DNA of 59,580 nucleotides from a virus. A model generated the notes under the pieces. That model worked only from the letters and a program-made list of their open reading frames with translations. It was not told where the DNA came from and made no database searches. A program made the translations under genes and the position numbers. Numbering within the stretch: the first letter of the stretch is position 1; each line of letters starts with the position of its first letter. The stretch lies in the IMG/VR virus record IMGVR_UViG_3300046167_000203, positions 1 to 59,580 of that record, one strand, 5' to 3'. Positions 1 to 59,580 of this stretch are shown in pieces.

Positions 1-3000
1 CCTTGGATCTGACATCCAAGAAGGTTTTGCTCCTGGGTTAGGGGCAATGATTATAGAACCAACTATATCATTGAAAGCCGCTCTAATCTTTGGATTAGAT
101 GTTTCAAATGGATTTGATGGATCAAAGAAATCTAAATCTTCTGGTACAAGACCTACTTCCTGTAGGTATCTTTTATATGTCTCACTACCTTTCTTAGCTT
201 TTCTTGCCCAATGTGGTAACGTGATCATAGCAGCTTTTAATGCTGATACTCTTGTGGCATCAGTTACTGGTTGTAATAAATTTAATTTAAATGTTACAGA
301 ATTAAATTTTTCCCAAGGAATGCTAGCATTGACTTCTGCTGCATTTTGATAAGCATATTGAAAACCTTGATATATAGTACCTATGTCTTTTGCAAATATT
401 TGTAAATCTGTATCATCTGCATCATAGGCTTTCTGAAACGCACGATATTTGTCTCCAATGGTGCCTTTTGTAAAAGCTGCTTTCCCCGTAGTTTTTGCCA
501 TTCTATATGGCATCTTTAGGGTATTCTTCATAAGCTCATGTAGATTGACTAGACCACCCATCACACCTAATCTTTGAAATGCAAATAAAGGTTCCGCAAC
601 GGCAAGTATGGCAGATGCATTTAAAAGAATTAAGTTTCCAAAAGCTCTTGTACCACTTTGAACGCTATAAAAAAAATCACTGTCTGTTGCTCCAAAGAAT
701 GATTTGGTTGGAAGCGTACCTAAATTGGCTTTGATTGCATAAATAATCTTTGCTCTATCAGTTTTATTTAATTTTTTCTCTTTTCTAGCCATAAGTTCTT
801 GATCAATTAAACCGCCTTCATCAACAGCCTCTGAAATCTTTTCGCCTCTGACACCAAACCTATTGACAAAAGCCATACGTCTTACAGTAGTGGTAATATA
901 TTTTTGAATAACACCATAAGTATCATTATCAAGAAAATCTTCTAATTTCATTTTCTTAGTTATGCCCCCACCTATAGGAACATCAAACACTTGATATGGA
1001 TTCATATTAATAATTCTTTTCAGTTCCTGTGGGGTATAGCTGTAAACCTTTTCCTCTTGAAGAACACTTAGGTCAAACCCCCATATAGGTGCATTGCCCT
1101 CATTATTTATTTTTGTAACTATACCATCCGCCTTTTCTCTAGCAGCTTCTGGTGTAGCACCATCATCTATAAAAACTTTTGTAAAGAAATCAGTAAGAGC
1201 ATTAGTTTTATCCATACCTTTTAATGGACCAGTTTTAAATTTACCATCACCTAAAGTATAAACTTGTGGAAAATACATAAGAATCTTTGGTGGAGGAGGG
1301 GCACCATATTTTCCGTAAGTCTGTTCTATTAACCCATATAAATCATTCATTAACTTTCTAAGGTCTCTTGCCTTATCAATAGTCAAGCCAACTTGTCTCA
1401 TCTCAGGTGTAATTTGTATGTTGCCTGTAGTTGGATTTACAAATTTACCTCTTAACAAATCAGGTACCAATTTAATTTGAGCAGTTGTCATATCATTTAA
1501 AATAGATTGAAATTGTCTAGTGTACTGACCGAGACCTTGATTGATCTCTTCATGTACATCCATTTCAATAATACCAGTTTCAGTTCTACTTGTTCTGGCA
1601 TACTGATCTCTATCTAAGATGTTAGCTAGTTTATAAGCGGTTGGTGTACCTCTTCCTAAACCAACAATTCTCCTAGCACTTCTAGTATAGTAACCTGTAT
1701 TTGCAGATATTTTTTCTAATCTGATTTGATTTTTTTCAGTATCAAGAAAAGAAGATTTAGGATTTTGTGATCTTGCGAAGACGGGTGTTACATCTTCCTC
1801 TGTGTTTACAGTATCAGGAACAAGGGTATCTTGTGTATATGCCTTTTCCATTTTGGGAGCATATTTTTTAATAAAAGATTTTTGATTAGCTTTGTATTTA
1901 TTAAATAAAAAACTGCCTCTATCTAAGACTTCATTGAGATTATTAATTCCATCCCTTGATCCAATCCTAATTCTTTCTGCTCTTTTTTGGACAGCACTCG
2001 GTATGTCTGGGATTTGTTCAATGTTTCCGATGAGGTAGGCTCTGGCTTGACCTTTCCCGATCCTAGGGTGGAGGTCTGAGATTTTTTGGACTGCTTCATT
2101 TATTATTCCTTTTTTAAAATCACCTATAGTTTTATTGTAACCTTGACTGTCGGGTGTTGCAACTTTTTCAAGAGATCTTAATTTATAATCTTTTGGTATT
2201 ATAGATATAGATCCATACTTAGATAAATCAGTTTTACTAATAGCATTCGATACAGATGTCTCATCCATTAAAGCAGGACCACCATCTAAATGAATGTCAA
2301 AAACAATTCCATTTGCTCTAGGTGTTACGGATACTGTCCTGCCGATAGTGTTACTTAACTGTCCCATAACATTGTCTGGAATACTTTTAATTTCAGTAGT
2401 CTCAAGAAACACACTGAAAGTTCTTTCAAAACCTTCGGGAGCAGGTTCATTTAAATTAGCATTAGAGAAAATACCTGCGGTTGTTTTTTCTTGTCTAAGT
2501 GACATACCTAATAAAGTCATAAAAGTATCGATATCTTTTGCATCAAAGTTACCGTAACCTCTTGAATCTTTATATCGCATTGGAACACGAATATTAGGCT
2601 TAGTAAAACCATTAGAAGTAGCCATACCATCCGTAGTTACTCTGACCATAGTGGTTTTTCTATTTCGCATAACACTTGCAATCATGTCCACAAAGGATGG
2701 TTGTTTCTTTCCCTCGTCTCTACTTCGTGCAGTAATTTTGGAAATGTAGGAAGCATCAATTTTATCTGCCTCTTTATTAAGACCAACAAAACCTTCTTTA
2801 TCTTTTGCAAAAGATTTAATTTCTTCAAACTGATTACTTACAACATTAGATTGATTGTCAACTCCAACCGTTCCTACAAAGGCTTCTTGATAACCAAGTA
2901 AGTTATCTCTCAATGCATATGGAACCTTTGGATCTCTAAGAACTTGCTTAGTTAATTTATCGTTAGGTATTGAAACACCCGCTTCTTTTAACTTTGGTAG

Positions 3001-6000
3001 AACTCTATTTTGTAAAACAAGTGCGTAATCATCATAGTTTTGTACTTCGTTCTTTTCTACTTTTGATAAGCCTCTTTCATGTACCCAAGCAGGTGCTTGT
3101 ATCTGCCATGTCTCATAAGGCTGAACACCCGCAGGTAAATTTGCATTCTGTTCATTTCTTATTTTAATGTAGAACTCACTAAGGATATGATACATGACAT
3201 AATTATTTGCTATGTCATCACCTGTAATACCGAATGAGGATGCCACTTGTCTGTCATTAGTAGATAAAGGTACTTCATTTCTTATTCCGCCTAGATATAA
3301 AAAGGTACCACTAAAAGATCTAGTTTTTGGTGCTCCTAAAAATTCATCGGATAGGGCAGTTGTCACAGCAGTTGGACTTACTAAATCTGTTGTGATTGGT
3401 TTACCTTGATAATGCTCAGACAATAAAGCAATTGTTCTATACATATTGTCTATTGGATCTGCCATTGGACTAGTGGCTGCAACTACATCCCAAAATGTTT
3501 CTATCTCTGTAGAGGTCATATCTGGAAAATAATTACCAACAACTTCAGAACTTACTTCATACCAATATCGTGCTCTGTCTGGTAATTTTAAAGCATCGTT
3601 CCAAAATTCTTGTTCTCTTGGAACCATCTTATTAGTAAGACCTAATTTCTCTAATTCTGCTTTAGCACCTGGAACTTTATCTAAAGTCTCTGCCCATATA
3701 TCTGCTACAGATTTCTTACCAACATAGCCTATGCCTCTTTGAGTTAAGTCTAAGTCTGTAAATCTCTCACCATTTATAGTTTTGGCTACAGTGTTAGGTG
3801 CTTTTTGTACCGTTGCTCTTTGATACTCTGGTATTGCTTTTTGTATATCTTCTATGTTCTTAGATGGTGTGTCTGTACCATCTGTTCCATCTGTCTTACG
3901 GGCAAATAAAGGTGTGGTGTCTTGTGCACTATCACTTAGAGTTATGTACTCATAGACAGGTTTCTTTTCTGTACTATTCCCATAAAAAATTTCACCTACA
4001 ACAGGTCCTAACTCAACATTAGGTGCATACATTACTGGTCTTAAACGTGGTTGATCTTTACTGTCGGGAAAAGTAGCTAACTTAGTTGCACCATTCATAT
4101 TGACTTTTAGTGTATATTGATGAGGACCACTTGGAGATTTTGCTTTTTGGTTACCACCATTTTCTATACTAAGATTATTTGTAGATGTTACAGAAACTAA
4201 AGTGTGTATTGGGTCTGTATCATTGTCACGATCTGCCCACTTCCATTTAGTTCTTTTCTTTGCTTTTTTACTTGGGTTTACTAAGTTTACAGCCTTACCA
4301 ATTTGACCTGTAACCACTTCTGGTGGTGATAGTTTAGCTTCAACATCACTAGTAACCATTGATGGTATGCCTCTTTCGTTGATAGCAATCTCAACACCAG
4401 TATATGTTTTGCCTGTTACATCTCTGTCTGCATTGTTGTCTATGTCTAGATCAATGTAGTTACCTCCTGCTAAAGGGTTCTCTATATTCATCTGTTCTTG
4501 TACGTCTGGTCTGTTGTCTGGAACAGGGCGAACTCTGCCATAGACAGCAGTCTGATCCTCGAATGGATTATTTGCTTCTGTATCCATTCCGTATTTAGTT
4601 TTGATATTGTTTAGGTAATCATCAACTAAGTTCTTGCCTGTTAATCTTTCAAAGAATTCTCTAACGGCTCTGATGATCTGTCTGATGAAGTACTGAACTT
4701 TGTTTTCATACTCACCACTACGTCTAGTGATTGGACCTCTATATCTGTTCTCAACCATCTCACCTAAAGTAAAAGCAATATATTCTTCTGCTCTGTCTGC
4801 TATATTTAGGTCTTTATAATACGGATCGTTCTCAATAAATTGTTTATTGAAGTCTGTGTCTGGGATACTATTGTACATATCCACCATCATTTCTGGTGTT
4901 ATGTTTTTCATCTTGATACCAAAATGAACTAGCTCGTGTGCTAAAGACTCAACCCTTACAGATGGTTGTTGATTAAGTCTGATTGCAATGGCACCTCTTT
5001 GTAAGTTGCCTTCTGTCTGTTTAATCCAACCACGGATATAAGCACCAATCATTCCGTCTGCAATGTCTGGGTCTATATCCATTTTATTCAAGTAACTAGC
5101 TAGGTTTACAACGTCTACTTTCTCTAGGTCTTTATCTAAAGTTTTAGCAAACATATTTATAATCTGTCTGACAGCAGGTTTATCTTTCCCTGGGACATTA
5201 GTTAGTAAGCCTTCAATGCCTTCACCTAATGGAAGTTCACCTGCTCTTTGGACAGCATCATTAGTTTTTATATTCTGAGTTCGAGCAAACTTAACTGTCT
5301 GATTACTAGACATCTCAGCAAGTTTGTTTTTAAGAGTTTCGATTGCTTCTGCTTTATTACTACCAATTGGAGTATTTATACTATAAGCAGGTGAATCTGG
5401 TTGAAATCCTCTTTCATTAGTTTGATACCAAGCAATTGATGAGTCAATGCCTCCTACAAATCTAGATGTATATAAAGTGTTCTTACCATCTGATAAAGAT
5501 GTCACGGGAGATGCCATAGTATCAATACTACCATCAGGTAATCGTGGCTTAGTTGTCTTTTGAGTGTACTCAACTTCTGTTTCAGCTTCTGCCTGATCTA
5601 TAACCTGATCTTGTTCTGGTGTTTTGTTAAACTCAAAACCTTGGTTCATATCATACTGACCAGTTTCAGGATCAGCAAAGTATTGTGTGCCTGTCTGAGT
5701 TTCTGTTGTCTGTGTCTGGTTGAAAGGTAAGTTTGGTTGTACAGCATTGTCTTGTGTGACAGGTATCACATCGCTTGATGTCTGACCTTCAGCAGCAGTT
5801 TCAATTTTTTCTTGTGCTTCGGCTTGTCTCGCTGTTGGTTCTTTTGGTGTCTGCTCTGTCTGAGTTAATTGATCTTGAGGTCTGTTAGCTGCATCAAAAG
5901 CATCTGCCTCATCCATTTCAGCTAACATTCTGTTTCGTGCATTAATTAAACGGCTATAGACATCAGCAGTCAGCAAGATATTCTTTGGAACAGGTACTCC

Positions 6001-7731
6001 ACTAGAAGACAATGTACCACTAGACTTAGCAATGGATCGAGTTCCAGTTTTACTGGAAGGATCAAAAACCGTAATGTGGGTCTTCTGGGGTTTACCAGAT
6101 TTTTGAAATGGACTTAATGGGTTGCCATTCTTACTAAGAACAACTCTAAAGACTTGACCATTAGCTGTCTGAAACACATAACGTGGCACAACAACATTCT
6201 TCATTGGATCCATCATGATTTTTGTTATCATGACTCTCTCTTGTGCATCTCCTAATTTTCTTTGGTTATCAGCATTATTCCTAACAGCAACATCTTTAAT
6301 TGAATTAATTTCTGCAATAATTCGATCACCTTGTCCCAACCATTTAAAAAAGTTAACGGTGTTAGAAACTCTGACATCTCCCTTATAATCATCATCCTGT
6401 CTCTTGCTAATATCATATTCTTCCATACGATTAATTTGTTTAGATAGAAAAGAGGATCTATTTGCTGCATTTTCTGGATCGGTAATATCTTTAAATTCAC
6501 TTGGGTCGAGATCAACAATAGTCCCAGTATTTGTAGTATCACCTTCAAATATAGAAAGCTCACCACCTTCTGGATCTAAAACCTCTCCATCAACTGCATC
6601 ATTAATTACTGGTGTAGAATTATCTGGACTAAATGGTGCTTTTAGTTTGCCACTTTTTGCATAGTTATAAGCAAGACCTGCGGATGTTGTTGGAAAGTCA
6701 AAAAAGATAGAGCCGATTGCCGCATCTACCGCACCTTCAGTAATATCTCTATCTCTATCAAAACTATTTCTGGCAAGAATATTAGAAGAAATAACGTCAG
6801 CAACTTCTAAAGATGGTTGTAATATTAAAGTTTGTTGTACTGCCTGACTAGCAAGTTGACCTGTAGTTAAACGACTAGTTAGCTTTTTAGCTCCTCCAAC
6901 ACCAAAAGTTGTAGCACCATAACCAATTGGTTGTGCAAGAGATCCTGTAACTCTAAGAGGTGTTAATAATACAGCAGCCGATGCAAGAGCACCAGATTTT
7001 AAAGCATCTACTTTTGCAACATCATAAGCTAAACTATAAGACTCTTTTACACTTTTGCCTTGGTTTCTATAAGAAGCGAAGGCATCTTTAAACGTACCTC
7101 CGAGTTGTTGAAGACCTACTGCTCCACCAGAACCACCTGCTGCACCAGTTAAACCTGCTACCGCTGTACCAAAACCAGGTACAACTGAACCTGTAGCCGC
7201 ACCCACACCACCTCCCGCAACTAATCCTGCAATCGAAGGCATAGTACCACCTGCTAGGTTACCCCACCAATCAGCATCAATAAGTTTTGACCAACTGTCT
7301 TTATCATAACCAAGTCTCTTTGGTGGTTCACCTAAACTCTTTTGATATTTTTGTTCTGCGGCTAACATATTAGTGTCTGTGTCATTTGAAATAAGTGACA
7401 TACCAAAACCCACATCAGCAAAACCTTTATCGGCTGCGGCATAAGTAGCATCAATAAAACCACCAATACCACCATCATCACCTGCACTTGGCTCTGAATA
7501 ATCAGTTGCACCAAACTCTGATAAGATATTACTAAGATCAATATCATTTGTTTGAGGTGTCGCACTTTTACGAGTGGTAAAGTCAGATATAACTTTCTTT
7601 AGTTCTTCTGTCTGGTTACCCATTTGAGGTGCTAGATTTTTAAAAGCTCGTTGACTGTCTTTTAATTTAGTTGCACCAAAATCGCTTTCACCTGTTGTTG
7701 GGTTAGCAAATAAGTCATTCTCTAAAGCCAT
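1..7731 (-). CDS. Giant virion-associated protein, first 2577 of 2784 residues
   Basis: This frame has no stop down to base 1 and continues in frame at base 59580 (Arg codon at 3-1, then Phe at 59580-59578), ending at 58957; the whole protein is 2784 aa. ATG 7731 lies one base after the preceding stop, with AGGA upstream. Residues about 156-205 are Gly/Ala-rich and hydrophobic. HELVH at 932-936 with a Glu pair at 982-983 looks like a zincin-type metallopeptidase site. A further hydrophobic stretch is near 2360-2380. Giant proteins at the end of the virion block are known in marine podophages and are thought to be ejected with the DNA (polyvalent proteins). The ejection role here is inference; the reading frame is certain. 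Confidence 0.93.
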   Translation of the reverse strand, partial: MALENDLFANPTTGESDFGATKLKDSQRAFKNLAPQMGNQTEELKKVISDFTTRKSATPQTNDIDLSNILSEFGATDYSEPSAGDDGGIGGFIDATYAAADKGFADVGFGMSLISNDTDTNMLAAEQKYQKSLGEPPKRLGYDKDSWSKLIDADWWGNLAGGTMPSIAGLVAGGGVGAATGSVVPGFGTAVAGLTGAAGGSGGAVGLQQLGGTFKDAFASYRNQGKSVKESYSLAYDVAKVDALKSGALASAAVLLTPLRVTGSLAQPIGYGATTFGVGGAKKLTSRLTTGQLASQAVQQTLILQPSLEVADVISSNILARNSFDRDRDITEGAVDAAIGSIFFDFPTTSAGLAYNYAKSGKLKAPFSPDNSTPVINDAVDGEVLDPEGGELSIFEGDTTNTGTIVDLDPSEFKDITDPENAANRSSFLSKQINRMEEYDISKRQDDDYKGDVRVSNTVNFFKWLGQGDRIIAEINSIKDVAVRNNADNQRKLGDAQERVMITKIMMDPMKNVVVPRYVFQTANGQVFRVVLSKNGNPLSPFQKSGKPQKTHITVFDPSSKTGTRSIAKSSGTLSSSGVPVPKNILLTADVYSRLINARNRMLAEMDEADAFDAANRPQDQLTQTEQTPKEPTARQAEAQEKIETAAEGQTSSDVIPVTQDNAVQPNLPFNQTQTTETQTGTQYFADPETGQYDMNQGFEFNKTPEQDQVIDQAEAETEVEYTQKTTKPRLPDGSIDTMASPVTSLSDGKNTLYTSRFVGGIDSSIAWYQTNERGFQPDSPAYSINTPIGSNKAEAIETLKNKLAEMSSNQTVKFARTQNIKTNDAVQRAGELPLGEGIEGLLTNVPGKDKPAVRQIINMFAKTLDKDLEKVDVVNLASYLNKMDIDPDIADGMIGAYIRGWIKQTEGNLQRGAIAIRLNQQPSVRVESLAHELVHFGIKMKNITPEMMVDMYNSIPDTDFNKQFIENDPYYKDLNIADRAEEYIAFTLGEMVENRYRGPITRRSGEYENKVQYFIRQIIRAVREFFERLTGKNLVDDYLNNIKTKYGMDTEANNPFEDQTAVYGRVRPVPDNRPDVQEQMNIENPLAGGNYIDLDIDNNADRDVTGKTYTGVEIAINERGIPSMVTSDVEAKLSPPEVVTGQIGKAVNLVNPSKKAKKRTKWKWADRDNDTDPIHTLVSVTSTNNLSIENGGNQKAKSPSGPHQYTLKVNMNGATKLATFPDSKDQPRLRPVMYAPNVELGPVVGEIFYGNSTEKKPVYEYITLSDSAQDTTPLFARKTDGTDGTDTPSKNIEDIQKAIPEYQRATVQKAPNTVAKTINGERFTDLDLTQRGIGYVGKKSVADIWAETLDKVPGAKAELEKLGLTNKMVPREQEFWNDALKLPDRARYWYEVSSEVVGNYFPDMTSTEIETFWDVVAATSPMADPIDNMYRTIALLSEHYQGKPITTDLVSPTAVTTALSDEFLGAPKTRSFSGTFLYLGGIRNEVPLSTNDRQVASSFGITGDDIANNYVMYHILSEFYIKIRNEQNANLPAGVQPYETWQIQAPAWVHERGLSKVEKNEVQNYDDYALVLQNRVLPKLKEAGVSIPNDKLTKQVLRDPKVPYALRDNLLGYQEAFVGTVGVDNQSNVVSNQFEEIKSFAKDKEGFVGLNKEADKIDASYISKITARSRDEGKKQPSFVDMIASVMRNRKTTMVRVTTDGMATSNGFTKPNIRVPMRYKDSRGYGNFDAKDIDTFMTLLGMSLRQEKTTAGIFSNANLNEPAPEGFERTFSVFLETTEIKSIPDNVMGQLSNTIGRTVSVTPRANGIVFDIHLDGGPALMDETSVSNAISKTDLSKYGSISIIPKDYKLRSLEKVATPDSQGYNKTIGDFKKGIINEAVQKISDLHPRIGKGQARAYLIGNIEQIPDIPSAVQKRAERIRIGSRDGINNLNEVLDRGSFLFNKYKANQKSFIKKYAPKMEKAYTQDTLVPDTVNTEEDVTPVFARSQNPKSSFLDTEKNQIRLEKISANTGYYTRSARRIVGLGRGTPTAYKLANILDRDQYARTSRTETGIIEMDVHEEINQGLGQYTRQFQSILNDMTTAQIKLVPDLLRGKFVNPTTGNIQITPEMRQVGLTIDKARDLRKLMNDLYGLIEQTYGKYGAPPPPKILMYFPQVYTLGDGKFKTGPLKGMDKTNALTDFFTKVFIDDGATPEAAREKADGIVTKINNEGNAPIWGFDLSVLQEEKVYSYTPQELKRIINMNPYQVFDVPIGGGITKKMKLEDFLDNDTYGVIQKYITTTVRRMAFVNRFGVRGEKISEAVDEGGLIDQELMARKEKKLNKTDRAKIIYAIKANLGTLPTKSFFGATDSDFFYSVQSGTRAFGNLILLNASAILAVAEPLFAFQRLGVMGGLVNLHELMKNTLKMPYRMAKTTGKAAFTKGTIGDKYRAFQKAYDADDTDLQIFAKDIGTIYQGFQYAYQNAAEVNASIPWEKFNSVTFKLNLLQPVTDATRVSALKAAMITLPHWARKAKKGSETYKRYLQEVGLVPEDLDFFDPSNPFETSNPKIRAAFNDIVGSIIIAPNPGAKPSWMSDPR

Positions 7732-7732
7732 A

Positions 7733-8434
7733 TTAGTTTCCTGCTATAATCATATTTATTATTTGATTTACGAGTGGTGCGGATTTATACTCTTGCATTA
7801 ATCTCTGACGTAGATTTTTTATAAAAGTAGGTTGGTCAGTTTCTGGTTTTTTATATTGGTTTTGAAGTGCTCTTATCTGGTCACCAACCTGACCACCAAA
7901 ACTAAGTTCACCACCCGTATTCTCAGTAAATAGATTTTTATCAATTTTACTTACACTTGGTCCTAACTGACTAACAGTATCGGTAATGATACCTTGGATG
8001 GCACCCATATCGTTCTGAACACCACTATTAATAATTTTATCTCTTATTATATTCTGAAGTGTTCCTAATGATGCCCCATAACCAGATTTAATATTACCAT
8101 CACTATCAAAATAGTCTGCATCAAGTACGCCTAATCCCATAATGTTACTGGTTATGACATCATTTAAATTATCAAAATCATTTAACTTTAAACTACCTTT
8201 ACCACCTGCTCTTATTTTAGCTGAACCTAATGTAGTCAGATTTGTATTAAGATTTCTTTGGTTTTTACCCGCTAAATCCATCTTGGCAATGTCATAATCT
8301 TTTGTAAGACCCAGATTAAACTGTCTGATCTGCTCATTCTTAGCTGCTATTTCTTTTTCTTTTGTCTTCTGAGCTACGTCTAAGCCACCTGCTAATTGAC
8401 CTATCCTAGAAACGGTTGTGTAAAAACTTGCCAT
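7733..8434 (-). CDS. Internal virion protein candidate, 233 aa
   Basis: A 233-aa protein between a Gly-rich structural gene and the giant virion gene, all in one tight minus-strand run; its stop is one base before the giant gene's ATG. The N-terminal 60 residues are rich in Lys, Gln and Ala (likely helical), the middle is Gly/Asp-rich, and no enzyme motif is visible. Podophages usually place two or three DNA-ejection proteins at this point, between the tail nozzle and the large terminal virion protein, so an internal virion or ejection role is inferred from position only. The start ATG follows GGAGAATTAA, a good ribosome binding site. Confidence 0.8.
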   Translation of the reverse strand: MASFYTTVSRIGQLAGGLDVAQKTKEKEIAAKNEQIRQFNLGLTKDYDIAKMDLAGKNQRNLNTNLTTLGSAKIRAGGKGSLKLNDFDNLNDVITSNIMGLGVLDADYFDSDGNIKSGYGASLGTLQNIIRDKIINSGVQNDMGAIQGIITDTVSQLGPSVSKIDKNLFTENTGGELSFGGQVGDQIRALQNQYKKPETDQPTFIKNLRQRLMQEYKSAPLVNQIINMIIAGN

Positions 8435-8444
8435 TTAATTCTCC

Positions 8445-9860
8445 TTATGACTTGGTACTTGCAACAGATGCTTTGAATGCATTTGTAAATGGGTTAGTTA
8501 CACCTGCTGTTAGTGCACCACCACGATATGCGGCTTGAGATCCAAGATTAAGATTTGTCAATTGAGCTTTCTGATAATCTTGTAAGGCTATCTGTGAATC
8601 CATTGGGATCTTTGCTTTCAATTCTGCAAATCTCTGATCAAGGGAGGCTTTACCTTCTGTGAATATAGTACTGTCCATCATGCCTCTCTTAGACATAGTG
8701 GCTACAAAATCAGACGTTGCTTTTGTGTATGCATCATCTAGTTCCTTAGTTCTTCTATCTGAGAAACTTTGAATATAGTTTTGTCCGAAGTCACTGTTTG
8801 GATCTGTCTGTGCTCTAACTCTAGCCATCTCTGCTGCATATTGTTTTGCAGCTTCTTCAGCAGGGTCATCAGCAAAGGCAGTCACAAGTGCGGATCCAAC
8901 GGCTACGGCTTGTAATGGATCTTTCATTGCTTTGTTTACAATGTTATCCATGACTTTTTCAAAACTAAAATTTTTAAATGTAGTTGAACCATCATTACCA
9001 CTACCAGTGTTTGGATAAAAACCTGAGGCAGATACATTACCACTTGGATAATCAGCACTTACATTATTTCTCAAGGCATCTATAGTATTGTTGGTTTGGG
9101 TTGTTGTTGGACCAGTATTAAAACCATAACCTTGACTATTATTGTTAGCTCTCTGACCACCATTAAAAGTTTTTTCAAAAGCTAAATCAGAATCAAAATC
9201 TGCACCACTTGTTCCAGGGGCACCTAACATATTATAATTTCTTCCATCTGGAATATTAGGATTTGTTCCAACATTCGCCTCATAATTAGGTCCAACTGGC
9301 ATATTTGTATTTGGTGGTGCCATCTGTCCCGCAGTATTACGATATAACTGATCTGTTCTTCCAGATCCCATTGTCATACCACCTGTATTTCTAAAACTCA
9401 TATCATCATCTTGAATATTACCCATAATGTTCATTTGAGTTTGACCATCTACACCTTGCAGATAAGGTGCGTTCATCTTATACCCACCCTGACTAAATGA
9501 AGGTAGAGCTTGAACTTGTACTTTAGCTGCTGAATTATTTCTTGGGGGACCCATATTTGTATACATAGGTTTTGCCTGTTGGTTACCCATAAGACGGTCA
9601 TATGTATTTCCGAATGTTCCGACTTTACCAAAACCTTGTGCAAGACCATATCCACCAAGACCTGCTTGCAGGGCACCACTTGCACCACCTGCTTTAAAAC
9701 CAGAAGCTAGATTAAGACCACCTAATGTCTTGTTAATTGTGTCCCCATATTTCATACCATCGAAAGCTCCGAAGCCTCCGAGTGTTGAACCTAAAGCCAG
9801 ACCTGCTCTGACTTCATCTTTATTGAGGAAATTTCCTATTTTTTTAAATATACTTGCCAT
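8445..9860 (-). CDS. Gly/Asn-rich structural (internal virion) protein, 471 aa
   Basis: The first 100 residues are Gly/Leu/Ala-rich with amphipathic repeats (ALGSTLGGFGAF and similar), the central part is low complexity in Asn, Gly, Pro and Met, and the C-terminal third is charged and helical with an AEEAAKQYAAEMARVRAQ stretch. No catalytic motif is seen. It lies 10 bases upstream of the next gene and 4 bases downstream of the previous one, inside the late operon, with AGGAAGATAAAAC before the ATG. A DNA-ejection or tail-interior role fits its place between nozzle and giant protein but is not shown by sequence. Confidence 0.82.
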   Translation of the reverse strand: MASIFKKIGNFLNKDEVRAGLALGSTLGGFGAFDGMKYGDTINKTLGGLNLASGFKAGGASGALQAGLGGYGLAQGFGKVGTFGNTYDRLMGNQQAKPMYTNMGPPRNNSAAKVQVQALPSFSQGGYKMNAPYLQGVDGQTQMNIMGNIQDDDMSFRNTGGMTMGSGRTDQLYRNTAGQMAPPNTNMPVGPNYEANVGTNPNIPDGRNYNMLGAPGTSGADFDSDLAFEKTFNGGQRANNNSQGYGFNTGPTTTQTNNTIDALRNNVSADYPSGNVSASGFYPNTGSGNDGSTTFKNFSFEKVMDNIVNKAMKDPLQAVAVGSALVTAFADDPAEEAAKQYAAEMARVRAQTDPNSDFGQNYIQSFSDRRTKELDDAYTKATSDFVATMSKRGMMDSTIFTEGKASLDQRFAELKAKIPMDSQIALQDYQKAQLTNLNLGSQAAYRGGALTAGVTNPFTNAFKASVASTKS

Positions 9861-9864
9861 TGTT

Positions 9865-11634
9865 TTATCTTCCTGTTGGTGCTGATTTAAATTGTCCTGA
9901 TCTTGATTTACCTGCGTAACTACCCATACCAGAGGTATCTATGTCGTCACTGTAATTTAGAAATGGTGATGAGCCAGACACGCCATAGACATCTTGACCT
10001 GCTCTACGTTTACGTCGTCTTAGTAAATCAGTAGGCATCGTGTCTGGTCTATCTATCTGTCTCATATCATTTGTAGATGATTCAATTTTAGGTGCTGAAC
10101 TGACAGGTGCATTAATACTATTGTCATCACCACCAGAAAAACTAGATGAAGGTGATGTCTGAGACATGTAACCTTGATTGGCTCCAAGACCCATCATAGA
10201 GTCTAAGTCTAAACCCTTAAAAGTTGCATAAGCATTAATAGGTGCTGTAATTGCTGCCGCAGTTGGACTAACTAAACCTACCATATTACTGATTGTAGAA
10301 AAGGCACCTTTTCGGGATGCGTTAGCAAGACTGCCTGCTGTGTTTAAAGCTGATAGGGCGGGCATACCTGAGATCGCACTAAAAACACCACCTATATCAG
10401 AACCAAAAAAACCTTCGTTCTGTCCACTAAAACGACCTGTAACGGTACCATCTTTATTGAAACTATAATCGGCTAATGACACACCATATGTTGGTGACTG
10501 ACCACCTGCTTTTGTACTAATGTTTGAATAGGGTGCATAATTACTAAAACCGAAACTTTTAGCTGTAGACATAGCCTGAGTAGGGGTTACACCTGCCATG
10601 TTAGGAGTATTCATAAAACTACCAAGGTTCATACCAAAGTCTCTGCCATATCCTGGAGCTATAGTTGCTATATCTAAATCTTTTTTATCTGTCTCAACAA
10701 CGGAACCACCAAAAAGACTACCACCTAAACCTGCTGATTGTGGACCCGTAGAAAAACCTGTATTGTCTATATCAGTTAGTGACTGTACAGAAGGACCTAT
10801 ACTACCAAATGCATCTAAATCAGGTGGACCAAATCCATTAGGTCCCCAAGACATATCTCTATCATCCATCTTACTTGAATTATCATACCCAGATACACCT
10901 GTGACATCACCTCTGGAAGACATCATTCCAAAGTCTTCGTCAGTAAGTGCATCAGTAACTGCACTAAAGCCACTTCCTGCACCAACAGTGTTACCTGATG
11001 TGGAAGAAATTGTACTTGTAAGACTATCAGGTACACTTGCAGTTCTACCAGAACTATAAACAGGTGAACCCGTAACGTCATAACCTACAACAGTCCTGCC
11101 AGTATTTGCAATACTACCTGCTGTTGACCCTGCAACTGAATCAGAACCCGCAGAACCTGATAACATGTCACCTATTTGAGATACAGAAAAACCTCTGTTT
11201 GCCATATCAATAGCTTCATTAACGTCAGATTCAGAAGCATTATCTAAAGAACTAAAGTTATTACCAATTTCACCAGTTCCGATACCATTAGTATAACCAA
11301 TAGCAGCATCCATTGCAGTACTACCCGTTTTAGAAGTACCACCTATACCAAAAGTATTACCACTTGGCGAATTTGTAGATCCATCTCCTGGACCATCATT
11401 TGGTCCTACTCCATCATCTCCTGCACCCGATGGGTCATCGCCTACTATACTTTCGTCACTGTTAGAACCAGTGTTACCACCAGTGCCTACATTACCAGTA
11501 GATCCGTCTGTATTTCCAGTAGGATCGTTACCACCACCAGTGTTACTATCATTGCCTACATTGCCAGTAGATCCGTCTGTATTTCCAGTAGGATCGTTAC
11601 CTGCATCACCGCCATCGCCGCCGCCACCGCACAT
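9865..11634 (-). CDS. Low-complexity Gly/Asn/Thr-rich virion protein, 589 aa, starts MCGGGG
   Basis: The protein opens with Met-Cys and a Gly run, followed by two copies of a GNDPTGNTDGSTGNVG block encoded by a near-identical 49-bp direct repeat, then long Ser/Gly/Asp-rich sequence with a more hydrophobic part near residues 420-480. The C-terminal 60 residues carry a basic patch (DLLRRRKRRAGQD). No enzyme domain is visible. It follows the acetyltransferase by three bases and precedes another Gly-rich gene by four. Position suggests a structural or ejected protein; the repeat makes length variation between relatives likely. Confidence 0.82.
   Translation of the reverse strand: MCGGGGDGGDAGNDPTGNTDGSTGNVGNDSNTGGGNDPTGNTDGSTGNVGTGGNTGSNSDESIVGDDPSGAGDDGVGPNDGPGDGSTNSPSGNTFGIGGTSKTGSTAMDAAIGYTNGIGTGEIGNNFSSLDNASESDVNEAIDMANRGFSVSQIGDMLSGSAGSDSVAGSTAGSIANTGRTVVGYDVTGSPVYSSGRTASVPDSLTSTISSTSGNTVGAGSGFSAVTDALTDEDFGMMSSRGDVTGVSGYDNSSKMDDRDMSWGPNGFGPPDLDAFGSIGPSVQSLTDIDNTGFSTGPQSAGLGGSLFGGSVVETDKKDLDIATIAPGYGRDFGMNLGSFMNTPNMAGVTPTQAMSTAKSFGFSNYAPYSNISTKAGGQSPTYGVSLADYSFNKDGTVTGRFSGQNEGFFGSDIGGVFSAISGMPALSALNTAGSLANASRKGAFSTISNMVGLVSPTAAAITAPINAYATFKGLDLDSMMGLGANQGYMSQTSPSSSFSGGDDNSINAPVSSAPKIESSTNDMRQIDRPDTMPTDLLRRRKRRAGQDVYGVSGSSPFLNYSDDIDTSGMGSYAGKSRSGQFKSAPTGR
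11484..11601 (-). repeat. Two near-identical 49-bp direct repeats, 69-bp period
   Basis: Positions 11484-11532 and 11553-11601 differ at one base (A or G in the CATTRCCAG part). They code for the duplicated GNDPTGNTDGSTGNVG block near the N-terminus of the 589-aa virion protein. The high DNA identity points to recent duplication or slippage. Confidence 0.9.
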
Positions 11635-11637
11635 AGC

Positions 11638-12093
11638 TTATCCTTTCAACATAAGTTTGTAAGTGCCACCATGCATTTCAAAGTCAAACTTTTTTAAGAG
11701 CTTGTCTGTTCTGTCTAGTAACACTTGGGTTGAAACACCAATACAGACTTCAGCGACATTCCAAAGTCTGCCAAAATCTATGAATAATTTTAATAATCTT
11801 ATAGAAGCTAATGTGCCTCTATGTGCCTGATCAATGAACCAGACAAAGTCTGACAAAATGTAATCATGTCCAAAGAAGTATTCACTTACTCTACCTGCAA
11901 TCATACCATTTAAGACACCGTCTTTTTCTGATACATAACAACAATGATTGTCCTGAGTTACACAGGTACTAAATAAGTTAGCTGCTTTATTATCAGACCA
12001 ATCAAGACTAGCAAAAGCACTTTCATTGTGCATCTGTCTACCTAATACTAATATCTGGTCTGTGTCTGCTAGAACACCTTCTCTATAAATCAT
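11638..12093 (-). CDS. GNAT-family N-acetyltransferase, 151 aa
   Basis: The sequence follows the GNAT pattern: an N-terminal strand IYREGVLADTDQIL, a helix with GRQMHNES, a central GVLNGMIAGRVSEYFF hairpin, a strand DFVWFIDQAHRGTLAS that aligns with the acetyl-CoA binding loop, and a C-terminal GTYKLML strand. The usual Q/RxxGxG/A loop is reduced to HRGTLAS, so cofactor binding is plausible but not certain. GNAT proteins of this size are common next to the tail tube genes of podophages; their substrate is unknown. It follows the nozzle gene after a 64-bp gap with its own promoter-like site, and the ATG follows AGGGTCTTTTATTT. Confidence 0.82.
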   Translation of the reverse strand: MIYREGVLADTDQILVLGRQMHNESAFASLDWSDNKAANLFSTCVTQDNHCCYVSEKDGVLNGMIAGRVSEYFFGHDYILSDFVWFIDQAHRGTLASIRLLKLFIDFGRLWNVAEVCIGVSTQVLLDRTDKLLKKFDFEMHGGTYKLMLKG

Positions 12094-12120
12094 AAATAAA
12101 AGACCCTTATAATCTTTCTA

Positions 12121-12149
12121 TGTGTCTGACTATAGCAGACTTAGACACA
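12121..12149 (-). promoter_or_regulatory. Palindromic operator-like site around a TATAGT box
   Basis: In the gap before the acetyltransferase, TGTGTCT (12121-12127) and AGACACA (12143-12149) form a perfect inverted repeat, with an inner GTCTG/CAGAC pair around ACTATA (TATAGT on the minus strand, 12129-12134). The same GTCTGTGTC-type words recur near other promoters of this genome. No convincing -35 box is seen, so this may be an activator- or repressor-dependent promoter. Confidence 0.45.
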
Positions 12150-12157
12150 AAAGAATA

Positions 12158-13999
12158 CTATTTTGTGTCTACAACCAAAGCAAAATCTAGAATTTTTAAT
12201 TCATGATTTGTATTAGTAGAAAATTGTATACTAATACTTTTAGCTCTATGTGGAATCGGAATATCAATTGGTCTTATTGAAGTTGGAGGAATAAAAGAAC
12301 TGTTTGGATTGAGCACAGTAGTTTCCATTCCGTCATTCTCCACAACAACACTACTTATAAGTTGTAATTGATTATTTTCGCTATCAAATATTGTAACATC
12401 CATACTTGCAGGTGATGACGAACCTCCTGCTCTCAAGTTTGAAAGGTCAGAATTATTACTTACCGCACGAATAATCAGACGTTTATAATGTTTGTAAGTG
12501 TCTGGTGACCCCTGTGATAATAGGGGAGTTCTTATGACTGTACTATACGGATACTGTTGATGGTTAATACCAGTTCCAGGACTATAAGACGTTGAATCCA
12601 CATAATTTAATACAAATTTACCCCATCCTGTATGTGTGCCAACAAGTACAGGTCCAGTAAACGGTCTTTGTAAATTGCTACCATTAAGAGTACCAGTTCT
12701 AACTTCTTCTGGCACAGCAAAATATGAAGCACAAAATTCAGCCTTATCATCTTGATGAAAGCTATCCCAATCCAACCCATCACTTTTTCTATAGGAAAAC
12801 GATAGATGTCCTGATCTACCCGCTTCAGGATCATAAGTCATAGTCAGTCGTGCTGTGTAACTTTGATTAGGATCGTAAACATTAAACTCTAGTTGTGGAA
12901 AAAAAACATGATACTGACCTATTGATCCATCCCAAACAGCATGAGGTTCATGAAAGGGTTGACCATGAAGAGCCAAATTTGCTGTTGAGCCATAATTCCT
13001 ATATTGGTCAGTAAATGAAGGAGTTAGTCTAACCATTTGTTGGTATAAATCTTCAACTTCTCTTGTGAAAGTTTTAGTCTCAAGTGTCAAACCCGAAGCC
13101 GCACGTTTCAGACTGTGAATACCAAAACGACTACAAAAGAATACATCCGTTCCAACATTAACTGCGGTGTTTCTACCGAATAAACCAATGGGTACTCTAA
13201 AGTCTCTAGCTATTTCCCAAAGATTTATATTTGTATCTGCTAAATAAACTAAAGTTTCATTCTTTCCAAAGACAACTAACTTATCACCTTCTAATACGGC
13301 AAGACCTTGTATTGTATCCTTTGATGTAAACTGGTTCTTCACATCAATAATAGCACCGTCTGTTTGATTGGGTGTTGTACCACCACTAGAAGTGTTAGTT
13401 CTCCAATCTTCAAAACTGTCTTGAGCACTTATATGTATTTCTGTTTCTTTTCCTGGGATACCTGCTACTACTAATCTATTTAATATATTTACAGCCATTC
13501 CACCTTGTGGATAACTAAGATTCGTATTATATTGATTATTCGCTCCAGTTGCAGCATTAGTAAAAGCCGTACCATTATAATAGTAAGGGTCATGACCTGC
13601 CATAAAAGCAAATTGTTTTTGATCAAAGTTGACTATAGAAATAGGTGTAATAACTTTTGGTGGTGTCAAACTAGTATCTGCATCAAACATATTAGTTTGA
13701 ATTACTAAATCCTTATAACTTGCTGCGTGTATCACGCCACCAGTAGTGACTCTAAAATAATATGCAACAAAATCGTCATCCCCATAATGAGCTATTTGAA
13801 GAATTGGATACAGCTTATAGGTACTAAGACCATTAGTAGAAACGACAGGCTTTTCGATTGTTGGACCCTTAACAATCTGTCCTCTAAAATCCACATAAGC
13901 ATTCTCTAACTGAAATAAAAATCTCTCAGACATATTTGAGGGACTAGTAACAGTATCAAGTCCTATAAATCTATTGTATGAAAAGAGCTTTCTAGGCAT
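12158..13999 (-). CDS. Tail nozzle / tail-tube protein candidate (T7 gp12 or P22 gp10 type), 613 aa
   Basis: A long beta-rich protein that begins with FSYNRFIGLDTVTSPSNM, a 'read-out' type opening typical of phage stabilisation or nozzle proteins, and contains VVFGKNETLVYL and GIHSLKRAASG segments that look like beta-propeller blades. Length is close to T7 gp12 (about 790) and P22 gp10 (472). It directly follows the adaptor candidate, sharing one base (TAATG), which is the usual adaptor-then-nozzle order. Assignment is by order and pattern, not by a catalytic motif. Confidence 0.72.
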   Translation of the reverse strand: MPRKLFSYNRFIGLDTVTSPSNMSERFLFQLENAYVDFRGQIVKGPTIEKPVVSTNGLSTYKLYPILQIAHYGDDDFVAYYFRVTTGGVIHAASYKDLVIQTNMFDADTSLTPPKVITPISIVNFDQKQFAFMAGHDPYYYNGTAFTNAATGANNQYNTNLSYPQGGMAVNILNRLVVAGIPGKETEIHISAQDSFEDWRTNTSSGGTTPNQTDGAIIDVKNQFTSKDTIQGLAVLEGDKLVVFGKNETLVYLADTNINLWEIARDFRVPIGLFGRNTAVNVGTDVFFCSRFGIHSLKRAASGLTLETKTFTREVEDLYQQMVRLTPSFTDQYRNYGSTANLALHGQPFHEPHAVWDGSIGQYHVFFPQLEFNVYDPNQSYTARLTMTYDPEAGRSGHLSFSYRKSDGLDWDSFHQDDKAEFCASYFAVPEEVRTGTLNGSNLQRPFTGPVLVGTHTGWGKFVLNYVDSTSYSPGTGINHQQYPYSTVIRTPLLSQGSPDTYKHYKRLIIRAVSNNSDLSNLRAGGSSSPASMDVTIFDSENNQLQLISSVVVENDGMETTVLNPNSSFIPPTSIRPIDIPIPHRAKSISIQFSTNTNHELKILDFALVVDTK

Positions 14000-14700
14000 T
14001 AAGTATACTCGTTTATTTCAACTGTAAGAGCACCTTGAATATTAGTTATTGAGCCAATCCAGTTGTTAAGAGTGTTTGTATATATACCACTTCTTAAACT
14101 TATCAAACCTGTATTATTTGTGTCTGTATCATCTATAGTATAATAACTTTTAAGTCCTTCTAACATAACTTCATCGTCTATTGCTCTATAATCAGTTATT
14201 GCCCTATATCTTTTAACTCTTGTTTTATATGGATTTGAAACAACTACATTACTAGCGGTTGTGTCTGCTGTATCCGCAATACGATATGTACCTGCAACTG
14301 TGCTACCACCAACAGTTTTAGCACCTAATACAAAACTATAAAGATCTGCGGTACTCGCAATTGAGCCATTAGCCGCATATATTATAGGTCCCGCACCTAC
14401 AATTTTAACTGGAGTATATGTACTAAAAGTAACAGATCCAGAAGATATAACTAAGTCATTACTACCACTTGTAATAGAGCCTGTCTGATCATCATAGGTA
14501 TTATCAAGGACATCTAAGAAAGAGGGGTGTCTGTTTATGTCTGCTACAACTCGGTTAGCATAATTTAAAAATCTTTCGCTTTCTAAATTCTTTAAAACAG
14601 TAGGACTTGCTTCACCCATTTCCCTCAAAGCATCATCAATTAACTCTGATAATGTAGAAAACTGACCTGACCCAGATCCGCCTGAGTTAAAGCTAACCAT
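13999..14700 (-). CDS. Head-to-tail adaptor candidate (tail tube A-like), 233 aa
   Basis: The N-terminal helical part (STLSELIDDALREMGEASP, NYANRVVADINRHP) resembles the start of podophage adaptor proteins that dock on the portal; the rest is a beta-rich Ser/Thr region. At 233 aa it is close to T7 gp11 (196 aa). It lies immediately before the nozzle candidate and overlaps the upstream 144-aa gene by 8 bases, so the three are translationally coupled. Function is inferred from order and these N-terminal helices. Confidence 0.7.
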   Translation of the reverse strand: MVSFNSGGSGSGQFSTLSELIDDALREMGEASPTVLKNLESERFLNYANRVVADINRHPSFLDVLDNTYDDQTGSITSGSNDLVISSGSVTFSTYTPVKIVGAGPIIYAANGSIASTADLYSFVLGAKTVGGSTVAGTYRIADTADTTASNVVVSNPYKTRVKRYRAITDYRAIDDEVMLEGLKSYYTIDDTDTNNTGLISLRSGIYTNTLNNWIGSITNIQGALTVEINEYT

Positions 14701-15127
14701 TCTGTACCTCTAATTCTACAATCTTTCCCTGTCTAAAAAATACATGTTTCCTCAGACAATTAGCTTCATCTTCTTCTAAAGCTACTTTGTTATCGTGAAA
14801 TATTATTTTATGAGGACCTGCATCAACAGTGACACTTGGTCTAGAGGGAAATGAAAATATAGTTAAGTTTTTATTCACCTTTGCTTTAGCAGCAAGTTCT
14901 TTCATAGTAGGATCATCTCTAAGAGCTTGTACTTTTCCGTTGACAACAATAGCATCTTCTTCAGAAAAAATATGAGACTTCCTATATAAAAGGTGACCTT
15001 TGATTTGTTCGGCTAATTTTAAATCAACCTCTAATACTCCACCATGAAACGGGTATATCTTTTCACCTATGGTTATTTCCATGTTGGGTCTTTTAGCAAA
15101 AAATTTAATTGTTTTTTTAGGTGTCAA
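14693..15127 (-). CDS. Structural-block protein of unknown function, 144 aa
   Basis: A basic, beta-rich protein directly downstream of the major capsid gene. No domain recognised. Two similar blocks are visible, each with a short hydrophobic strand followed by a Lys/Glu helix (FHGGVLEVDLKLAEQIKGHLL and FHDNKVALEEDEANCLRKHVF), which suggests an internal duplication of about 85 residues. Position after the capsid and before the adaptor fits a capsid decoration or head-completion protein; this is inference. Confidence 0.75.
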   Translation of the reverse strand: MTPKKTIKFFAKRPNMEITIGEKIYPFHGGVLEVDLKLAEQIKGHLLYRKSHIFSEEDAIVVNGKVQALRDDPTMKELAAKAKVNKNLTIFSFPSRPSVTVDAGPHKIIFHDNKVALEEDEANCLRKHVFFRQGKIVELEVQNG

Positions 15128-15147
15128 TCTAATCTCCTATAAGTTAA

Positions 15148-15175
15148 AGAGAACCACCTGTTAAGATGGTTCTCT
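15148..15175 (-). terminator. Hairpin between capsid gene and next gene
   Basis: AGAGAACCA (15148-15156) and TGGTTCTCT (15167-15175) form a perfect 9-bp stem with a 10-base loop, 17 bases past the capsid stop. On the minus strand the following bases are TTTAACTTATAG, not a full U-run, so partial termination or a 3' end stabiliser that raises capsid mRNA over the downstream genes is likely. Confidence 0.6.
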
Positions 15176-15191
15176 ATATACATAGATTATT

Positions 15192-16361
15192 CTATGTTAA
15201 TGACTGCCAACTTGAGATAACAGCATGTGTCTTTTCTTGAAGAATTTCTAAACCTGCTTCTGTTAGATATTCATCTGTGACACCGTCAACACCGTTACCC
15301 TGACGATCTTTCAATAATGAAGTATCATCAATGTATCTATATCTTAAATCCTTAGTATCTAAGATAATAGCATCAAACTGAGCACCTGGGATCTGTCTAA
15401 ACATAGGGTGTGTCTTAACTTGTAATGTACCCGCAAAAGTATTGTAGGTAGTAAAGTTAACACCATATGAATCACCAGTACCAGTACTGTTAATTTGATA
15501 TCTTGACTTAGCTAGTGTCTGAAGGTGTTCTGCAACCTTCCATCCACATAACATTAACTTTTCGGATGAACCGAAAGCGAATGCTTTTTCTGCTAAGAAA
15601 GTATCAAAACCTGCTTCAGTTAAGGTATTACTTGTTGATCCTGCATCCTGTACGTTAGTAGTAATGGAGTTAAATATACCATCAGTATATCTTTCTGGCA
15701 TACCTGCGGAACCTGCTACAATGTCCTTTTTACCAAACAACATTGCTCTTTCCATTCCCACCATGTGCTCTTTTAAAGCATCACGAGACTTCTCTAAATA
15801 CTGATCTCCAGTTCTGAAGTTAGTATGCATAGCAGTTCTTGTGATTGAGTAAGGTGTTCTGAAAATTTGGCAAAAGTTCTCGGTGCTTGCAGCATCGTAA
15901 CTTACTGATGTTGGAGTATCTCCACCTTCAGCATTACCATTTCCAACCATGAACCATGTGTCACCCGCAGCAACAGCTACACCTGTTCCACCATTACCAA
16001 TACCTCTAGTAATTGTGAAAGTTGTAGTTGATGGTAGGGCAGTAATCTTAGCAACTTCACCAGTTCTGAAGTTTCTAATTAACATTCCTACACGGAAAAA
16101 CGCAGCATCACCCGCAGCAGAGGCGGTTAAAGTGGTTGCATTGTTAGCAGCTGTACCTGAGTGAGTAAAGGTAAAGCTAGGTAGATCCTTCCTAAAGTTA
16201 TGGAATTCTGGATCATCGGTTGCTTCCGATGGAAGCATTGAGAGAATAGCCGTAAGCGGAGCCGAACCATTCGGCTCTAACATTAGGTATTTCTCTCTGT
16301 AGTTTTCGGGGCGGTGATCGGCTGCAAAAGAGCCAGTTCCCCTCATACCAAGAGTAGTCAT
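15192..16361 (-). CDS. Major capsid protein (SU10/DUF5309-like), 389 aa
   Basis: Located after the scaffold candidate and behind its own promoter-like site. The N-terminal part (FAADHRPENYREKYLML, then a FTFTHSGTAANNATTL beta region), the central TRTAMHTNFRTGDQYLEKSRDALKEHMVGMERAML helix with its basic and acidic spine, and the C-terminal DEYLTEAGLEILQEKTHAVIS are the pattern I know from SU10-type HK97-fold capsid proteins, where the end reads like YLTEAGLE. It assembles into the procapsid shell on the scaffold. Start ATG is the only good choice; the mRNA probably begins near 16500. The family call is from memory of the motif. Confidence 0.85.
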   Translation of the reverse strand: MTTLGMRGTGSFAADHRPENYREKYLMLEPNGSAPLTAILSMLPSEATDDPEFHNFRKDLPSFTFTHSGTAANNATTLTASAAGDAAFFRVGMLIRNFRTGEVAKITALPSTTTFTITRGIGNGGTGVAVAAGDTWFMVGNGNAEGGDTPTSVSYDAASTENFCQIFRTPYSITRTAMHTNFRTGDQYLEKSRDALKEHMVGMERAMLFGKKDIVAGSAGMPERYTDGIFNSITTNVQDAGSTSNTLTEAGFDTFLAEKAFAFGSSEKLMLCGWKVAEHLQTLAKSRYQINSTGTGDSYGVNFTTYNTFAGTLQVKTHPMFRQIPGAQFDAIILDTKDLRYRYIDDTSLLKDRQGNGVDGVTDEYLTEAGLEILQEKTHAVISSWQSLT

Positions 16362-16503
16362 AGTAGTACCTCATTAGGTTAGAGTTAAATTAAGTTCGTC
16401 TGTTCGATTGCTCCTTGGGTTAATAGTAAATAAACTTAGTTTCCCTAATGGTCTTTAGTTTAAAATACTGCCGTCTGGTAGGCATTCATAATTAGACACT
16501 TAT

Positions 16504-16532
16504 AAAGTACATCAGACACAGACATAAATCAA
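16504..16532 (-). promoter_or_regulatory. Promoter candidate for the capsid gene
   Basis: On the minus strand TTGATT (16532-16527), a 17-base gap and TACTTT (16509-16504). The preceding block ATAGTGTTGATTTATGTC is almost the same as at the portal promoter (20376-20405), so the pair marks a repeated late control element. A separate promoter at the capsid gene makes sense for a protein needed in high copy. Confidence 0.5.
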
Positions 16533-16550
16533 CACTATTGTCTATGTCTG
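16513..16550. promoter_or_regulatory. Operator-like inverted repeat CAGACACAGACA / TGTCTATGTCTG
   Basis: Two 12-base arms (16513-16524 and 16539-16550) are inverted copies with one mismatch and cover the promoter. The same GACAYAGAC word occurs at 12121, 20388, 32690, 50953 and 58940, always in gaps between genes, so a common DNA-binding regulator is likely. Confidence 0.45.
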
Positions 16551-16560
16551 AGTCGTTTTT

Positions 16561-17703
16561 TTATAATAAATCCAACATTTGAGTACTAAAATCCTGTTGA
16601 GGACCCTTTCCAGTAGGTACATCTGAGCCTCTTGAAGCTACAGTTTCACCACCTGCACGGGATATATTCTTCTCAACATTCATTTTCATAGCATTTTGTT
16701 CAGCAACACTTTTGTTTCCAGAGGTAATAGCATGATAATCTCTGATAGCTTTATCCATTGCTGCGGGATTATTTCCAATGGCTGCTTTATAATTACCAAA
16801 GGTTTGATCCTGCATATCTACCCAAGAAATAAAGTCATTGAAATCTGCTTCAGTATCAATTCCTAATTCAGAAGCAGTTGCCGCTGCTTGAGAGTCAACT
16901 AAAGTTTGATTAGCTCTAGTAGCACTCAATTGTTGAGCTTGTTTGAAATTATTTACATCTTCCATAAGGGTAGGGAGTATAGTTGCAGCTTCCTCTACAG
17001 CCTTAGAATACTTAAACATATTTTGCATAGCCAAGAATGCATCATCCGTAGGTTGTAATCCATTTTCATCAAAGAAGTTTTTAGCCAATTTAACAGCATT
17101 CTCATCAGACATGACATTCTTTGCTAGAACTCTTGGATCATTAGCTAATTCAGCAGGTGTTTCTGTAGGGTTACCTGTTGGATTTTCCGCTGCTTTTTGA
17201 TTATTCATACTATTAAGCATACTGGTACCAATCATATTAGCTAATTGATTGGGATCTGTTACACCTGTTTGCTCACTAATTCTTCTTGAGAGTTCCATAA
17301 GTGGACCATACTTACTTTCAACAGATTTAAACTGTTGAAGCATAGTGACCGCTTTATCTTCTGGTATCTCTTCTTCTTCACCACGATACTTGATCTTAAT
17401 CATTCTCGATATAGCATCTGCTTCAGCAGGGGATATATCTTGAGCGTTAGCATCACCTACTTCTGTATCACCTCTAGGGTCAGGATTATTAGTAACTTCA
17501 AAATCGAAGTCAACAGGCATCCTGTCGTTTGACTTTAATCTTGATGCTGCATCAAAACCTGATTTATCAGGATTAGCCTCTGCATCTGTCTGGGGAGTAG
17601 GTGCATTAGCGGGTGGGTTTACTGCTTGGTTTGGATCTGTAATTGCCCCAGATCCTGGGTTTCTCATAGCAGTTACGTCTGCTTCACTTGGATTAATCGC
17701 CAT
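16561..17703 (-). CDS. Scaffold protein candidate, 380 aa
   Basis: An acidic, Asn/Gln/Ala-rich protein with predicted helix throughout, Pro/Asn-rich at the start (PNQAVNPPANAPTPQTDAEANPD) and a basic, charged end; no enzyme motif. A KIKYRGEEEEIPEDKAVTML segment near residues 108-127 is typical of phage scaffolds (a short 'YRGEE' strand before the long helical region). It sits between portal and capsid genes, the normal scaffold place, and overlaps the 90-aa upstream gene by 11 bases. Confidence 0.78.
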   Translation of the reverse strand: MAINPSEADVTAMRNPGSGAITDPNQAVNPPANAPTPQTDAEANPDKSGFDAASRLKSNDRMPVDFDFEVTNNPDPRGDTEVGDANAQDISPAEADAISRMIKIKYRGEEEEIPEDKAVTMLQQFKSVESKYGPLMELSRRISEQTGVTDPNQLANMIGTSMLNSMNNQKAAENPTGNPTETPAELANDPRVLAKNVMSDENAVKLAKNFFDENGLQPTDDAFLAMQNMFKYSKAVEEAATILPTLMEDVNNFKQAQQLSATRANQTLVDSQAAATASELGIDTEADFNDFISWVDMQDQTFGNYKAAIGNNPAAMDKAIRDYHAITSGNKSVAEQNAMKMNVEKNISRAGGETVASRGSDVPTGKGPQQDFSTQMLDLL

Positions 17704-17965
17704 TTTTATTGAGCCTTTCTAGTTCCTCTTCCGCTTGAGCATCGCCTACCATCTTGGTAGGTAAATCAAGCACAGTGCGGAATGCCGACATTAAAGCCGC
17801 ACAAACTCGTAATTGATCTGCATCAGCAGAGGCATTACTAATTAATGCGGTTTCCACCCTATTAAATTCTGTCAGAATTCTTTCTTGGTATATTTTCCAA
17901 AAATAATTATCTTTGAGTTTCTCCAAACCCTTAGATAGTTCAGTACTTTTTAGTTGTTTAGCCAA
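17693..17965 (-). CDS. Small helical protein between portal and scaffold, 90 aa
   Basis: Almost entirely helical by composition, with charged ends (ELSKGLEKLKDNYFWKIYQERIL; EEELERLNKNGD). No family recognised. It starts 46 bases after the portal stop and overlaps the scaffold start, so it is translated together with the head genes; a head-assembly helper is the simplest guess. Confidence 0.75.
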   Translation of the reverse strand: MAKQLKSTELSKGLEKLKDNYFWKIYQERILTEFNRVETALISNASADADQLRVCAALMSAFRTVLDLPTKMVGDAQAEEELERLNKNGD

Positions 17966-18011
17966 TGTATTTCCTCAGTCTATTGTAAATACTTTATGTA
18001 TGTCATCAAGT

Positions 18012-20213
18012 TCATGTGAGCGGGGTTTGTCCCGCCATTGCTGCCATTTGTTCTGGATCCATTTGTGTGGGTCCTCCAACTTCTTGTGCTGCTTGTGACA
18101 TAGGCACGATGTTTCCTGCCTGTAATTCTTGCTGAATTTGTTCATCAGGAACAACCTCGCTCGGACTTTTCTTCCAATTTTCTACATCCTCAAAACCAAA
18201 ACTTTCAATTAATCTTTCTACGAATTTATCCATATCCCATGATTGTCCAAGACCTGTCTCAGCTAAAGTTCTTATAGCTTTAGTTATATTCTCGGAGTTT
18301 TCTTCGGGTGAGGTGGGTAAAGTTCCGTCTACTACAACATAATCAAAATCACCCATGATTTCTGATCTGTTATATTTGACATCTCCACTAGGATTCTCTG
18401 CTGAAATTTCTTCGGGCATATTGACCATTCCGCCATCTACCTCAAAGAATTGTAAGTTTGCTATCATCTGTCTAACGAGAGGTCGTATAGTAGTTGATGA
18501 AAGTAATCGTGCTTGCATTCCCAATCTTTGTTGACCTAGAGTTGTCATTCTGGCTATCTCAGTAGCGGTTCTCTGTGTCTCGGATTGTATACCTTGAGCA
18601 GTGTCATTGGCTGCTGCAAGTCTTTGCATTAATTGTCCTGTGGTATCTAAGTCATTAAAATAATTTCTAGTTGCATCAGGTACTGTTAAAGGAAGAATGG
18701 CATCAGATGGATTAGCACCTGGAAGAGTTCTAATAAGTCTAGCTGCATTCGGATCTAATATGTCCCTTATGTTAACTCGGTTAGGATCTACAACTAATCT
18801 GTTCTGTACAATACTCTGTACGTTTTCAACCCTAGTACGAAGTAACCAATCTTGGTACCTCTGTAATGGCATCATTAAGTCGTAGAGTGAAGATGAAAAA
18901 GTTTTATGTGCATCATACTGCCCTTCTCCGTGGATAAGAGGGATATCTTGATGCGGATATGGCGAAGGATCAAACTGTATAACCACACTCTCATCTGCCA
19001 CCACAATACGATATAAACCGAACGGTGCGGATATGCCCAAACGATTTGGGTCCATAAAAACATAAAGAGTGTTGAGTACATGAGCGTGACCTAGTCCGAA
19101 GTGATTTTTATAGTCACTAGTATAACTCCCTGAGAGCGTTGGGTCTATGCTCTGATCACGAATGGTGTCTTTCAAAAATTGATTGGAATTCCATGAAACA
19201 TTAGGTCTGTGGTTCTCTATTCTATCAAGATTCTGATAATGACCACGTCTGTATAATGCAGTTAAACTTGCCCAAGTTCTATAGCCTACAAAGTCTGCCT
19301 CGTGTCTATTCTGAGCCGTAACTCTTGGATCTGGAAAATATGCCCACGGGTCTATGTTTACTGGTGCATTACCATCTTTCCCATAGAAGTTAGCTACAGG
19401 TGCCATGCCATATCTGTTATTGTCTAAAAAGATTTGATATAGCTTCTGCTCATATCCAACCTTTCTCATATTATGATGTAATCTTCTTTCTAATAATCTA
19501 CCTGCTCGTCTATCAGAGTCTAAACTTGTTCTTTCTATTCTGAAAGGGGGAGCTCCCCCAAATATGGCTAGATTATAGGTGCAAATAGTATCTGATATTG
19601 ATCTACTATAAGGTGTCTTTATCTGATCGATTAACCTATATTTCTTAGAGTTACGAGAGTTAGTACTAGAATTACTACCTGCGGAAGCAGTTCGGGCAGA
19701 TCTAACATCATCTACAACTCTACTTGGAACATATATATCATGAGTAACCTCGGCATCTGACCAATAGTCATATCGTTTAGATATGCGGTCATAACTTAAA
19801 TCAAAGTGTGAATGGACAAAGTCAACTAACTTTTTTTCCGTTTCTTTATCCAAATTTTGAGCTGCGTTTTCAGAGTTGTCCAATGCACGAGCAACTTGAT
19901 CCAACCCAGTCTGCACTTCTGCCCTAACGATTTCCATACGGTTTCTAACAGATCCCATAGATTCAGCATCAGGTTCTGGATCATCTGCATCAGACAATCT
20001 ATTATATTCTTGAACCACCTGACTATCGTTAATAATATCTCTCTTAACGTCATCTCTAGCATTTTTAATTGACTCCATTGGGTTAACTTGTGGACCCATG
20101 ACATCGGGACCCACAACTTCGTTCATTCTTTCTCCTGCTGCATTGTCAGATATGGTGTCTGTGTTAAATACAATAGACTCTAAACCTGATTGATCGCCTC
20201 TTTTATCTGCCAT
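18012..20213 (-). CDS. Portal (head-tail connector) protein, 733 aa
   Basis: The largest protein between the large terminase and the capsid gene, where the portal belongs. It has the portal layout: an N-terminal helical arm, a wing region with many Trp/Tyr/Arg (YDYWSDAEVTHDIYVPSRVVDD), a GLFRIV-type strand region (GLYRIVVADESVVIQFDPSPYPHQDIPLIHGEG) and, near residues 520-580, a polar helix (AANDTAQGIQSETQRTATEIARMT) that resembles the pore-lining stem of podophage connectors. It forms the dodecamer through which DNA is packaged. The acidic Met/Gln/Pro-rich C-terminus is likely disordered. ATG start with AAGGATTAAC upstream. Confidence 0.85.
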   Translation of the reverse strand: MADKRGDQSGLESIVFNTDTISDNAAGERMNEVVGPDVMGPQVNPMESIKNARDDVKRDIINDSQVVQEYNRLSDADDPEPDAESMGSVRNRMEIVRAEVQTGLDQVARALDNSENAAQNLDKETEKKLVDFVHSHFDLSYDRISKRYDYWSDAEVTHDIYVPSRVVDDVRSARTASAGSNSSTNSRNSKKYRLIDQIKTPYSRSISDTICTYNLAIFGGAPPFRIERTSLDSDRRAGRLLERRLHHNMRKVGYEQKLYQIFLDNNRYGMAPVANFYGKDGNAPVNIDPWAYFPDPRVTAQNRHEADFVGYRTWASLTALYRRGHYQNLDRIENHRPNVSWNSNQFLKDTIRDQSIDPTLSGSYTSDYKNHFGLGHAHVLNTLYVFMDPNRLGISAPFGLYRIVVADESVVIQFDPSPYPHQDIPLIHGEGQYDAHKTFSSSLYDLMMPLQRYQDWLLRTRVENVQSIVQNRLVVDPNRVNIRDILDPNAARLIRTLPGANPSDAILPLTVPDATRNYFNDLDTTGQLMQRLAAANDTAQGIQSETQRTATEIARMTTLGQQRLGMQARLLSSTTIRPLVRQMIANLQFFEVDGGMVNMPEEISAENPSGDVKYNRSEIMGDFDYVVVDGTLPTSPEENSENITKAIRTLAETGLGQSWDMDKFVERLIESFGFEDVENWKKSPSEVVPDEQIQQELQAGNIVPMSQAAQEVGGPTQMDPEQMAAMAGQTPLT

Positions 20214-20221
20214 GTTAATCC

Positions 20222-20374
20222 TTATGTTTTCTTTCTACGAGGTGCAAAGTGAATGTCGTCACTCTTTTCCATAATCTTGCAGCCATTCTTCATGTGACCC
20301 TTTGTTTTAACTCGTGGTCTCTTAGCTTTTTTTATATTTATTTGTTTAGGTTGCATCATTGTCACCCATTCCAT
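20222..20374 (-). CDS. Small basic protein between terminase and portal, up to 50 aa
   Basis: An unbroken frame of 51 codons fills the gap between the large terminase and portal genes and stops 8 bases before the portal ATG. The product is very basic (KQINIKKAKRPRVKTKGHMKN, then a PRRKKT end). The first ATG at 20374 touches the TATAGT box, so an internal ATG at 20359 or 20356 may be the true start. No family recognised. The tight fit and lack of other content support a real gene. Confidence 0.55.
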   Translation of the reverse strand: MEWVTMMQPKQINIKKAKRPRVKTKGHMKNGCKIMEKSDDIHFAPRRKKT

Positions 20375-20375
20375 T

Positions 20376-20405
20376 ACTATACCCCAAGACATAGACATAA
20401 ATCTA
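20376..20405 (-). promoter_or_regulatory. Promoter candidate for the portal segment
   Basis: Minus strand: TAGATT (20405-20400), 18 bases, TATAGT (20381-20376). The block ATAGTGTAGATTTATGTC matches the capsid promoter block at one mismatch, and the spacer holds ATGTCTATGTCT, the recurrent GTCTRTGTC word. Confidence 0.5.
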
Positions 20406-20425
20406 CACTATATTCTAGGAAAAAG

Positions 20426-21742
20426 CTAGTAAGAGTTTTCTAATTCTCCAACTCCTCTAACATTGTCCAGATCAATATTATTCATAGTAGCATTCATCAT
20501 TAGGGGCATTGATGAAGCTGCAAGGAATAAAGCGGTAACACAATCATCATGAAAACCTCGTGGAGCTTCATATCTTATTCTACCTGTAGCGGTAATATTA
20601 TAAGAGTAAGCCTCTAATTCTCTCCACAAATGTGTAGTGTCGTGACTTGGATCAGCTATTGTTCCTGGTTGTGGTATCTTCAAAACGCCTTCTTCTATAA
20701 GAAGCATTAAGTTCTGTACCATCTGTGCTTTCTTTTCATTTGTAAACTTTATAGGCTCTATTGCTAAACCTTTACGAGATAGGTTTTCAAATATAGGATC
20801 ACCAACTCCCGTGGCATCCATAATTACTTTACCTCTAAACCTTGAACAGAAATATTCTATCCTCTGACTAATGACAGACCAATCTAATTGATTAAACCTG
20901 TCAAACCCAATTACATTTGAGTTTGAATCTAGTGCAACTAGACAAGTAAAGTCAGTATGTTTAGCTAAGTCAACTCCAACACGACATCCATCAGCTTGCG
21001 GAACAAGTGCGGTGTTTGCACTACGTTCCATCATTTGATCTAAGCCACGAAATACGGCACCACCAGAATCCATAAACTCTGCCATGAATTCTTGTTTAAA
21101 CATATCAGAAGGTAGTTCATCTCTTAATCTATCTAATTCTTCATCGCTAATAAAAGGATTGGTTTTAGTAGGAAATCTAAAAGTCTTCCAAGGATTTGGT
21201 TTACCATTCTCTAATTCTTTATCCAAACCTCGTAAATAAAATTTATGAAAAGCATTTTTACCTTTAGGTGTGCCCATAACCCATGCCCATCCAGTTCTAT
21301 CTAGTAACATCGCAGCAACTGGACCTGACCAAAGTTCATCTAAGTCAGATATAAAACCTGCTTCATTTAGAATAACGCCATCATACTGACCACCACGAAG
21401 GTTATCTGGTTGATCAGCGGAGAAAAAAGTAATTCTATCACCATTTACTAAACGAACTTCCATAGGAGGTGTCTCAATACACTTTTCAACAAGTCCACCA
21501 CTTTCAGCAAAGGCTCTAAAAACTCTAAAACTTTCTTTTCCTTGCGGGTTATAGACGGGATTAAGCCATGCATATAACTTTTTACCTCTAGGACTTTTAT
21601 GAGTAAGGCTATGAGATAAAATTTTAATAGCAGCCATGTGATCTTTGCCCCATCGTCTACCACAAACTAAAGTAATAAACCTATGTGGGTCTTCTAATAC
21701 TAATTGTTGGGCGTGATGAGCCTCAAATGTTACATCAGTCAT
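20426..21742 (-). CDS. terL: Terminase large subunit, 438 aa
   Basis: DNA-packaging motor ATPase and nuclease. Walker A is CGRRWGKD at residues 27-34 (Asp follows the Lys where Ser/Thr is usual); the Walker B strand reads YDGVILNEA at 120-128, with Asn before the catalytic Glu127; the coupling motif is GTPKGKN at 157-163. The RNase H-like nuclease has Asp258 (GVDLAKHTD), Asp309 (IMDATG) and HDD at 398-400. Length 438 aa is slightly short for the family. ATG 21742 overlaps the upstream stop by 8 bases, so it is coupled to the small-subunit candidate. Confidence 0.95.
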   Translation of the reverse strand: MTDVTFEAHHAQQLVLEDPHRFITLVCGRRWGKDHMAAIKILSHSLTHKSPRGKKLYAWLNPVYNPQGKESFRVFRAFAESGGLVEKCIETPPMEVRLVNGDRITFFSADQPDNLRGGQYDGVILNEAGFISDLDELWSGPVAAMLLDRTGWAWVMGTPKGKNAFHKFYLRGLDKELENGKPNPWKTFRFPTKTNPFISDEELDRLRDELPSDMFKQEFMAEFMDSGGAVFRGLDQMMERSANTALVPQADGCRVGVDLAKHTDFTCLVALDSNSNVIGFDRFNQLDWSVISQRIEYFCSRFRGKVIMDATGVGDPIFENLSRKGLAIEPIKFTNEKKAQMVQNLMLLIEEGVLKIPQPGTIADPSHDTTHLWRELEAYSYNITATGRIRYEAPRGFHDDCVTALFLAASSMPLMMNATMNNIDLDNVRGVGELENSY

Positions 21743-22235
21743 CTTTAGAAGGTCTCTTAAATGATAAAGTATTTACCTTTTCTGCTCTACCTTGGATAAC
21801 ACCGTCAACAGGAGCGGTTAATGTATCAAAATCTACGCTAGGTCCTGTTTGATTTATAGTAATGTTAACCTTACCTGTCTCCATTGGGTTCTGTTTACCT
21901 TGCATACTAATAGGAGCTTGGTTTGGTAGACCTTTTTGAAGTACCATTTTGAATAATTGTAGTTGACCATCAGTCAAAGCTCTGTCTTCTGGTACCATTA
22001 ACTGTACTGTACCGTTATTTCCGTAAACTCTCTCTGGTTGAGCGGACATATAACCTACTAGTTTATCTGCCATATCAGGTAAATACTGATATATGCGGTC
22101 AATAAACTGTCTTTGGTTACCTAAGAACGAAGGATGCTGCATAAGCATATCTTCTTGTTCTACTTTTGCTAATTCCTGTTCCAATGCAACCGCATTTTGC
22201 AGCCTTTTTGGGACCTTACTTATTCTTCTTGCCAA
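21735..22235 (-). CDS. Small terminase subunit candidate, 166 aa
   Basis: First gene of the late block, just upstream of and overlapping the large terminase, the normal small-subunit place. The N-terminal third is helical and charged (RISKVPKRLQNAVALEQELAKVEQ) as expected for a DNA-binding part; a middle helical region (ADKLVGYMSAQPERVYG) is followed by a beta-rich tail with ITINQTGPSVDF. The start is TTG at 22235 with GGAG nine bases before; no in-frame ATG lies near. No match to a named small-subunit family is evident, so the call rests on position. Confidence 0.6.
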   Translation of the reverse strand: MARRISKVPKRLQNAVALEQELAKVEQEDMLMQHPSFLGNQRQFIDRIYQYLPDMADKLVGYMSAQPERVYGNNGTVQLMVPEDRALTDGQLQLFKMVLQKGLPNQAPISMQGKQNPMETGKVNITINQTGPSVDFDTLTAPVDGVIQGRAEKVNTLSFKRPSKDD

Positions 22236-22270
22236 TATCAGACACTCCAGACACCTATCAATTTTATAAT

Positions 22271-22299
22271 ATAATAAAAAAAAAATAAAAATTTGTAAA
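22271..22299 (-). promoter_or_regulatory. Late leftward promoter candidate
   Basis: Minus strand TTTACA (22299-22294), 17 bases of nearly pure T/A, TATTAT (22276-22271). Both boxes match the sigma-70 consensus at 5 of 6 positions, and the expected start lies about 30 bases before the TTG of the small terminase candidate. Confidence 0.6.
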
Positions 22300-22530
22300 G
22301 TTAATACTCAAAAACTAAGGGAGTAGGTTCCCCACACACACGCAGTTGCGATGGAACCAAATCGGGGGTCGATTTTTCTAGGCGGGGTGGGTCAATTTTT
22401 TATTTGTAAATTTAAGCGGGAATAGTGGCAAATAGGACTAGCTATCCTATGTGTGGCGGGCGGTATCACACAGTCAGCAACAGTTACAGAGGATTAAATA
22501 TTAGTTGTGTCCTAATTTGTGACATTATTG

Positions 22531-22566
22531 GTGTCTGACTGTGTCTAATGTCTGAATGTCTGACAT
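22531..22566. promoter_or_regulatory. Four tandem TGTCTGA-type words in the control region
   Basis: GTGTCTGAC, GTGTCTAA, TGTCTGAA and TGTCTGAC follow one another at 8-10 base steps, with GACATTATT on both sides (22521-22529 and 22562-22570). One-helical-turn spacing suggests cooperative binding of a phage regulator between the two divergent promoters. Confidence 0.5.
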
Positions 22567-22577
22567 TATTTAAACTT

Positions 22578-22622
22578 TTCCTGAAATTTTTTTATTCAGC
22601 CTGAAATTTTTTTAATGATCAG
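22578..22622. repeat. Tandem copies of CCTGAAATTTTTTTA
   Basis: Two copies in a row, each able to form a short hairpin (CTGAA with TTCAG; CTGA with TCAG) over a T-rich loop. Possible protein-binding sites or a weak two-way termination block; no gene overlaps. Confidence 0.4.
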
Positions 22623-22712
22623 ACTTTGGCTATAACATTAGGTTTATAATAATGATATGTGCAAGATTAGATTAAAAAGTTAGATAATTGCACATAACAC
22701 CAATTTAATCTC

Positions 22713-22742
22713 TTGACAAAAATAGGGTTTTCAAATTACACT
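22713..22742 (+). promoter_or_regulatory. Early rightward promoter candidate
   Basis: TTGACA (22713-22718), 18 bases, TACACT (22737-22742). The predicted start near 22750 falls at a GTTTGACAGACAG leader, the same TTGACAGAC word seen before many plus-strand genes. Probably drives the plus-strand early genes and the candidate noncoding RNA. Confidence 0.6.
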
Positions 22743-22749
22743 CTACGAG

Positions 22750-23012
22750 TGTTTGACAGACAGAGGAGAAATAAAGGTTTTTAAGGACTGACCATCCAAC
22801 CCGCAGAATGAGGTAACTGCTTTGATAACCGCCACTTTAGGTTTATGTACGATCCAAAAATTCTGACTACTAGCATGGGTAAATAGCTAGCCACCGCAGA
22901 TTAAGAAATTCAAGTTAAGTTGGTGCAAAACACGATCCACTCCTAAGACTTGAAATTGTTTTTAATCACTCCAAACAAATTAATTAGGGGGCAATTCTTT
23001 TATTGCCCCTTA
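22750..23012 (+). ncRNA. Candidate noncoding leader RNA, about 260 nt
   Basis: Downstream of the rightward promoter the sequence begins like a phage gene leader (TTGACAGACAG, then GAGGAG), but the only nearby ATG (22818) reads ATG AGG TAA and no frame stays open. The stretch ends in the GGGGCAAT/ATTGCCCC hairpin at 22988-23009. It may be an untranslated RNA, an early decoy for ribosomes or a decayed gene. GC content looks higher than in the flanks, in keeping with structure. No known RNA family recognised. Confidence 0.4.
22987..23012 (+). terminator. GGGGCAAT/ATTGCCCC hairpin 1
   Basis: Perfect 8-bp stem 22988-22995 with 23002-23009, loop TCTTTT, then TTAAAAAA. A weak terminator by its tail; it ends 6 bases before the first hammerhead fold and belongs to a four-member GGGGCA hairpin family. 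Confidence 0.6.
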
Positions 23013-23015
23013 AAA

Positions 23016-23067
23016 AACTGTAGTTGAATGTAATTCAGCCTGATGATCTCAAAAGAGTGAAACAGTT
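23016..23067 (+). ncRNA. Hammerhead ribozyme 1, type III
   Basis: Stem III AACTGT (23016-23021) with ACAGTT (23062-23067); cleavage base A at 23022; stem I GTTGAAT (23023-23029) with ATTCAGC (23033-23039), one G-U; core CTGATGA (23040-23046); stem II CTC/GAG with AAAA loop; core GAA (23059-23061). All conserved core bases are present. The first stem II pair is U-U instead of the usual G-C. The cut would fall between 23022 and 23023, upstream of the 102-aa gene. Confidence 0.78.
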
Positions 23068-23093
23068 AACTGACAGATTGAGGAGTTTCAATA

Positions 23094-23402
23094 ATGTACA
23101 AGAAATTAAATCAAGACGAAATCAAGTTACTTAGGCTTTTATCTGATGCTTATAACTTTGGAAATATTGCGGATGTAGATAGCAAAACAGATAAGGAGTT
23201 TGGTGGTAAATTTGTTGGCAACTATGAAACAATGAATTTAGTAAATGAATTAGATCATTATCTAGTTGCTCGAATTTGTAATCCAATATCTAAAATTATA
23301 ATCTCAATACTTGGTCAAGAGTTACATGATGATTGGATCAATGGATCAAACTATGATGTAGATCAGCTAATAAAATTAACAGATAGTGAGGGAGCAATAT
23401 AA
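23094..23402 (+). CDS. Unknown early protein, 102 aa
   Basis: No family recognised. Acidic, helical protein with one hydrophobic helix (ISKIIISILGQEL). It is the first translated gene of the plus-strand operon, with GAGGAG nine bases before the ATG and a hammerhead ribozyme ending 26 bases upstream. Its stop shares one base with the next ATG (TAATG), so the two are co-translated. Confidence 0.8.
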   Translation: MYKKLNQDEIKLLRLLSDAYNFGNIADVDSKTDKEFGGKFVGNYETMNLVNELDHYLVARICNPISKIIISILGQELHDDWINGSNYDVDQLIKLTDSEGAI

Positions 23403-23764
23403 TGAAATTAAATAAAATATATGACCATAGAAATATGGGACAATTAGATGATGGTTATCCATTGAGTATATGGATTGAATGTACTGCTAAAGATGGTGCT
23501 GAATATAAAGGTTGGTATCATCCAACAGATGAATGGAAAACTTTTATTCCTAAAAGTTTAAGTGGGAGAAAAAGACCACTTTATGACAAAGGTTTTTATT
23601 TTCACCAATCTAAATTGGCATCAGGGAAAACTTGCTCAAGAAAAGTTTCAGTTAAGATACAAAAAACTTTAATAGATTTAATTCATCAAAATCTAGCATC
23701 AGTAACTGATTATGGAATAATGTGGAATAAAATTCAAAGTGATAAAATCAATACAAACAATTAA
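23402..23764 (+). CDS. Unknown early protein, 120 aa
   Basis: No family recognised. A basic protein with many Trp and Tyr (YPLSIWIECTAKDGAEYKGW, then WYHPTDEWKTF), a GRKRPLYDKGFYFHQS patch and a C-terminal helix. The single Cys pair (Cys27 and Cys78) is not a metal motif. Coupled to the 102-aa gene upstream and followed ten bases later by a terminator hairpin. Confidence 0.78.
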   Translation: MKLNKIYDHRNMGQLDDGYPLSIWIECTAKDGAEYKGWYHPTDEWKTFIPKSLSGRKRPLYDKGFYFHQSKLASGKTCSRKVSVKIQKTLIDLIHQNLASVTDYGIMWNKIQSDKINTNN

Positions 23765-23774
23765 AACTAGACAT

Positions 23775-23804
23775 GGGGCAGTATTTTTTTATTGCCCCTT
23801 TTCA
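23775..23804 (+). terminator. GGGGCA/TGCCCC hairpin 2 with U-rich tail
   Basis: GGGGCA (23775-23780) with TGCCCC (23793-23798), T-rich loop, then TTTTCAATTTTTT. A good intrinsic terminator for the two unknown genes; the next ribozyme begins 5 bases further on. Confidence 0.75.
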
Positions 23805-23808
23805 ATTT

Positions 23809-23868
23809 TTTACTGATAATCGAATGTGTTATTCGATCTGATGATTGCGAAAGCATGAAATCAGTAAA
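23809..23868 (+). ncRNA. Hammerhead ribozyme 2, type III
   Basis: Stem III TTTACTGAT (23809-23817) with ATCAGTAAA (23860-23868), nine pairs; cleavage base A at 23818; stem I ATCGAAT (23819-23825) with ATTCGAT (23831-23837), seven pairs; core CTGATGA (23838-23844); stem II TGC/GCA with GAAA tetraloop; core GAA (23857-23859). The first stem II pair is U-U, as in ribozyme 1. All three stems differ in sequence from ribozyme 1 yet pair, which is compensatory evidence. Lies 22 bases before the CobS-like gene. Confidence 0.85.
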
Positions 23869-23890
23869 CTGACAGACATGGAGAAAGTAA

Positions 23891-25360
23891 ATGCTTAAAT
23901 TTACAAATGAACAAAGGACTATGGTTCTAGGTGCAATTAGATCAGAATTGATCAATCAGCCACATTTAAAGCCGTCTAAAGGTGTTAACCTTTTGACCAA
24001 AGCGGAATGGATACAATTAGCGGAAGATTTGGGAATTGATTTAAATAACTTTGGGACTGTAGTTTCACAAAATATTGGTCAACAAGTTAGACAAGCTAAC
24101 CCGCCCAAGGTTGTAGCTAATCCAATTGGTCAGCCTGATTTAAAAGTGTCAGGCATAGACAAACAGTTAAATAATATTATGGGTTTGCCCGTTAAAGATT
24201 TAAGGGATCAAATTAATGATCTATTAATTTTTAAAAATAATCCGCCCATAACTGAGAAGATTGTAAAAGTTTCTGATGGTTCAGTTTCAGAAATTGGATT
24301 TCCTGAGACAGAGATTTTGCCAATCAATAAGGTTAGGTCTGAAACGGGTTCTAAACTATTTGGTTTTAGATCATTCGCAGATAAAAGTTTTGATATCTAC
24401 AATGATCCAAGGTCTCCCGTAGTTGATGAAAATTACACACCTCAAAAAGAAGTTTTAGAAATGTTCCTGAGTTGTGCATCTAATAAAGATGGAAGAATAC
24501 CTGATAATATATTTTTGTATGGAAAGGCGGGTACGGGAAAAACATCACTACCTAGATGGTTTTGTGCTAAGACGGGTAGGCAGTTCATTGCCATTACGGG
24601 AAATGCTGATCTAAGTATTGATCAGTTTTTTGGGAGTTTTGGTGCTAAGAATGGATCAACATATTGGCAAGATGGACTTTTATTAAAAGCAGTTAAACAA
24701 CCTTATACAGTTTTATTAATTGATGAAATTGCAAGAATTCCACAAAATATTTTAATTGCTTTAAATGGTGTTCTTCAAGATCGTGAATATATAATACCTG
24801 AGACGGGCGAAAGGATACCTTTTGCGGAGGGTGTTGTTATTGTAGGTGCTGATAATACAAATGGTCAGGGCGATCTGACGGGTCAATTCTCATCAGCGGT
24901 TCAAATGGATAGTTCTACACTTAGTAGATTTGCGGTATCTCTTGAGGTCTCATATCCTAAACCATCTGTGGAAAGTAAAATCTTGCAGAATAAAACGGGT
25001 ACGGGTCAAAGGCTTTGCGACAAAATTGTAGAGTTTATTAACCTTTGTAGAGATGCAAATACTAGAGGAGATGCTCCAACACTTGCTCCAAATTTTAGAA
25101 ATACAGTTTCATGGATTAACAGATTAGTTGATGGAATTGATCCTAAGATTTCTTTAATGGCTTGTATGGGCAATTCACTTGATCCATCTGATAGGGAATT
25201 GTTATCTCAATTATTTAATACTCATATTGATCCTAAGATTATGAAAATATTAGTAGTTGATGGAGAATTGCCCGCTGAAGAAATTCAGACAGAACAAGAT
25301 CAGACAGTAGACACAGAAGAAGACACGTCTGAAGATACTGAAAAGAAAATGCCGTATTAA
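23891..25360 (+). CDS. CobS/MoxR-like AAA+ ATPase, 489 aa
   Basis: Walker A is GKAGTGKT at residues 211-218 and Walker B LLIDEI at 275-280. Later come a sensor-type strand ending in GADNTNGQGD and then QMDSSTLSRFAVSLEVSYP, which matches the ATANTxGxGD...QMDRWS pattern of the cobaltochelatase subunit CobS. About 190 residues precede the ATPase domain (CobS has about 120) and the C-terminus is acidic. The neighbour is a CobT-like VWA protein, the usual partner: AAA ATPase plus VWA protein acts as a metal chelatase motor or protein remodeller. Which of these applies here is open. SD ATGGAGAAAG lies before ATG 23891. Confidence 0.85.
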   Translation: MLKFTNEQRTMVLGAIRSELINQPHLKPSKGVNLLTKAEWIQLAEDLGIDLNNFGTVVSQNIGQQVRQANPPKVVANPIGQPDLKVSGIDKQLNNIMGLPVKDLRDQINDLLIFKNNPPITEKIVKVSDGSVSEIGFPETEILPINKVRSETGSKLFGFRSFADKSFDIYNDPRSPVVDENYTPQKEVLEMFLSCASNKDGRIPDNIFLYGKAGTGKTSLPRWFCAKTGRQFIAITGNADLSIDQFFGSFGAKNGSTYWQDGLLLKAVKQPYTVLLIDEIARIPQNILIALNGVLQDREYIIPETGERIPFAEGVVIVGADNTNGQGDLTGQFSSAVQMDSSTLSRFAVSLEVSYPKPSVESKILQNKTGTGQRLCDKIVEFINLCRDANTRGDAPTLAPNFRNTVSWINRLVDGIDPKISLMACMGNSLDPSDRELLSQLFNTHIDPKIMKILVVDGELPAEEIQTEQDQTVDTEEDTSEDTEKKMPY

Positions 25361-25370
25361 AATTTTTTAA

Positions 25371-25403
25371 CTGCTCCAATATTTTTTTATTGGGGCAGTT
25401 TTT
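25371..25403 (+). terminator. GGGGCAG hairpin 3 with U-run
   Basis: CTGCTCCAATA (25371-25381) with TATTGGGGCAG (25388-25398), eleven pairs with one G-U, loop TTTTTT, followed by TTTTT. A strong intrinsic terminator ten bases after the CobS-like gene, directly before ribozyme 3. Confidence 0.85.
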
Positions 25404-25407
25404 ACTT

Positions 25408-25459
25408 CCACCTGATGAGACCTTTTGCATGGTCGAAACATAATTTTTTTATGTCGTGG
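25408..25459 (+). ncRNA. Hammerhead ribozyme 3, type I
   Basis: Stem I CCAC (25408-25411) with GTGG (25456-25459); core CTGATGA (25412-25418); stem II GACC (25419-25422) with GGTC (25431-25434); core GAA (25435-25437); stem III ACATAA (25438-25443) with TTATGT (25449-25454); cleavage base C at 25455. Every conserved hammerhead position is present, including the A-U pair next to the cut. The downstream RNA would start at 25456, 58 bases before the CobT-like ATG. Confidence 0.92.
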
Positions 25460-25468
25460 TAGCTACCT

Positions 25469-25512
25469 TAGACAGACTGACTATCATAACACACAAACAA
25501 GAGGAGCATTTT
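25469..25512 (+). promoter_or_regulatory. Conserved early leader (GACAGACTGA ... ACACACAAACAA) before CobT-like gene
   Basis: GACAGACTGA, then ACACACAAACAA, then GAGGAG before ATG 25514. The same ordered words stand before the genes at 27696, 37188 and 40228. With no -10 box at the right distance it looks like a 5' untranslated element, unstructured and A/C-rich. Confidence 0.55.
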
Positions 25513-25513
25513 T

Positions 25514-27550
25514 ATGCATAATATTATTGCATGTGAATTAGTTTCAGCGGTTGAGAAAAATACTTTATCAGCTTTGAAATATGTAACTGATTTAAAACTC
25601 AAGAAATTAAATATTAAGTGGGGCGGTTATACTGCATCCACTAGTTGGGAATATAATGACAAGAATGAATTAATTTCTAATATTAATTTTCCACCAATCA
25701 AAGCTGATGCCAAGATTACTAATTATATGGCTGAGGTTTATACGGGTTTTGCCTTACATGAGATAGGGCATAATCTCTGCACTCAAAAAGATGTTTGGAA
25801 TAAAGCAGTAGCCTTGGAGAGAAGAGGTCAGGTTGGAATTACAAGACTTTTAAATGCCTTGGAAGACCCTAGACAAGAAAAAGAATTATTGTCTAGATGT
25901 CATTTTGAGGGTGCTAAAAATGTTCTTGAAAAGTTAACCGCTTGGGCAGTTGATGAAAGTATCAAGAATGGTTTTAAAGCTGATGATCCTAGAAATTTTT
26001 CATACTGCTTAAACATCTTGGCTTATATCGATATGTGCGGGTATAGTGTCCCGTCAATAGGTTCTGCTGAAGATTTGTTAGTATCTAGCGGTAAACTTAG
26101 ACATGACCTAGAAACGGCTTTAATCAAGTTAAAAGCATGTAAAAATACTCAAGATGTTTTAGACTTATGCATTGAGTTGATGGGGCAGTATTCAAACCAA
26201 AACCAAAATCAAAGCAATCAGGGTATGGGTGTTCCTGAGAAATCTGAAGATGGGTCTGAAAGTTCTGAAGATAAATCTGAAGATGGTTCTGAAAGTTCTG
26301 AAGATGGTTCTGAAAGTTCTGAAGATAAATCTGAAGATGGTTCTGAAAGTTCTGAAGATGGTTCTGAAAGTTCTAAAGATAAATCTGAAGATGGTTCTGA
26401 AAGTTCTGAAGATGGTTCTGAAAGTTCTGAAGATAGTTCTGAAAGTTCTTCATCATCTCAAAATACTGTCAATGTTGATCGATCAGGAGAAGAAGAGCAG
26501 TCAGGTGGTTCTATATCTATAGATTTATCTGATCAGTCTTTTAAGAATAAAGAAGATTATCTACAAGAAGATGCTAAAAATAATCCTGATAAAAATGTTG
26601 ATGGAGATAGACATTCTAGAAATGAAGATTTAAAAGCAGAAACTTACAATGTTAATCAGATGGTCGATTGTGATGATGAACATTTATCTAGACGTTTAGA
26701 TAATAAACTCAAATCAGTTGATAGAGCATTAAAATTAGTTAATGTTTCTGATTGCTCTCAAACTTTATCTAGAATTCTTAAAAATCCTGATAGACGTGGG
26801 TCTAAAAGACATAGAGACAGAGGTAAATTAGATGTTAGGAAATTAGGGAAATTATGTACTAATACTCCTAATATGTTTTATCAGCCTTGGAAACAAAAAG
26901 GCACTAAAACTGCCGTATCATTGTTGATTGATACATCATCATCTATGAGAGATAGAGATTGGGGCAACATAAGAGTTAACAATGCTAAGGAAAGTATAAA
27001 CTTAGCAATGATTTTGGGTAATGCTTTGCATAAAGTTCAAGTAAAATATGCAGTAGGTTGTTATCCTTATGCGGAGACACAAAGAGGTCAGGTTGTTTCA
27101 CTATCTGAGGGTACTGAGTATTATGATGACCCTTACACTTTACTGAAAGATCATGACCATAATTGGATCAAGTCTAAAAAGTTTATTGCATCTCAACACG
27201 GTAAGGCGGGCGGTGGAACACCTACCCATCAAGCTATGATGGCTGAGGGTCTTAGGCTTAGGAAAAGGTCTGAAGATCGTAAGGTTATGATTATTATAAC
27301 TGATGGAGCACCTAACTCAATTAAGCGAACCCAACAAGCCAAAAAGATTATGGCTAAATGGGGAATTGAGGTTATTGGTCTGATCTTATGTCTTTACAAA
27401 ATCTATGCTCACATAGACCCACAACAACAAAAAAGACTAGATGAGTTTGTAAAAGATTTTGATGGTTGCTTTGATCATTTCGTAGTTGAGGGATCAGCTA
27501 AAGACATGATTAAAAAAGGTCTTCACGATCTAAACAAAATACTTCGATAA
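25514..27550 (+). CDS. CobT-like VWA-domain protein, 678 aa
   Basis: The N-terminal domain has HEIGH at residues 82-86 and NALEDPRQE at 114-122, as in CobT and related chelatase or peptidase-like proteins. Residues about 237-316 are an acidic Ser/Glu/Asp repeat linker. The C-terminal VWA domain starts before residue 470 and has the metal-ion site DTSSS at 473-477 (Asp473, Ser475, Ser477) and a later GGTPTHQA loop. This is the domain order of CobT, the partner of CobS in aerobic cobaltochelatase; the CobS-like gene is directly upstream. Whether it inserts cobalt or acts as another AAA/VWA remodeller cannot be read from sequence. Confidence 0.85.
   Translation: MHNIIACELVSAVEKNTLSALKYVTDLKLKKLNIKWGGYTASTSWEYNDKNELISNINFPPIKADAKITNYMAEVYTGFALHEIGHNLCTQKDVWNKAVALERRGQVGITRLLNALEDPRQEKELLSRCHFEGAKNVLEKLTAWAVDESIKNGFKADDPRNFSYCLNILAYIDMCGYSVPSIGSAEDLLVSSGKLRHDLETALIKLKACKNTQDVLDLCIELMGQYSNQNQNQSNQGMGVPEKSEDGSESSEDKSEDGSESSEDGSESSEDKSEDGSESSEDGSESSKDKSEDGSESSEDGSESSEDSSESSSSSQNTVNVDRSGEEEQSGGSISIDLSDQSFKNKEDYLQEDAKNNPDKNVDGDRHSRNEDLKAETYNVNQMVDCDDEHLSRRLDNKLKSVDRALKLVNVSDCSQTLSRILKNPDRRGSKRHRDRGKLDVRKLGKLCTNTPNMFYQPWKQKGTKTAVSLLIDTSSSMRDRDWGNIRVNNAKESINLAMILGNALHKVQVKYAVGCYPYAETQRGQVVSLSEGTEYYDDPYTLLKDHDHNWIKSKKFIASQHGKAGGGTPTHQAMMAEGLRLRKRSEDRKVMIIITDGAPNSIKRTQQAKKIMAKWGIEVIGLILCLYKIYAHIDPQQQKRLDEFVKDFDGCFDHFVVEGSAKDMIKKGLHDLNKILR
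26245..26450 (+). repeat. Tandem repeat coding an acidic Ser/Glu/Asp linker
   Basis: Repeated GATGGTTCTGAAAGTTCTGAA units, some with GATAAATCTGAA between them, make about nine copies in the VWA gene. The protein reads as repeated DGSESSE and DKSE blocks. High DNA identity between units points to recent expansion by slippage. Confidence 0.9.
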
Positions 27551-27557
27551 AATTTTA

Positions 27558-27587
27558 TAGTGGGGCAGTTTTAGAATTGCCCTACTA
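27558..27587 (+). terminator. GGGGCA hairpin 4
   Basis: TAGTGGGGCA (27558-27567) with TGCCCTACTA (27578-27587), ten pairs with one G-U. There is no U-run; the arm ends exactly where ribozyme 4 starts, so after self-cleavage the hairpin would protect the 3' side of the CobT-like mRNA rather than terminate it. Confidence 0.6.
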
Positions 27588-27635
27588 ACCACCTGATGAG
27601 ACCCTTTAGCAAGGTCGAAACATTTATGTCGTGGT
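27588..27635 (+). ncRNA. Hammerhead ribozyme 4, type I
   Basis: Stem I ACCAC (27588-27592) with GTGGT (27631-27635); core CTGATGA (27593-27599); stem II GACC (27600-27603) with GGTC (27613-27616); core GAA (27617-27619); stem III ACAT (27620-27623) with ATGT (27626-27629) over a two-base loop; cleavage base C at 27630. Stems I and II are the same as in ribozyme 3, loop II and stem III differ in length, so the two are related copies. Cut lies 66 bases before the next ATG. Confidence 0.9.
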
Positions 27636-27654
27636 AGCTAATTAATATCACAAG

Positions 27655-27695
27655 TTGACAGACTTAACACACAATCAAACTAATGGAGTTTCATT
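27655..27695 (+). promoter_or_regulatory. Conserved early leader before the 189-aa gene
   Basis: TTGACAGACT at 27655, then ACACACAATCAAAC, then TGGAG before ATG 27696. Same word order as at 25469, 37147 and 40183. Confidence 0.55.
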
Positions 27696-28265
27696 ATGAA
27701 TAATGAAAATAATTTAAATCTTTATGAGGTCACTACTAATAGACTTCAAAAAGTTAAAGCGGGTCGTTTTGTCCTTTCAGTATGGAGAGGAAAGACTGCT
27801 TATAAAGATGATGTAATCAAATGTTTTTTACCTGATGACGATCCTAGTTATGAGGACAGATTTGCTATAATTGACGTTAAACCTCTTTGGATTGAAAAGA
27901 AAAATCTTAAATATGTAAGGTCATTATCTGAAAAAGAAATAAAGCTATTAAATGATCACAATTTAATTAAAAGTGACAAAGCAGATGACATCTTTATTTA
28001 TGGTAAATTTATAAAAGAAAGTGAAAAGGCTCTCTTGATTAAGTTTGCTAATAAAATTGATGTTTGGATTGCTAAATCCCTAATCATTAATGATAGAATA
28101 TATAATCTAAAAAATCGTGAAGATATTTGTTTTGAATTTCCTAGATGGCTAGTTAATGACAAGTTAGGGAAAGACATAGCTGACAAGTTTGCTGATGCTA
28201 AAACTATTATCTGTGAAAACTTATTGTACAACCATCCTAAATTATGGGGAGGTGCTAATGAGTAA
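27696..28265 (+). CDS. Unknown protein, 189 aa
   Basis: No family recognised. Mixed alpha/beta, rich in Lys, Asp and Trp, with a VWRGKTAYKDDVIKCFLPDDDP segment near the N-terminus and no membrane helix. The last 8 bases overlap the next ATG. First gene after ribozyme 4 and probable head of the run of small genes that continues to 30528. Confidence 0.78.
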   Translation: MNNENNLNLYEVTTNRLQKVKAGRFVLSVWRGKTAYKDDVIKCFLPDDDPSYEDRFAIIDVKPLWIEKKNLKYVRSLSEKEIKLLNDHNLIKSDKADDIFIYGKFIKESEKALLIKFANKIDVWIAKSLIINDRIYNLKNREDICFEFPRWLVNDKLGKDIADKFADAKTIICENLLYNHPKLWGGANE

Positions 28266-28482
28266 GATTAAAAAATTTCTAATCTTTATGTCTGTGATCT
28301 ATTTCTTTTTTGGGTTCGCAATTCTGGATCTGGTTGAGACAAATATTGCTTTATCCCAACCTACTGATTGGATCATGTGGGCAATATCAACTATGTTTAT
28401 TCTAGTTGGCATTGTCTTGCCCATCATCGTAATTGAAAGTGAATATTCTTTTAAGAGGTGGAGCAATGGGAACAGAAAATAA
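28258..28482 (+). CDS. Small membrane protein, 74 aa
   Basis: Two membrane helices are clear: residues about 7-26 (FLIFMSVIYFFFGFAILDLV) and 41-60 (MWAISTMFILVGIVLPIIVI), with Lys-rich ends. Start ATG 28258 has GGGGAGG upstream and overlaps the previous stop by 8 bases. Candidate superinfection-exclusion or lysis-timing protein; function not shown. Confidence 0.75.
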   Translation: MSKIKKFLIFMSVIYFFFGFAILDLVETNIALSQPTDWIMWAISTMFILVGIVLPIIVIESEYSFKRWSNGNRK

Positions 28483-28915
28483 AATACCATCTGTGCCTGA
28501 TGAACTTTTAAGAAAAAGATTTTCTAAAAAATCTAGCCACGCAGGTAATACAAAAGCATTTCCAATTGAGGACATTAGACAGACACAGACAACGATCACG
28601 TCTGATCAACTTCGTGTCTGTCTTTTAGCCTTGGATATGTCTAGTAAAGAACTCTGCGGATTGTTCAAAGTTAATGACCAAGTTGTTAGAAATTGGTTGA
28701 ACAGTCGAACAAGTATACCAAAAGGTATTTCAGATTATCTAAGATTAAAAGTATCCATGAGGATCAGAGCCTTATCTATATCAACGGGTACTCCCGTCAG
28801 TTTAGATGAGGATTTACCATCTAGGATTCCAAGTGTTCGCAGTCTATCTGCGATCGAGACAATTCTACAAAACTTAAAACATTACTTACTTTATGAAAGG
28901 AACGACAATGAATAA
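28466..28915 (+). CDS. Helix-turn-helix DNA-binding protein, 149 aa
   Basis: The central region LRVCLLALDMSSKELCGLFKVNDQVVRNWLNSRTSIPKGI has the pattern of an XRE/Cro-type helix-turn-helix, with the recognition helix around NDQVVRNWLNS. An RQTQTTITSDQ leader and a Ser-rich C-terminal helical part flank it. ATG 28466 is preferred over the frame opening at 28433 because AGAGGTGGAG lies just before it. Overlaps both neighbours. A phage transcription regulator, possibly of the GTCTGTGTC-type sites; that link is inference. Confidence 0.7.
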   Translation: MGTENKIPSVPDELLRKRFSKKSSHAGNTKAFPIEDIRQTQTTITSDQLRVCLLALDMSSKELCGLFKVNDQVVRNWLNSRTSIPKGISDYLRLKVSMRIRALSISTGTPVSLDEDLPSRIPSVRSLSAIETILQNLKHYLLYERNDNE

Positions 28916-29321
28916 TCAAAACTATTCAAAAATGGAAACCAATGTAGTTCAATCTCTTGATCCACAATTTCCACATTTAAAACTAACCCATACCATGTGG
29001 GATAAAAATAATATTGATGCGGGAGTATTTGAAAGGTTCGCATCTTTGTACGGTGTTGACTTTAAGACTATGACAAATGGAGATAAGCAGACTTTGTCCG
29101 CAGTCTTTAGGTTTAATGGAGTTGATACTCCAACCAAGGTTAACTTCTATAAGACTAAGGCTCGTGGAGATAAAAGATTTAGTATCCAATCCATCAAGCA
29201 AAAGTCTAAAGCGGGAGACATCATTGCTTTAACTTATGAGCATGATCCTCAGACAAATAAAAATATTATTATTTTAAACTTATCTGCACAGGCAGAAAAC
29301 AGGGAGAAAATTTATGGATAA
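28908..29321 (+). CDS. Unknown protein, 137 aa
   Basis: No family recognised. Basic, with a SKAGDIIALTYEHDPQTNKNIIILNLS beta region at the end. ATG 28908 has AAAGGAACG upstream and overlaps the upstream stop by 8 bases. Part of the tightly packed small-gene run. Confidence 0.72.
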   Translation: MNNQNYSKMETNVVQSLDPQFPHLKLTHTMWDKNNIDAGVFERFASLYGVDFKTMTNGDKQTLSAVFRFNGVDTPTKVNFYKTKARGDKRFSIQSIKQKSKAGDIIALTYEHDPQTNKNIIILNLSAQAENREKIYG

Positions 29322-29547
29322 GATAAAAGCACTACATACAGAGAGAGACAATCTCATGTCTGCAATAGATCAGAAAGATGATTTGATTAACAAGATTAAA
29401 TCATGGTTGATAGATGAGGTTAAATATCAGCAACCTATCATTGATGGAGAAGAAATTCTTACTGATGGTACTGATGATATCTGCGAGGGCAGACACGAAT
29501 GTGCTGAGGGTTTACTTAATCAAATAGAAGAATGGGAGAATAAATAA
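29314..29547 (+). CDS. Small acidic coiled protein, 77 aa
   Basis: No family recognised. Starts with a heptad-like helix (IKALHTERDNLMSAIDQKDDLINKIKSW) and has one Cys pair (Cys56, Cys62). Strongly acidic. Overlaps the upstream gene by 8 bases and shares one base with the next ATG. Confidence 0.7.
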   Translation: MDKIKALHTERDNLMSAIDQKDDLINKIKSWLIDEVKYQQPIIDGEEILTDGTDDICEGRHECAEGLLNQIEEWENK

Positions 29548-29744
29548 TGGGTAATCAATCTTACTTTAAAATAGATGTGTTTGACTACGTTGATGAAGAA
29601 GAAAATGTAGAAGAAAATGGAAAACGTCTTTACATAGACATACAAAGATTAGCCTCTGATATTGAGAATGATTTTGAAAAACACCCCGCCTATAAAGACC
29701 ATATAGTTGAAATTGTTGGTGTAGAAAGATGGGAGAATGCATAA
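29547..29744 (+). CDS. Small acidic protein, 65 aa
   Basis: Acidic with a VDEEENVEENGKR loop; no family recognised. Its stop and the next ATG share one base (TAATG). Small acidic early phage proteins often inhibit host factors or defences; nothing specific is visible. Confidence 0.65.
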   Translation: MGNQSYFKIDVFDYVDEEENVEENGKRLYIDIQRLASDIENDFEKHPAYKDHIVEIVGVERWENA

Positions 29745-29902
29745 TGAAAACTTTTGAAATAGAAGTATGGAAAGAAGTTACTGAAGTATGGGTAGTTAGA
29801 GCAGACAACAAAGAAGATGCAAAAGCAAACTATACTGACGGACATGAAAAAATATCTCAAACTGAATCAATAGATTTTAAAAGAATAGAGGAGTTAAAAT
29901 AA
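29744..29902 (+). CDS. Small protein, 52 aa
   Basis: Begins MKTFEIEVWKEVTEVWVVRADNKEDAKANY, a beta-beta-alpha pattern seen in many small phage proteins, ending in a Lys/Glu tail. No named family. Stop and next ATG share one base. Confidence 0.65.
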   Translation: MKTFEIEVWKEVTEVWVVRADNKEDAKANYTDGHEKISQTESIDFKRIEELK

Positions 29903-30066
29903 TGGCTAAAGAAAAAATGGGATGTGATTACTGCGATCACATCGAATATTACGAGGATGAAAATAGTTTTTTCCAAGGCGAAATGTTTGGTTTGAAAGAC
30001 GATAGTGTTTCGTGTCCTGATTGTTTAGAAAAGCAACCAACCTCAAATCTTGTATGGGAGAATTAA
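29902..30066 (+). CDS. Small zinc-ribbon protein, 54 aa
   Basis: Two CxxC pairs, CDYC at residues 8-11 and CPDC at 38-41, give a complete four-Cys zinc ribbon. Acidic between the knuckles. GAGGAG lies before ATG 29902; the next ATG follows the stop by two bases. Could bind nucleic acid or a host protein. Confidence 0.7.
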   Translation: MAKEKMGCDYCDHIEYYEDENSFFQGEMFGLKDDSVSCPDCLEKQPTSNLVWEN

Positions 30067-30068
30067 TA

Positions 30069-30377
30069 ATGGGTTTACATTATGATACTAGAAAATGTGA
30101 TCTAGAAAATGTTGGTAAGGATATTATTGAAACTATGATCCATATGACAATGTTAATAGAGGTTGGACATTTTACAGAAAAAAATATCCAAGAAATCTAT
30201 TATAGAATTTGTATGATGGAAATGTTTCATGGCAGTCCATTCTTATTTGATGGTAAAACTAATAAATCTATATTAGCAGACTTAGAATTAGTTAAAAAAT
30301 TTATTGGATTAAAAACCAATGTAACTAATGTCTCAATTAAAAAATGGTTTGCTAAAAGGTTGAAAAATCATGGATGA
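30069..30377 (+). CDS. Unknown helical protein, 102 aa
   Basis: Mostly helical with several Met-rich stretches (IIETMIHMTMLIEVGHF, RICMMEMF), no clear membrane segment and a basic end. ATG 30069 is preferred because GGGAGAATTAATA precedes it; the frame is open further upstream but would overlap the zinc-ribbon gene. Overlaps the next gene by 8 bases. Confidence 0.7.
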   Translation: MGLHYDTRKCDLENVGKDIIETMIHMTMLIEVGHFTEKNIQEIYYRICMMEMFHGSPFLFDGKTNKSILADLELVKKFIGLKTNVTNVSIKKWFAKRLKNHG

Positions 30378-30528
30378 ACTTCTTATCCTTGCCTATGATC
30401 TCAAGCATCAATTAGATTGCTATGAGTATAAAGCAGATACATATGTGGATGGTGTGGAGACACACCTTTCCGCTTATGAACGTATTCAAAAAATCATTCA
30501 CCTGCTTGAAAAAAATAATAAATCGTAA
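30370..30528 (+). CDS. Small helical protein, 52 aa
   Basis: One to two amphipathic helices (LLILAYDLKHQLDCYEYK; SAYERIQKIIHLLEKNNKS). The last codons (from 30516) also form the outer strand of ribozyme 5, so coding and ribozyme sequence are shared. No family recognised. Confidence 0.65.
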   Translation: MDELLILAYDLKHQLDCYEYKADTYVDGVETHLSAYERIQKIIHLLEKNNKS

Positions 30529-30608
30529 ATGTTGAAACATCCAAGTTTACTTGGGTGTCTGTGTCTTGTGACTGAGACATACTGACGAGGCAGTTCCTCG
30601 ATTTATTA
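30516..30608 (+). ncRNA. Hammerhead ribozyme 5, type II
   Basis: Open stem II: TAATAAATCG (30516-30525) with CGATTTATTA (30599-30608), ten perfect pairs, then TGTT (30530-30533) with GGCA (30589-30592) next to the core. Core GAA (30534-30536); stem III ACATCCAAG (30537-30545) with CTTGGGTGT (30550-30558); cleavage base C 30559; stem I TGTGTCT (30560-30566) with AGACATA (30575-30581); core CTGACGA (30582-30588). The core-proximal stem II has two G-U pairs. Its 5' arm overlaps the end of the 52-aa gene. The cut is 74 bases before the next ATG. Confidence 0.88.
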
Positions 30609-30632
30609 GTTGACAGACTATGGAGAAACACA

Positions 30633-30947
30633 ATGGCTAATTACAGAATGGAAATGTATTACAATTCCAATCCGCAATTTGTAAGCATGATCAAAACATT
30701 TGTCCAAGATATTATAGACAAGGATGAAAACTTTGATAATGCATATGAATACTTTGAATATGATGGGAAGTTTTTTGACGTTCATATATTCAAAGATCAA
30801 TCACACATAAAGGCATATGTCTATTGGACTATCTTTAAGTTTATAGATCAGCAAGACCTTTTCATAACTCAAGAACATGACGTTATGCCACTTGGTTACT
30901 TCCAGGGAAGAGAAGAGGGGGCAGACTATGTACAAGCACAAGCCTAA
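30633..30947 (+). CDS. Unknown acidic protein, 104 aa
   Basis: No family recognised. Alpha/beta pattern (RMEMYYNSNPQFVSMIKTFVQ ... FDVHIFKDQSHIKAYVYW). It is preceded by the TTGACAGACT leader word at 30610 and TGGAG, and follows ribozyme 5. Overlaps the next gene by 20 bases. Confidence 0.72.
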   Translation: MANYRMEMYYNSNPQFVSMIKTFVQDIIDKDENFDNAYEYFEYDGKFFDVHIFKDQSHIKAYVYWTIFKFIDQQDLFITQEHDVMPLGYFQGREEGADYVQAQA

Positions 30948-31149
30948 AGAAAAGTCTTGGTCTACTGCACAACTATTCCATGTCTACTTAAATGAAATGA
31001 GATTTCCAATTTGTGGACTCAGACATGTCTTTGCAGTTGTAGGTTATAAATGGGTAAGAATATTTGTCCCATTTCATAACATCAAATTTAAAGTTAATCG
31101 ATCCATTTGGAACAAAATGGATGTCAAACAATTAGAGGGAGAAAGCTGA
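30928..31149 (+). CDS. Small basic protein, 73 aa
   Basis: Basic and aromatic (WSTAQLFHVYLNEMRFPICG; VGYKWVRIFVPF), no family recognised. ATG 30928 follows AGAGGGGGCAG, so it is preferred over the frame opening at 30877. The stop shares one base with the next ATG. Confidence 0.65.
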   Translation: MYKHKPKEKSWSTAQLFHVYLNEMRFPICGLRHVFAVVGYKWVRIFVPFHNIKFKVNRSIWNKMDVKQLEGES

Positions 31150-31373
31150 TGGCTAGATATCATGGGGATGCCTTTGACGAGGCATGTGAAGAAAACTTAG
31201 GTCATACCAATTGGGGATATGCGACACTCAAAGACCTTGAAAGAATTGTAGCTAAAGAAAAAGCTAGAATACTTAGAACGGGTAAGGGAAGTGAGGGCAT
31301 TGGCTTTGGCGATGACATCGAATGTTTAGTTATTTTCTATAATGAACCTTTAGAGGAGGATGAAGATGAGTAA
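31149..31373 (+). CDS. Small acidic protein, 74 aa
   Basis: Acidic with LEEDEDE end; a helix TLKDLERIVAKEKARIL in the middle. ATG 31149 overlaps the upstream TGA and has GGGAGAAAGC before it. No family recognised. Confidence 0.68.
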   Translation: MARYHGDAFDEACEENLGHTNWGYATLKDLERIVAKEKARILRTGKGSEGIGFGDDIECLVIFYNEPLEEDEDE

Positions 31374-31626
31374 AAAAGATTACACAGTCAAGTTTGACGT
31401 TAACATTTGGTTTGATAATAATTTTTCTATTGAGGCTAGTTCTCAAGAAGAGGCTGAAGAAAAAGCTAAACTGTTAATGAAAGAAATTCAAGATGACTTT
31501 AATAATACAAAGCCTACAAACGGAAGTGTATTTCACACATCTAAATCTAAAAAATTTCTTGGGGAATTAGATCAATGGTTCTTTGGGGATTGTCAATTAG
31601 ATACTGTTTATGTTGAGGAGGATTAA
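31366..31626 (+). CDS. Small acidic protein, 86 aa
   Basis: Pattern of beta strand, EASSQEEAEEKAKLLM helix, beta strand; this helix-after-strand layout recurs in the 52-aa protein at 29744. ATG 31366 is preferred to ATG 31360 because GAGGAGG lies seven bases upstream of it. No family recognised. Confidence 0.68.
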   Translation: MSKKDYTVKFDVNIWFDNNFSIEASSQEEAEEKAKLLMKEIQDDFNNTKPTNGSVFHTSKSKKFLGELDQWFFGDCQLDTVYVEED

Positions 31627-31863
31627 ATGACTACACAATTTGTGACGAAAGCAGACTATGTTTATAAAAGAAAAAATGGTGGCACAACTTTATGCTATGG
31701 CACTCTAGAAGAGGACAGTAATTTTGTTCTCGCATGTGACAATGAAAATCTAGATGGTACTTGGGCAGAAAGAGACCCCGAAAAGCAGAAATCTTGGAAA
31801 GATGTTTGCGAACATTTAGAAAAGGTTTATGACGAAAACATCGAGCAAATAGAGACTTGCTGA
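31627..31863 (+). CDS. Small acidic protein, 78 aa
   Basis: Starts directly after the previous stop, with GAGGAGGATTAA before ATG 31627. Acidic, three Cys, Trp-containing; no family recognised. Last gene of the rightward early run, followed by a terminator. Confidence 0.68.
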   Translation: MTTQFVTKADYVYKRKNGGTTLCYGTLEEDSNFVLACDNENLDGTWAERDPEKQKSWKDVCEHLEKVYDENIEQIETC

Positions 31864-31887
31864 AAAAACAAGCCTTTTTAAGAGCCA

Positions 31888-31919
31888 TACAGACGGGTTA
31901 ACAATACTCGTCTGTATGA
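31888..31919. terminator. Hairpin between convergent genes
   Basis: ATACAGACG and CGTCTGTAT form a nine-base stem over a 13-base loop in the 65-bp space between the rightward 78-aa gene and the leftward zinc-ribbon gene. The symmetrical position suggests it ends transcripts from both sides; U-tails are weak. Confidence 0.55.
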
Positions 31920-31928
31920 TTGTACCCC

Positions 31929-32150
31929 TTAATTATGGGGCATTCCTCTCATTTGGATAGTGTATCCACACTCCAAACATTCCACCGCAGTACATTCAAA
32001 ATCGAGATCATCATAATTAGGAGACCGCTCCACAATTGCTTGACCTATATCAGGGTCTAAATGAATACTCCAATTAATAGAGTTACATTCATTACAAGCT
32101 AGATGATACTTCTTTGCTCTTTTGAATTTAGGTCGAATAACTTTTCCCAT
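31929..32150 (-). CDS. Zinc-ribbon protein, 73 aa
   Basis: CNEC near residues 19-22 and CLEC near 61-64 make a four-Cys zinc ribbon, with a lone extra Cys between. The basic N-terminus (GKVIRPKFKRAKKYH) fits nucleic-acid binding. ATG 32150 shares one base with the stop of the RuvC-like gene (TAATG), so it is translated with the nuclease. Confidence 0.75.
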   Translation of the reverse strand: MGKVIRPKFKRAKKYHLACNECNSINWSIHLDPDIGQAIVERSPNYDDLDFECTAVECLECGYTIQMRGMPHN

Positions 32151-32611
32151 TAAAAAACTCCATCCATTACACATTGTAATATACTAATCGCATCAGCCTC
32201 GTCTTCTGTCTGAGGGTCTAGATCAGGATACTTCTCGACAACTGCTTGTCTGACAATATCCTTTGATGCAATTCCAATCCCGCACATATGTTTCTTGATA
32301 GTGGTAACGCCAATTGATCTGTACGGGATAGACATCTCTTCACAGACAGACATCAAGACACCTCGCAACTCTCCATAAATCTGTCCCGCATATGTCCCGC
32401 TATGTCTTTGGACTAATTCAAAACCTAATTCTTCGATGGGTTCTATCTCATCAAACAATTCCATTAAATGTCTTCTCATCATAAGAGGTCTCATCCCGCC
32501 CCCGCTAATTCTAGCTTTAGACGTGTCAAATCTGATGTGTCTGATGACTGAATCTTTCCTCCAAGCAACCCCGCAAAGAGTTCCTATATCAACACCAACT
32601 AATGTTCCCAT
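32150..32611 (-). CDS. RuvC-like Holliday junction resolvase, 153 aa
   Basis: RNase H-fold nuclease. The four acidic residues fall where RuvC has them: Asp8 (LVGVDIGT), Glu65 (LGFELV), Asp137 and Asp140 (EDEADA); RuvC of E. coli uses Asp7, Glu66, Asp138 and Asp141. The HSGTYAGQIYGELRGVL segment is typical of the phage branch. It would resolve branched replication products or trim DNA before packaging. Promoter-like boxes lie 67 bases upstream. Confidence 0.88.
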   Translation of the reverse strand: MGTLVGVDIGTLCGVAWRKDSVIRHIRFDTSKARISGGGMRPLMMRRHLMELFDEIEPIEELGFELVQRHSGTYAGQIYGELRGVLMSVCEEMSIPYRSIGVTTIKKHMCGIGIASKDIVRQAVVEKYPDLDPQTEDEADAISILQCVMDGVF

Positions 32612-32677
32612 TTATACCTACAATTCCAAGTGTTTTTTTGTCCGCAGCGAACTCAGTAAAAGTTTTTTTCTTAAAAC

Positions 32678-32704
32678 ATTATAGACACCAACATAGTCTG
32701 TCAA
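32678..32704 (-). promoter_or_regulatory. Promoter candidate for the RuvC-like gene
   Basis: Minus strand TTGACA (32704-32699), 15 bases, TATAAT (32683-32678): two perfect boxes with a short gap. GTGTCTGTGTCTAC (32707-32720) stands just upstream. The short spacing suggests need of an activator. Confidence 0.5.
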
Positions 32705-32771
32705 CGTGTCTGTGTCTACCACTATAATCTAACAAACCTTCACAGGGGCTAGCGTCAGACTTTGTGATCCA

Positions 32772-33085
32772 TGACAGTATGACAGTAAAGTACAGTAAAA
32801 CAGTAAACATATACCTATTATTATTATTATATATTACTACTTAATAAGAGATTTACTGTACTTTACTGTCATACTGTCAGTAAAATAGAATTTATCCCGT
32901 AAAAACAAACACTTATTCTCCCGCTTTTACCGACAGTAAAACTTTTTAATGACAGTAAAAACCCGTTTACTGTCATTAATCTAGTATTCCAAGTGCAAAA
33001 CCTCAACCAAACACCACCCAAAGTCTGATTTACTGACAGTAAAACCACAATTAATGACAGTAAAAATATCTTACTGTCATTAATT
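32772..33085. other. Probable replication origin: iterons and 28-bp inverted repeat
   Basis: About 13 copies of ACAGTA/TACTGT (core GACAGTAAA) lie in both orientations between 32773 and 33080. A perfect 28-bp inverted repeat (32772-32799 and 32852-32879) flanks a 52-bp spacer that is nearly all A/T in its middle (TATTATTATTATTATATA). Two further inverted pairs follow (about 32947-32979 and 33049-33084, arms TTAATGACAGTAAA and ATTAATGACAGTAA). Iterons beside an AT-rich block next to replication genes on both sides, where gene direction changes, is the plan of an initiator-dependent origin. Confidence 0.75.
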
Positions 33086-33183
33086 TGCTTGTTAATTAAA
33101 TGCAAATAGTTCATCTTTAACTATGGACTTTTAAATTAAAGGAGATTATAATCTACAGATTGACAGAACTAAGGAGAGACGAA

Positions 33184-33834
33184 ATGTACAATACTAATAA
33201 GATACTAGATTTTAAAAAATCTGAAAGAAATCATAAGCAAAATTTAAAACCTCAAGCGGATGGGGATTACTGTGAAAAAGATTACATTGATATAATTGAC
33301 AATTTGACTACTAAAAAAACATCAGACTATAGGTTTGAACTTCCACCAAAGGATCAATCCAATACGTCTCAAGAAATTCAAGAACATTTACGAAGAGAAT
33401 ATGTCATAGCTTTATTGACTACAGAAATGAAGATGCACAAGGCTAGACAAACTAGAATGGATACTGATATTCAACGATACTTTAATTCGTCACCGCTACG
33501 AAATGCTTTTTCAAGGTGGATGGTCTATGGCTACTTAGTTAATAAGCCTTATAACATAACCACTTTATGTGATGAAATGGGTGCGGATCGAAAAACAATA
33601 AGCCTTATGATTAAAGAGTGTGAAGCTGAGGGTTGGATACAAACTATTAAATCTAATGGTCAGTTATTTTGCATAGCATCTCCGCCACTAGTATCTAAGA
33701 TGGAAGAATATGTATCGTGGCGAAGAAAATTAGCTAAAGATACAATCGGTGTAGCATTCTCTGCATTGAAAGCCTTTGAAGATTTAATGAGTATTGACAC
33801 CACATCAGATAGTAAATATTCAACTGATATCTAG
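33184..33834 (+). CDS. Winged-helix protein beside the iterons, possible replication initiator, 216 aa
   Basis: The first 70 residues are polar; the middle has NKPYNITTLCDEMGADRKTISLMIKECEAEGWIQTIK, a helix-turn-helix with a wing as in MarR/GntR or Rep-type winged helices. It starts about 100 bases from the iteron array, which is the usual place of a phage or plasmid initiator. ATG 33184 is chosen because AAGGAG lies eight bases before it; the open frame reaches back to TTG 33160. Regulator of the array is the alternative. Confidence 0.65.
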   Translation: MYNTNKILDFKKSERNHKQNLKPQADGDYCEKDYIDIIDNLTTKKTSDYRFELPPKDQSNTSQEIQEHLRREYVIALLTTEMKMHKARQTRMDTDIQRYFNSSPLRNAFSRWMVYGYLVNKPYNITTLCDEMGADRKTISLMIKECEAEGWIQTIKSNGQLFCIASPPLVSKMEEYVSWRRKLAKDTIGVAFSALKAFEDLMSIDTTSDSKYSTDI

Positions 33835-33863
33835 GTAATTAAACACTATAGTATTCCATGTCG

Positions 33864-33913
33864 CTCCCTATATTATTAATCTTGACAGATTGAATTTTAT
33901 AGGGAGATTTTTT
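33864..33913 (+). promoter_or_regulatory. Attenuator-like hairpin that contains the ribosome binding site
   Basis: CTCCCTATA (33864-33872) pairs perfectly with TATAGGGAG (33898-33906), followed by ATTTTTTT and then ATG 33915. An inner AATCT/AGATT hairpin sits in the loop and holds the TTGACAGATT leader word. The ribosome binding site AGGGAG lies in the 3' arm, so the fold would block both elongation and translation unless opened. Confidence 0.6.
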
Positions 33914-33914
33914 T

Positions 33915-34073
33915 ATGGAAAATCAACAAGAAATACATCCAACCTTTACTGACATTACATGTGAAAAGTGTGATGGCTTAGGCTTTATACTTCAAGAAGA
34001 TGCATGGAGACCTAAGCATTGTGAATGTATGGAAGATGCACCTGAGATAGTAGAACCTTTTCAAAAGAAATAA
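33915..34073 (+). CDS. Small DnaJ-type zinc-finger protein, 52 aa
   Basis: CEKCDGLGF matches the CxxCxGxG knuckle of DnaJ, and a second pair CEC follows about 20 residues later. Some marine podophages carry a DnaJ-like zinc domain inside the polymerase gene; here it is a separate small protein near the origin. Role unknown. Expression appears controlled by the hairpin directly upstream. Confidence 0.65.
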   Translation: MENQQEIHPTFTDITCEKCDGLGFILQEDAWRPKHCECMEDAPEIVEPFQKK

Positions 34074-34343
34074 TTATTTTTTACAATTTTCTTTTGTTAA
34101 AGTTCCATCTAGGGTGGGATCACACCTTACAAATATAGGGGTCTTATCCCCCATCCAAGCACCACAAACATTAAAATCCATCCACTCAATGGCATCCTCA
34201 TATTCCATGTGTTGATCTTTAATTAATATATCTACACATTTATCATAGTCATAACAGACAATGTCTTCCATGTTGATACGAGACCCTATGCCAATGATCG
34301 CTTCATTGAAACCATCAGCTATTAAATAATCAAGGTCAGACAT
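34074..34343 (-). CDS. Unknown acidic protein, 89 aa
   Basis: Contains the YDYDKCVDILIKDQHMEYEDAIEWMDFNVCGAWMGDKTPIF pattern that I have seen in small conserved phage proteins of marine phages and cyanophages with no known function. Convergent with the DnaJ-like gene, stops meeting at 34073/34074. Overlaps the upstream gene by 8 bases. Confidence 0.75.
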   Translation of the reverse strand: MSDLDYLIADGFNEAIIGIGSRINMEDIVCYDYDKCVDILIKDQHMEYEDAIEWMDFNVCGAWMGDKTPIFVRCDPTLDGTLTKENCKK

Positions 34344-34515
34344 TGTCTGTCAACCACTTGTCTATAGCATCTCTTATAATACTTGCGGCGGATATGTGAG
34401 TTTTGCCAGTTTTACGTTCCTGATGTGCGATATACTGCAACCTTTCTAACTGTGTCTTCTTTAGTAAGGCATTGTAGATTACTGTCGGTTCTCCAATTGT
34501 ATTCGGGCGGGGCAT
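34336..34515 (-). CDS. Small helical protein, possible ribbon-helix-helix regulator, 59 aa
   Basis: Basic protein with TQLERLQYIAHQERKTGKTH and SAASIIRDAIDKWL helices, compatible with a ribbon-helix-helix or small helix-turn-helix fold. ATG 34515 directly follows the TAG of the helicase gene. Function is a guess from the pattern. Confidence 0.6.
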   Translation of the reverse strand: MPRPNTIGEPTVIYNALLKKTQLERLQYIAHQERKTGKTHISAASIIRDAIDKWLTDNV

Positions 34516-36027
34516 CTATTTAACTCCTGTGTTTATATTAGCTTCTTTAAGTTTCTTTTGATCTGGTTTGTAAAATGTGTCTTCCATTCCCCATCCCGCA
34601 GACAACCATGCTTTTCCCTTGTCTGAAAAATGTAAACCAAATCTGGCTCTGACTGTTCCTTGATCAACTCTGCCCACAGTTGAGTTTGGAAAAGCCTCGG
34701 ATATTCTTCTGGACAACCAGACCGCTGAGACTTTTGAGTTCTTTGCTTGGTCGCCTCCGAATTGTTTTAATAAGTAACCACGATATGCAGACACGATGTC
34801 CCCATTTTTTATGGCACATAAACTATTAGTTGATGTGATTGCCTCATCCAGAAAACCACGAAGCGGATCCTGTTCTAGTTTTATTTCTTCCTGCTTAGAA
34901 ATCAGACACGTTGGAATCTGAAATTGTCCACGTCTTCTTATGTCTGAAAGTCTGTCTACCATTCTGTTTAAAATTGCAGGTAGCTCTGCTTCTAGCTCAT
35001 CTTTTAATTTTTGATTTTCTGCTGAGGCTCCAATCACAGTATCCATCGGGACAAAGATCATCCTATCATACACCGCATCTGACGTATCATCAATCTTAGG
35101 TAGTGAGTTTCCCGCAAGACCAACTGTTAAATTAAGTCTGCCCTCAAAAGGTTTTTCAAATTTAATCTTTATGGAAAGCGGTTCGTTTGTAATGACACGT
35201 TTAATAACACTATCATTCATGACTGTTCCTACCTTAATCTCATCAGAAAGCCATACCGCTTTATTCATTAATGCCTCTGCTCCAAACCCGCTTAGTTCTT
35301 GTAGGTCTATGGCAGTTGCTAATTTTTCTCCGAAGATTTGACGTGGTACATCCAGAATAGTTGACTTGCCTGTACGTCTTTCTCCATAAAGGAACAGACA
35401 TTTAGACAAGGCTCTAGGTCTATTGTGTCTATATAATGTAGTTCCCATCCATTCTTCAACAAGTGTGATAACCTGTGATCTCTCCACAGGATCAGTAAAA
35501 TGTGCAAATAGTTTTTCTAATGACGAGTCCCAGACAGGACACTTGCCACCACTAACCCAATCAACATTCAACAGGTTGTCTTCTCTGAGATACCATTCCT
35601 TTTTCACAGTCACAGTCTGACCTTTATCCAAGTCGTAAGCTATCAGGTTCTTACATATAATAATGTTTCTGACATTACCCCACGGAACTTCAGCCATGTG
35701 AACCCTCATCATCAAGCCTTCCAAAACTTCTGATCTGAATTGTTTGGTTGGTACTAAATTAATTGCAGACCTAAACCATTCGTCTATGTCTGTCTTTATG
35801 TCCACAATGTCTGCTATTTTCCAGATACCTTCCTTCGCTGCGTAACAAAAAAACGCATCGTTGTTGTGTAAAATATCAGACCCGTTCTGTCTGAAGTTTA
35901 TAAGTAAAGCATCTATACAATGTCCGAGAATGTCTCGAATGTTAGGTCGTCTACCAAGTGCCTGTGCAGTTTGTACCTGTTGTATAATATGAGTCGTTGG
36001 ATCAGCGGGGTTTGGTGCTAATGTCAT
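34516..36027 (-). CDS. D5-like/SF3 primase-helicase, 503 aa
   Basis: Replicative helicase of the virus-type superfamily 3. Walker A is GERRTGKST (residues 215-223), Walker B AVWLSDE (257-263) and a motif C-like Asn in LAGNSLPKIDD. The N-terminal region is the D5-like part that links to a primase. It follows the primase gene with an ATGA overlap at 36027, supported by GGGAG upstream; the frame is open to TTG 36051. It would unwind DNA from the origin nearby. Confidence 0.88.
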   Translation of the reverse strand: MTLAPNPADPTTHIIQQVQTAQALGRRPNIRDILGHCIDALLINFRQNGSDILHNNDAFFCYAAKEGIWKIADIVDIKTDIDEWFRSAINLVPTKQFRSEVLEGLMMRVHMAEVPWGNVRNIIICKNLIAYDLDKGQTVTVKKEWYLREDNLLNVDWVSGGKCPVWDSSLEKLFAHFTDPVERSQVITLVEEWMGTTLYRHNRPRALSKCLFLYGERRTGKSTILDVPRQIFGEKLATAIDLQELSGFGAEALMNKAVWLSDEIKVGTVMNDSVIKRVITNEPLSIKIKFEKPFEGRLNLTVGLAGNSLPKIDDTSDAVYDRMIFVPMDTVIGASAENQKLKDELEAELPAILNRMVDRLSDIRRRGQFQIPTCLISKQEEIKLEQDPLRGFLDEAITSTNSLCAIKNGDIVSAYRGYLLKQFGGDQAKNSKVSAVWLSRRISEAFPNSTVGRVDQGTVRARFGLHFSDKGKAWLSAGWGMEDTFYKPDQKKLKEANINTGVK

Positions 36028-36896
36028 TGTGTATGTTTCTCCCATGCCCAATTAATTATATTTCTGCACTCATATTCATTTAAGGTGCAACCATATTGAG
36101 CTAATGTTTTGAGTTGTACTTCTGGGTTAACAGACTGTCTTGTCCAGTAACCCGCTAATTTTGTGACACAGTTATGTCTACCACCAAATTCATTGTCTGA
36201 ACCTGAGATAGAAAGATTGTCTATTATTCTCTGCCAATCGGATGCAGACTTAGATATGCCCATACCCTCGGTAATGTTTTCAATTAATCTTTCATAGGGA
36301 TCCATGTGTTGTTCAATAAAATCTTCAAAGTCTGACAGGTTGTAATCTTTCAATTGATCACATTGTATTGCTTTGACTTTGTCTGTCTGAACAGGTGGCT
36401 CATATTTGAAATTTGTACTGCCTGGAATTCTAAGTGTTGAAGCTGAGTGAGTAGGGGCGGGATCAGCACCTAACATAGTACATAATTTTCTCATTATGTT
36501 TTCACATTTTGAAATGCCAACATGATCTTCTATAGGTTTAGCAAGTCTCCAATATAAATGAATGCCTCTGCCTGAGTTGATACAAAAGGTCGGTCTTAAC
36601 TCTTTGCCCTGTAGTAAAGCCTTTGGAACAACACCTGTGTCTATGTCTATCCATAAATGATTGATGGCTACAACGTCTGCCTTGGTGCAAGTTCTGCTTT
36701 CACCATCCATACTTGATTGTCTTAGATGAACACCTCTTTGTGCCTGTTCCATTTTGTCAATCCATATTAAAAGATCATTTAAGTTATCTGATCTAAACAT
36801 CTCTCTGCCTTTGTCCTGTGTTTCAAAACTCAAGACACCAGACGTTTTGTGTTTATAAATTATCTTCAGAAATTCTGCGATAAGCTGTCGATTCAT
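36024..36896 (-). CDS. AEP-type primase (PrimPol-like), 290 aa
   Basis: The metal-binding DxD is WIDIDTG (Asp84, Asp86) and the second motif is SGRGIHLYW (His113), the signature of archaeo-eukaryotic primases of phages and plasmids. A later ASTLRIPGSTNFK segment fits the third motif region. Primes DNA synthesis with the downstream SF3 helicase. ATG 36896 has GAGAGGAACC upstream. Confidence 0.9.
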   Translation of the reverse strand: MNRQLIAEFLKIIYKHKTSGVLSFETQDKGREMFRSDNLNDLLIWIDKMEQAQRGVHLRQSSMDGESRTCTKADVVAINHLWIDIDTGVVPKALLQGKELRPTFCINSGRGIHLYWRLAKPIEDHVGISKCENIMRKLCTMLGADPAPTHSASTLRIPGSTNFKYEPPVQTDKVKAIQCDQLKDYNLSDFEDFIEQHMDPYERLIENITEGMGISKSASDWQRIIDNLSISGSDNEFGGRHNCVTKLAGYWTRQSVNPEVQLKTLAQYGCTLNEYECRNIINWAWEKHTQ

Positions 36897-37020
36897 GAGG
36901 TTCCTCTCTAGACGTGTGTCTATAATATATTATTGTCTGTCGTCTGACCATTAATATTTTTTAATAAACTTGTCAACTATGCCATAGTAAAAAAAATTCG
37001 TTCGTGCGAGAAATATTGAA

Positions 37021-37098
37021 GAGTGTCTCTCCTTCCTCCCTTGGCACTCCTGTCAGTCTAAAGAATCCCTAGTATTAATTTACTAGGGATTTTTTATT
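37021..37098 (+). ncRNA. Candidate small RNA with an anti-Shine-Dalgarno loop
   Basis: GAGTGTC (37021-37027) pairs with GGCACTC (37043-37049), leaving the all-pyrimidine loop TCTCCTTCCTCCCTT, complementary to purine-rich ribosome binding sites such as AAGGAGA and GGGAGG. A strong terminator follows at 37064. No open frame ends here, so the terminator has no protein gene to serve on this strand. The 5' end is unknown, between about 36980 and 37020. C-rich-loop RNAs are known in alphaproteobacteria; a phage one is inference. Confidence 0.45.
37064..37095 (+). terminator. Strong intrinsic terminator
   Basis: AATCCCTAGTA (37064-37074) with TACTAGGGATT (37081-37091), eleven perfect pairs, loop TTAATT, then a T run. 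It faces rightward, ahead of the helicase operon and behind the candidate small RNA. Confidence 0.88.
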
Positions 37099-37109
37099 TT
37101 ATTATCCTG

Positions 37110-37138
37110 TTGACAACAGACAGGATATAATATTATAA
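37110..37138 (+). promoter_or_regulatory. Promoter candidate for the replication operon
   Basis: TTGACA (37110-37115), 17 bases, TTATAA (37133-37138); a TATAAT at 37126 lies too close. Follows the terminator and precedes the conserved leader, so a fresh transcript start here is expected. Confidence 0.45.
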
Positions 37139-37146
37139 AGGTTATA

Positions 37147-37187
37147 TTGACAGACTGAAAAATACACAAACGAACAAAGGGAGTAAC
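37147..37187 (+). promoter_or_regulatory. Conserved early leader before the SNF2 gene
   Basis: TTGACAGACTGAA at 37147, then ATACACAAACGAAC, then AAAGGGAG before ATG 37188. Same order of words as before the genes at 25514, 27696 and 40228. Confidence 0.6.
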
Positions 37188-38819
37188 ATGCAAAACAAGA
37201 TACACTTAGCTCTTGAACCCAACATGCGATTGCATATATCTGGTTCAAAAGATCCAAAGATCACTCAACTATTTAGTAAAATACCGTTCTGTAATTTCCT
37301 GCTGCAAGAAAAAAAGTGGGTAATTAAAATGGAACGTATGAGTAATGAACAATGTCTAACTGTCTATACTCATATAACTAAAACTTTTCATGATGACATA
37401 AAGAACATTGGTCTTATCATGGATGTTAACCAACCAATGCTTGATCACATGAACCAATGTTCAATGTATTATAAAGCAAAGAACTTAGAACTTAAAAAAA
37501 GAGTTACTAATGATTGGTCTGAGAGCCTCGATAAGTTTGGAGTTAAACCATATGACCATCAGATAGATGCCGTTTGTCATTGGATTGATAACAACGGCAG
37601 ATCATTACTTGGACATGAGATGGGTACGGGTAAAACTATTTCCGCAATCCTTTCTATTAATGCAATCAAAGCTAAGAGAGTTGTAATCTTCACACCCGCT
37701 AGTGTGATGATGCAATGGGAAAAAGAAATTAAAAGATTGTTGCCTGATTACACACTTTATATATACCCTAACATCAAAGGAGTTGGAGATGACGGAAGAG
37801 AGATATTACTCGTATCATATGCGAGAGCCGAGCCTTACAAAAAGTCGCAAAGCAAAGCCACTTGGAAAGCTGAGTACATTATCTGTGACGAATGCCATTA
37901 CATTAAAAACCCCAAGGCAAAGCGGACTAAAGCGATTGTACAATTGGCTAAGACTTCTGATTACTTCATAGGTTTATCAGGCACACCAATAATAAATAGA
38001 CCCGTAGATTTATATTCCCCCTTAAACATAATTTCACCTAGTGAGTTCAATAATTGGTATCAGTTTACCAAGGCTTATTGCAATGGTCACATGGGTAAAT
38101 TTGGATATGTTGCAGACGGATTGTCTAGGAAAGTTGAATTACATTCTAAACTATCCCGTCATATGCACAGAGTTACAAAGGATGACTGCCTCGACCTGCC
38201 CCCTAAAGTGAGGTCGGTCATCCCTTGTAAGTTAAACTTTAATCAGGACTATTATGAAACATTCCAAGAGGCTTATGCGGAACTTGGTGTACATAAATCC
38301 GTTGAGGCATTGTCTTGGATTAAGGACTTCATGGAATCTAATAACGAGAAGTTAGTTGTCTTCACTCAACATGTAAGACCCGCCGAGTTAATTTTTTATA
38401 ACTTAGCAACCGAGGGCAAGAAACATAAACAAGTTGACTTACTTACGGGTCAGACAACCAAGCAAGATAGAGATGCTTACATATCTCGTTTCCTAGATCC
38501 AAAGTCTGACAAGAGGATACTTATACTTACGTTAGGTGTTGGATCAACAGGTTTAAATTTACAGAAAGCTAACAATGTCTTGATGGTTGAGACATCATTT
38601 TCTCCGATGGAGATGATGCAAGCTGAAGATAGGGTACACAGAAATGGTCAGACTAAATCATGTTCTATAAATTACTTGGTTGCTCAAGATACCTTTGATG
38701 AAAAACTTTATAAACTTTTAGAAAAGAAAATGGGTATGAGTAATGCCGTAGTTGATGGCGATTTCAAAAATGATCTCAATGTTTTTGAGGAACTTAAAAA
38801 GGAGATAGCAAATGGCTAG
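37188..38819 (+). CDS. SNF2-family DNA helicase/translocase, 543 aa
   Basis: Walker A GHEMGTGKT (142-150), DECH box at 234-237, SGTP motif III and the C-terminal EDRVHRNGQ motif VI, which together are the SNF2/SMARCAL1 pattern. About 110 residues before the ATPase hold a small N-terminal domain with LLQEKKWVIKM, as in HARP-containing proteins. Likely helps replication or recombination. First gene of the replication operon; overlaps the next ATG by 8 bases. Confidence 0.92.
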   Translation: MQNKIHLALEPNMRLHISGSKDPKITQLFSKIPFCNFLLQEKKWVIKMERMSNEQCLTVYTHITKTFHDDIKNIGLIMDVNQPMLDHMNQCSMYYKAKNLELKKRVTNDWSESLDKFGVKPYDHQIDAVCHWIDNNGRSLLGHEMGTGKTISAILSINAIKAKRVVIFTPASVMMQWEKEIKRLLPDYTLYIYPNIKGVGDDGREILLVSYARAEPYKKSQSKATWKAEYIICDECHYIKNPKAKRTKAIVQLAKTSDYFIGLSGTPIINRPVDLYSPLNIISPSEFNNWYQFTKAYCNGHMGKFGYVADGLSRKVELHSKLSRHMHRVTKDDCLDLPPKVRSVIPCKLNFNQDYYETFQEAYAELGVHKSVEALSWIKDFMESNNEKLVVFTQHVRPAELIFYNLATEGKKHKQVDLLTGQTTKQDRDAYISRFLDPKSDKRILILTLGVGSTGLNLQKANNVLMVETSFSPMEMMQAEDRVHRNGQTKSCSINYLVAQDTFDEKLYKLLEKKMGMSNAVVDGDFKNDLNVFEELKKEIANG

Positions 38820-39105
38820 AGCCTTACCATCAATGCAAGCCTCTGAGGTTATGATCTTCGATACACTTGCAATTAATAACCACACCAATGGTCAAAAGGT
38901 AGTGATTAAAGGTTACGACATACATGATCGTGATTTAAAAGGCGATCTTATGGAGTGGTGGTTTGAATCAAAGACTGTCCCACTTAAAAATTTAGAGACT
39001 TTAAAGTCAGGCGATCTTTTATTTTGGAATGACGGAGAACTTACACCCGTACCATTCGATACCGCACAAGAGAATGTAAGAGTTTTTAGTAAGGTTTTTA
39101 AATAG
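38812..39105 (+). CDS. Unknown protein between helicase and nuclease, 97 aa
   Basis: Beta-rich small protein with Trp-containing strands (DLMEWWFESKTVPL; SGDLLFWNDGELTPV). No family recognised. Coupled at both ends: 8-base overlap with the helicase, and the nuclease ATG follows its stop directly. Confidence 0.75.
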   Translation: MARALPSMQASEVMIFDTLAINNHTNGQKVVIKGYDIHDRDLKGDLMEWWFESKTVPLKNLETLKSGDLLFWNDGELTPVPFDTAQENVRVFSKVFK

Positions 39106-40182
39106 ATGATTTTAAATACAGAACAATTAATATTAAATAACATTAGCAAGAACTCAGACAATAAAACTTGGGGCGGACACGACAGAAAGAAAACTGTCGG
39201 TGCCTCTGCCGTAGGTGGATGTCTGAGATCAATTGTCTATGACAAACATAATGCACCAACCGATAAAGGTTTTGTCCAAGACTTAGGAGCCGCAGAACGT
39301 GGCAACATGGTTGAGGATTGGGCAGTACCATCTATGCAACACAGTCTGAAAGACAGTCAGGTTGAATTAATATGGGCAACTGATGATGGTCAAGAGACAT
39401 TGGTTGACATAACTAATTATCAAAGTGCTACACCTGATGGCTTATTTATTTCTAAAGAGGTCTTCGAGGTTGAAGAAGAAGATGGATCAAAGAGATTTAC
39501 TAAATGTTTATACAATGAATTAAAGTCAATTGATCCAAGAGCCTTTGATCATTTAAGAGAACCAAAGTTTCAACATAGAATGCAAGTGCAACAAGGTATG
39601 GATTTGGTTAGAAGAACGACAGACTATTTTCCTACACATGCAGTAATTACATATATCAATGCGAGTTTTGTAAATCAGATTAAGTCTTGGGTTATTCCCT
39701 TTGATGAGATGGTGGCAACAGGTTTAAGAGTTAGATCGTCATCTGTATTTACTAAGTACTCCCTGGATAATTTACCAGAACCAGAAGGAAAATTAGAAGG
39801 TGGCAAGGAGTGTGACTACTGTCCATATAAGAATGCATGTCTAGACACAGAGGTGTCTAGTATTCCAAGTGCTGAAGGATCTAATTTTTCTGAGGCAATC
39901 ACCAACAGATTACAAGAGAAAGTTATTGCTAGGCATAATCTTAATAATGAAGCCAAGGCAAAGACAAGAGAAGTTAAACAATTAGAACAGGATATAAAAG
40001 AAATTCTTAAAGAGGCAGATAGTAAAAAGATTTCTGCTGATTGGGGATCGGTGTCTATGTATTCGCAAAAGGCACCAATGAGGTATGATAGGGATAAATT
40101 TGAAAAGGCGGGGTTGGATCATCGTGACTTCCAAACTCAAGGAGATTATTCGCCACGTCTTTCGATTACCTACCGTACTTAG
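39106..40182 (+). CDS. Cas4/RecB-like PD-(D/E)xK nuclease with iron-sulfur cysteines, 358 aa
   Basis: Nuclease residues Asp111 (ATPDGLF) and Glu138-x-Lys140 (NELK). Cys39 (GGCLRS) and Cys236, Cys239, Cys245 (ECDYCPYKNAC) give the four-Cys cluster arrangement of Cas4 and AddB exonucleases. A long coiled C-terminal helix (NNEAKAKTREVKQLEQDIKE) follows. Likely a recombination or end-processing exonuclease working with the SSB-like protein and polymerase downstream; no CRISPR array or other cas gene is present. Confidence 0.88.
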   Translation: MILNTEQLILNNISKNSDNKTWGGHDRKKTVGASAVGGCLRSIVYDKHNAPTDKGFVQDLGAAERGNMVEDWAVPSMQHSLKDSQVELIWATDDGQETLVDITNYQSATPDGLFISKEVFEVEEEDGSKRFTKCLYNELKSIDPRAFDHLREPKFQHRMQVQQGMDLVRRTTDYFPTHAVITYINASFVNQIKSWVIPFDEMVATGLRVRSSSVFTKYSLDNLPEPEGKLEGGKECDYCPYKNACLDTEVSSIPSAEGSNFSEAITNRLQEKVIARHNLNNEAKAKTREVKQLEQDIKEILKEADSKKISADWGSVSMYSQKAPMRYDRDKFEKAGLDHRDFQTQGDYSPRLSITYRT

Positions 40183-40227
40183 TTGACAGACTGAAGAAAC
40201 ACACAAACAAACGAAAGGAACATTCAA
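40183..40227 (+). promoter_or_regulatory. Conserved early leader before the SSB-like gene
   Basis: TTGACAGACTGAAG starts one base after the nuclease stop, then ACACACAAACAAAC, then AAAGGAAC before ATG 40228. No room for a usual promoter without entering the nuclease gene. Confidence 0.6.
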
Positions 40228-40893
40228 ATGAATGAAATCACAACCCCTATCTTTGATGTATCAAATATTGATAACATTGTAAACCAATTGTCTGAGGTAG
40301 CAGACGAACTTAGTGTTGGTGGTGTCCAATATATTAAATTTAAAAAGGGCGAGTGGGTCATCGGTAAAGCCGAAGATACATTTGCTGATAATAAATTTGA
40401 GGCATTGGTAAACCTAGCTATGGTACAGAATGGTTGGGTCTGTTGGAAAGATGGACAATTAGTTGATGAGCAATGGAGTAATCTTGGAGACCCCAAGACA
40501 GACAAAGCTGATCTACCTGATCATGGTCCATACACACAACAGAATGATGGATGGTCTTACAACGTAAGATTTGAAATGCAAATTCAACCAACACTTGGAA
40601 CAGAGAATCATATCCTCGCACAATTCACAGGCTCTTCTAAAGGTGCCATGAAAGCAGTAGGGGAAATGGTTAGAGAAGTTGTCCAACAAAAGAAGACAGG
40701 GCAATTTGAAGGTCAGGTTCCAATTATAATGTTTCACTCTGACAGTTATAAACATAGTCAATATGGTAAAGTTCATATTCCTAAGTTGTCAGTTTCAAGA
40801 TGGATGGATCAGGCAGATACTGTTCCTGTTCAAGGTTCTAAACAAGAGCCTGAGACAAAGCCAAATCCAAGCACAAACATTCCTTTAGAATAA
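40228..40893 (+). CDS. Possible single-stranded DNA-binding protein, 221 aa
   Basis: Acidic N-terminal helix, a central beta/aromatic region (VQYIKFKKGEWVIGK; GWSYNVRFEMQIQPTLG), a helix with GAMKAVGEMVREV and a Pro/Gln-rich tail ending in an acidic residue (NIPLE). Acidic or flexible tails are typical of phage ssDNA-binding proteins. It lies between exonuclease and polymerase and shares one base with the polymerase ATG. I do not recognise a named family, so this is an inference from context. Confidence 0.45.
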   Translation: MNEITTPIFDVSNIDNIVNQLSEVADELSVGGVQYIKFKKGEWVIGKAEDTFADNKFEALVNLAMVQNGWVCWKDGQLVDEQWSNLGDPKTDKADLPDHGPYTQQNDGWSYNVRFEMQIQPTLGTENHILAQFTGSSKGAMKAVGEMVREVVQQKKTGQFEGQVPIIMFHSDSYKHSQYGKVHIPKLSVSRWMDQADTVPVQGSKQEPETKPNPSTNIPLE

Positions 40894-43034
40894 TGGATGA
40901 TCTGAAATCGGTATTGGGTGGGGGCAAGTCTCCTACCCCATTCCATGATTTTATGTCTGGGGTGCAACTGAATTATATTACTGATGATGCAGGTGTTAAG
41001 AAGTTAACAAAGTATTATAAAAAATTATTAGAAAAAAATCACAGTTGGGAGAACCCTCTACTCATTTCAGTAGACGTGGAGACAACCGCTGATGAAAGTC
41101 TCATTAAAACTTACGAAGATAAACAGAAAGAATTTGTAGATGTCTCTGAAAAATTTCATTCGTTCCCAATTATATCCAAGTGTACAGAGGATCAGAAGAA
41201 GGCTCGTAAGGAAACCCAACAAGAGATGGCGATATGTAGATCAGACCTCAATGCCCAAGCAAAGCATGTCAAAAGAGCAGGTCTCAACGTCTATACAGGA
41301 CAAGTCCGACTACTCCAAATCTACAACGGGGAAGAAGTTCACGTCATAGACAGATGGCATGTCTCAGTACCTGTGTTTCGTGAGTTAGGTGATGTTGTTT
41401 TAAGTACAGACAAATGTATTTGGCTCGCACATAATGCACAGTTTGATGTGAAGATGTTGACACAACACGGGATCACACCCGCACGACATCCTCATTGTAC
41501 TCTATTACAAGCACAAGCACTTATAAGTCTCACACAAATTAGAAAAGGTTTGGCTTACAGATGTGCAGATGTCTTAGGTAAAGAACCTAGTAAGACACAA
41601 CAAGCATCTGATTGGTCTAAAGATCCTCTTGATGATGAGCAAATTCGATATGCAGCGGGAGATGTGGTAGCCACATGGCAATTACATTTTGAGCAAATGA
41701 AACTCATACAACAAAGTAAGAGAATACCTAGTGAACAATGTGAATGGATCTATGATTTATTAAGGTCAAGTATTAGAGCCGTGAATGAAGTTATGGTTAA
41801 TGGTATTGGCTTTGACAAACAATCACATACAGAGTTAGCCAATGATTTACAGACAAGAGATTTAGAGGGCAGACATAAAGCACTTGAAATGTTCAAGCAA
41901 TATTCTAGTGAAGGTGCTCCTGTCGTAGACAATCCCGCTTCAACAATACAAGTAGCTAATTGGTTAAGGTTTCATTTAAATAAATATCCACCATACACCA
42001 CAGACAATTGGGTCAAGACAGACACAGGTCAGTTGAAGTGTGGCAAGATTGATTTATTAGAAAACATATCTCAATTACCAACTGAGTATCACCCACCTTT
42101 ATTAGCAGTTGCTGAGTGGGCAGATGCCAAAAAGAATAACTCTACTTTAGGCACAGACTTTAATAGGTTTATTAATCCAATGTCTGAAAGGATCCATGCA
42201 AACTTTAGAATAGGTGGCACGGAGACAGGTAGATTTAGTGTAACAGAACCTGCATTACAAACTATCAATGCAACTGAAGAGTTCAGACATCTATTTAAAA
42301 GTAAAGACCGCCATAGTCTGGTTGTCTGTGACTATGGTCAAATAGAAGTTCGTGTTCCTGCCGCTTTGTCAAATGATAAAGTTCTATTGGGAGCCATTGA
42401 AGACGGTCTAGATATTCACACACTAACCGCACGACATTGTTTCAAGGGAGATTATCCCGCTGATTGTAGTGATGATCACTTTAAAACAGGGTCGGGTAAG
42501 TGGATGAGACAAGCGGCTAAGGCTTGTATATTTGGACTTTTATTTGGTCAGGGACCGAGAGGCTTGTCACAAGTGCTGACAACCAATGGGCACCCAACCA
42601 CATTACATGAGGCTAGTAGAATTCAGCATGAAGTTCTGGATCTTTACGTTGGACTAAAGGAGTGGATCACACAAACAAGAAAGCTATCAGACAACACAGG
42701 TTATTTATGGACACCCCAAGGCAGAGTGTATTCACCTTTGAGATCAAATCAATTGTTCACAAAGTCTATTAACACACCATGTCAAGGTGGAGCCGCAGAA
42801 ATTATGTTGTTGTGTCTGAGTAGGTTTCCCAAAGTCTGGGGCAATATACCTGCAAAGTTAGTACACGTTGTACATGACGAACTAATTGCAGAAGTTCCAG
42901 ATGAGTTTGCCACCCAAGCGAAAGACATAATGATCCAAACTATGATGTGGGCGGCTACTAAATTATTTGAAAACATACCTCAAACGGGACTTGTTGAAGG
43001 CGACATAGGCAAGACTTGGGGCGAGGCAAAATAA
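40893..43034 (+). CDS. polA: Family A DNA polymerase with 3'-5' exonuclease domain, 713 aa
   Basis: Exonuclease motifs: Asp61-Val-Glu63 (SVDVETT), NAQFD at 181-185 and YAAGD at 253-257. A charged insertion of about 65 residues lies between the first exonuclease strand and the next. Polymerase motif A is VCDYGQIEVR (Asp480), motif B RQAAKACIFGLLFG (Arg539, Lys543, Phe547, Phe551) and motif C VHDE (His661-Asp662-Glu663). The residue equal to E. coli Phe762 is Phe547; the one equal to Tyr766 is Phe551. Replicative enzyme of the phage. Confidence 0.95.
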   Translation: MDDLKSVLGGGKSPTPFHDFMSGVQLNYITDDAGVKKLTKYYKKLLEKNHSWENPLLISVDVETTADESLIKTYEDKQKEFVDVSEKFHSFPIISKCTEDQKKARKETQQEMAICRSDLNAQAKHVKRAGLNVYTGQVRLLQIYNGEEVHVIDRWHVSVPVFRELGDVVLSTDKCIWLAHNAQFDVKMLTQHGITPARHPHCTLLQAQALISLTQIRKGLAYRCADVLGKEPSKTQQASDWSKDPLDDEQIRYAAGDVVATWQLHFEQMKLIQQSKRIPSEQCEWIYDLLRSSIRAVNEVMVNGIGFDKQSHTELANDLQTRDLEGRHKALEMFKQYSSEGAPVVDNPASTIQVANWLRFHLNKYPPYTTDNWVKTDTGQLKCGKIDLLENISQLPTEYHPPLLAVAEWADAKKNNSTLGTDFNRFINPMSERIHANFRIGGTETGRFSVTEPALQTINATEEFRHLFKSKDRHSLVVCDYGQIEVRVPAALSNDKVLLGAIEDGLDIHTLTARHCFKGDYPADCSDDHFKTGSGKWMRQAAKACIFGLLFGQGPRGLSQVLTTNGHPTTLHEASRIQHEVLDLYVGLKEWITQTRKLSDNTGYLWTPQGRVYSPLRSNQLFTKSINTPCQGGAAEIMLLCLSRFPKVWGNIPAKLVHVVHDELIAEVPDEFATQAKDIMIQTMMWAATKLFENIPQTGLVEGDIGKTWGEAK

Positions 43035-43050
43035 GATTGGAATAAGACTA

Positions 43051-44745
43051 ATGAATGAGATGAAGAAGATGTATACCGACAACCAGAATATTTTTCGCAA
43101 TAGCTTTGCTGAGAGTATATTTAATTTAAAGTACAAACATGAGGGTGCCGAGACATGGGAAGAATTGTCTAGCACATTAGTTGATGATGTCTGTGGTGGA
43201 CTGTTACCAAAGTCTGACATCGATCAATTAAAATGGATGATAAGTACTATGAGATTTATCCCTGGGGGTAGATACTTATACTATGCAGGAAGAAAAGCTA
43301 AGTTCTTTAACAACTGTTATTTGTTAAGAGGCGAAGAAGATACACGAGAAGAGTGGGGTCATTTAGCTAACAGAGCAATGTCTTGTCTTTCTAGTGGTGG
43401 TGGTATTGGTATAGATTATTCTAAGTTTCGTGGTAAAGGTTCGCTATTATCAAGAACAGGTGGCGAAGCTAGTGGTCCTATAAGTCTTATGTTAGCCGTC
43501 AATGAAATAGGTAGACAAGTTATGCAAGGTGGTAGCAGACGTTCTGCTATTTATGCCTCATTGAATTGGCAACATTCTGATGCTGAAGCATTCTTACACT
43601 CAAAGGATTGGAAGAGTATGCCTGTCGCAGGAACTGATAAGACAATGGCAGACATGAAAGAAGCAGACTTTAACTTTGCTTGTCCGCTAGACATGACAAA
43701 CATCTCTCTCAATTGGGACACCAAGTTTATTGAAGATTATTGGAAGACAGGCGAGCTACCAGAACTTTGGTATAAAAATACTAGACAGGCATTGTCTTCA
43801 GCAGAACCTGGATTTTCATTTAACTTCTTTGAGAACGAGAATGAGACACTAAGGAATGCATGTACTGAAGTAACATCTGAAGATGATAGTGATGTCTGTA
43901 ATCTTGGATCACTTAACATGTCTAGGATAGAAGACATAAAAGACTTTGCACAATGTACAGAACTAGCAACTAAGTTCCTTGTCTGTGGAACAATGAAAGC
44001 TGAGTTACCTTTTGATAAAGTTTATAAAGTTCGTGAGAAGAATAGAAGACTTGGTCTTGGTTTAATGGGTATGCATGAATGGTTACTACAAAGAAAGCAA
44101 CCATACAAAGTCACAGAAGAGATGCATCGTTGGTTATACATTTATAAATCTGTTTCAGATAAAGTGGCTAAAGAAAGTGCTGATGCATTAGGTGTAAGTA
44201 GACCTGTCAAGGTAAGAGCGATTGCACCAACAGGTTCAATTGGAATCTTAGCCGCCACTACTACAGGTGTTGAGCCATTATTTGCCGTTGCATATAAGAG
44301 AAGATATCTGAAAGACGGAAAGAAATGGATGTATCAGATGGTTGTGGATAGTGCGGCACAAGAAGTGATTGATCGTTATGGTACAGACCCAGACACAATT
44401 GAGAGTGCTCTTGATCTGTCTAGTGATTATGAAAGAAGAATGCAGTTTCAAGCAGATGTACAAGACTACGTTGATATGTCTATATCTAGTACTATCAATC
44501 TACCTGCTTGGGGATCTGAGTTAAATAACGAAGACACAGTCAGACCTTTTGCTCAGACATTAGCAAAGTATGCTCATCGTCTCAGAGGTTTCACTTGTTA
44601 TCCTGACGGAAGTAGAGGTGGTCAACCTTTGGTTTCTGTTCCTTACAAAGAAGCTCGTAAAAATTTAGGAGAAGAATTTGAAGAGGCAGTTGAGACACAC
44701 GACATATGCGACATATCTGGTCATGGAGGATCATGCGGTGTCTGA
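43051..44745 (+). CDS. nrdJ: Class II (adenosylcobalamin-dependent) ribonucleotide reductase, 564 aa
   Basis: Active-site NACTE at 269-273 holds the radical cysteine Cys271 with Asn269 and Glu273; the redox pair is Cys89 (FNNCYLL) and Cys283 (VCNLGSLNM); C-terminal Cys553 and Cys562 (CDISGHGGSC) serve re-reduction. PTGSIGILAATTTGVEP is the class II loop. No small radical subunit gene is nearby, as expected. Makes dNTPs for replication but needs coenzyme B12 from the host, which may relate to the CobS/CobT-like pair. Confidence 0.92.
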   Translation: MNEMKKMYTDNQNIFRNSFAESIFNLKYKHEGAETWEELSSTLVDDVCGGLLPKSDIDQLKWMISTMRFIPGGRYLYYAGRKAKFFNNCYLLRGEEDTREEWGHLANRAMSCLSSGGGIGIDYSKFRGKGSLLSRTGGEASGPISLMLAVNEIGRQVMQGGSRRSAIYASLNWQHSDAEAFLHSKDWKSMPVAGTDKTMADMKEADFNFACPLDMTNISLNWDTKFIEDYWKTGELPELWYKNTRQALSSAEPGFSFNFFENENETLRNACTEVTSEDDSDVCNLGSLNMSRIEDIKDFAQCTELATKFLVCGTMKAELPFDKVYKVREKNRRLGLGLMGMHEWLLQRKQPYKVTEEMHRWLYIYKSVSDKVAKESADALGVSRPVKVRAIAPTGSIGILAATTTGVEPLFAVAYKRRYLKDGKKWMYQMVVDSAAQEVIDRYGTDPDTIESALDLSSDYERRMQFQADVQDYVDMSISSTINLPAWGSELNNEDTVRPFAQTLAKYAHRLRGFTCYPDGSRGGQPLVSVPYKEARKNLGEEFEEAVETHDICDISGHGGSCGV

Positions 44746-45043
44746 TGAAGAATATGGAGATCAAGCAGAGTTTCCTTTTGAAAGTCATCACAACTACATG
44801 GTGCGAAGACTAAAGGAAGAAGAAACTAAAACTGAAATGGTAGATCATCCCCCTCATTACAAAGAGGGGGAGATTGAATGCATAGATTATCTGGAAGATA
44901 GTTTAGGTAAAGAGGGATTTGCTTTTTATATAGAGGGAAATATTAAGAAGTATATTCATAGATGGAGACACAAAGGTGGTCTACAAGATTTAAAAAAGGC
45001 ACAATGGTACCTAGATAGATTGATTAGCAGAGAAGAAATGTAA
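44738..45043 (+). CDS. DUF3310-family protein, 101 aa
   Basis: The core reads HPPHYKEGEIECIDYLEDS, then GFAFYIEGNIKKYIHRWRHKGG and DLKKAQWYLDRLI, the DUF3310 signature found in many phages near nucleotide-metabolism genes. GTG 44738 is preferred because GGAGGA stands eight bases before it; ATG 44723 is in frame and possible. Overlaps the reductase gene. Molecular role not established. Confidence 0.85.
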   Translation: MSDEEYGDQAEFPFESHHNYMVRRLKEEETKTEMVDHPPHYKEGEIECIDYLEDSLGKEGFAFYIEGNIKKYIHRWRHKGGLQDLKKAQWYLDRLISREEM

Positions 45044-45047
45044 TGAT

Positions 45048-45281
45048 CTACTTCTTTCCTCTGCTGACTCTTATGTCATATCTTAACATGAAGTCTTCTA
45101 GTTCCCGTAATGTGGATACTCGTGGGTTCCATTTAGGTGTGTACATATCTGCAAAGGTTCCTGGTCCAAAGCTAGCGGCTTTAGCTAATCCGTGTGGTGT
45201 GAAACCTCTTGAGGTAACCCATCCACGGATCTTATGTAAGTATATATCTACTCCATATACCTGTTCATTTTCTTCTGCCAT
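45048..45281 (-). CDS. Repressor-like helix-turn-helix protein, 77 aa
   Basis: The core IRGWVTSRGFTPHGLAKAASFGPGTFADMYTPKWNPRVSTLRELEDFM is an XRE-like helix-turn-helix with GLAKAA and WNPRVSTLRELE. Start ATG 45281 has GGAGG seven bases before it. It is divergent from the excisionase-integrase pair, the usual place of a lysogeny repressor, and convergent with the reductase operon. At 77 aa it lacks a CI-type dimerisation domain, so a Cro-like role is also possible. Confidence 0.72.
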   Translation of the reverse strand: MAEENEQVYGVDIYLHKIRGWVTSRGFTPHGLAKAASFGPGTFADMYTPKWNPRVSTLRELEDFMLRYDIRVSRGKK

Positions 45282-45341
45282 ATTATTCCTCCAATTAATA
45301 TATTTAAATCTTGCATTAATCACATATAAGAGATTATAATC
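45282..45341. promoter_or_regulatory. Divergent control region, repressor/excisionase
   Basis: 60 bp of AT-rich DNA between the start codons. On the plus strand TTGCAT (45312), 18 bases and TATAAT (45334) are seen, but the box nearly touches the ATG, so a leaderless transcript or another promoter must be assumed. Confidence 0.4.
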
Positions 45342-45632
45342 ATGTCGTCAAGTTTTTATACTGTTAAAAATGTAGCTAACAAATTGAACCTTGCAATTCC
45401 TACAGTTTACCTGTGGATTAATCAAGGAAAATTTGATGGTTGTGTTTACCGCTTTAATAAATCTTGGCGATTTAAGACTGACAGACTTAATCAATGGATA
45501 AAGAGAGGAGAACAAGAATGGGAAGTAACTATAGAAACGGACAATGGTATGCCGACTTTAGGATCAATGGTAAGAGATACCGACCTCCAATTAATGCAAG
45601 TTCTAAAAGGCAAGCTAATGAGAAGTCAATAA
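45342..45632 (+). CDS. xis: Excisionase-like MerR-type helix-turn-helix protein, 96 aa
   Basis: Residues 6-52 (YTVKNVANKLNLAIPTVYLWINQGKFDG ... WRFKTDRLNQWI) match the excisionase HTH family (helix-turn-helix with wing). The remaining 40 residues overlap the integrase start in another frame. With integrase downstream it is the likely directionality factor; a transcription regulator is the alternative. Confidence 0.75.
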   Translation: MSSSFYTVKNVANKLNLAIPTVYLWINQGKFDGCVYRFNKSWRFKTDRLNQWIKRGEQEWEVTIETDNGMPTLGSMVRDTDLQLMQVLKGKLMRSQ

Positions 45633-46642
45633 TTGAACGAAAGAAAAAGATAACAGAACTTGCTAAGACACAGTCTGACATTCCTTTTTCTGAGGCAATG
45701 TTAAAGTTCCTTAATAACTACTGTGGTTTAACATACACTACTAATGGTGAACTTAAATTTCAAAGAAGAGCAATGAAAGAAAGTTCAGCTAAAAGATACC
45801 TTCAAAGTATCAAGATGGTTACCCCACACTTTCAAGGCAGAATGTTGAAAGATATAACCAGACAGGACATTGCAGCTTATGTTGAATGTCGAAGAGTAGG
45901 TACAAAAGATATTAAGCCTTGTAATGATCCCACTATTATAAGAGACCTAAGTATGCTTGGTAAAATGTATGAATATATAATAAAGAATAGTACATGGGAT
46001 GGGCATAACATAGTCAGATCTTTTGATAGAAAGACACTACAAGAAAGTAAAGACAGGATAAGAAGTCTTGATGATTATGAGAAAAAGTCTGTGTTAGATA
46101 CTGCAAAGAAAAGTAAGAACCCAGATCTATATCATCAAATTCAAATTGCCTTACTTACAGGTATGAGATGGAACGAGCAGTTCTCTTTATTAAGAACAGA
46201 CTTTGAACGTACTAACTATGGACCTCAATTTGTATTGAGAGATACTGTAACGAAGAATGGTAAAATTAGGGTAGTGCCTTTGTGTGATGAAGCACTAGAC
46301 ATAGTAGAAATATTATTAAAAAAACCTGCTAGTTTTAGTGGTCATCTATTTTATAACCCAGACACAGGACATAGGGTAAATTCTAATCGCTCGTCTTGGG
46401 AAACATGTCTGAAAAATAGTGGTGTTACAGACTTTAGTTGGCACGATTTAAGACACACTTATGCCACGGATGAGATAAGAAAAGGTATGCCTATTTATAC
46501 TTTATCTAAGTTGTTGGGACACTCAAATGTAACCATCACAGAGAAGTATGCTCATCTATTTACGGAAGACTTACATGAGGCAAAAAGAAAAGTTGCCACC
46601 AAAAGTGCCACACACAGTGGAGAATATGGTGTAAGTGCTTGA
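45518..46642 (+). CDS. int: Tyrosine recombinase, phage integrase, 374 aa
   Basis: Catalytic residues (from ATG 45518) Arg217 (TGMRWNE), Lys249 (TKNGKIRV), His309-x-x-Arg312 (HDLRHTY), His335 (LGHSN) and Tyr344 (EKYAH). The N-terminus has the NGQWYADFRINGKRYR arm-binding fold. ATG 45518 has GAGAGGAGAAC upstream. It is followed by an attP site with tRNA identity, which supports site-specific integration. Confidence 0.93.
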   Translation: MGSNYRNGQWYADFRINGKRYRPPINASSKRQANEKSIIERKKKITELAKTQSDIPFSEAMLKFLNNYCGLTYTTNGELKFQRRAMKESSAKRYLQSIKMVTPHFQGRMLKDITRQDIAAYVECRRVGTKDIKPCNDPTIIRDLSMLGKMYEYIIKNSTWDGHNIVRSFDRKTLQESKDRIRSLDDYEKKSVLDTAKKSKNPDLYHQIQIALLTGMRWNEQFSLLRTDFERTNYGPQFVLRDTVTKNGKIRVVPLCDEALDIVEILLKKPASFSGHLFYNPDTGHRVNSNRSSWETCLKNSGVTDFSWHDLRHTYATDEIRKGMPIYTLSKLLGHSNVTITEKYAHLFTEDLHEAKRKVATKSATHSGEYGVSA

Positions 46643-46674
46643 TATGTATAGGTTTTCTTATATGTATCAGTGGT

Positions 46675-46712
46675 TTTTAAGTCCAGTGCGTCTACCATTC
46701 CGCCACGCTCGC
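46675..46712 (-). other. attP core: 5' half of tRNA-Leu(UAA)
   Basis: On the minus strand the 38 bases equal a tRNA-Leu from position 1 to the end of the anticodon loop: acceptor 5' strand GCGAGCG, TG, D arm GCGGAATGGTAGACGC, stem CTGGA, loop CTTAAAA. The next bases (ACCAC) no longer pair with CTGGA and no T arm follows, so this is not a functional tRNA. Typical identity segment for integration, located 32 bp after int. Confidence 0.82.
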
Positions 46713-46728
46713 AAAACCATATATCTGT

Positions 46729-46757
46729 TGTGTAGCCTAGGTTTGCGAGCTTTGCAA
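46729..46757 (-). promoter_or_regulatory. Promoter candidate facing the tRNA fragment
   Basis: Minus strand TTGCAA (46757-46752), 17 bases, TACACA (46734-46729), 17 bases before the tRNA 5' end. After integration it could transcribe the hybrid host tRNA. An inverted repeat GCTCGCAAA/TTTGCGAGC (46707-46715, 46742-46750) joins it with the acceptor strand. Confidence 0.4.
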
Positions 46758-46831
46758 GTTATTTCTAAATTATTTTTTTGGGCGATAATTTTATATATTT
46801 TCTATATTTTATATATTTTATATGAAAAAAT

Positions 46832-46853
46832 GGACACCAAAACGGACACCAAA
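46832..46853 (+). repeat. Direct repeat GGACACCAAA, 12-bp period
   Basis: Copies at 46832-46841 and 46844-46853 in the AT-rich stretch beyond attP. Candidate integrase arm-type or excisionase binding sites; length and spacing fit, nothing more is seen. Confidence 0.4.
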
Positions 46854-46902
46854 TTTTACAACTATTTAAATCAAGAAACTATAACAAGGGAGAGAAACTA
46901 AA

Positions 46903-47085
46903 ATGACTTACATGGAACTAATGGATAAGACTTTTGATTGGTGTGTGTGGTTCTTAATTGAATTAGCCAAGCCACTTGGTATGACTTATAACGAAATAAA
47001 CATCTGGATATTCGTCATCATTGAACCGTTGATCTTTGTCTGTATGTTAGCTTATATAATTCACCTAAAGCGAAGGCTTTCGTAG
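46903..47085 (+). CDS. Small membrane protein, 60 aa
   Basis: One clear membrane helix near residues 34-54 (WIFVIIEPLIFVCMLAYIIHL) after an amphipathic, Trp-rich N-terminus; basic end RRLS. AAGGGAGAG lies before the ATG. Similar one-helix proteins with YNEINIWIF are found in marine phages and bacteria, role unknown. Its 3' end overlaps the convergent 215-aa gene by 21 bases. Confidence 0.7.
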   Translation: MTYMELMDKTFDWCVWFLIELAKPLGMTYNEINIWIFVIIEPLIFVCMLAYIIHLKRRLS

Positions 47086-47712
47086 AGATCCAAACCCAAC
47101 TTGGTTATCATCAAAACTAGCAAGAGTATTGTCACTCATTACAGGTTTCGCCATTGGAAGAGGTGGCATTACTTTCTTGTTAGATGGGAAATTTATATTA
47201 ATGGGAATAGCATTAGGAGAACCTTCTGGTATTCTCATCCCACCATACATCCTTGCCGCACCATATAAACTAGTACCTAAACCTTTATCGATTATATTAG
47301 ATGGAGACAACCTAGACATTACATCACCAAATGTAGGTTGTTTATTCATCGGTCTGCCATACTCATCTTGTAAATTAAAATCATAAGTATCATTCACAGA
47401 GAAGCTACCATCAGGTAATACATCAACATTGAATTGACCTAGTATAGTTTTTAAAGCACCAACGTCTGAAAATTTGCTACCTGATCCACTGACAACATTA
47501 CCTTCTTTAAAGTAATTATTTAAATCCTTATATGTTACTGGATAATTCCCAGGTTCTTTATTAGAATAATTAGCCTGTAAGAATTCTAAAAGTTTAGCTT
47601 TGACACCCTCATTGAAGTCCTCATTAGTATACTGTTTTGTTTGCATACTCTCTGGTAAATAAGAGTTACCCATTGCATTTAAGTAAGTGGATAGTTGTCC
47701 AAAGTTTGCCAT
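47065..47712 (-). CDS. Last gene of the late block, unknown, 215 aa
   Basis: Begins MANFGQLSTYLNAMGN and is rich in Asn, Gly, Pro and Ser with no domain recognised. Shares one base with the stop of the upstream Lys-rich gene. Position at the end of the lysis/late run suggests a minor virion or lysis-associated protein; not established. Confidence 0.72.
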   Translation of the reverse strand: MANFGQLSTYLNAMGNSYLPESMQTKQYTNEDFNEGVKAKLLEFLQANYSNKEPGNYPVTYKDLNNYFKEGNVVSGSGSKFSDVGALKTILGQFNVDVLPDGSFSVNDTYDFNLQDEYGRPMNKQPTFGDVMSRLSPSNIIDKGLGTSLYGAARMYGGMRIPEGSPNAIPININFPSNKKVMPPLPMAKPVMSDNTLASFDDNQVGFGSLRKPSL

Positions 47713-48113
47713 TATTTCTTTTTCCTTTTAGCAAATGTTTTTACGTTTGTGGGTTTACCGCCTACTCCTTGAGTCTTAGATCTTTTTCTTTTAACTGCAC
47801 TTTTCTTTTGTGCCGTGGTCATTCTCTTGGCTTTGGCTAGGGGAACACACTTTGGATAAGCTCTACCATCTCCCTTTTTTCTACCACAAGGTTGGAACTT
47901 TCCATTCTTTTTAGGGGCACCAATGTCCACCCATTTTTCTTTAACCCACTTACGAAGACCACTCATCTTTTTCTTAGCTTTCTTTTTTTTCTTGCCCCCG
48001 ACTTTGATTCTGCCAGAGCAGACTCCTGCACCATACATATTTCCATACGCTGATGGATATACCTTGAACTTTCTCTTTGCCGCAGCCTTACCTTTCGCAC
48101 ATAACTTTGCCAT
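47712..48113 (-). CDS. Very basic Cys-containing protein (DUF5872-like), 133 aa
   Basis: Basic throughout (KKKKKAKKKMSG, KRKRSKTQ), with conserved-looking blocks LCAKGKAAAKRKFKVYPSAYGNMY, VDIGAPKKNGKFQPCGRKKG and YPKCVPLAKAKRM that I associate with DUF5872 proteins of marine phages. May bind nucleic acid. One-base overlaps with both neighbours. Confidence 0.7.
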   Translation of the reverse strand: MAKLCAKGKAAAKRKFKVYPSAYGNMYGAGVCSGRIKVGGKKKKKAKKKMSGLRKWVKEKWVDIGAPKKNGKFQPCGRKKGDGRAYPKCVPLAKAKRMTTAQKKSAVKRKRSKTQGVGGKPTNVKTFAKRKKK

Positions 48114-48514
48114 TATTTTTTACCTTTCAACATTTTTGCTGCTTGACCAACACCCTTAATTCCGAACGATGCAGAGATTGCTATATATAAAAGGTATTGA
48201 TACCAATCGGGTAGGGTGGCTAGTATCTGAAAACCTTCTCTTACATATTCTCTCATTCCTGGAATGAAGACTAAAATTGCGGGAGCTAGTAGGACACATA
48301 ATGCGAACTCGTCTTTCCAAGAATCCACTGTAGCATCAGCCATCTTGCCTTCCCATTCGACTTGACCTGTTGCGACTTTCTCTGCAACAGAAGCACGAGC
48401 TCTTGCCTCTGCCACTTTAGCTTCTCCATCTGCTTTTGTTTTAGCAACTTTGTTTTCAAACCAAGTACCTGCTAAATTAGCTAAAGGACCTATTATCGCT
48501 GTGAGCATTTGCAT
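48113..48514 (-). CDS. Holin candidate, 133 aa
   Basis: A charged, Ala/Lys/Glu-rich helix (residues 22-60) is followed by two hydrophobic helices, EFALCVLLAPAILVFIPGMREYV and WYQYLLYIAISASFGIKGVGQ, and a Lys-rich end. This is the layout of three-helix phage holins (DSWKDEF...LLAPAILVFIPG). Close to the amidase gene. It would make membrane holes for the amidase. Confidence 0.72.
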   Translation of the reverse strand: MQMLTAIIGPLANLAGTWFENKVAKTKADGEAKVAEARARASVAEKVATGQVEWEGKMADATVDSWKDEFALCVLLAPAILVFIPGMREYVREGFQILATLPDWYQYLLYIAISASFGIKGVGQAAKMLKGKK

Positions 48515-48639
48515 TCCTTTCTTTTAAACTTGCTGTCTATCCAAACTTTTCCGTAGTAAAGAACAAACAACCAGACTGTAAATAGGGTGCCTTCTAAATA
48601 ACTAAGTTCATGCCATGCATCTAATACTGTACTATCCAT
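48493..48639 (-). CDS. Small membrane protein, 48 aa
   Basis: ATG 48639 shares a base with the upstream stop (TAATG), and the gene runs 22 bases into the holin candidate. One membrane helix (LEGTLFTVWLFVLYYGKVWI), then a basic Cys-containing tail. Its size and place suggest a lysis regulator or spanin-like part. Confidence 0.6.
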   Translation of the reverse strand: MDSTVLDAWHELSYLEGTLFTVWLFVLYYGKVWIDSKFKRKECKCSQR

Positions 48640-48794
48640 TATCTACCTACTTTCTTCATTGCTATCTTGTGGGCTTGGGTGAAAGTTTTACCTTGCAGCA
48701 TTAACTTCTTCATCTCAGACATATGTCTAGGTGTATGATGTCTGGAATGTGTCTGCATAGTCTGCTCTTGTCTCTTTGTTAATTGTTTCTTCAT
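48639..48794 (-). CDS. Small basic His/Lys-rich protein, 51 aa
   Basis: Reads KKQLTKRQEQTMQTHSRHH, then MSEMKKLMLQGKTFTQAHKIAMKKVG, a pattern I know from small unnamed proteins of marine phages (LTKRQ...HSxHHTxxHM...MKxGxxFTxAHxxAMKKVGK). ATG 48794 is preferred to the longer frame because it makes an ATGA overlap with the upstream gene. Function unknown. Confidence 0.7.
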   Translation of the reverse strand: MKKQLTKRQEQTMQTHSRHHTPRHMSEMKKLMLQGKTFTQAHKIAMKKVGR

Positions 48795-49000
48795 GTTAAT
48801 TTTCCTTCTGCTATACGAGTACATCTCCACTTAACTGCTCTGTAACCTCTAAGATATAGTGGAACTTCTGAAGCTATTTCTAATGCTCTATTTTTACAGG
48901 CATCTAAAGTTTGATATACAACTGGATACTGTATATTTTCTAATATCTGACAGTTGTTTGGGTTGCCTATGAGACAGGCGATGACTAGACATTTAAACAT
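48791..49000 (-). CDS. Small Cys-rich exported-like protein, 69 aa
   Basis: Short hydrophobic start (MFKCLVIACLIGN) followed by four more Cys; may be exported to the periplasm or be membrane bound. No family recognised. Linked to neighbours by an ATGA overlap and a one-base gap. Confidence 0.65.
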   Translation of the reverse strand: MFKCLVIACLIGNPNNCQILENIQYPVVYQTLDACKNRALEIASEVPLYLRGYRAVKWRCTRIAEGKLT

Positions 49001-49001
49001 T

Positions 49002-49760
49002 CTATTTTGCTATGCTCCTCAAACTCTCCATCACTTTATCTATTGATGGTTCTTTATCGTTTAATCTTCTATATTGACAACGGAATTGCTTAGGACATCC
49101 CACTCTTATGTCTGCAAAATCTAAAGTAAATTTTCTGTTAGCACCCTCATAGATACAGGCTAATTTACCTTTATAGACTTTTTGTTTTTTCAATCGGCAG
49201 GTTGTTAGGACAGGGGGTTTTACAGTACCATTATTAATCTGTTGATTTCTGGTATAGTCTTTAGGTGCATTATACATTTTTCCTTTTGCATATGCCTTTA
49301 CAGTTACAACTAATGCACCAAAGATTAAGCCAACGGCTATACATGAGTAACCAACCCATTTAAGTATTTCCATTATTTCTTCTTGTTGTTTTCTAGCTTG
49401 AATTCTTTGCTGACGTTGTGCTTCTTTAGCTTGATTAATTCTGTCTGCTCTTTCAGAAATAATCTGATCCCATGTAGTAGGTCCAAATCTCATATTAATC
49501 ATGAACTTTAGCTCTTCACGGGACTCGTTTAACAAAGCTCTGTCAATAAAATCTGAAGCACTTGAATCAACTGAACCAAACTGTTCGGCTATAGACATGC
49601 CTCGACCAGACTTTTTATTCATTTCAGTCTCGCCTTGGAAAAACCCATCGATCTGTTTAGCTATGTCTTTAATATCGTTGCAAGTCCCAATGTTTTCCTT
49701 AATAAAGGAAACGCTTGCTTTAACTAAACTAATACCTGTGAGAATTTCTGCGACAACCAT
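49002..49760 (-). CDS. Membrane protein with coiled coil, 252 aa
   Basis: A long charged helix (ISERADRINQAKEAQRQQRIQARKQQEEIMEIL, about residues 100-133) leads into one membrane helix (WVGYSCIAVGLIFGALVVTVKA), then a Cys-containing basic domain. Similar proteins occur in the lysis region of marine phages. Role unknown; envelope location is likely. Confidence 0.72.
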   Translation of the reverse strand: MVVAEILTGISLVKASVSFIKENIGTCNDIKDIAKQIDGFFQGETEMNKKSGRGMSIAEQFGSVDSSASDFIDRALLNESREELKFMINMRFGPTTWDQIISERADRINQAKEAQRQQRIQARKQQEEIMEILKWVGYSCIAVGLIFGALVVTVKAYAKGKMYNAPKDYTRNQQINNGTVKPPVLTTCRLKKQKVYKGKLACIYEGANRKFTLDFADIRVGCPKQFRCQYRRLNDKEPSIDKVMESLRSIAK

Positions 49761-49764
49761 AACA

Positions 49765-49878
49765 CTATCTCGATCTGGTTGCCGCTTGTTTTGTTCTGAC
49801 AGATTTGATGTAACGTCTCCAACACCAGTTACCTATTTTTAAAATAACTTTAGCTATGTTAAACCAAACTGTACCCAT
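49765..49878 (-). CDS. Very small basic protein, 37 aa
   Basis: Reads MGTVWFNIAKVILKIGNWCW then a Arg/Lys tail; a single amphipathic or membrane helix. Fills the gap between the amidase and the 252-aa gene and has AAAGGGTTACTAATC upstream. Short length keeps confidence low. Confidence 0.45.
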   Translation of the reverse strand: MGTVWFNIAKVILKIGNWCWRRYIKSVRTKQAATRSR

Positions 49879-49880
49879 GA

Positions 49881-49940
49881 TTAGTAACCCTTTTTCTTTA
49901 TAGGCTTCTTAATTTTTTTAGTGCCTTTCATCTTCATCAT
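49881..49940 (-). CDS. Possible 19-aa Lys-rich peptide
   Basis: MMKMKGTKKIKKPIKKKGY, ten lysines of 19, between amidase and the 37-aa gene. Lys-rich micro-peptides would fit this basic-protein cluster, but so short a frame may be chance. Confidence 0.3.
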   Translation of the reverse strand: MMKMKGTKKIKKPIKKKGY

Positions 49941-49941
49941 T

Positions 49942-50403
49942 TTAAGTCTCCGATTTTACAAAGTTAGGTGAGTTGTCTTCTGCCCCATGCCACCATTCAA
50001 GTACATTAAATGACGGACATTCTTTAGTTACATTAGGTAAATCTTTATGACCCATTGGTTGTGCCCATTCGTATTGAGCCATGAGATCCTCAACTACTTC
50101 TTTTAGTGAAGACATCTGAGCATCTGTGAAATTGTTTTCAGCTTTGTTATCTTTGCCTTTACCACCAACCAGACAGACACCAACACTAACGCTGTTGAAA
50201 CCTGCTGCATGTGCTCCAGACACGTTCAAGTCTCTGCCATCTTCAACAGTTCCGTCACGTCTGATAACTTTATGATAGCCAATGTCTGACCATCCTCTTT
50301 CTTCAACGTGCCATTTTCTAATGTCTTCGGCACCTATATCCATGTCCTCATATGTGTCTGCACAATGTATGACAATGTGAGTGGTTGAAGTTCTCATCTT
50401 CAT
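49942..50403 (-). CDS. N-acetylmuramoyl-L-alanine amidase (T7 lysozyme type), 153 aa
   Basis: Endolysin that cuts the amide bond of peptidoglycan. Zinc ligands His13 (IVIHC), His119 (GHKDLPN) and Cys129 (KECPSF), with Tyr43 and Lys127 as the catalytic pair; T7 lysozyme uses His17, His122, Cys130, Tyr46 and Lys128. Length equals T7 lysozyme (151 aa). No signal peptide, so it depends on the holin. ATG directly follows the upstream TAA, with GGAG before it. Confidence 0.95.
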   Translation of the reverse strand: MKMRTSTTHIVIHCADTYEDMDIGAEDIRKWHVEERGWSDIGYHKVIRRDGTVEDGRDLNVSGAHAAGFNSVSVGVCLVGGKGKDNKAENNFTDAQMSSLKEVVEDLMAQYEWAQPMGHKDLPNVTKECPSFNVLEWWHGAEDNSPNFVKSET

Positions 50404-50694
50404 TTAACATCTCCATCTTTTTCTTGCTTGTCGTAAACGACTGTTAGGGTTCTTCGCTGCTTTAGGGAACTTCTTCATTTGTCCCGCACTTCTTGCACAG
50501 TATGACTTTCTTCTCTTAGCGGCTGTGCTTCCTTTTTTAACTTTGCCTGTAACGGCAGTCTTTAACTTAGACCCAGGATTATCCCTGCGGTATTTAGCCA
50601 CACCCTTTTTTGTCATACCCGCACCATCTTTGGTCTTACGTTTATGACCACCACCAATAGTGTGACCTTTCATTGTTCCTTTTTTCTTAGCCAT
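50404..50694 (-). CDS. Very basic protein (DUF6321-like), 96 aa
   Basis: Contains GAGMTKKGVAKYRRDNPGSKLKTAVT, RRKSYCARSAGQMKKF and PNSRLRQARKRWRC, blocks I associate with DUF6321 phage proteins. Strongly cationic with two Cys; may condense or bind DNA. Stop is followed directly by the amidase ATG; its start overlaps the upstream gene by 8 bases. Confidence 0.72.
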   Translation of the reverse strand: MAKKKGTMKGHTIGGGHKRKTKDGAGMTKKGVAKYRRDNPGSKLKTAVTGKVKKGSTAAKRRKSYCARSAGQMKKFPKAAKNPNSRLRQARKRWRC

Positions 50695-50920
50695 GCTTTG
50701 ATATCAAGTTGTCTAACTTGTCCTCTAATCTATGCAAGGTCTCAAAGATACGAGTTGATTGATCTCTTAAATCATCTTTGGTTGCATAGGTTTCTCGTGT
50801 CTGATTTAAAAGTATTTGGACACGATTTAATTCATTAACAGTTTTGTTAAAGATCCAACCAAATGGAACTAGAACCATTGTTAAAATTACATTCCAAAAT
50901 AACATTGCATCTATTTCCAT
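50687..50920 (-). CDS. Membrane protein with coiled coil, 77 aa
   Basis: N-terminal membrane helix (MLFWNVILTMVLVPFGWIF) and then a charged heptad helix (NELNRVQILLNQTRETYATKDDLRDQSTRIFETLHRLEDKLDNL). Small proteins with a membrane anchor and coiled coil stand before the endolysin in many marine phages and may be holin or spanin parts. First gene of the lysis cluster. Confidence 0.7.
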   Translation of the reverse strand: MEIDAMLFWNVILTMVLVPFGWIFNKTVNELNRVQILLNQTRETYATKDDLRDQSTRIFETLHRLEDKLDNLISKHG

Positions 50921-50993
50921 TATCTACCTTCTTATTTGTTGTCTTATTGTAACATAAAAGTCTATGTCTGTGTCTGGCTTTAGTTAAATTTTT
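50921..50993 (-). promoter_or_regulatory. Promoter-like gap before the lysis cluster
   Basis: Contains GTCTATGTCTGTGTCTGGC (50952-50970), the recurrent operator-type word, and TACAAT on the minus strand (50944-50949). A -35 box is not clear. Position fits separate control of lysis. Confidence 0.4.
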
Positions 50994-51509
50994 TTAACCT
51001 TTTATTTCCATTAAAGTCATCATTGCATTTCGTATTGTCATTCCATTTCCAAATTGATATCTTGATTGTAAATTATATGTAACTGCTGACGTTGAGTTAG
51101 GTGAATCTAAAAAAGATATATTGTGGTCGATTGCTTGATATTTAGTAGAGCTGACATTATCTCTTTGATAAAAAAAGTTATTTCCTGCTATGTGAGTAGA
51201 ACCTCTTAATAATCTACTTGAACTTTGTGGTCCATCATATGATGTTCCAGAAGTTATATAACAATTTATAGAAGCAATAATTAATATATTAGATGAAGTG
51301 CTTGATGGTGTAATTGCTTGCGAAACAAATGTTGTAAAAGCAGTTGAGCCACTAGTAGATCCGCTTGTAATGTTATTGTTATTGTGAATTGTTTGTAAGA
51401 CCATACCATCAGAAAACAAATTTGAAGGCATTTTACCCATTGGTATTGTAGGTAAATTAGCACTTGGAAGAGTTGGCTGACCAGTAAAATTCAATTTCGT
51501 TAATGCCAT
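50994..51509 (-). CDS. Tail-tip/adhesin paralogue D, 171 aa
   Basis: One of four similar proteins in this block: a short N-terminal strand (ALTKLNFTGQPTLPSANLP), a QTIHNNNNITSGSTSGSTAF beta start, an ITPSSTSSNILI strand present in all copies, and a C-terminal LMEIKG end. Last member before the lysis genes and the most diverged. Host-contact role inferred from neighbours. Confidence 0.75.
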   Translation of the reverse strand: MALTKLNFTGQPTLPSANLPTIPMGKMPSNLFSDGMVLQTIHNNNNITSGSTSGSTAFTTFVSQAITPSSTSSNILIIASINCYITSGTSYDGPQSSSRLLRGSTHIAGNNFFYQRDNVSSTKYQAIDHNISFLDSPNSTSAVTYNLQSRYQFGNGMTIRNAMMTLMEIKG

Positions 51510-51520
51510 ATTATGGTTCC

Positions 51521-51925
51521 TTAGCTTGGTTTAGTTGGAAAAGTCACATTCCCTAATACACCATCAGTTAAAGTTGGACTTGCACCTGAAGGTAAATCTC
51601 TTAACGATTGTCTGTACGATGCCATATCATCTGCCATTGTGACATCAGATAAAGCATAAAAATCAGTGTCAGCTAATAAAGCATCTCTCTGTTTTCTTAA
51701 CTCAACCATTGGCTCTGCATTTGTCAATTCAGTAACCTTTGCGGAAACTGCACTCCATGTAGTACCAAAGTCTGATGGATTGGAACTGAGAATACCTGAG
51801 CCATTCTCATCTGTCCCAGTGACTTTTTTAAATTGAGCATTGAATTCTGCTTCAGACGTTGGGTTGCCTGACAGTGACCATTCATCAATATTCAATGCCA
51901 TCAAAGCATCTGTTACATTTGCCAT
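51521..51925 (-). CDS. Tail fibre assembly-type protein, 134 aa
   Basis: The end PMVELRKQRDALLADTDFYALSDVTMADDMASYRQSLRDLP followed by VTFPTKP is the signature of phage tail-assembly chaperones (LRxxRdxLLxxTDwy...YRqxLRdlP). Located among the tail-tip paralogues. Helps fold or mount a fibre; a minor tail protein is the alternative. Confidence 0.75.
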   Translation of the reverse strand: MANVTDALMALNIDEWSLSGNPTSEAEFNAQFKKVTGTDENGSGILSSNPSDFGTTWSAVSAKVTELTNAEPMVELRKQRDALLADTDFYALSDVTMADDMASYRQSLRDLPSGASPTLTDGVLGNVTFPTKPS

Positions 51926-51962
51926 TTTATTTTCCTTTCTAAAAAATGTTTATGACTTAAAA

Positions 51963-52460
51963 TTATCCTGCTATCTCTGTTGCTGTAAAAAATAACCCAG
52001 TTTCAGGTCTATTCAATTGAACTTGATTACTGTTTCCAGTTCTAAAATAAATAGTGTAAGTGACTTGACTTGTTGTGCTAGGACTATCTAAAATCTCCAT
52101 TGAACCATTACCATATCTATTTTGTCCATTATCATTATGAACGTAAAATAGAGTACTTGCATTTCCAACACCTAAATTAGTGCTTCCTCTATAAATAGTT
52201 GCATAAATATCATCATTTCGTATCATATAAAATCCACCTATATTTGCTCTTAAAAGAACTTTAGATGAAGTAGCTACTGGAGTTATATTTATAGCAATAC
52301 CAGAGGTTACATAAGATGTACTTGTAGTTGCTACTGATACAGCAGAATTAGTTTGTATTACTTGCAATACACTTCCAGTAACATTTAAACCTAAATCGGA
52401 TGCTTTTGGGACAGAATCATTTACTTTTTTTATTGTATCTACTTTAAGAATTGATGCCAT
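51963..52460 (-). CDS. Tail-tip/adhesin paralogue C, 165 aa
   Basis: Starts MASILKVDTIKK, the short N-terminal anchor seen in small tail-fibre tips of marine phages, followed by VLQVIQTNSAVSVATTSTSYVTSGIAINITP and a VTYTIYFRTGNSNQVQLNRP strand set ending TATEIAG. Same fold pattern as the two upstream copies. Confidence 0.78.
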   Translation of the reverse strand: MASILKVDTIKKVNDSVPKASDLGLNVTGSVLQVIQTNSAVSVATTSTSYVTSGIAINITPVATSSKVLLRANIGGFYMIRNDDIYATIYRGSTNLGVGNASTLFYVHNDNGQNRYGNGSMEILDSPSTTSQVTYTIYFRTGNSNQVQLNRPETGLFFTATEIAG

Positions 52461-52461
52461 A

Positions 52462-53007
52462 TTAACCTCCTATCTCTGTGGCTGATATGAAGCTAATACC
52501 TCTTTCATGTGAAGTATTGTCTATATCATCTCGTGTCCTATTAACATAAATCTGATAAGAACCAATTGTAAGAACCCCAACCTTGTAAGTAATTTGACTA
52601 GTTGTTGCAGGTGAATCAAAATAACTATAACTAGCTTTCTCAGCAGTACTACCATTATTAGCAACATCAATACTAATTGTTGATATTGAAATACCACATG
52701 TTCTGTTTCCTGATTGTACATGGGCTAATTTAGTAGAATCTCTATAAAAAAACCAAACAGCATTATAAGCTGCTGCTTGATTACTCCACTCGTGAAATAT
52801 ATGAGTGTCTAATTTAATTATAGATGATGTGCTTTTAGGTGTTATATTTACTGTTAAAACATCTATAACTGTATCTGTATTGGAAGATAAACTATAATTA
52901 GTTGTGTCAACATATTGTGTGAAAGGCATTTGCAACACAGCACCAGTAATATAAGGAGTGTCAGTACCTGCGGCATTTGTTATTGTGTCTACAGCTAAAG
53001 TGCTCAT
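52462..53007 (-). CDS. Tail-tip/adhesin paralogue B, 181 aa
   Basis: Starts MSTLAVDTITNAAGTDTPYI and ends ISATEIGG; shares VNITPKSTSSIIKLDTHIF and ITYKVGVL strands with the neighbours. Overlaps paralogue A by 4 bases (ATGA). Diverged interior loops between conserved strands point to selection on receptor contacts. Confidence 0.78.
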   Translation of the reverse strand: MSTLAVDTITNAAGTDTPYITGAVLQMPFTQYVDTTNYSLSSNTDTVIDVLTVNITPKSTSSIIKLDTHIFHEWSNQAAAYNAVWFFYRDSTKLAHVQSGNRTCGISISTISIDVANNGSTAEKASYSYFDSPATTSQITYKVGVLTIGSYQIYVNRTRDDIDNTSHERGISFISATEIGG

Positions 53008-53543
53008 TGTGCTATCTCCATTGCGGTAAAAGTACTAAGTCTAGTATAATTTAAAAAATATGCGGGGTCAGTACCAGTACTTTTTCCCCACAAAGAATAA
53101 GTTCTTGAAGTGGTAGAACCAACAACATCAGTTAAAAAATTTATACTTTGTATGGATTCAAAACTACTTCCACCTGCATTATACATCCCACCAAATCCAT
53201 TAGATAAAGAGGTTACAAAGGCTGAATCAGCACTACTATAAATATTTAAAGCTACTTGACCTCCATTAACAATCGTAAGAAACACATTTAATGTTAATAA
53301 TATTTTACTAGTAGATGATGTAGGAGTTATACTTACTGAAAATCCAGTATTAAGAAAATTGTTAGAACTAGTATTGACCAGACTGTTTGACGTGTTTTGA
53401 ATAACTTGCATCACCATTCCTGGAGCAACTAAAGAACCTTGATCTGTTGCTATAATTTTTTGACCAGATCCTAATAAAACTTGATTTGTATTTGCACCAG
53501 AGGTTGGACCTTGTAAATTTTGTACTTGTAAAGTTGATGTCAT
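53004..53543 (-). CDS. Tail-tip/adhesin paralogue A, 179 aa
   Basis: Starts MTSTLQVQNLQGPTSGANTNQVLL, has GMVMQVIQNTSNSLVNTSSNNFLNTGFSVSITPTSSTSKILLTL, the best example of the shared core, and ends FTAMEIAQ. Starts right after the stop of the 157-aa gene. Confidence 0.78.
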   Translation of the reverse strand: MTSTLQVQNLQGPTSGANTNQVLLGSGQKIIATDQGSLVAPGMVMQVIQNTSNSLVNTSSNNFLNTGFSVSITPTSSTSKILLTLNVFLTIVNGGQVALNIYSSADSAFVTSLSNGFGGMYNAGGSSFESIQSINFLTDVVGSTTSRTYSLWGKSTGTDPAYFLNYTRLSTFTAMEIAQ

Positions 53544-54017
53544 TTAAACCACCGTAAATGTTCCATTAACAACAATTGTCACGGAGTTGCTAATTGTGAT
53601 AGGACCCGCCACGAAAGCATTAGATCCAGAAGCTATTGTATGTGAACTCGATATTGTATTTGTATTTACTCTTATAGGAGTAGAACTTAATGCTACACTG
53701 TCTGCCAATTTGTTAGCATTTATTGTGCCGTCAGACACAGTCTGAGCAATACCAGTTTCTCCCATTGATATAATGTAATCTATTACATCTGTGCCATTCA
53801 CAAGTGCAGAAGTAAATGTGATTGTTGCATTGTTGAGATTGTAACTTGTGTTCGGACTTTGAGTAACACCATTGACAGAAACTATTAATGCCTCTGGTTG
53901 TGGCGGTATAAAGTCAGTACCATTAAACTGAAGAGTATAAGAAGCACTACCATTTGGTGTGATAGAATCTAACTTTCTAAATTGTCCTGATAAAGGTTGT
54001 GTTCCAAGTATTGCCAT
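53544..54017 (-). CDS. Tail fibre protein, 157 aa
   Basis: Contains a DSITPNGSASYTLQFNGTDFIPPQPEALIVSVNGVTQSPNTSYNL part that matches the N-terminal adaptor domain of marine phage tail fibres (also seen in the 322-aa protein, TDYTLSNAVTNANDLAVFLNNV), and a DGTINANKLAD strand-turn. Ends in a small beta domain. Likely connects tips to the tail. Confidence 0.75.
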   Translation of the reverse strand: MAILGTQPLSGQFRKLDSITPNGSASYTLQFNGTDFIPPQPEALIVSVNGVTQSPNTSYNLNNATITFTSALVNGTDVIDYIISMGETGIAQTVSDGTINANKLADSVALSSTPIRVNTNTISSSHTIASGSNAFVAGPITISNSVTIVVNGTFTVV

Positions 54018-54020
54018 CTC

Positions 54021-54428
54021 TTAATCTCCATCACTAGGTGGGTTACTAAGGTCTGCTTCTTTTGTAACCTCAACCCATGACTTTGTATCTTCATCCCAAC
54101 AAGCTACTTTACCTTCGGGGTATGCAACAGGTGGTCTCCATTGATATGTCGCCTTATCTAATATCCAACTCTCATATGGACTTTCGCAATAAAAAGCATC
54201 TGCCTCACTATCATAATTATAGCCAACTGCTGCATAATTCATTCTTAGTGCTTTTGTTTGATCGTCAGAAAGAATACCACCCTGATTGGGAGCAAGGTGC
54301 TTACCACCAACGGTGTTGTAAGATGTTTTAATCCATTCATCTTTATCTTCTAATGTTTGTATGTAATCATACTTTGCAACAATAACGTCTGTTACAATTC
54401 CATCTTTTACTTTTGCATAATGACCCAT
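54021..54428 (-). CDS. Tail-region protein with viral 'VIVA' start, 135 aa
   Basis: MGHYAKVKDGIVTDVIVAKYDYIQTLED and MNYAAVGYNYDSEADAFYCESPYESWILD are the pattern of small cyanophage and marine phage structural proteins (A.V.dgiV..VIVA). No known activity. Inside the tail-fibre operon. Confidence 0.75.
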   Translation of the reverse strand: MGHYAKVKDGIVTDVIVAKYDYIQTLEDKDEWIKTSYNTVGGKHLAPNQGGILSDDQTKALRMNYAAVGYNYDSEADAFYCESPYESWILDKATYQWRPPVAYPEGKVACWDEDTKSWVEVTKEADLSNPPSDGD

Positions 54429-54436
54429 TTTAAAAC

Positions 54437-55681
54437 CTATAATTCATATCTAAAAATTACGACACCACTTCCACCTGCATAACCTGCAATACCTGCTTTT
54501 GGTCCCCAACCACCTTCGCCAATATGAGCAGTTCCATTTCTACCTGTGTTACCATGATATGTTCCGTTACCACCTTTTCCACCTGCTGAGTAAGTTACAT
54601 TTGTTGATCCGTCGACTATATTAGATGTAAGACCTGCACCTCCACCTGCTCCAGAATTTGTCCAAGCTGCATTACCACCTGCTGCTGAAAATCCACCACC
54701 ACCTGCTGCACCATTATCGTTTTGGTTCAAATTACCAACATAACCACCTATGTTTCCTTGACCTACAATTAATCTACCACCTGCGGATCCGTTTCGTGGG
54801 TTTCCCCCACCACCATTACCACCTGTTAAACCTCCTGCGTGTGATCCATAGCCACCTCTATTACCACCTTTTAAAGTTCCACCATTAAAATGTGTAGTAC
54901 CTAAGTCACCTTGAAAAGTAGATGGTAAAACTGTATCTCCACCAGTTCCGTGTTGAGCAGCACCTGCACCAACAGTTATTGTATAAGAACCTGCTGTAAT
55001 TGAAGATATAGTGTATGATCCAGTAGAGCCACCTCCACCTCCGCCACCTCCACCACCTCCGTAACCATAAGCACCAGATCCCGCTCCACCTGCACAAGCA
55101 ATACATGTAACATTTGATAGAGTTAGTCCTGATGGTACGGTGAGGGTACCTGATGAAGTAAATTTGTGTACTTTGTAGTTTGTTCCACCTGATGAATATG
55201 TTGTAACTGTTCCACCATTTGCAACCCCACCAACTGTAAGGCTTTGAGTAGTGGGTGATGCTGTATTACCAACATCATTATTTTCTATAGAAATAATTAC
55301 TGTTGTACCTATTGATTGACTTTGAACACCTGATGGTGCTGTTGTAGAGGCAGAACCACTAGATACTGAAACGCCATTAGTTCTAGCAATTTCTGTGGTG
55401 CCTACTTTATAAACCACATTAATTGTACTTGTAGTACTCGAAACTGTAAGAGTTAATGTTGTTGCAGTTCCTGTTGTAAGATTACCAGACACAGCACTTA
55501 AAACTGGAATCAAATGAGTCTGCAACCAAGCTGAACCATTCCAAAATTCTATGGATGATAAGGTAGTATTAAATCTAAAATTTCCTGCAATTGGATTACT
55601 TGGTCTTTCAGCGGTTGTCCCTTGAGGTAGTGTAATTCCTTGATCAGGTAGTGACCCATGTACTATTTTTGATAAAGGCAT
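54437..55681 (-). CDS. Gly-rich tail fibre/adhesin, 414 aa
   Basis: N-terminal tail-attachment part (QGTTAERPSNPIAGNFRFNTTLSSIEFWNGSAW), a beta-sandwich region with Ser/Thr repeats, then a glycine-rich end with GGGGGGGGGGG and repeated GGNGG and GAGGG blocks. Such Gly-rich segments form polyglycine helices in phage adhesin tips that touch the host. Likely receptor-binding part. Confidence 0.8.
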   Translation of the reverse strand: MPLSKIVHGSLPDQGITLPQGTTAERPSNPIAGNFRFNTTLSSIEFWNGSAWLQTHLIPVLSAVSGNLTTGTATTLTLTVSSTTSTINVVYKVGTTEIARTNGVSVSSGSASTTAPSGVQSQSIGTTVIISIENNDVGNTASPTTQSLTVGGVANGGTVTTYSSGGTNYKVHKFTSSGTLTVPSGLTLSNVTCIACAGGAGSGAYGYGGGGGGGGGGGSTGSYTISSITAGSYTITVGAGAAQHGTGGDTVLPSTFQGDLGTTHFNGGTLKGGNRGGYGSHAGGLTGGNGGGGNPRNGSAGGRLIVGQGNIGGYVGNLNQNDNGAAGGGGFSAAGGNAAWTNSGAGGGAGLTSNIVDGSTNVTYSAGGKGGNGTYHGNTGRNGTAHIGEGGWGPKAGIAGYAGGSGVVIFRYEL

Positions 55682-55684
55682 AAC

Positions 55685-56017
55685 TTACTCCGTTTCTTTT
55701 GGATTGTCTGTTTTAACTTGAGCAATTCTTGCTTTCCAAGTGTCCAATCCATTTTCATATATTTCATCTAATTGACTCTCCCAAGAACCATATTCAGATT
55801 TTCTTGTTTCAATTATTACTTCATTAGCTTCAGCAAGGTTGGCTACTGTTTCATAAGAAGTTATTTGGTCATCAGTAGGTTTAGTTATATCTAAATTCCA
55901 TTCAGCTATGTATGCACCTTGACCTATATCTTCTAAGATAACATCAGTTAAAAAATTAACTTCATTAACACCATTTGCTTTTGCATATTCTTTTATTTTT
56001 GAATATAATTCTGCCAT
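55685..56017 (-). CDS. Tail fibre assembly chaperone-like, 110 aa
   Basis: The end YGSWESQLDEIYENGLDTWKARIAQVKTDNPK matches phage tail-assembly chaperones (YxSWxxQLDxIyxxGxxxWxxxIxxVKxxyPK). Placed between two large fibre genes. ATG 56017 follows AGGAAAATAAA. Confidence 0.78.
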   Translation of the reverse strand: MAELYSKIKEYAKANGVNEVNFLTDVILEDIGQGAYIAEWNLDITKPTDDQITSYETVANLAEANEVIIETRKSEYGSWESQLDEIYENGLDTWKARIAQVKTDNPKETE

Positions 56018-56026
56018 TTTATTTTC

Positions 56027-56995
56027 CTATTCTAAAATCCTAAAGGCACCAAAGGTGTTATAATAATTTGCTCTTTGTACAGAAGTAGTTCCAGTTCCTG
56101 CATAAATCCAAGGCTCTACATAATCACTAGTGCCATTAAAATCTATTATGCCACCACAAAACCCTGAACCAGTTTGTGAGCCATCATGTACGTTCATAAC
56201 CCAAGTTGAATTATTTTTACGGATAGCAACATAAAAGTGTGTAGTGCCTGATGTACCTACTCCCTCAAAATAACAGTAATACTTACCTGCTACAGTTGGT
56301 GTAAATCTACTATTAGCAAACATATTGTCTGTATCAAGTAGCACAGTTCCCATAGTTACTTTAGTCCAAGTACTTGCACTTAGAGATTGATTACTAACAG
56401 CAGGGTCAGGAGTTGCTGCAAAAGCAGGAGTCATTGATGAACTAGGAGTATCAGCAAATGATAAATTACCAGAAGCATCTGTAATTAATATTTTATTTGC
56501 TTGAGGTGCAGTTGGCGGAAAAGTCAATGTATAAGATTGACCTGCACCATGATTAGGTGATTTTAATTTAATGCCATGACTATTTTGTGAACAATTTAAT
56601 TGTAGTGTACCGTCTGTAGTTCCATCACCTTTAATCTGTAATCCTGCAACGGAAGATGTGCTAACAAAATTTGTCTTTGCACTTGTGATAGAATCATTAG
56701 CAATTTGTGATGTGCCTACAGATCCATCTGGGGGATTAGACGTTTGAATAGCTTGACCAAGAAATATGACATAAAAATTATCACTGGATTGTATTGCACC
56801 TGTCATTGATAATGTTGTACCACTAGCAGTATATGCTTCTGTGGGCTCTTGTCTTACATTATTTAAAAAGACTGCAAGGTCATTGGCATTAGTTACTGCA
56901 TTACTAAGTGTATAATCTGTACCGCCATTACCTGTAATATCTTGTTTAGCTAGACTAGTAAATGAGGCACTAGGTACGCTTCCTATGTATGGCAT
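56027..56995 (-). CDS. Tail fibre protein, 322 aa
   Basis: N-terminal adaptor (VPSASFTSLAKQDITGNGGTDYTLSNAVTNANDLAVFLNNVRQEP), a DGSVGTSQIANDSITSAKT stalk, an autocleavage-free beta segment, and a C-terminal jelly-roll-like part (ANSRFTPTVAGKYYCYFEGVG), as in C1q-type tips of marine phage fibres. Binds the tail at one end and the cell at the other, by analogy. Confidence 0.8.
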   Translation of the reverse strand: MPYIGSVPSASFTSLAKQDITGNGGTDYTLSNAVTNANDLAVFLNNVRQEPTEAYTASGTTLSMTGAIQSSDNFYVIFLGQAIQTSNPPDGSVGTSQIANDSITSAKTNFVSTSSVAGLQIKGDGTTDGTLQLNCSQNSHGIKLKSPNHGAGQSYTLTFPPTAPQANKILITDASGNLSFADTPSSSMTPAFAATPDPAVSNQSLSASTWTKVTMGTVLLDTDNMFANSRFTPTVAGKYYCYFEGVGTSGTTHFYVAIRKNNSTWVMNVHDGSQTGSGFCGGIIDFNGTSDYVEPWIYAGTGTTSVQRANYYNTFGAFRILE

Positions 56996-57004
56996 ATTAT
57001 CTCC

Positions 57005-57331
57005 TTACGCACTAATTGCATCTACGGCAGACACCCAGACATCTAATCCTGCTGTTACTGAACAAGTAACTTTAAGAGCATCACCTGATTGCATGACTTG
57101 TTTAGCACCACCATCTAAAACCTGGAGTGATGATCCAACTGGAATAGGGGCACTAGACACAATCGTAATATCACTCGTTCCGTCATTTATAACTACAGTT
57201 GCTGTGACTTGAGTAGATGCTACATTAGCAACGGATATACCTATAAGAGTGTCATTACTATTTGCCGTTACAACAGTAACTGGACTTGTACCCACTGCGT
57301 TTGCTGTATATCTTCTAAAATCTTGAGCCAT
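57005..57331 (-). CDS. Small beta-sandwich tail protein, 108 aa
   Basis: Reads as one Ig-like beta domain (SNDTLIGISVANVASTQVTATVVINDG; SSLQVLDGGAKQVMQSGDALKVTCSV). Proteins of this pattern are found beside fibre genes in marine podophages. Possible tail or capsid decoration. Confidence 0.75.
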   Translation of the reverse strand: MAQDFRRYTANAVGTSPVTVVTANSNDTLIGISVANVASTQVTATVVINDGTSDITIVSSAPIPVGSSLQVLDGGAKQVMQSGDALKVTCSVTAGLDVWVSAVDAISA

Positions 57332-57347
57332 AATTTTATTCCTTTAA

Positions 57348-58910
57348 TTAAAGAGCAATTCCCATTGCTATTACAAACCCTGCACTGATTGAGGAGGCAG
57401 GTGTTGTGTTGACAAAAGCCGAACCATTATATTCAAGTATCTGACCATTCTGTGGACTGCTAACAGTTACATCCGATAAGTCATTAGCTTCTGTTGTATC
57501 TACGCTGACAAATGCAGAACCGTTGTAAACTTTCAACTTTGAATCACTTGTGTTGAAGTATAAATCTCCAGAAGTTACATTTGAACTTGGATCAGAACTT
57601 AACGCACCATGATAGAGTTGATTAAAAGCATTGACGTTAGTCAAAGCCGATGTCACGGAAGTCATATTATTGCTGACATTTATTACCTCAGCACTATTAT
57701 TTGCCACGTTATTTACAGCATTTATATTTGTCGCAACCTGACCTATATTAGTAACCTCTGGAGCAACTATACCTATATTACTAACCGCAGGAGCAACCAA
57801 ATTAACATTGGCTATATCGTTTCCAACATTGTCTATATTTGTTATGGCATTTGCCACGGTGTCTATTTCAGACGTGGTTTCATTTAAATCGTCAGCCGCT
57901 GTCTGCACTTTTGCAATATTAGTTGCTACTGTCTGAAGTGCGTTATTACTAACAACACCTGCCACGGCATCTATGTTTGTTTGATTAGTTGCAACCGCAT
58001 CTATATTAGTTTGATTATTATTTACGTTTGTAATTTCAGTAAGTTTTGCAGCAACTGCGGCTACATTACCTTGAGTTGCATAATATTTTGCAGAGTAGTT
58101 TGAGCCTTCAACTGTATTAGCAACATTACCAGATCCACCAATTGCCCATTCTTTTGCGGATCCACCTGTCTGGTTGTCACCAATAGCATAGGCTTTAGCA
58201 GAATATTCATTACTGTCTGTGCCTGTCTGAACATCAATTACTGAAGTATTAGCCGCATTAGATGCCCATCTCTGTGCAGTTGTGTTGTGATTACTTGCTG
58301 TCGTTGCGGAACCAGATGCAGCAGTTGTGGCATTATTTAATTGTGTTGTATCTGAGATTGATGCAAAAACAAACATAGAAACAATGTCACCTGCTGCGGC
58401 AGCATTAGGTGCAGACAGTTCCACTTCATTATTTGGTAAATCTAAAGTATAGTCTGTTTCATCTAAAAAGTTATCATTCTTAAATACTTGTATACTACTG
58501 TCTTGTATAGACAGGGCAGTACCATTAGCATCGTTGCCTGAGAACACAGTCTGCCCTGATATCGCCACGAATTTTAGTCGTGTTATCCCTGATGTAGGTT
58601 TAGCAAATGCATTGAAGACAAAGACCACATCGTCTACGTCTGCGAGTGATGATGTACGACTGTGCCATGTAATGTTTATATGAGTACTACTGAATGCTAC
58701 GGTGAAGGTGTCTGTGTCATCTGTTAAAATTAAATTACCACCATTGACCAGACATAAATGTACACCAGTTGTTGTACTGAATGTTGTTTGATTGTCACCT
58801 GTCTTATAAGGAATTGACAGACTGTTCTCACCACTTAAATGGTTGAGACTTGTTGTAAGAGGATCAAAGAAACCGTCACCAGTTTTATATTTTGTTATAA
58901 GTATTGTCAT
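57348..58910 (-). CDS. Main tail fibre protein with coiled-coil repeats, 520 aa
   Basis: The first 180 residues form a T7 gp17-like adaptor (LITKYKTGDG, then VFKNDNFLDETDYTLDLPNNEVELSAP). Then come helical Asn/Ala/Thr repeats (TTAASGSATTASNHNTTA; YSAKAYA; NIDAVATNQTNIDAVA) typical of trimeric fibre shafts, and a small beta end (GDLYFNTSDSKLKVYNGSAFVSV). First gene after the giant protein. Trimer forming the primary tail fibre, by analogy with T7. Confidence 0.82.
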   Translation of the reverse strand: MTILITKYKTGDGFFDPLTTSLNHLSGENSLSIPYKTGDNQTTFSTTTGVHLCLVNGGNLILTDDTDTFTVAFSSTHINITWHSRTSSLADVDDVVFVFNAFAKPTSGITRLKFVAISGQTVFSGNDANGTALSIQDSSIQVFKNDNFLDETDYTLDLPNNEVELSAPNAAAAGDIVSMFVFASISDTTQLNNATTAASGSATTASNHNTTAQRWASNAANTSVIDVQTGTDSNEYSAKAYAIGDNQTGGSAKEWAIGGSGNVANTVEGSNYSAKYYATQGNVAAVAAKLTEITNVNNNQTNIDAVATNQTNIDAVAGVVSNNALQTVATNIAKVQTAADDLNETTSEIDTVANAITNIDNVGNDIANVNLVAPAVSNIGIVAPEVTNIGQVATNINAVNNVANNSAEVINVSNNMTSVTSALTNVNAFNQLYHGALSSDPSSNVTSGDLYFNTSDSKLKVYNGSAFVSVDTTEANDLSDVTVSSPQNGQILEYNGSAFVNTTPASSISAGFVIAMGIAL

Positions 58911-58919
58911 ATTATCCCT

Positions 58920-58948
58920 ACTATACTATTTGTTGGTGTCTGTGTCTA
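58920..58948 (-). promoter_or_regulatory. Promoter candidate for the tail-fibre operon
   Basis: Minus strand TAGACA (58948-58943), 17 bases, TATAGT (58925-58920). The spacer starts with the CAGACACC word. The -10 box is only 9 bases before the ATG, so the mRNA would be almost leaderless although AGGGA is present; hence low confidence. Confidence 0.35.
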
Positions 58949-58956
58949 CGTCTGAT

Positions 58957-59580
58957 TTATTTTCCAAACGCCTTAAAGTTGTTGCCGCCAAACGCTTTAG
59001 TATTAAAATTAAAGTTAAAACTTTTGTTCTTTTTCTTTCTTCCCACGGAAGGAGCCACACTATCTAATAAGTCTTTTCTGTATTGACCAGATGTATTTAG
59101 AAGAGGCACTAATCTAGTTAACTGATCAATTGCTCTTCTGAATCCTTTGGCTCGTTCTCTATCATCGGTAGTAGATGCTTGAGTTAGACCTGATGCTATA
59201 GTTAATATTTTTCTTATGATATTGTATGTTGGAAGCAGACTATCGATAGGGTCAGGGTCTTGTCTTCCGTATTTTGATCCAACTACAAAATCTGCTATTG
59301 GTTGAAAAATACCGAAGAGTCCGCCTCTTTCAAACATGTTATAAATAAATCTTTCAACGTCTTCGTCTTCGCCAAAGGTTTGATTTAGATATGGATTACC
59401 TTCTTCTCCATAAGTTACCCACTCTCTAAATAAAGAAACTGCTGATATACCTGCGGCTGCTCCAATTAAAAGTAGTAACGGAGTTGGGTTCTTATTTACA
59501 AACAGTTCTTTTAAGTTTCTCTGTATGATTGTATTTGTAAATGTGTTTGTCCAAGTTTTAATATGAGACAATAAAGCAAA
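58957..59580 (-). CDS. Giant virion-associated protein, last 207 residues
   Basis: C-terminal part of the gene that starts at 7731. The first codon here (59580-59578) is Phe and follows Arg at 3-1, giving the sequence SDPR|FALLSHIKTW. A membrane-type helix (TPLLLLIGAAAGISAVSL) lies near whole-protein residues 2609-2627, then an acidic segment and a basic tail RKKKNKSFNFNFN. A TTG at 59571 could be misread as a separate start; the open frame upstream shows it is internal. Confidence 0.93.
   Translation of the reverse strand, partial: FALLSHIKTWTNTFTNTIIQRNLKELFVNKNPTPLLLLIGAAAGISAVSLFREWVTYGEEGNPYLNQTFGEDEDVERFIYNMFERGGLFGIFQPIADFVVGSKYGRQDPDPIDSLLPTYNIIRKILTIASGLTQASTTDDRERAKGFRRAIDQLTRLVPLLNTSGQYRKDLLDSVAPSVGRKKKNKSFNFNFNTKAFGGNNFKAFGK

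Follow-up and report, generated by a model that had tools for sequence, protein, structure and literature searches.

A probable SAR116-phage attachment site in which the 5' half of tRNA-Leu(UAA) is preceded by a putative host-like tRNA promoter

The 59,580-nucleotide viral sequence analyzed here in its entirety (hereafter the window; IMG/VR virus record IMGVR_UViG_3300046167_000203) very probably contains the attP of a temperate or integration-competent SAR116 phage that targets the host tRNA-Leu(UAA) gene and carries a promoter to keep the rebuilt tRNA expressed. The integrase would bind tandem arm sites flanking a core, and recombination would take place between this core and the anticodon loop in the host tRNA gene. 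The P' side carries the 5' half of the tRNA, and integration would therefore detach the host gene from the promoter that normally drives it and join the host 3' half to the phage 5' half. The phage appears to bring its own version of the promoter and leader of the host tRNA-Leu gene, a copy that has drifted, through which the rebuilt, essential tRNA would stay expressed.

The integration module of the window is composed of three adjoining features.

45342-45632, plus strand: small excisionase-like protein of the HTH_17 type, with a gene that runs into the start of int (PF12728, E 2.3e-9; PHROG 66 'excisionase and transcriptional regulator', E 6.5e-7)
45494-46642, plus strand: tyrosine integrase (int), 382 aa (PF00589, E 4e-22; PHROG 1 integrase)
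46675-46712, minus strand: tRNA-Leu(UAA) 5' half (positions 1-38), the attP identity block, exact in 29 of 136 SAR116-order genomes

The sequence-only reading had described identity over tRNA-Leu(UAA) positions 1-38, and this block (GCGAGCGTGGCGGAATGGTAGACGCACTGGACTTAAAA) is indeed an exact copy, with no matches to the 38-mer in 100 dinucleotide shuffles. The 38-mer reaches into the anticodon loop (with the anticodon at position 34) and lies 32 bp past the int stop codon, with int on the plus strand converging on the tRNA half on the minus strand. As in tRNA-targeting elements of the 5'-fragment class, a tyrosine recombinase gene (PF00589) lies beside the attP, and the same attP accompanies close integrase relatives in 10 viral contigs. 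No complete tRNA was detected in the window by ARAGORN, and a permuted or complete tRNA at the site was ruled out, with none found by ARAGORN or Rfam. Elsewhere in the window (23891-27550), two genes match the PHROGs porphyrin biosynthesis and aerobic cobaltochelatase CobT, a CobS/CobT-like pair as occurs in some phages.

The core is flanked by the putative arm sites and contains the putative region of crossover.

46588-46612, plus strand: putative P-arm sites, two tandem 12-bp direct repeats (AAAGTTGCCACC and AAAAGTGCCACA) inside the 3' end of int
46826-46850, plus strand: putative P'-arm sites, two tandem 12-bp repeats (AAAATGGACACC and AAAACGGACACC), 75% identical to the P-arm pair over 24 nt and also present in relatives
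46675-46681, minus strand: anticodon loop CTTAAAA, the putative crossover region, around which host and element sequence switch in attL and attR of genomes G411 and G425

The tandem 12-bp repeats likely represent the arm sites, and equivalent pairs, with a motif that differs by phage, occur in the related contigs L041, L191, and L195. The core layout GG(T/A)-7 nt-(A/T)CC is kept in relatives and matches the anticodon stem-loop. Junctions in G411 and G425 are consistent with strand exchange in the anticodon loop, with the exact base blurred by the decay of attL. Throughout the integrase family of the window, the host-identity block lies distal to int regardless of tRNA polarity, and where the block is the 5' side of the tRNA a promoter-like pair is present.

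The sequence-only reading had called for a search of bacterial genomes for the 38-base segment, and an identical host tRNA-Leu does exist in the 29 of 136 SAR116-order genomes, as tRNA-Leu(UAA), compared to none of 385 sampled genomes from the class to which SAR116 belongs. A complete tRNA-Leu(UAA) was confirmed by ARAGORN in the 20 loci scanned, and the others that were read have the expected tRNA continuation. The first SAR116 matches had a tRNA-Leu(UAA) with one extra D-loop base (GGAAT[A/C]GGTAG), and the hosts of the exact 38-mer belong to a different part of the order. A second complete tRNA-Leu(UAA) was not detected in any of five genomes tested, including G411 and G425. The 136 SAR116-order genomes hold neither a complete prophage of the window phage nor a close relative of its integrase (best matches about 26-36% identical). 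The tRNA-Leu loci of G411 and G425 are occupied by elements of the same att type.

Several other phages share the tRNA-Leu half. Contigs L013, L014-L016, L023, L024, L026, and L029 contain the identical 38-mer and, where examined, a T7-like RNA polymerase and other integrases; int is co-directional with the tRNA half, the CTTGC/TACAC pair described below is absent, and the leader ATATGG is still shared. The T7-like contigs L169-L171 have a D-loop one base longer (GGAATCGG) that matches other SAR116 genomes (L005, L006, and L008), and from this match the attP half appears to track host clade. No CTTGC/TACAC pair was found in the T7-like groups L013-L016 and L169-L171. Co-directional int and tRNA half, a trait of the T7-like integration module as drawn from the SAR116 phages L013, L016, and L169, is the opposite of the arrangement in the window.

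Upstream of the tRNA half, a TTGCAA/TACACA pair with a 17-base spacer had been proposed at 17 bases from the tRNA. The pair is present with that spacer (46752-46757 and 46729-46734, minus strand), while the gap between TACACA and the tRNA is 16 bases instead of 17, and alignment to the host gene provides a better spelling of both hexamers.

46753-46758, minus strand: putative -35 element CTTGCA (host CTTGCC), 17 bases from the -10, with CTTGC invariant in 11 distinct phage/element sequences and all 38-mer hosts
46730-46735, minus strand: putative -10 element CTACAC (host TTACAC), followed by a conserved AAC, from the phage-host comparison
46713-46722, minus strand: tRNA leader ATATGGTTTT, common to the host gene, in nearly all exact hosts and all close phage relatives

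The host tRNA-Leu gene is preceded by CTTGCC-17-TTACAC, AAC, a short variable stretch, and then ATATGGTTTT, and the phage has CTTGCA-17-CTACAC, AAC, and ATATGGTTTT at equal spacing, such that host and phage conform to the pattern CTTGC-N-17-(N)TACAC-AAC-NNN(N)-ATATGGTTTT. Phage-host mismatch amounts to 45% across the spacer, compared to 0% within CTTGC. When the 11 distinct phage-type sequences are aligned, variable columns number 2 of 15 in the -35, -10, and AAC versus 11 of 17 in the spacer (Fisher p 0.005, which is only indicative as the 11 rows are related sequences). Host promoters in L080-L115 are almost invariant apart from three bases just upstream of ATATGGTTTT (about -11 to -13), which differ between genomes. 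A promoter matrix built from 27 tRNA genes of host G399 did not separate the phage site from shuffles, nor did it separate the host's own tRNA-Leu promoter, and Trp controls scored similarly low. As the matrix is not discriminating even for host controls, the case for a promoter rests on the comparison. The promoter proposal is strengthened in that the phage sequence is related to the promoter of the host tRNA-Leu gene and is not an arbitrary promoter-like pair. An inverted repeat (46702-46715/46742-46755) was rejected as a functional feature, being located partly in the spacer and lost in the relatives L018 and L022.

The conserved promoter stretch overlaps the P' arm, and recombination could also constrain it. 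It is improbable, though, that the upstream likeness is simply captured host DNA or an arm region for integrase, IHF, or excisionase, with no selection for a promoter and the tRNA expressed by read-through. The P' arm around the promoter is conserved in L041, where the integrase is 58% identical, and generic promoter scoring was not significant, both of which would fit an arm region. Conversely, the elements in common with the hosts are limited to the -35, -10, and leader, and the hosts have no P' arm; L191 and L199 have different promoter-like pairs before their 5' halves; and at both occupied loci described below the original promoter has decayed while the copy from the element is intact. 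Further, transcription of int cannot read through into the tRNA, as the two are encoded on opposite strands and int converges on the tRNA half. Little probability can likewise be assigned to a role in the free phage, where the promoter, which in the attP form points at the 3' end of int, would drive an antisense transcript that limits integrase, with the supply of tRNA being secondary. This would not account for the resemblance of the -35, -10, and leader to those of the host gene, and relatives with a tRNA-Trp 3' half have the same int orientation and no obvious promoter-like pair.

The interpretation that the promoter serves the rebuilt tRNA has a natural counterpart in G411 and G425. In other exact hosts the empty site consists of a conserved dehydrogenase gene, the promoter, the tRNA, and panC, with the upstream gene ending about 40-100 bp before the tRNA in those examined; in G399, this neighbor is an FMN-dependent dehydrogenase and panC is downstream of the tRNA. 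Both G411 and G425, the genomes of which are fragmented, retain panC and the tRNA, with phage-like DNA upstream that aligns to the window from 46671 (80% identity over about 250 bp in G411 and 92% over about 150 bp in G425) and takes in the promoter and P' side. The dehydrogenase gene occurs on another contig in both genomes, beside the host's original promoter and 5' half. In the displaced half, 12 of 38 tRNA bases are changed in G411 and 11 of 38 in G425, and in the displaced promoter 3 of 6 bases of the -10 are changed in both, along with the -35 in G425. The tRNA-proximal copy at attR has all 38 tRNA bases and both promoter elements intact in both genomes. In G411, sequence similar to the int end comes after the degraded half. 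This pattern is the outcome expected if the promoter and 5' half supplied by the element took over and the original was free to decay. The earlier proposals that integration parts the host 5' half from its own promoter, and that a phage-side promoter could keep the tRNA expressed, both gain from these loci: the att-type junctions map to the gene, and the intact copy agrees with the host-like -35, -10, and leader in pointing to a promoter that is presumably active.

It should be noted that these loci test the att type and not the window phage, because they hold other cargo. A rebuilt tRNA and a displaced fragment, as expected for the 5'-fragment class, were observed for the att type in G411 and G425 and not for the window phage itself. 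Beside the P' arm/attR, the loci carry genes for giant secreted proteins (cadherin, RTX) without the phage genes of the window, and a third giant gene, with a subtilase domain, occurs on G411 C42.

L101, 13315-19785; L105, 2-2029; L100, 553-7347 (G411 and G425): giant cadherin/RTX/subtilase-type secreted-protein genes beside phage-type P' arms

G411 C42 (L100) contains a further junction, in which an int end, an intact 5' half, a phage-type promoter, and the giant gene follow in order; its first 60 bases are not int-like and resemble the attL flank of G411. With at least two junctions in G411, these are likely tandem elements without an intact int at that end, and it might be guessed that the cargo elements are mobilized in trans. 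A match in G420:C7 was rejected as an AT-rich chance match.

The same loci bear on whether the site is used for transient integration without lysogeny, as in T7-like cyanophages, where restoration of the tRNA would matter little for the window phage. S-TIP37 and P-SSP7 are reported to use tRNA-Leu for integration without forming stable lysogens (PMC8776855), and the lack of an intact prophage of the window phage among the 136 SAR116-order genomes would be in keeping with this. Elements with the same att type remained long enough for attL to decay, so the att system allows stable residence, and transient use is considered rather unlikely.

Integrase relatives provide evidence for exchange of the region between the arms. 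Promoter-like pairs precede a tRNA-Ser(UGA) 5' half in L041 (integrase 58%; CTTGCC-17-GTACAC, host-like), L191 (49%; TTGACA-17-TAAGTA), and L199 (47%; TTGACG-17-TAACTA). The Ser(UGA) half of L191 and L199 has a 37-base core that is exact in tRNA-Ser of many SAR116-order genomes, and no host for the L041 half turned up among 136 genomes of the SAR116 order or 289 of the class. L188-L190 and L192-L196 have a tRNA-Trp(CCA) 3' half in the opposite polarity, with no obvious promoter-like pair. The integrases of L191 and L195 are 98-99% identical (3 of 366 residues differ) with nearly identical flanks, and the difference is confined to the segment between the arm repeats. L191 is the sole contig that joins the Ser cassette to that integrase, so a chimera has to be excluded. 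Read by eye, L045, a G+C-rich viral contig with an integrase of another family, has a tRNA-Thr 5' half behind TTGACC-17-CTATTT after its int match (3001-3558), possibly an independent case of promoter and 5' half, and L046 and L047, also outside the integrase family of the window, have tRNA-Ser 3' halves. Matches to the promoter-module pattern in L172-L174 were taken as chance, with no tRNA half following and a stretch that looks repetitive. Tentatively, and with somewhat less than even confidence, the center of attP between constant arms may be an exchangeable tRNA-repair cassette (a 3' half, or a promoter and 5' half) that switches target and polarity while the integrase barely changes. The same att and promoter cassette would also be used by int-less giant adhesin/protease cargo elements, perhaps moved by the phage integrase in trans.

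Carriage of a tRNA 5' fragment is already known, if rare, from islands and cyanophages. The sequence-only reading held that most phages using tRNA genes carry the 3' part. In Islander, a minority of islands (159 of 3,919) have a 5' tDNA fragment (PMC4383910). Such islands resemble the window in that the element brings the tRNA 5' part and displaces that of the host, and the word promoter occurs zero times in PMC4383910. The sequence-only reading also pointed to a similar match beside int in P-SSP7, which PMC8776855 bears out: in the T7-like cyanophages P-SSP7 and S-TIP37, 39-44 bp adjoining a tyrosine integrase match the host tRNA-Leu first half exactly, as in the window, every attP motif of T7-like cyanophages corresponds to a tRNA-Leu first half, and integration at the gene was shown by PCR. 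Unlike the window, these genomes are T7-like, and the passages of PMC8776855 consulted report no promoter carriage.

In the archaeal pTN3 and TKV4, the rebuilt tRNA-Leu is also separated from its original promoter, though there attP falls within the integrase gene, integration disrupts that gene, and expression of the tRNA is attributed to the integrase promoter (PMC8371274, PMC5495485). In the window the identity block begins 32 bp after the int stop; int would be left intact, and the phage carries a putative tRNA promoter like that of the host. Phages with tRNA-dependent lysogeny (PMC10865867; cf. CRP-810, PMC11288001) likewise solve the breakage of an essential tRNA, through a complete tRNA gene and a short core in place of a promoter and half gene; the window has no complete tRNA, and the tRNA is rebuilt in both occupied loci. 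The nearest annotated major capsid protein to that of the window (45% identical) is from Roseobacter phage CRP-810 (OR671924.1), which uses tRNA-Thr as its integration site, has a core of 13 bp, and encodes a complete tRNA-Thr itself (PMC11288001). This would be a third way around the breakage of the host tRNA.

Rebuilt bacterial tRNA genes have been reviewed as using the original promoter 'with very few exceptions' (PMC8371274). No report of a captured tRNA promoter in attP was found in the literature searched, with Williams 2002, the main source on exceptions, outside that search. Capture of the promoter, the natural test of it in G411 and G425, and exchange of the cassette look new. The L191/L195 pair offers a ready-made test of target change in a tyrosine integrase that stays 99% identical, a change that is relevant to integration vectors and to the formation of tRNA-linked islands in abundant ocean bacteria. 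When the 5' half of an essential tRNA gene is the target, the phage has to supply a new promoter for that gene, and the SAR116 att type would provide one traceable case, with a host promoter captured in a phage, the gene rebuilt in nature, and the original copy decaying.
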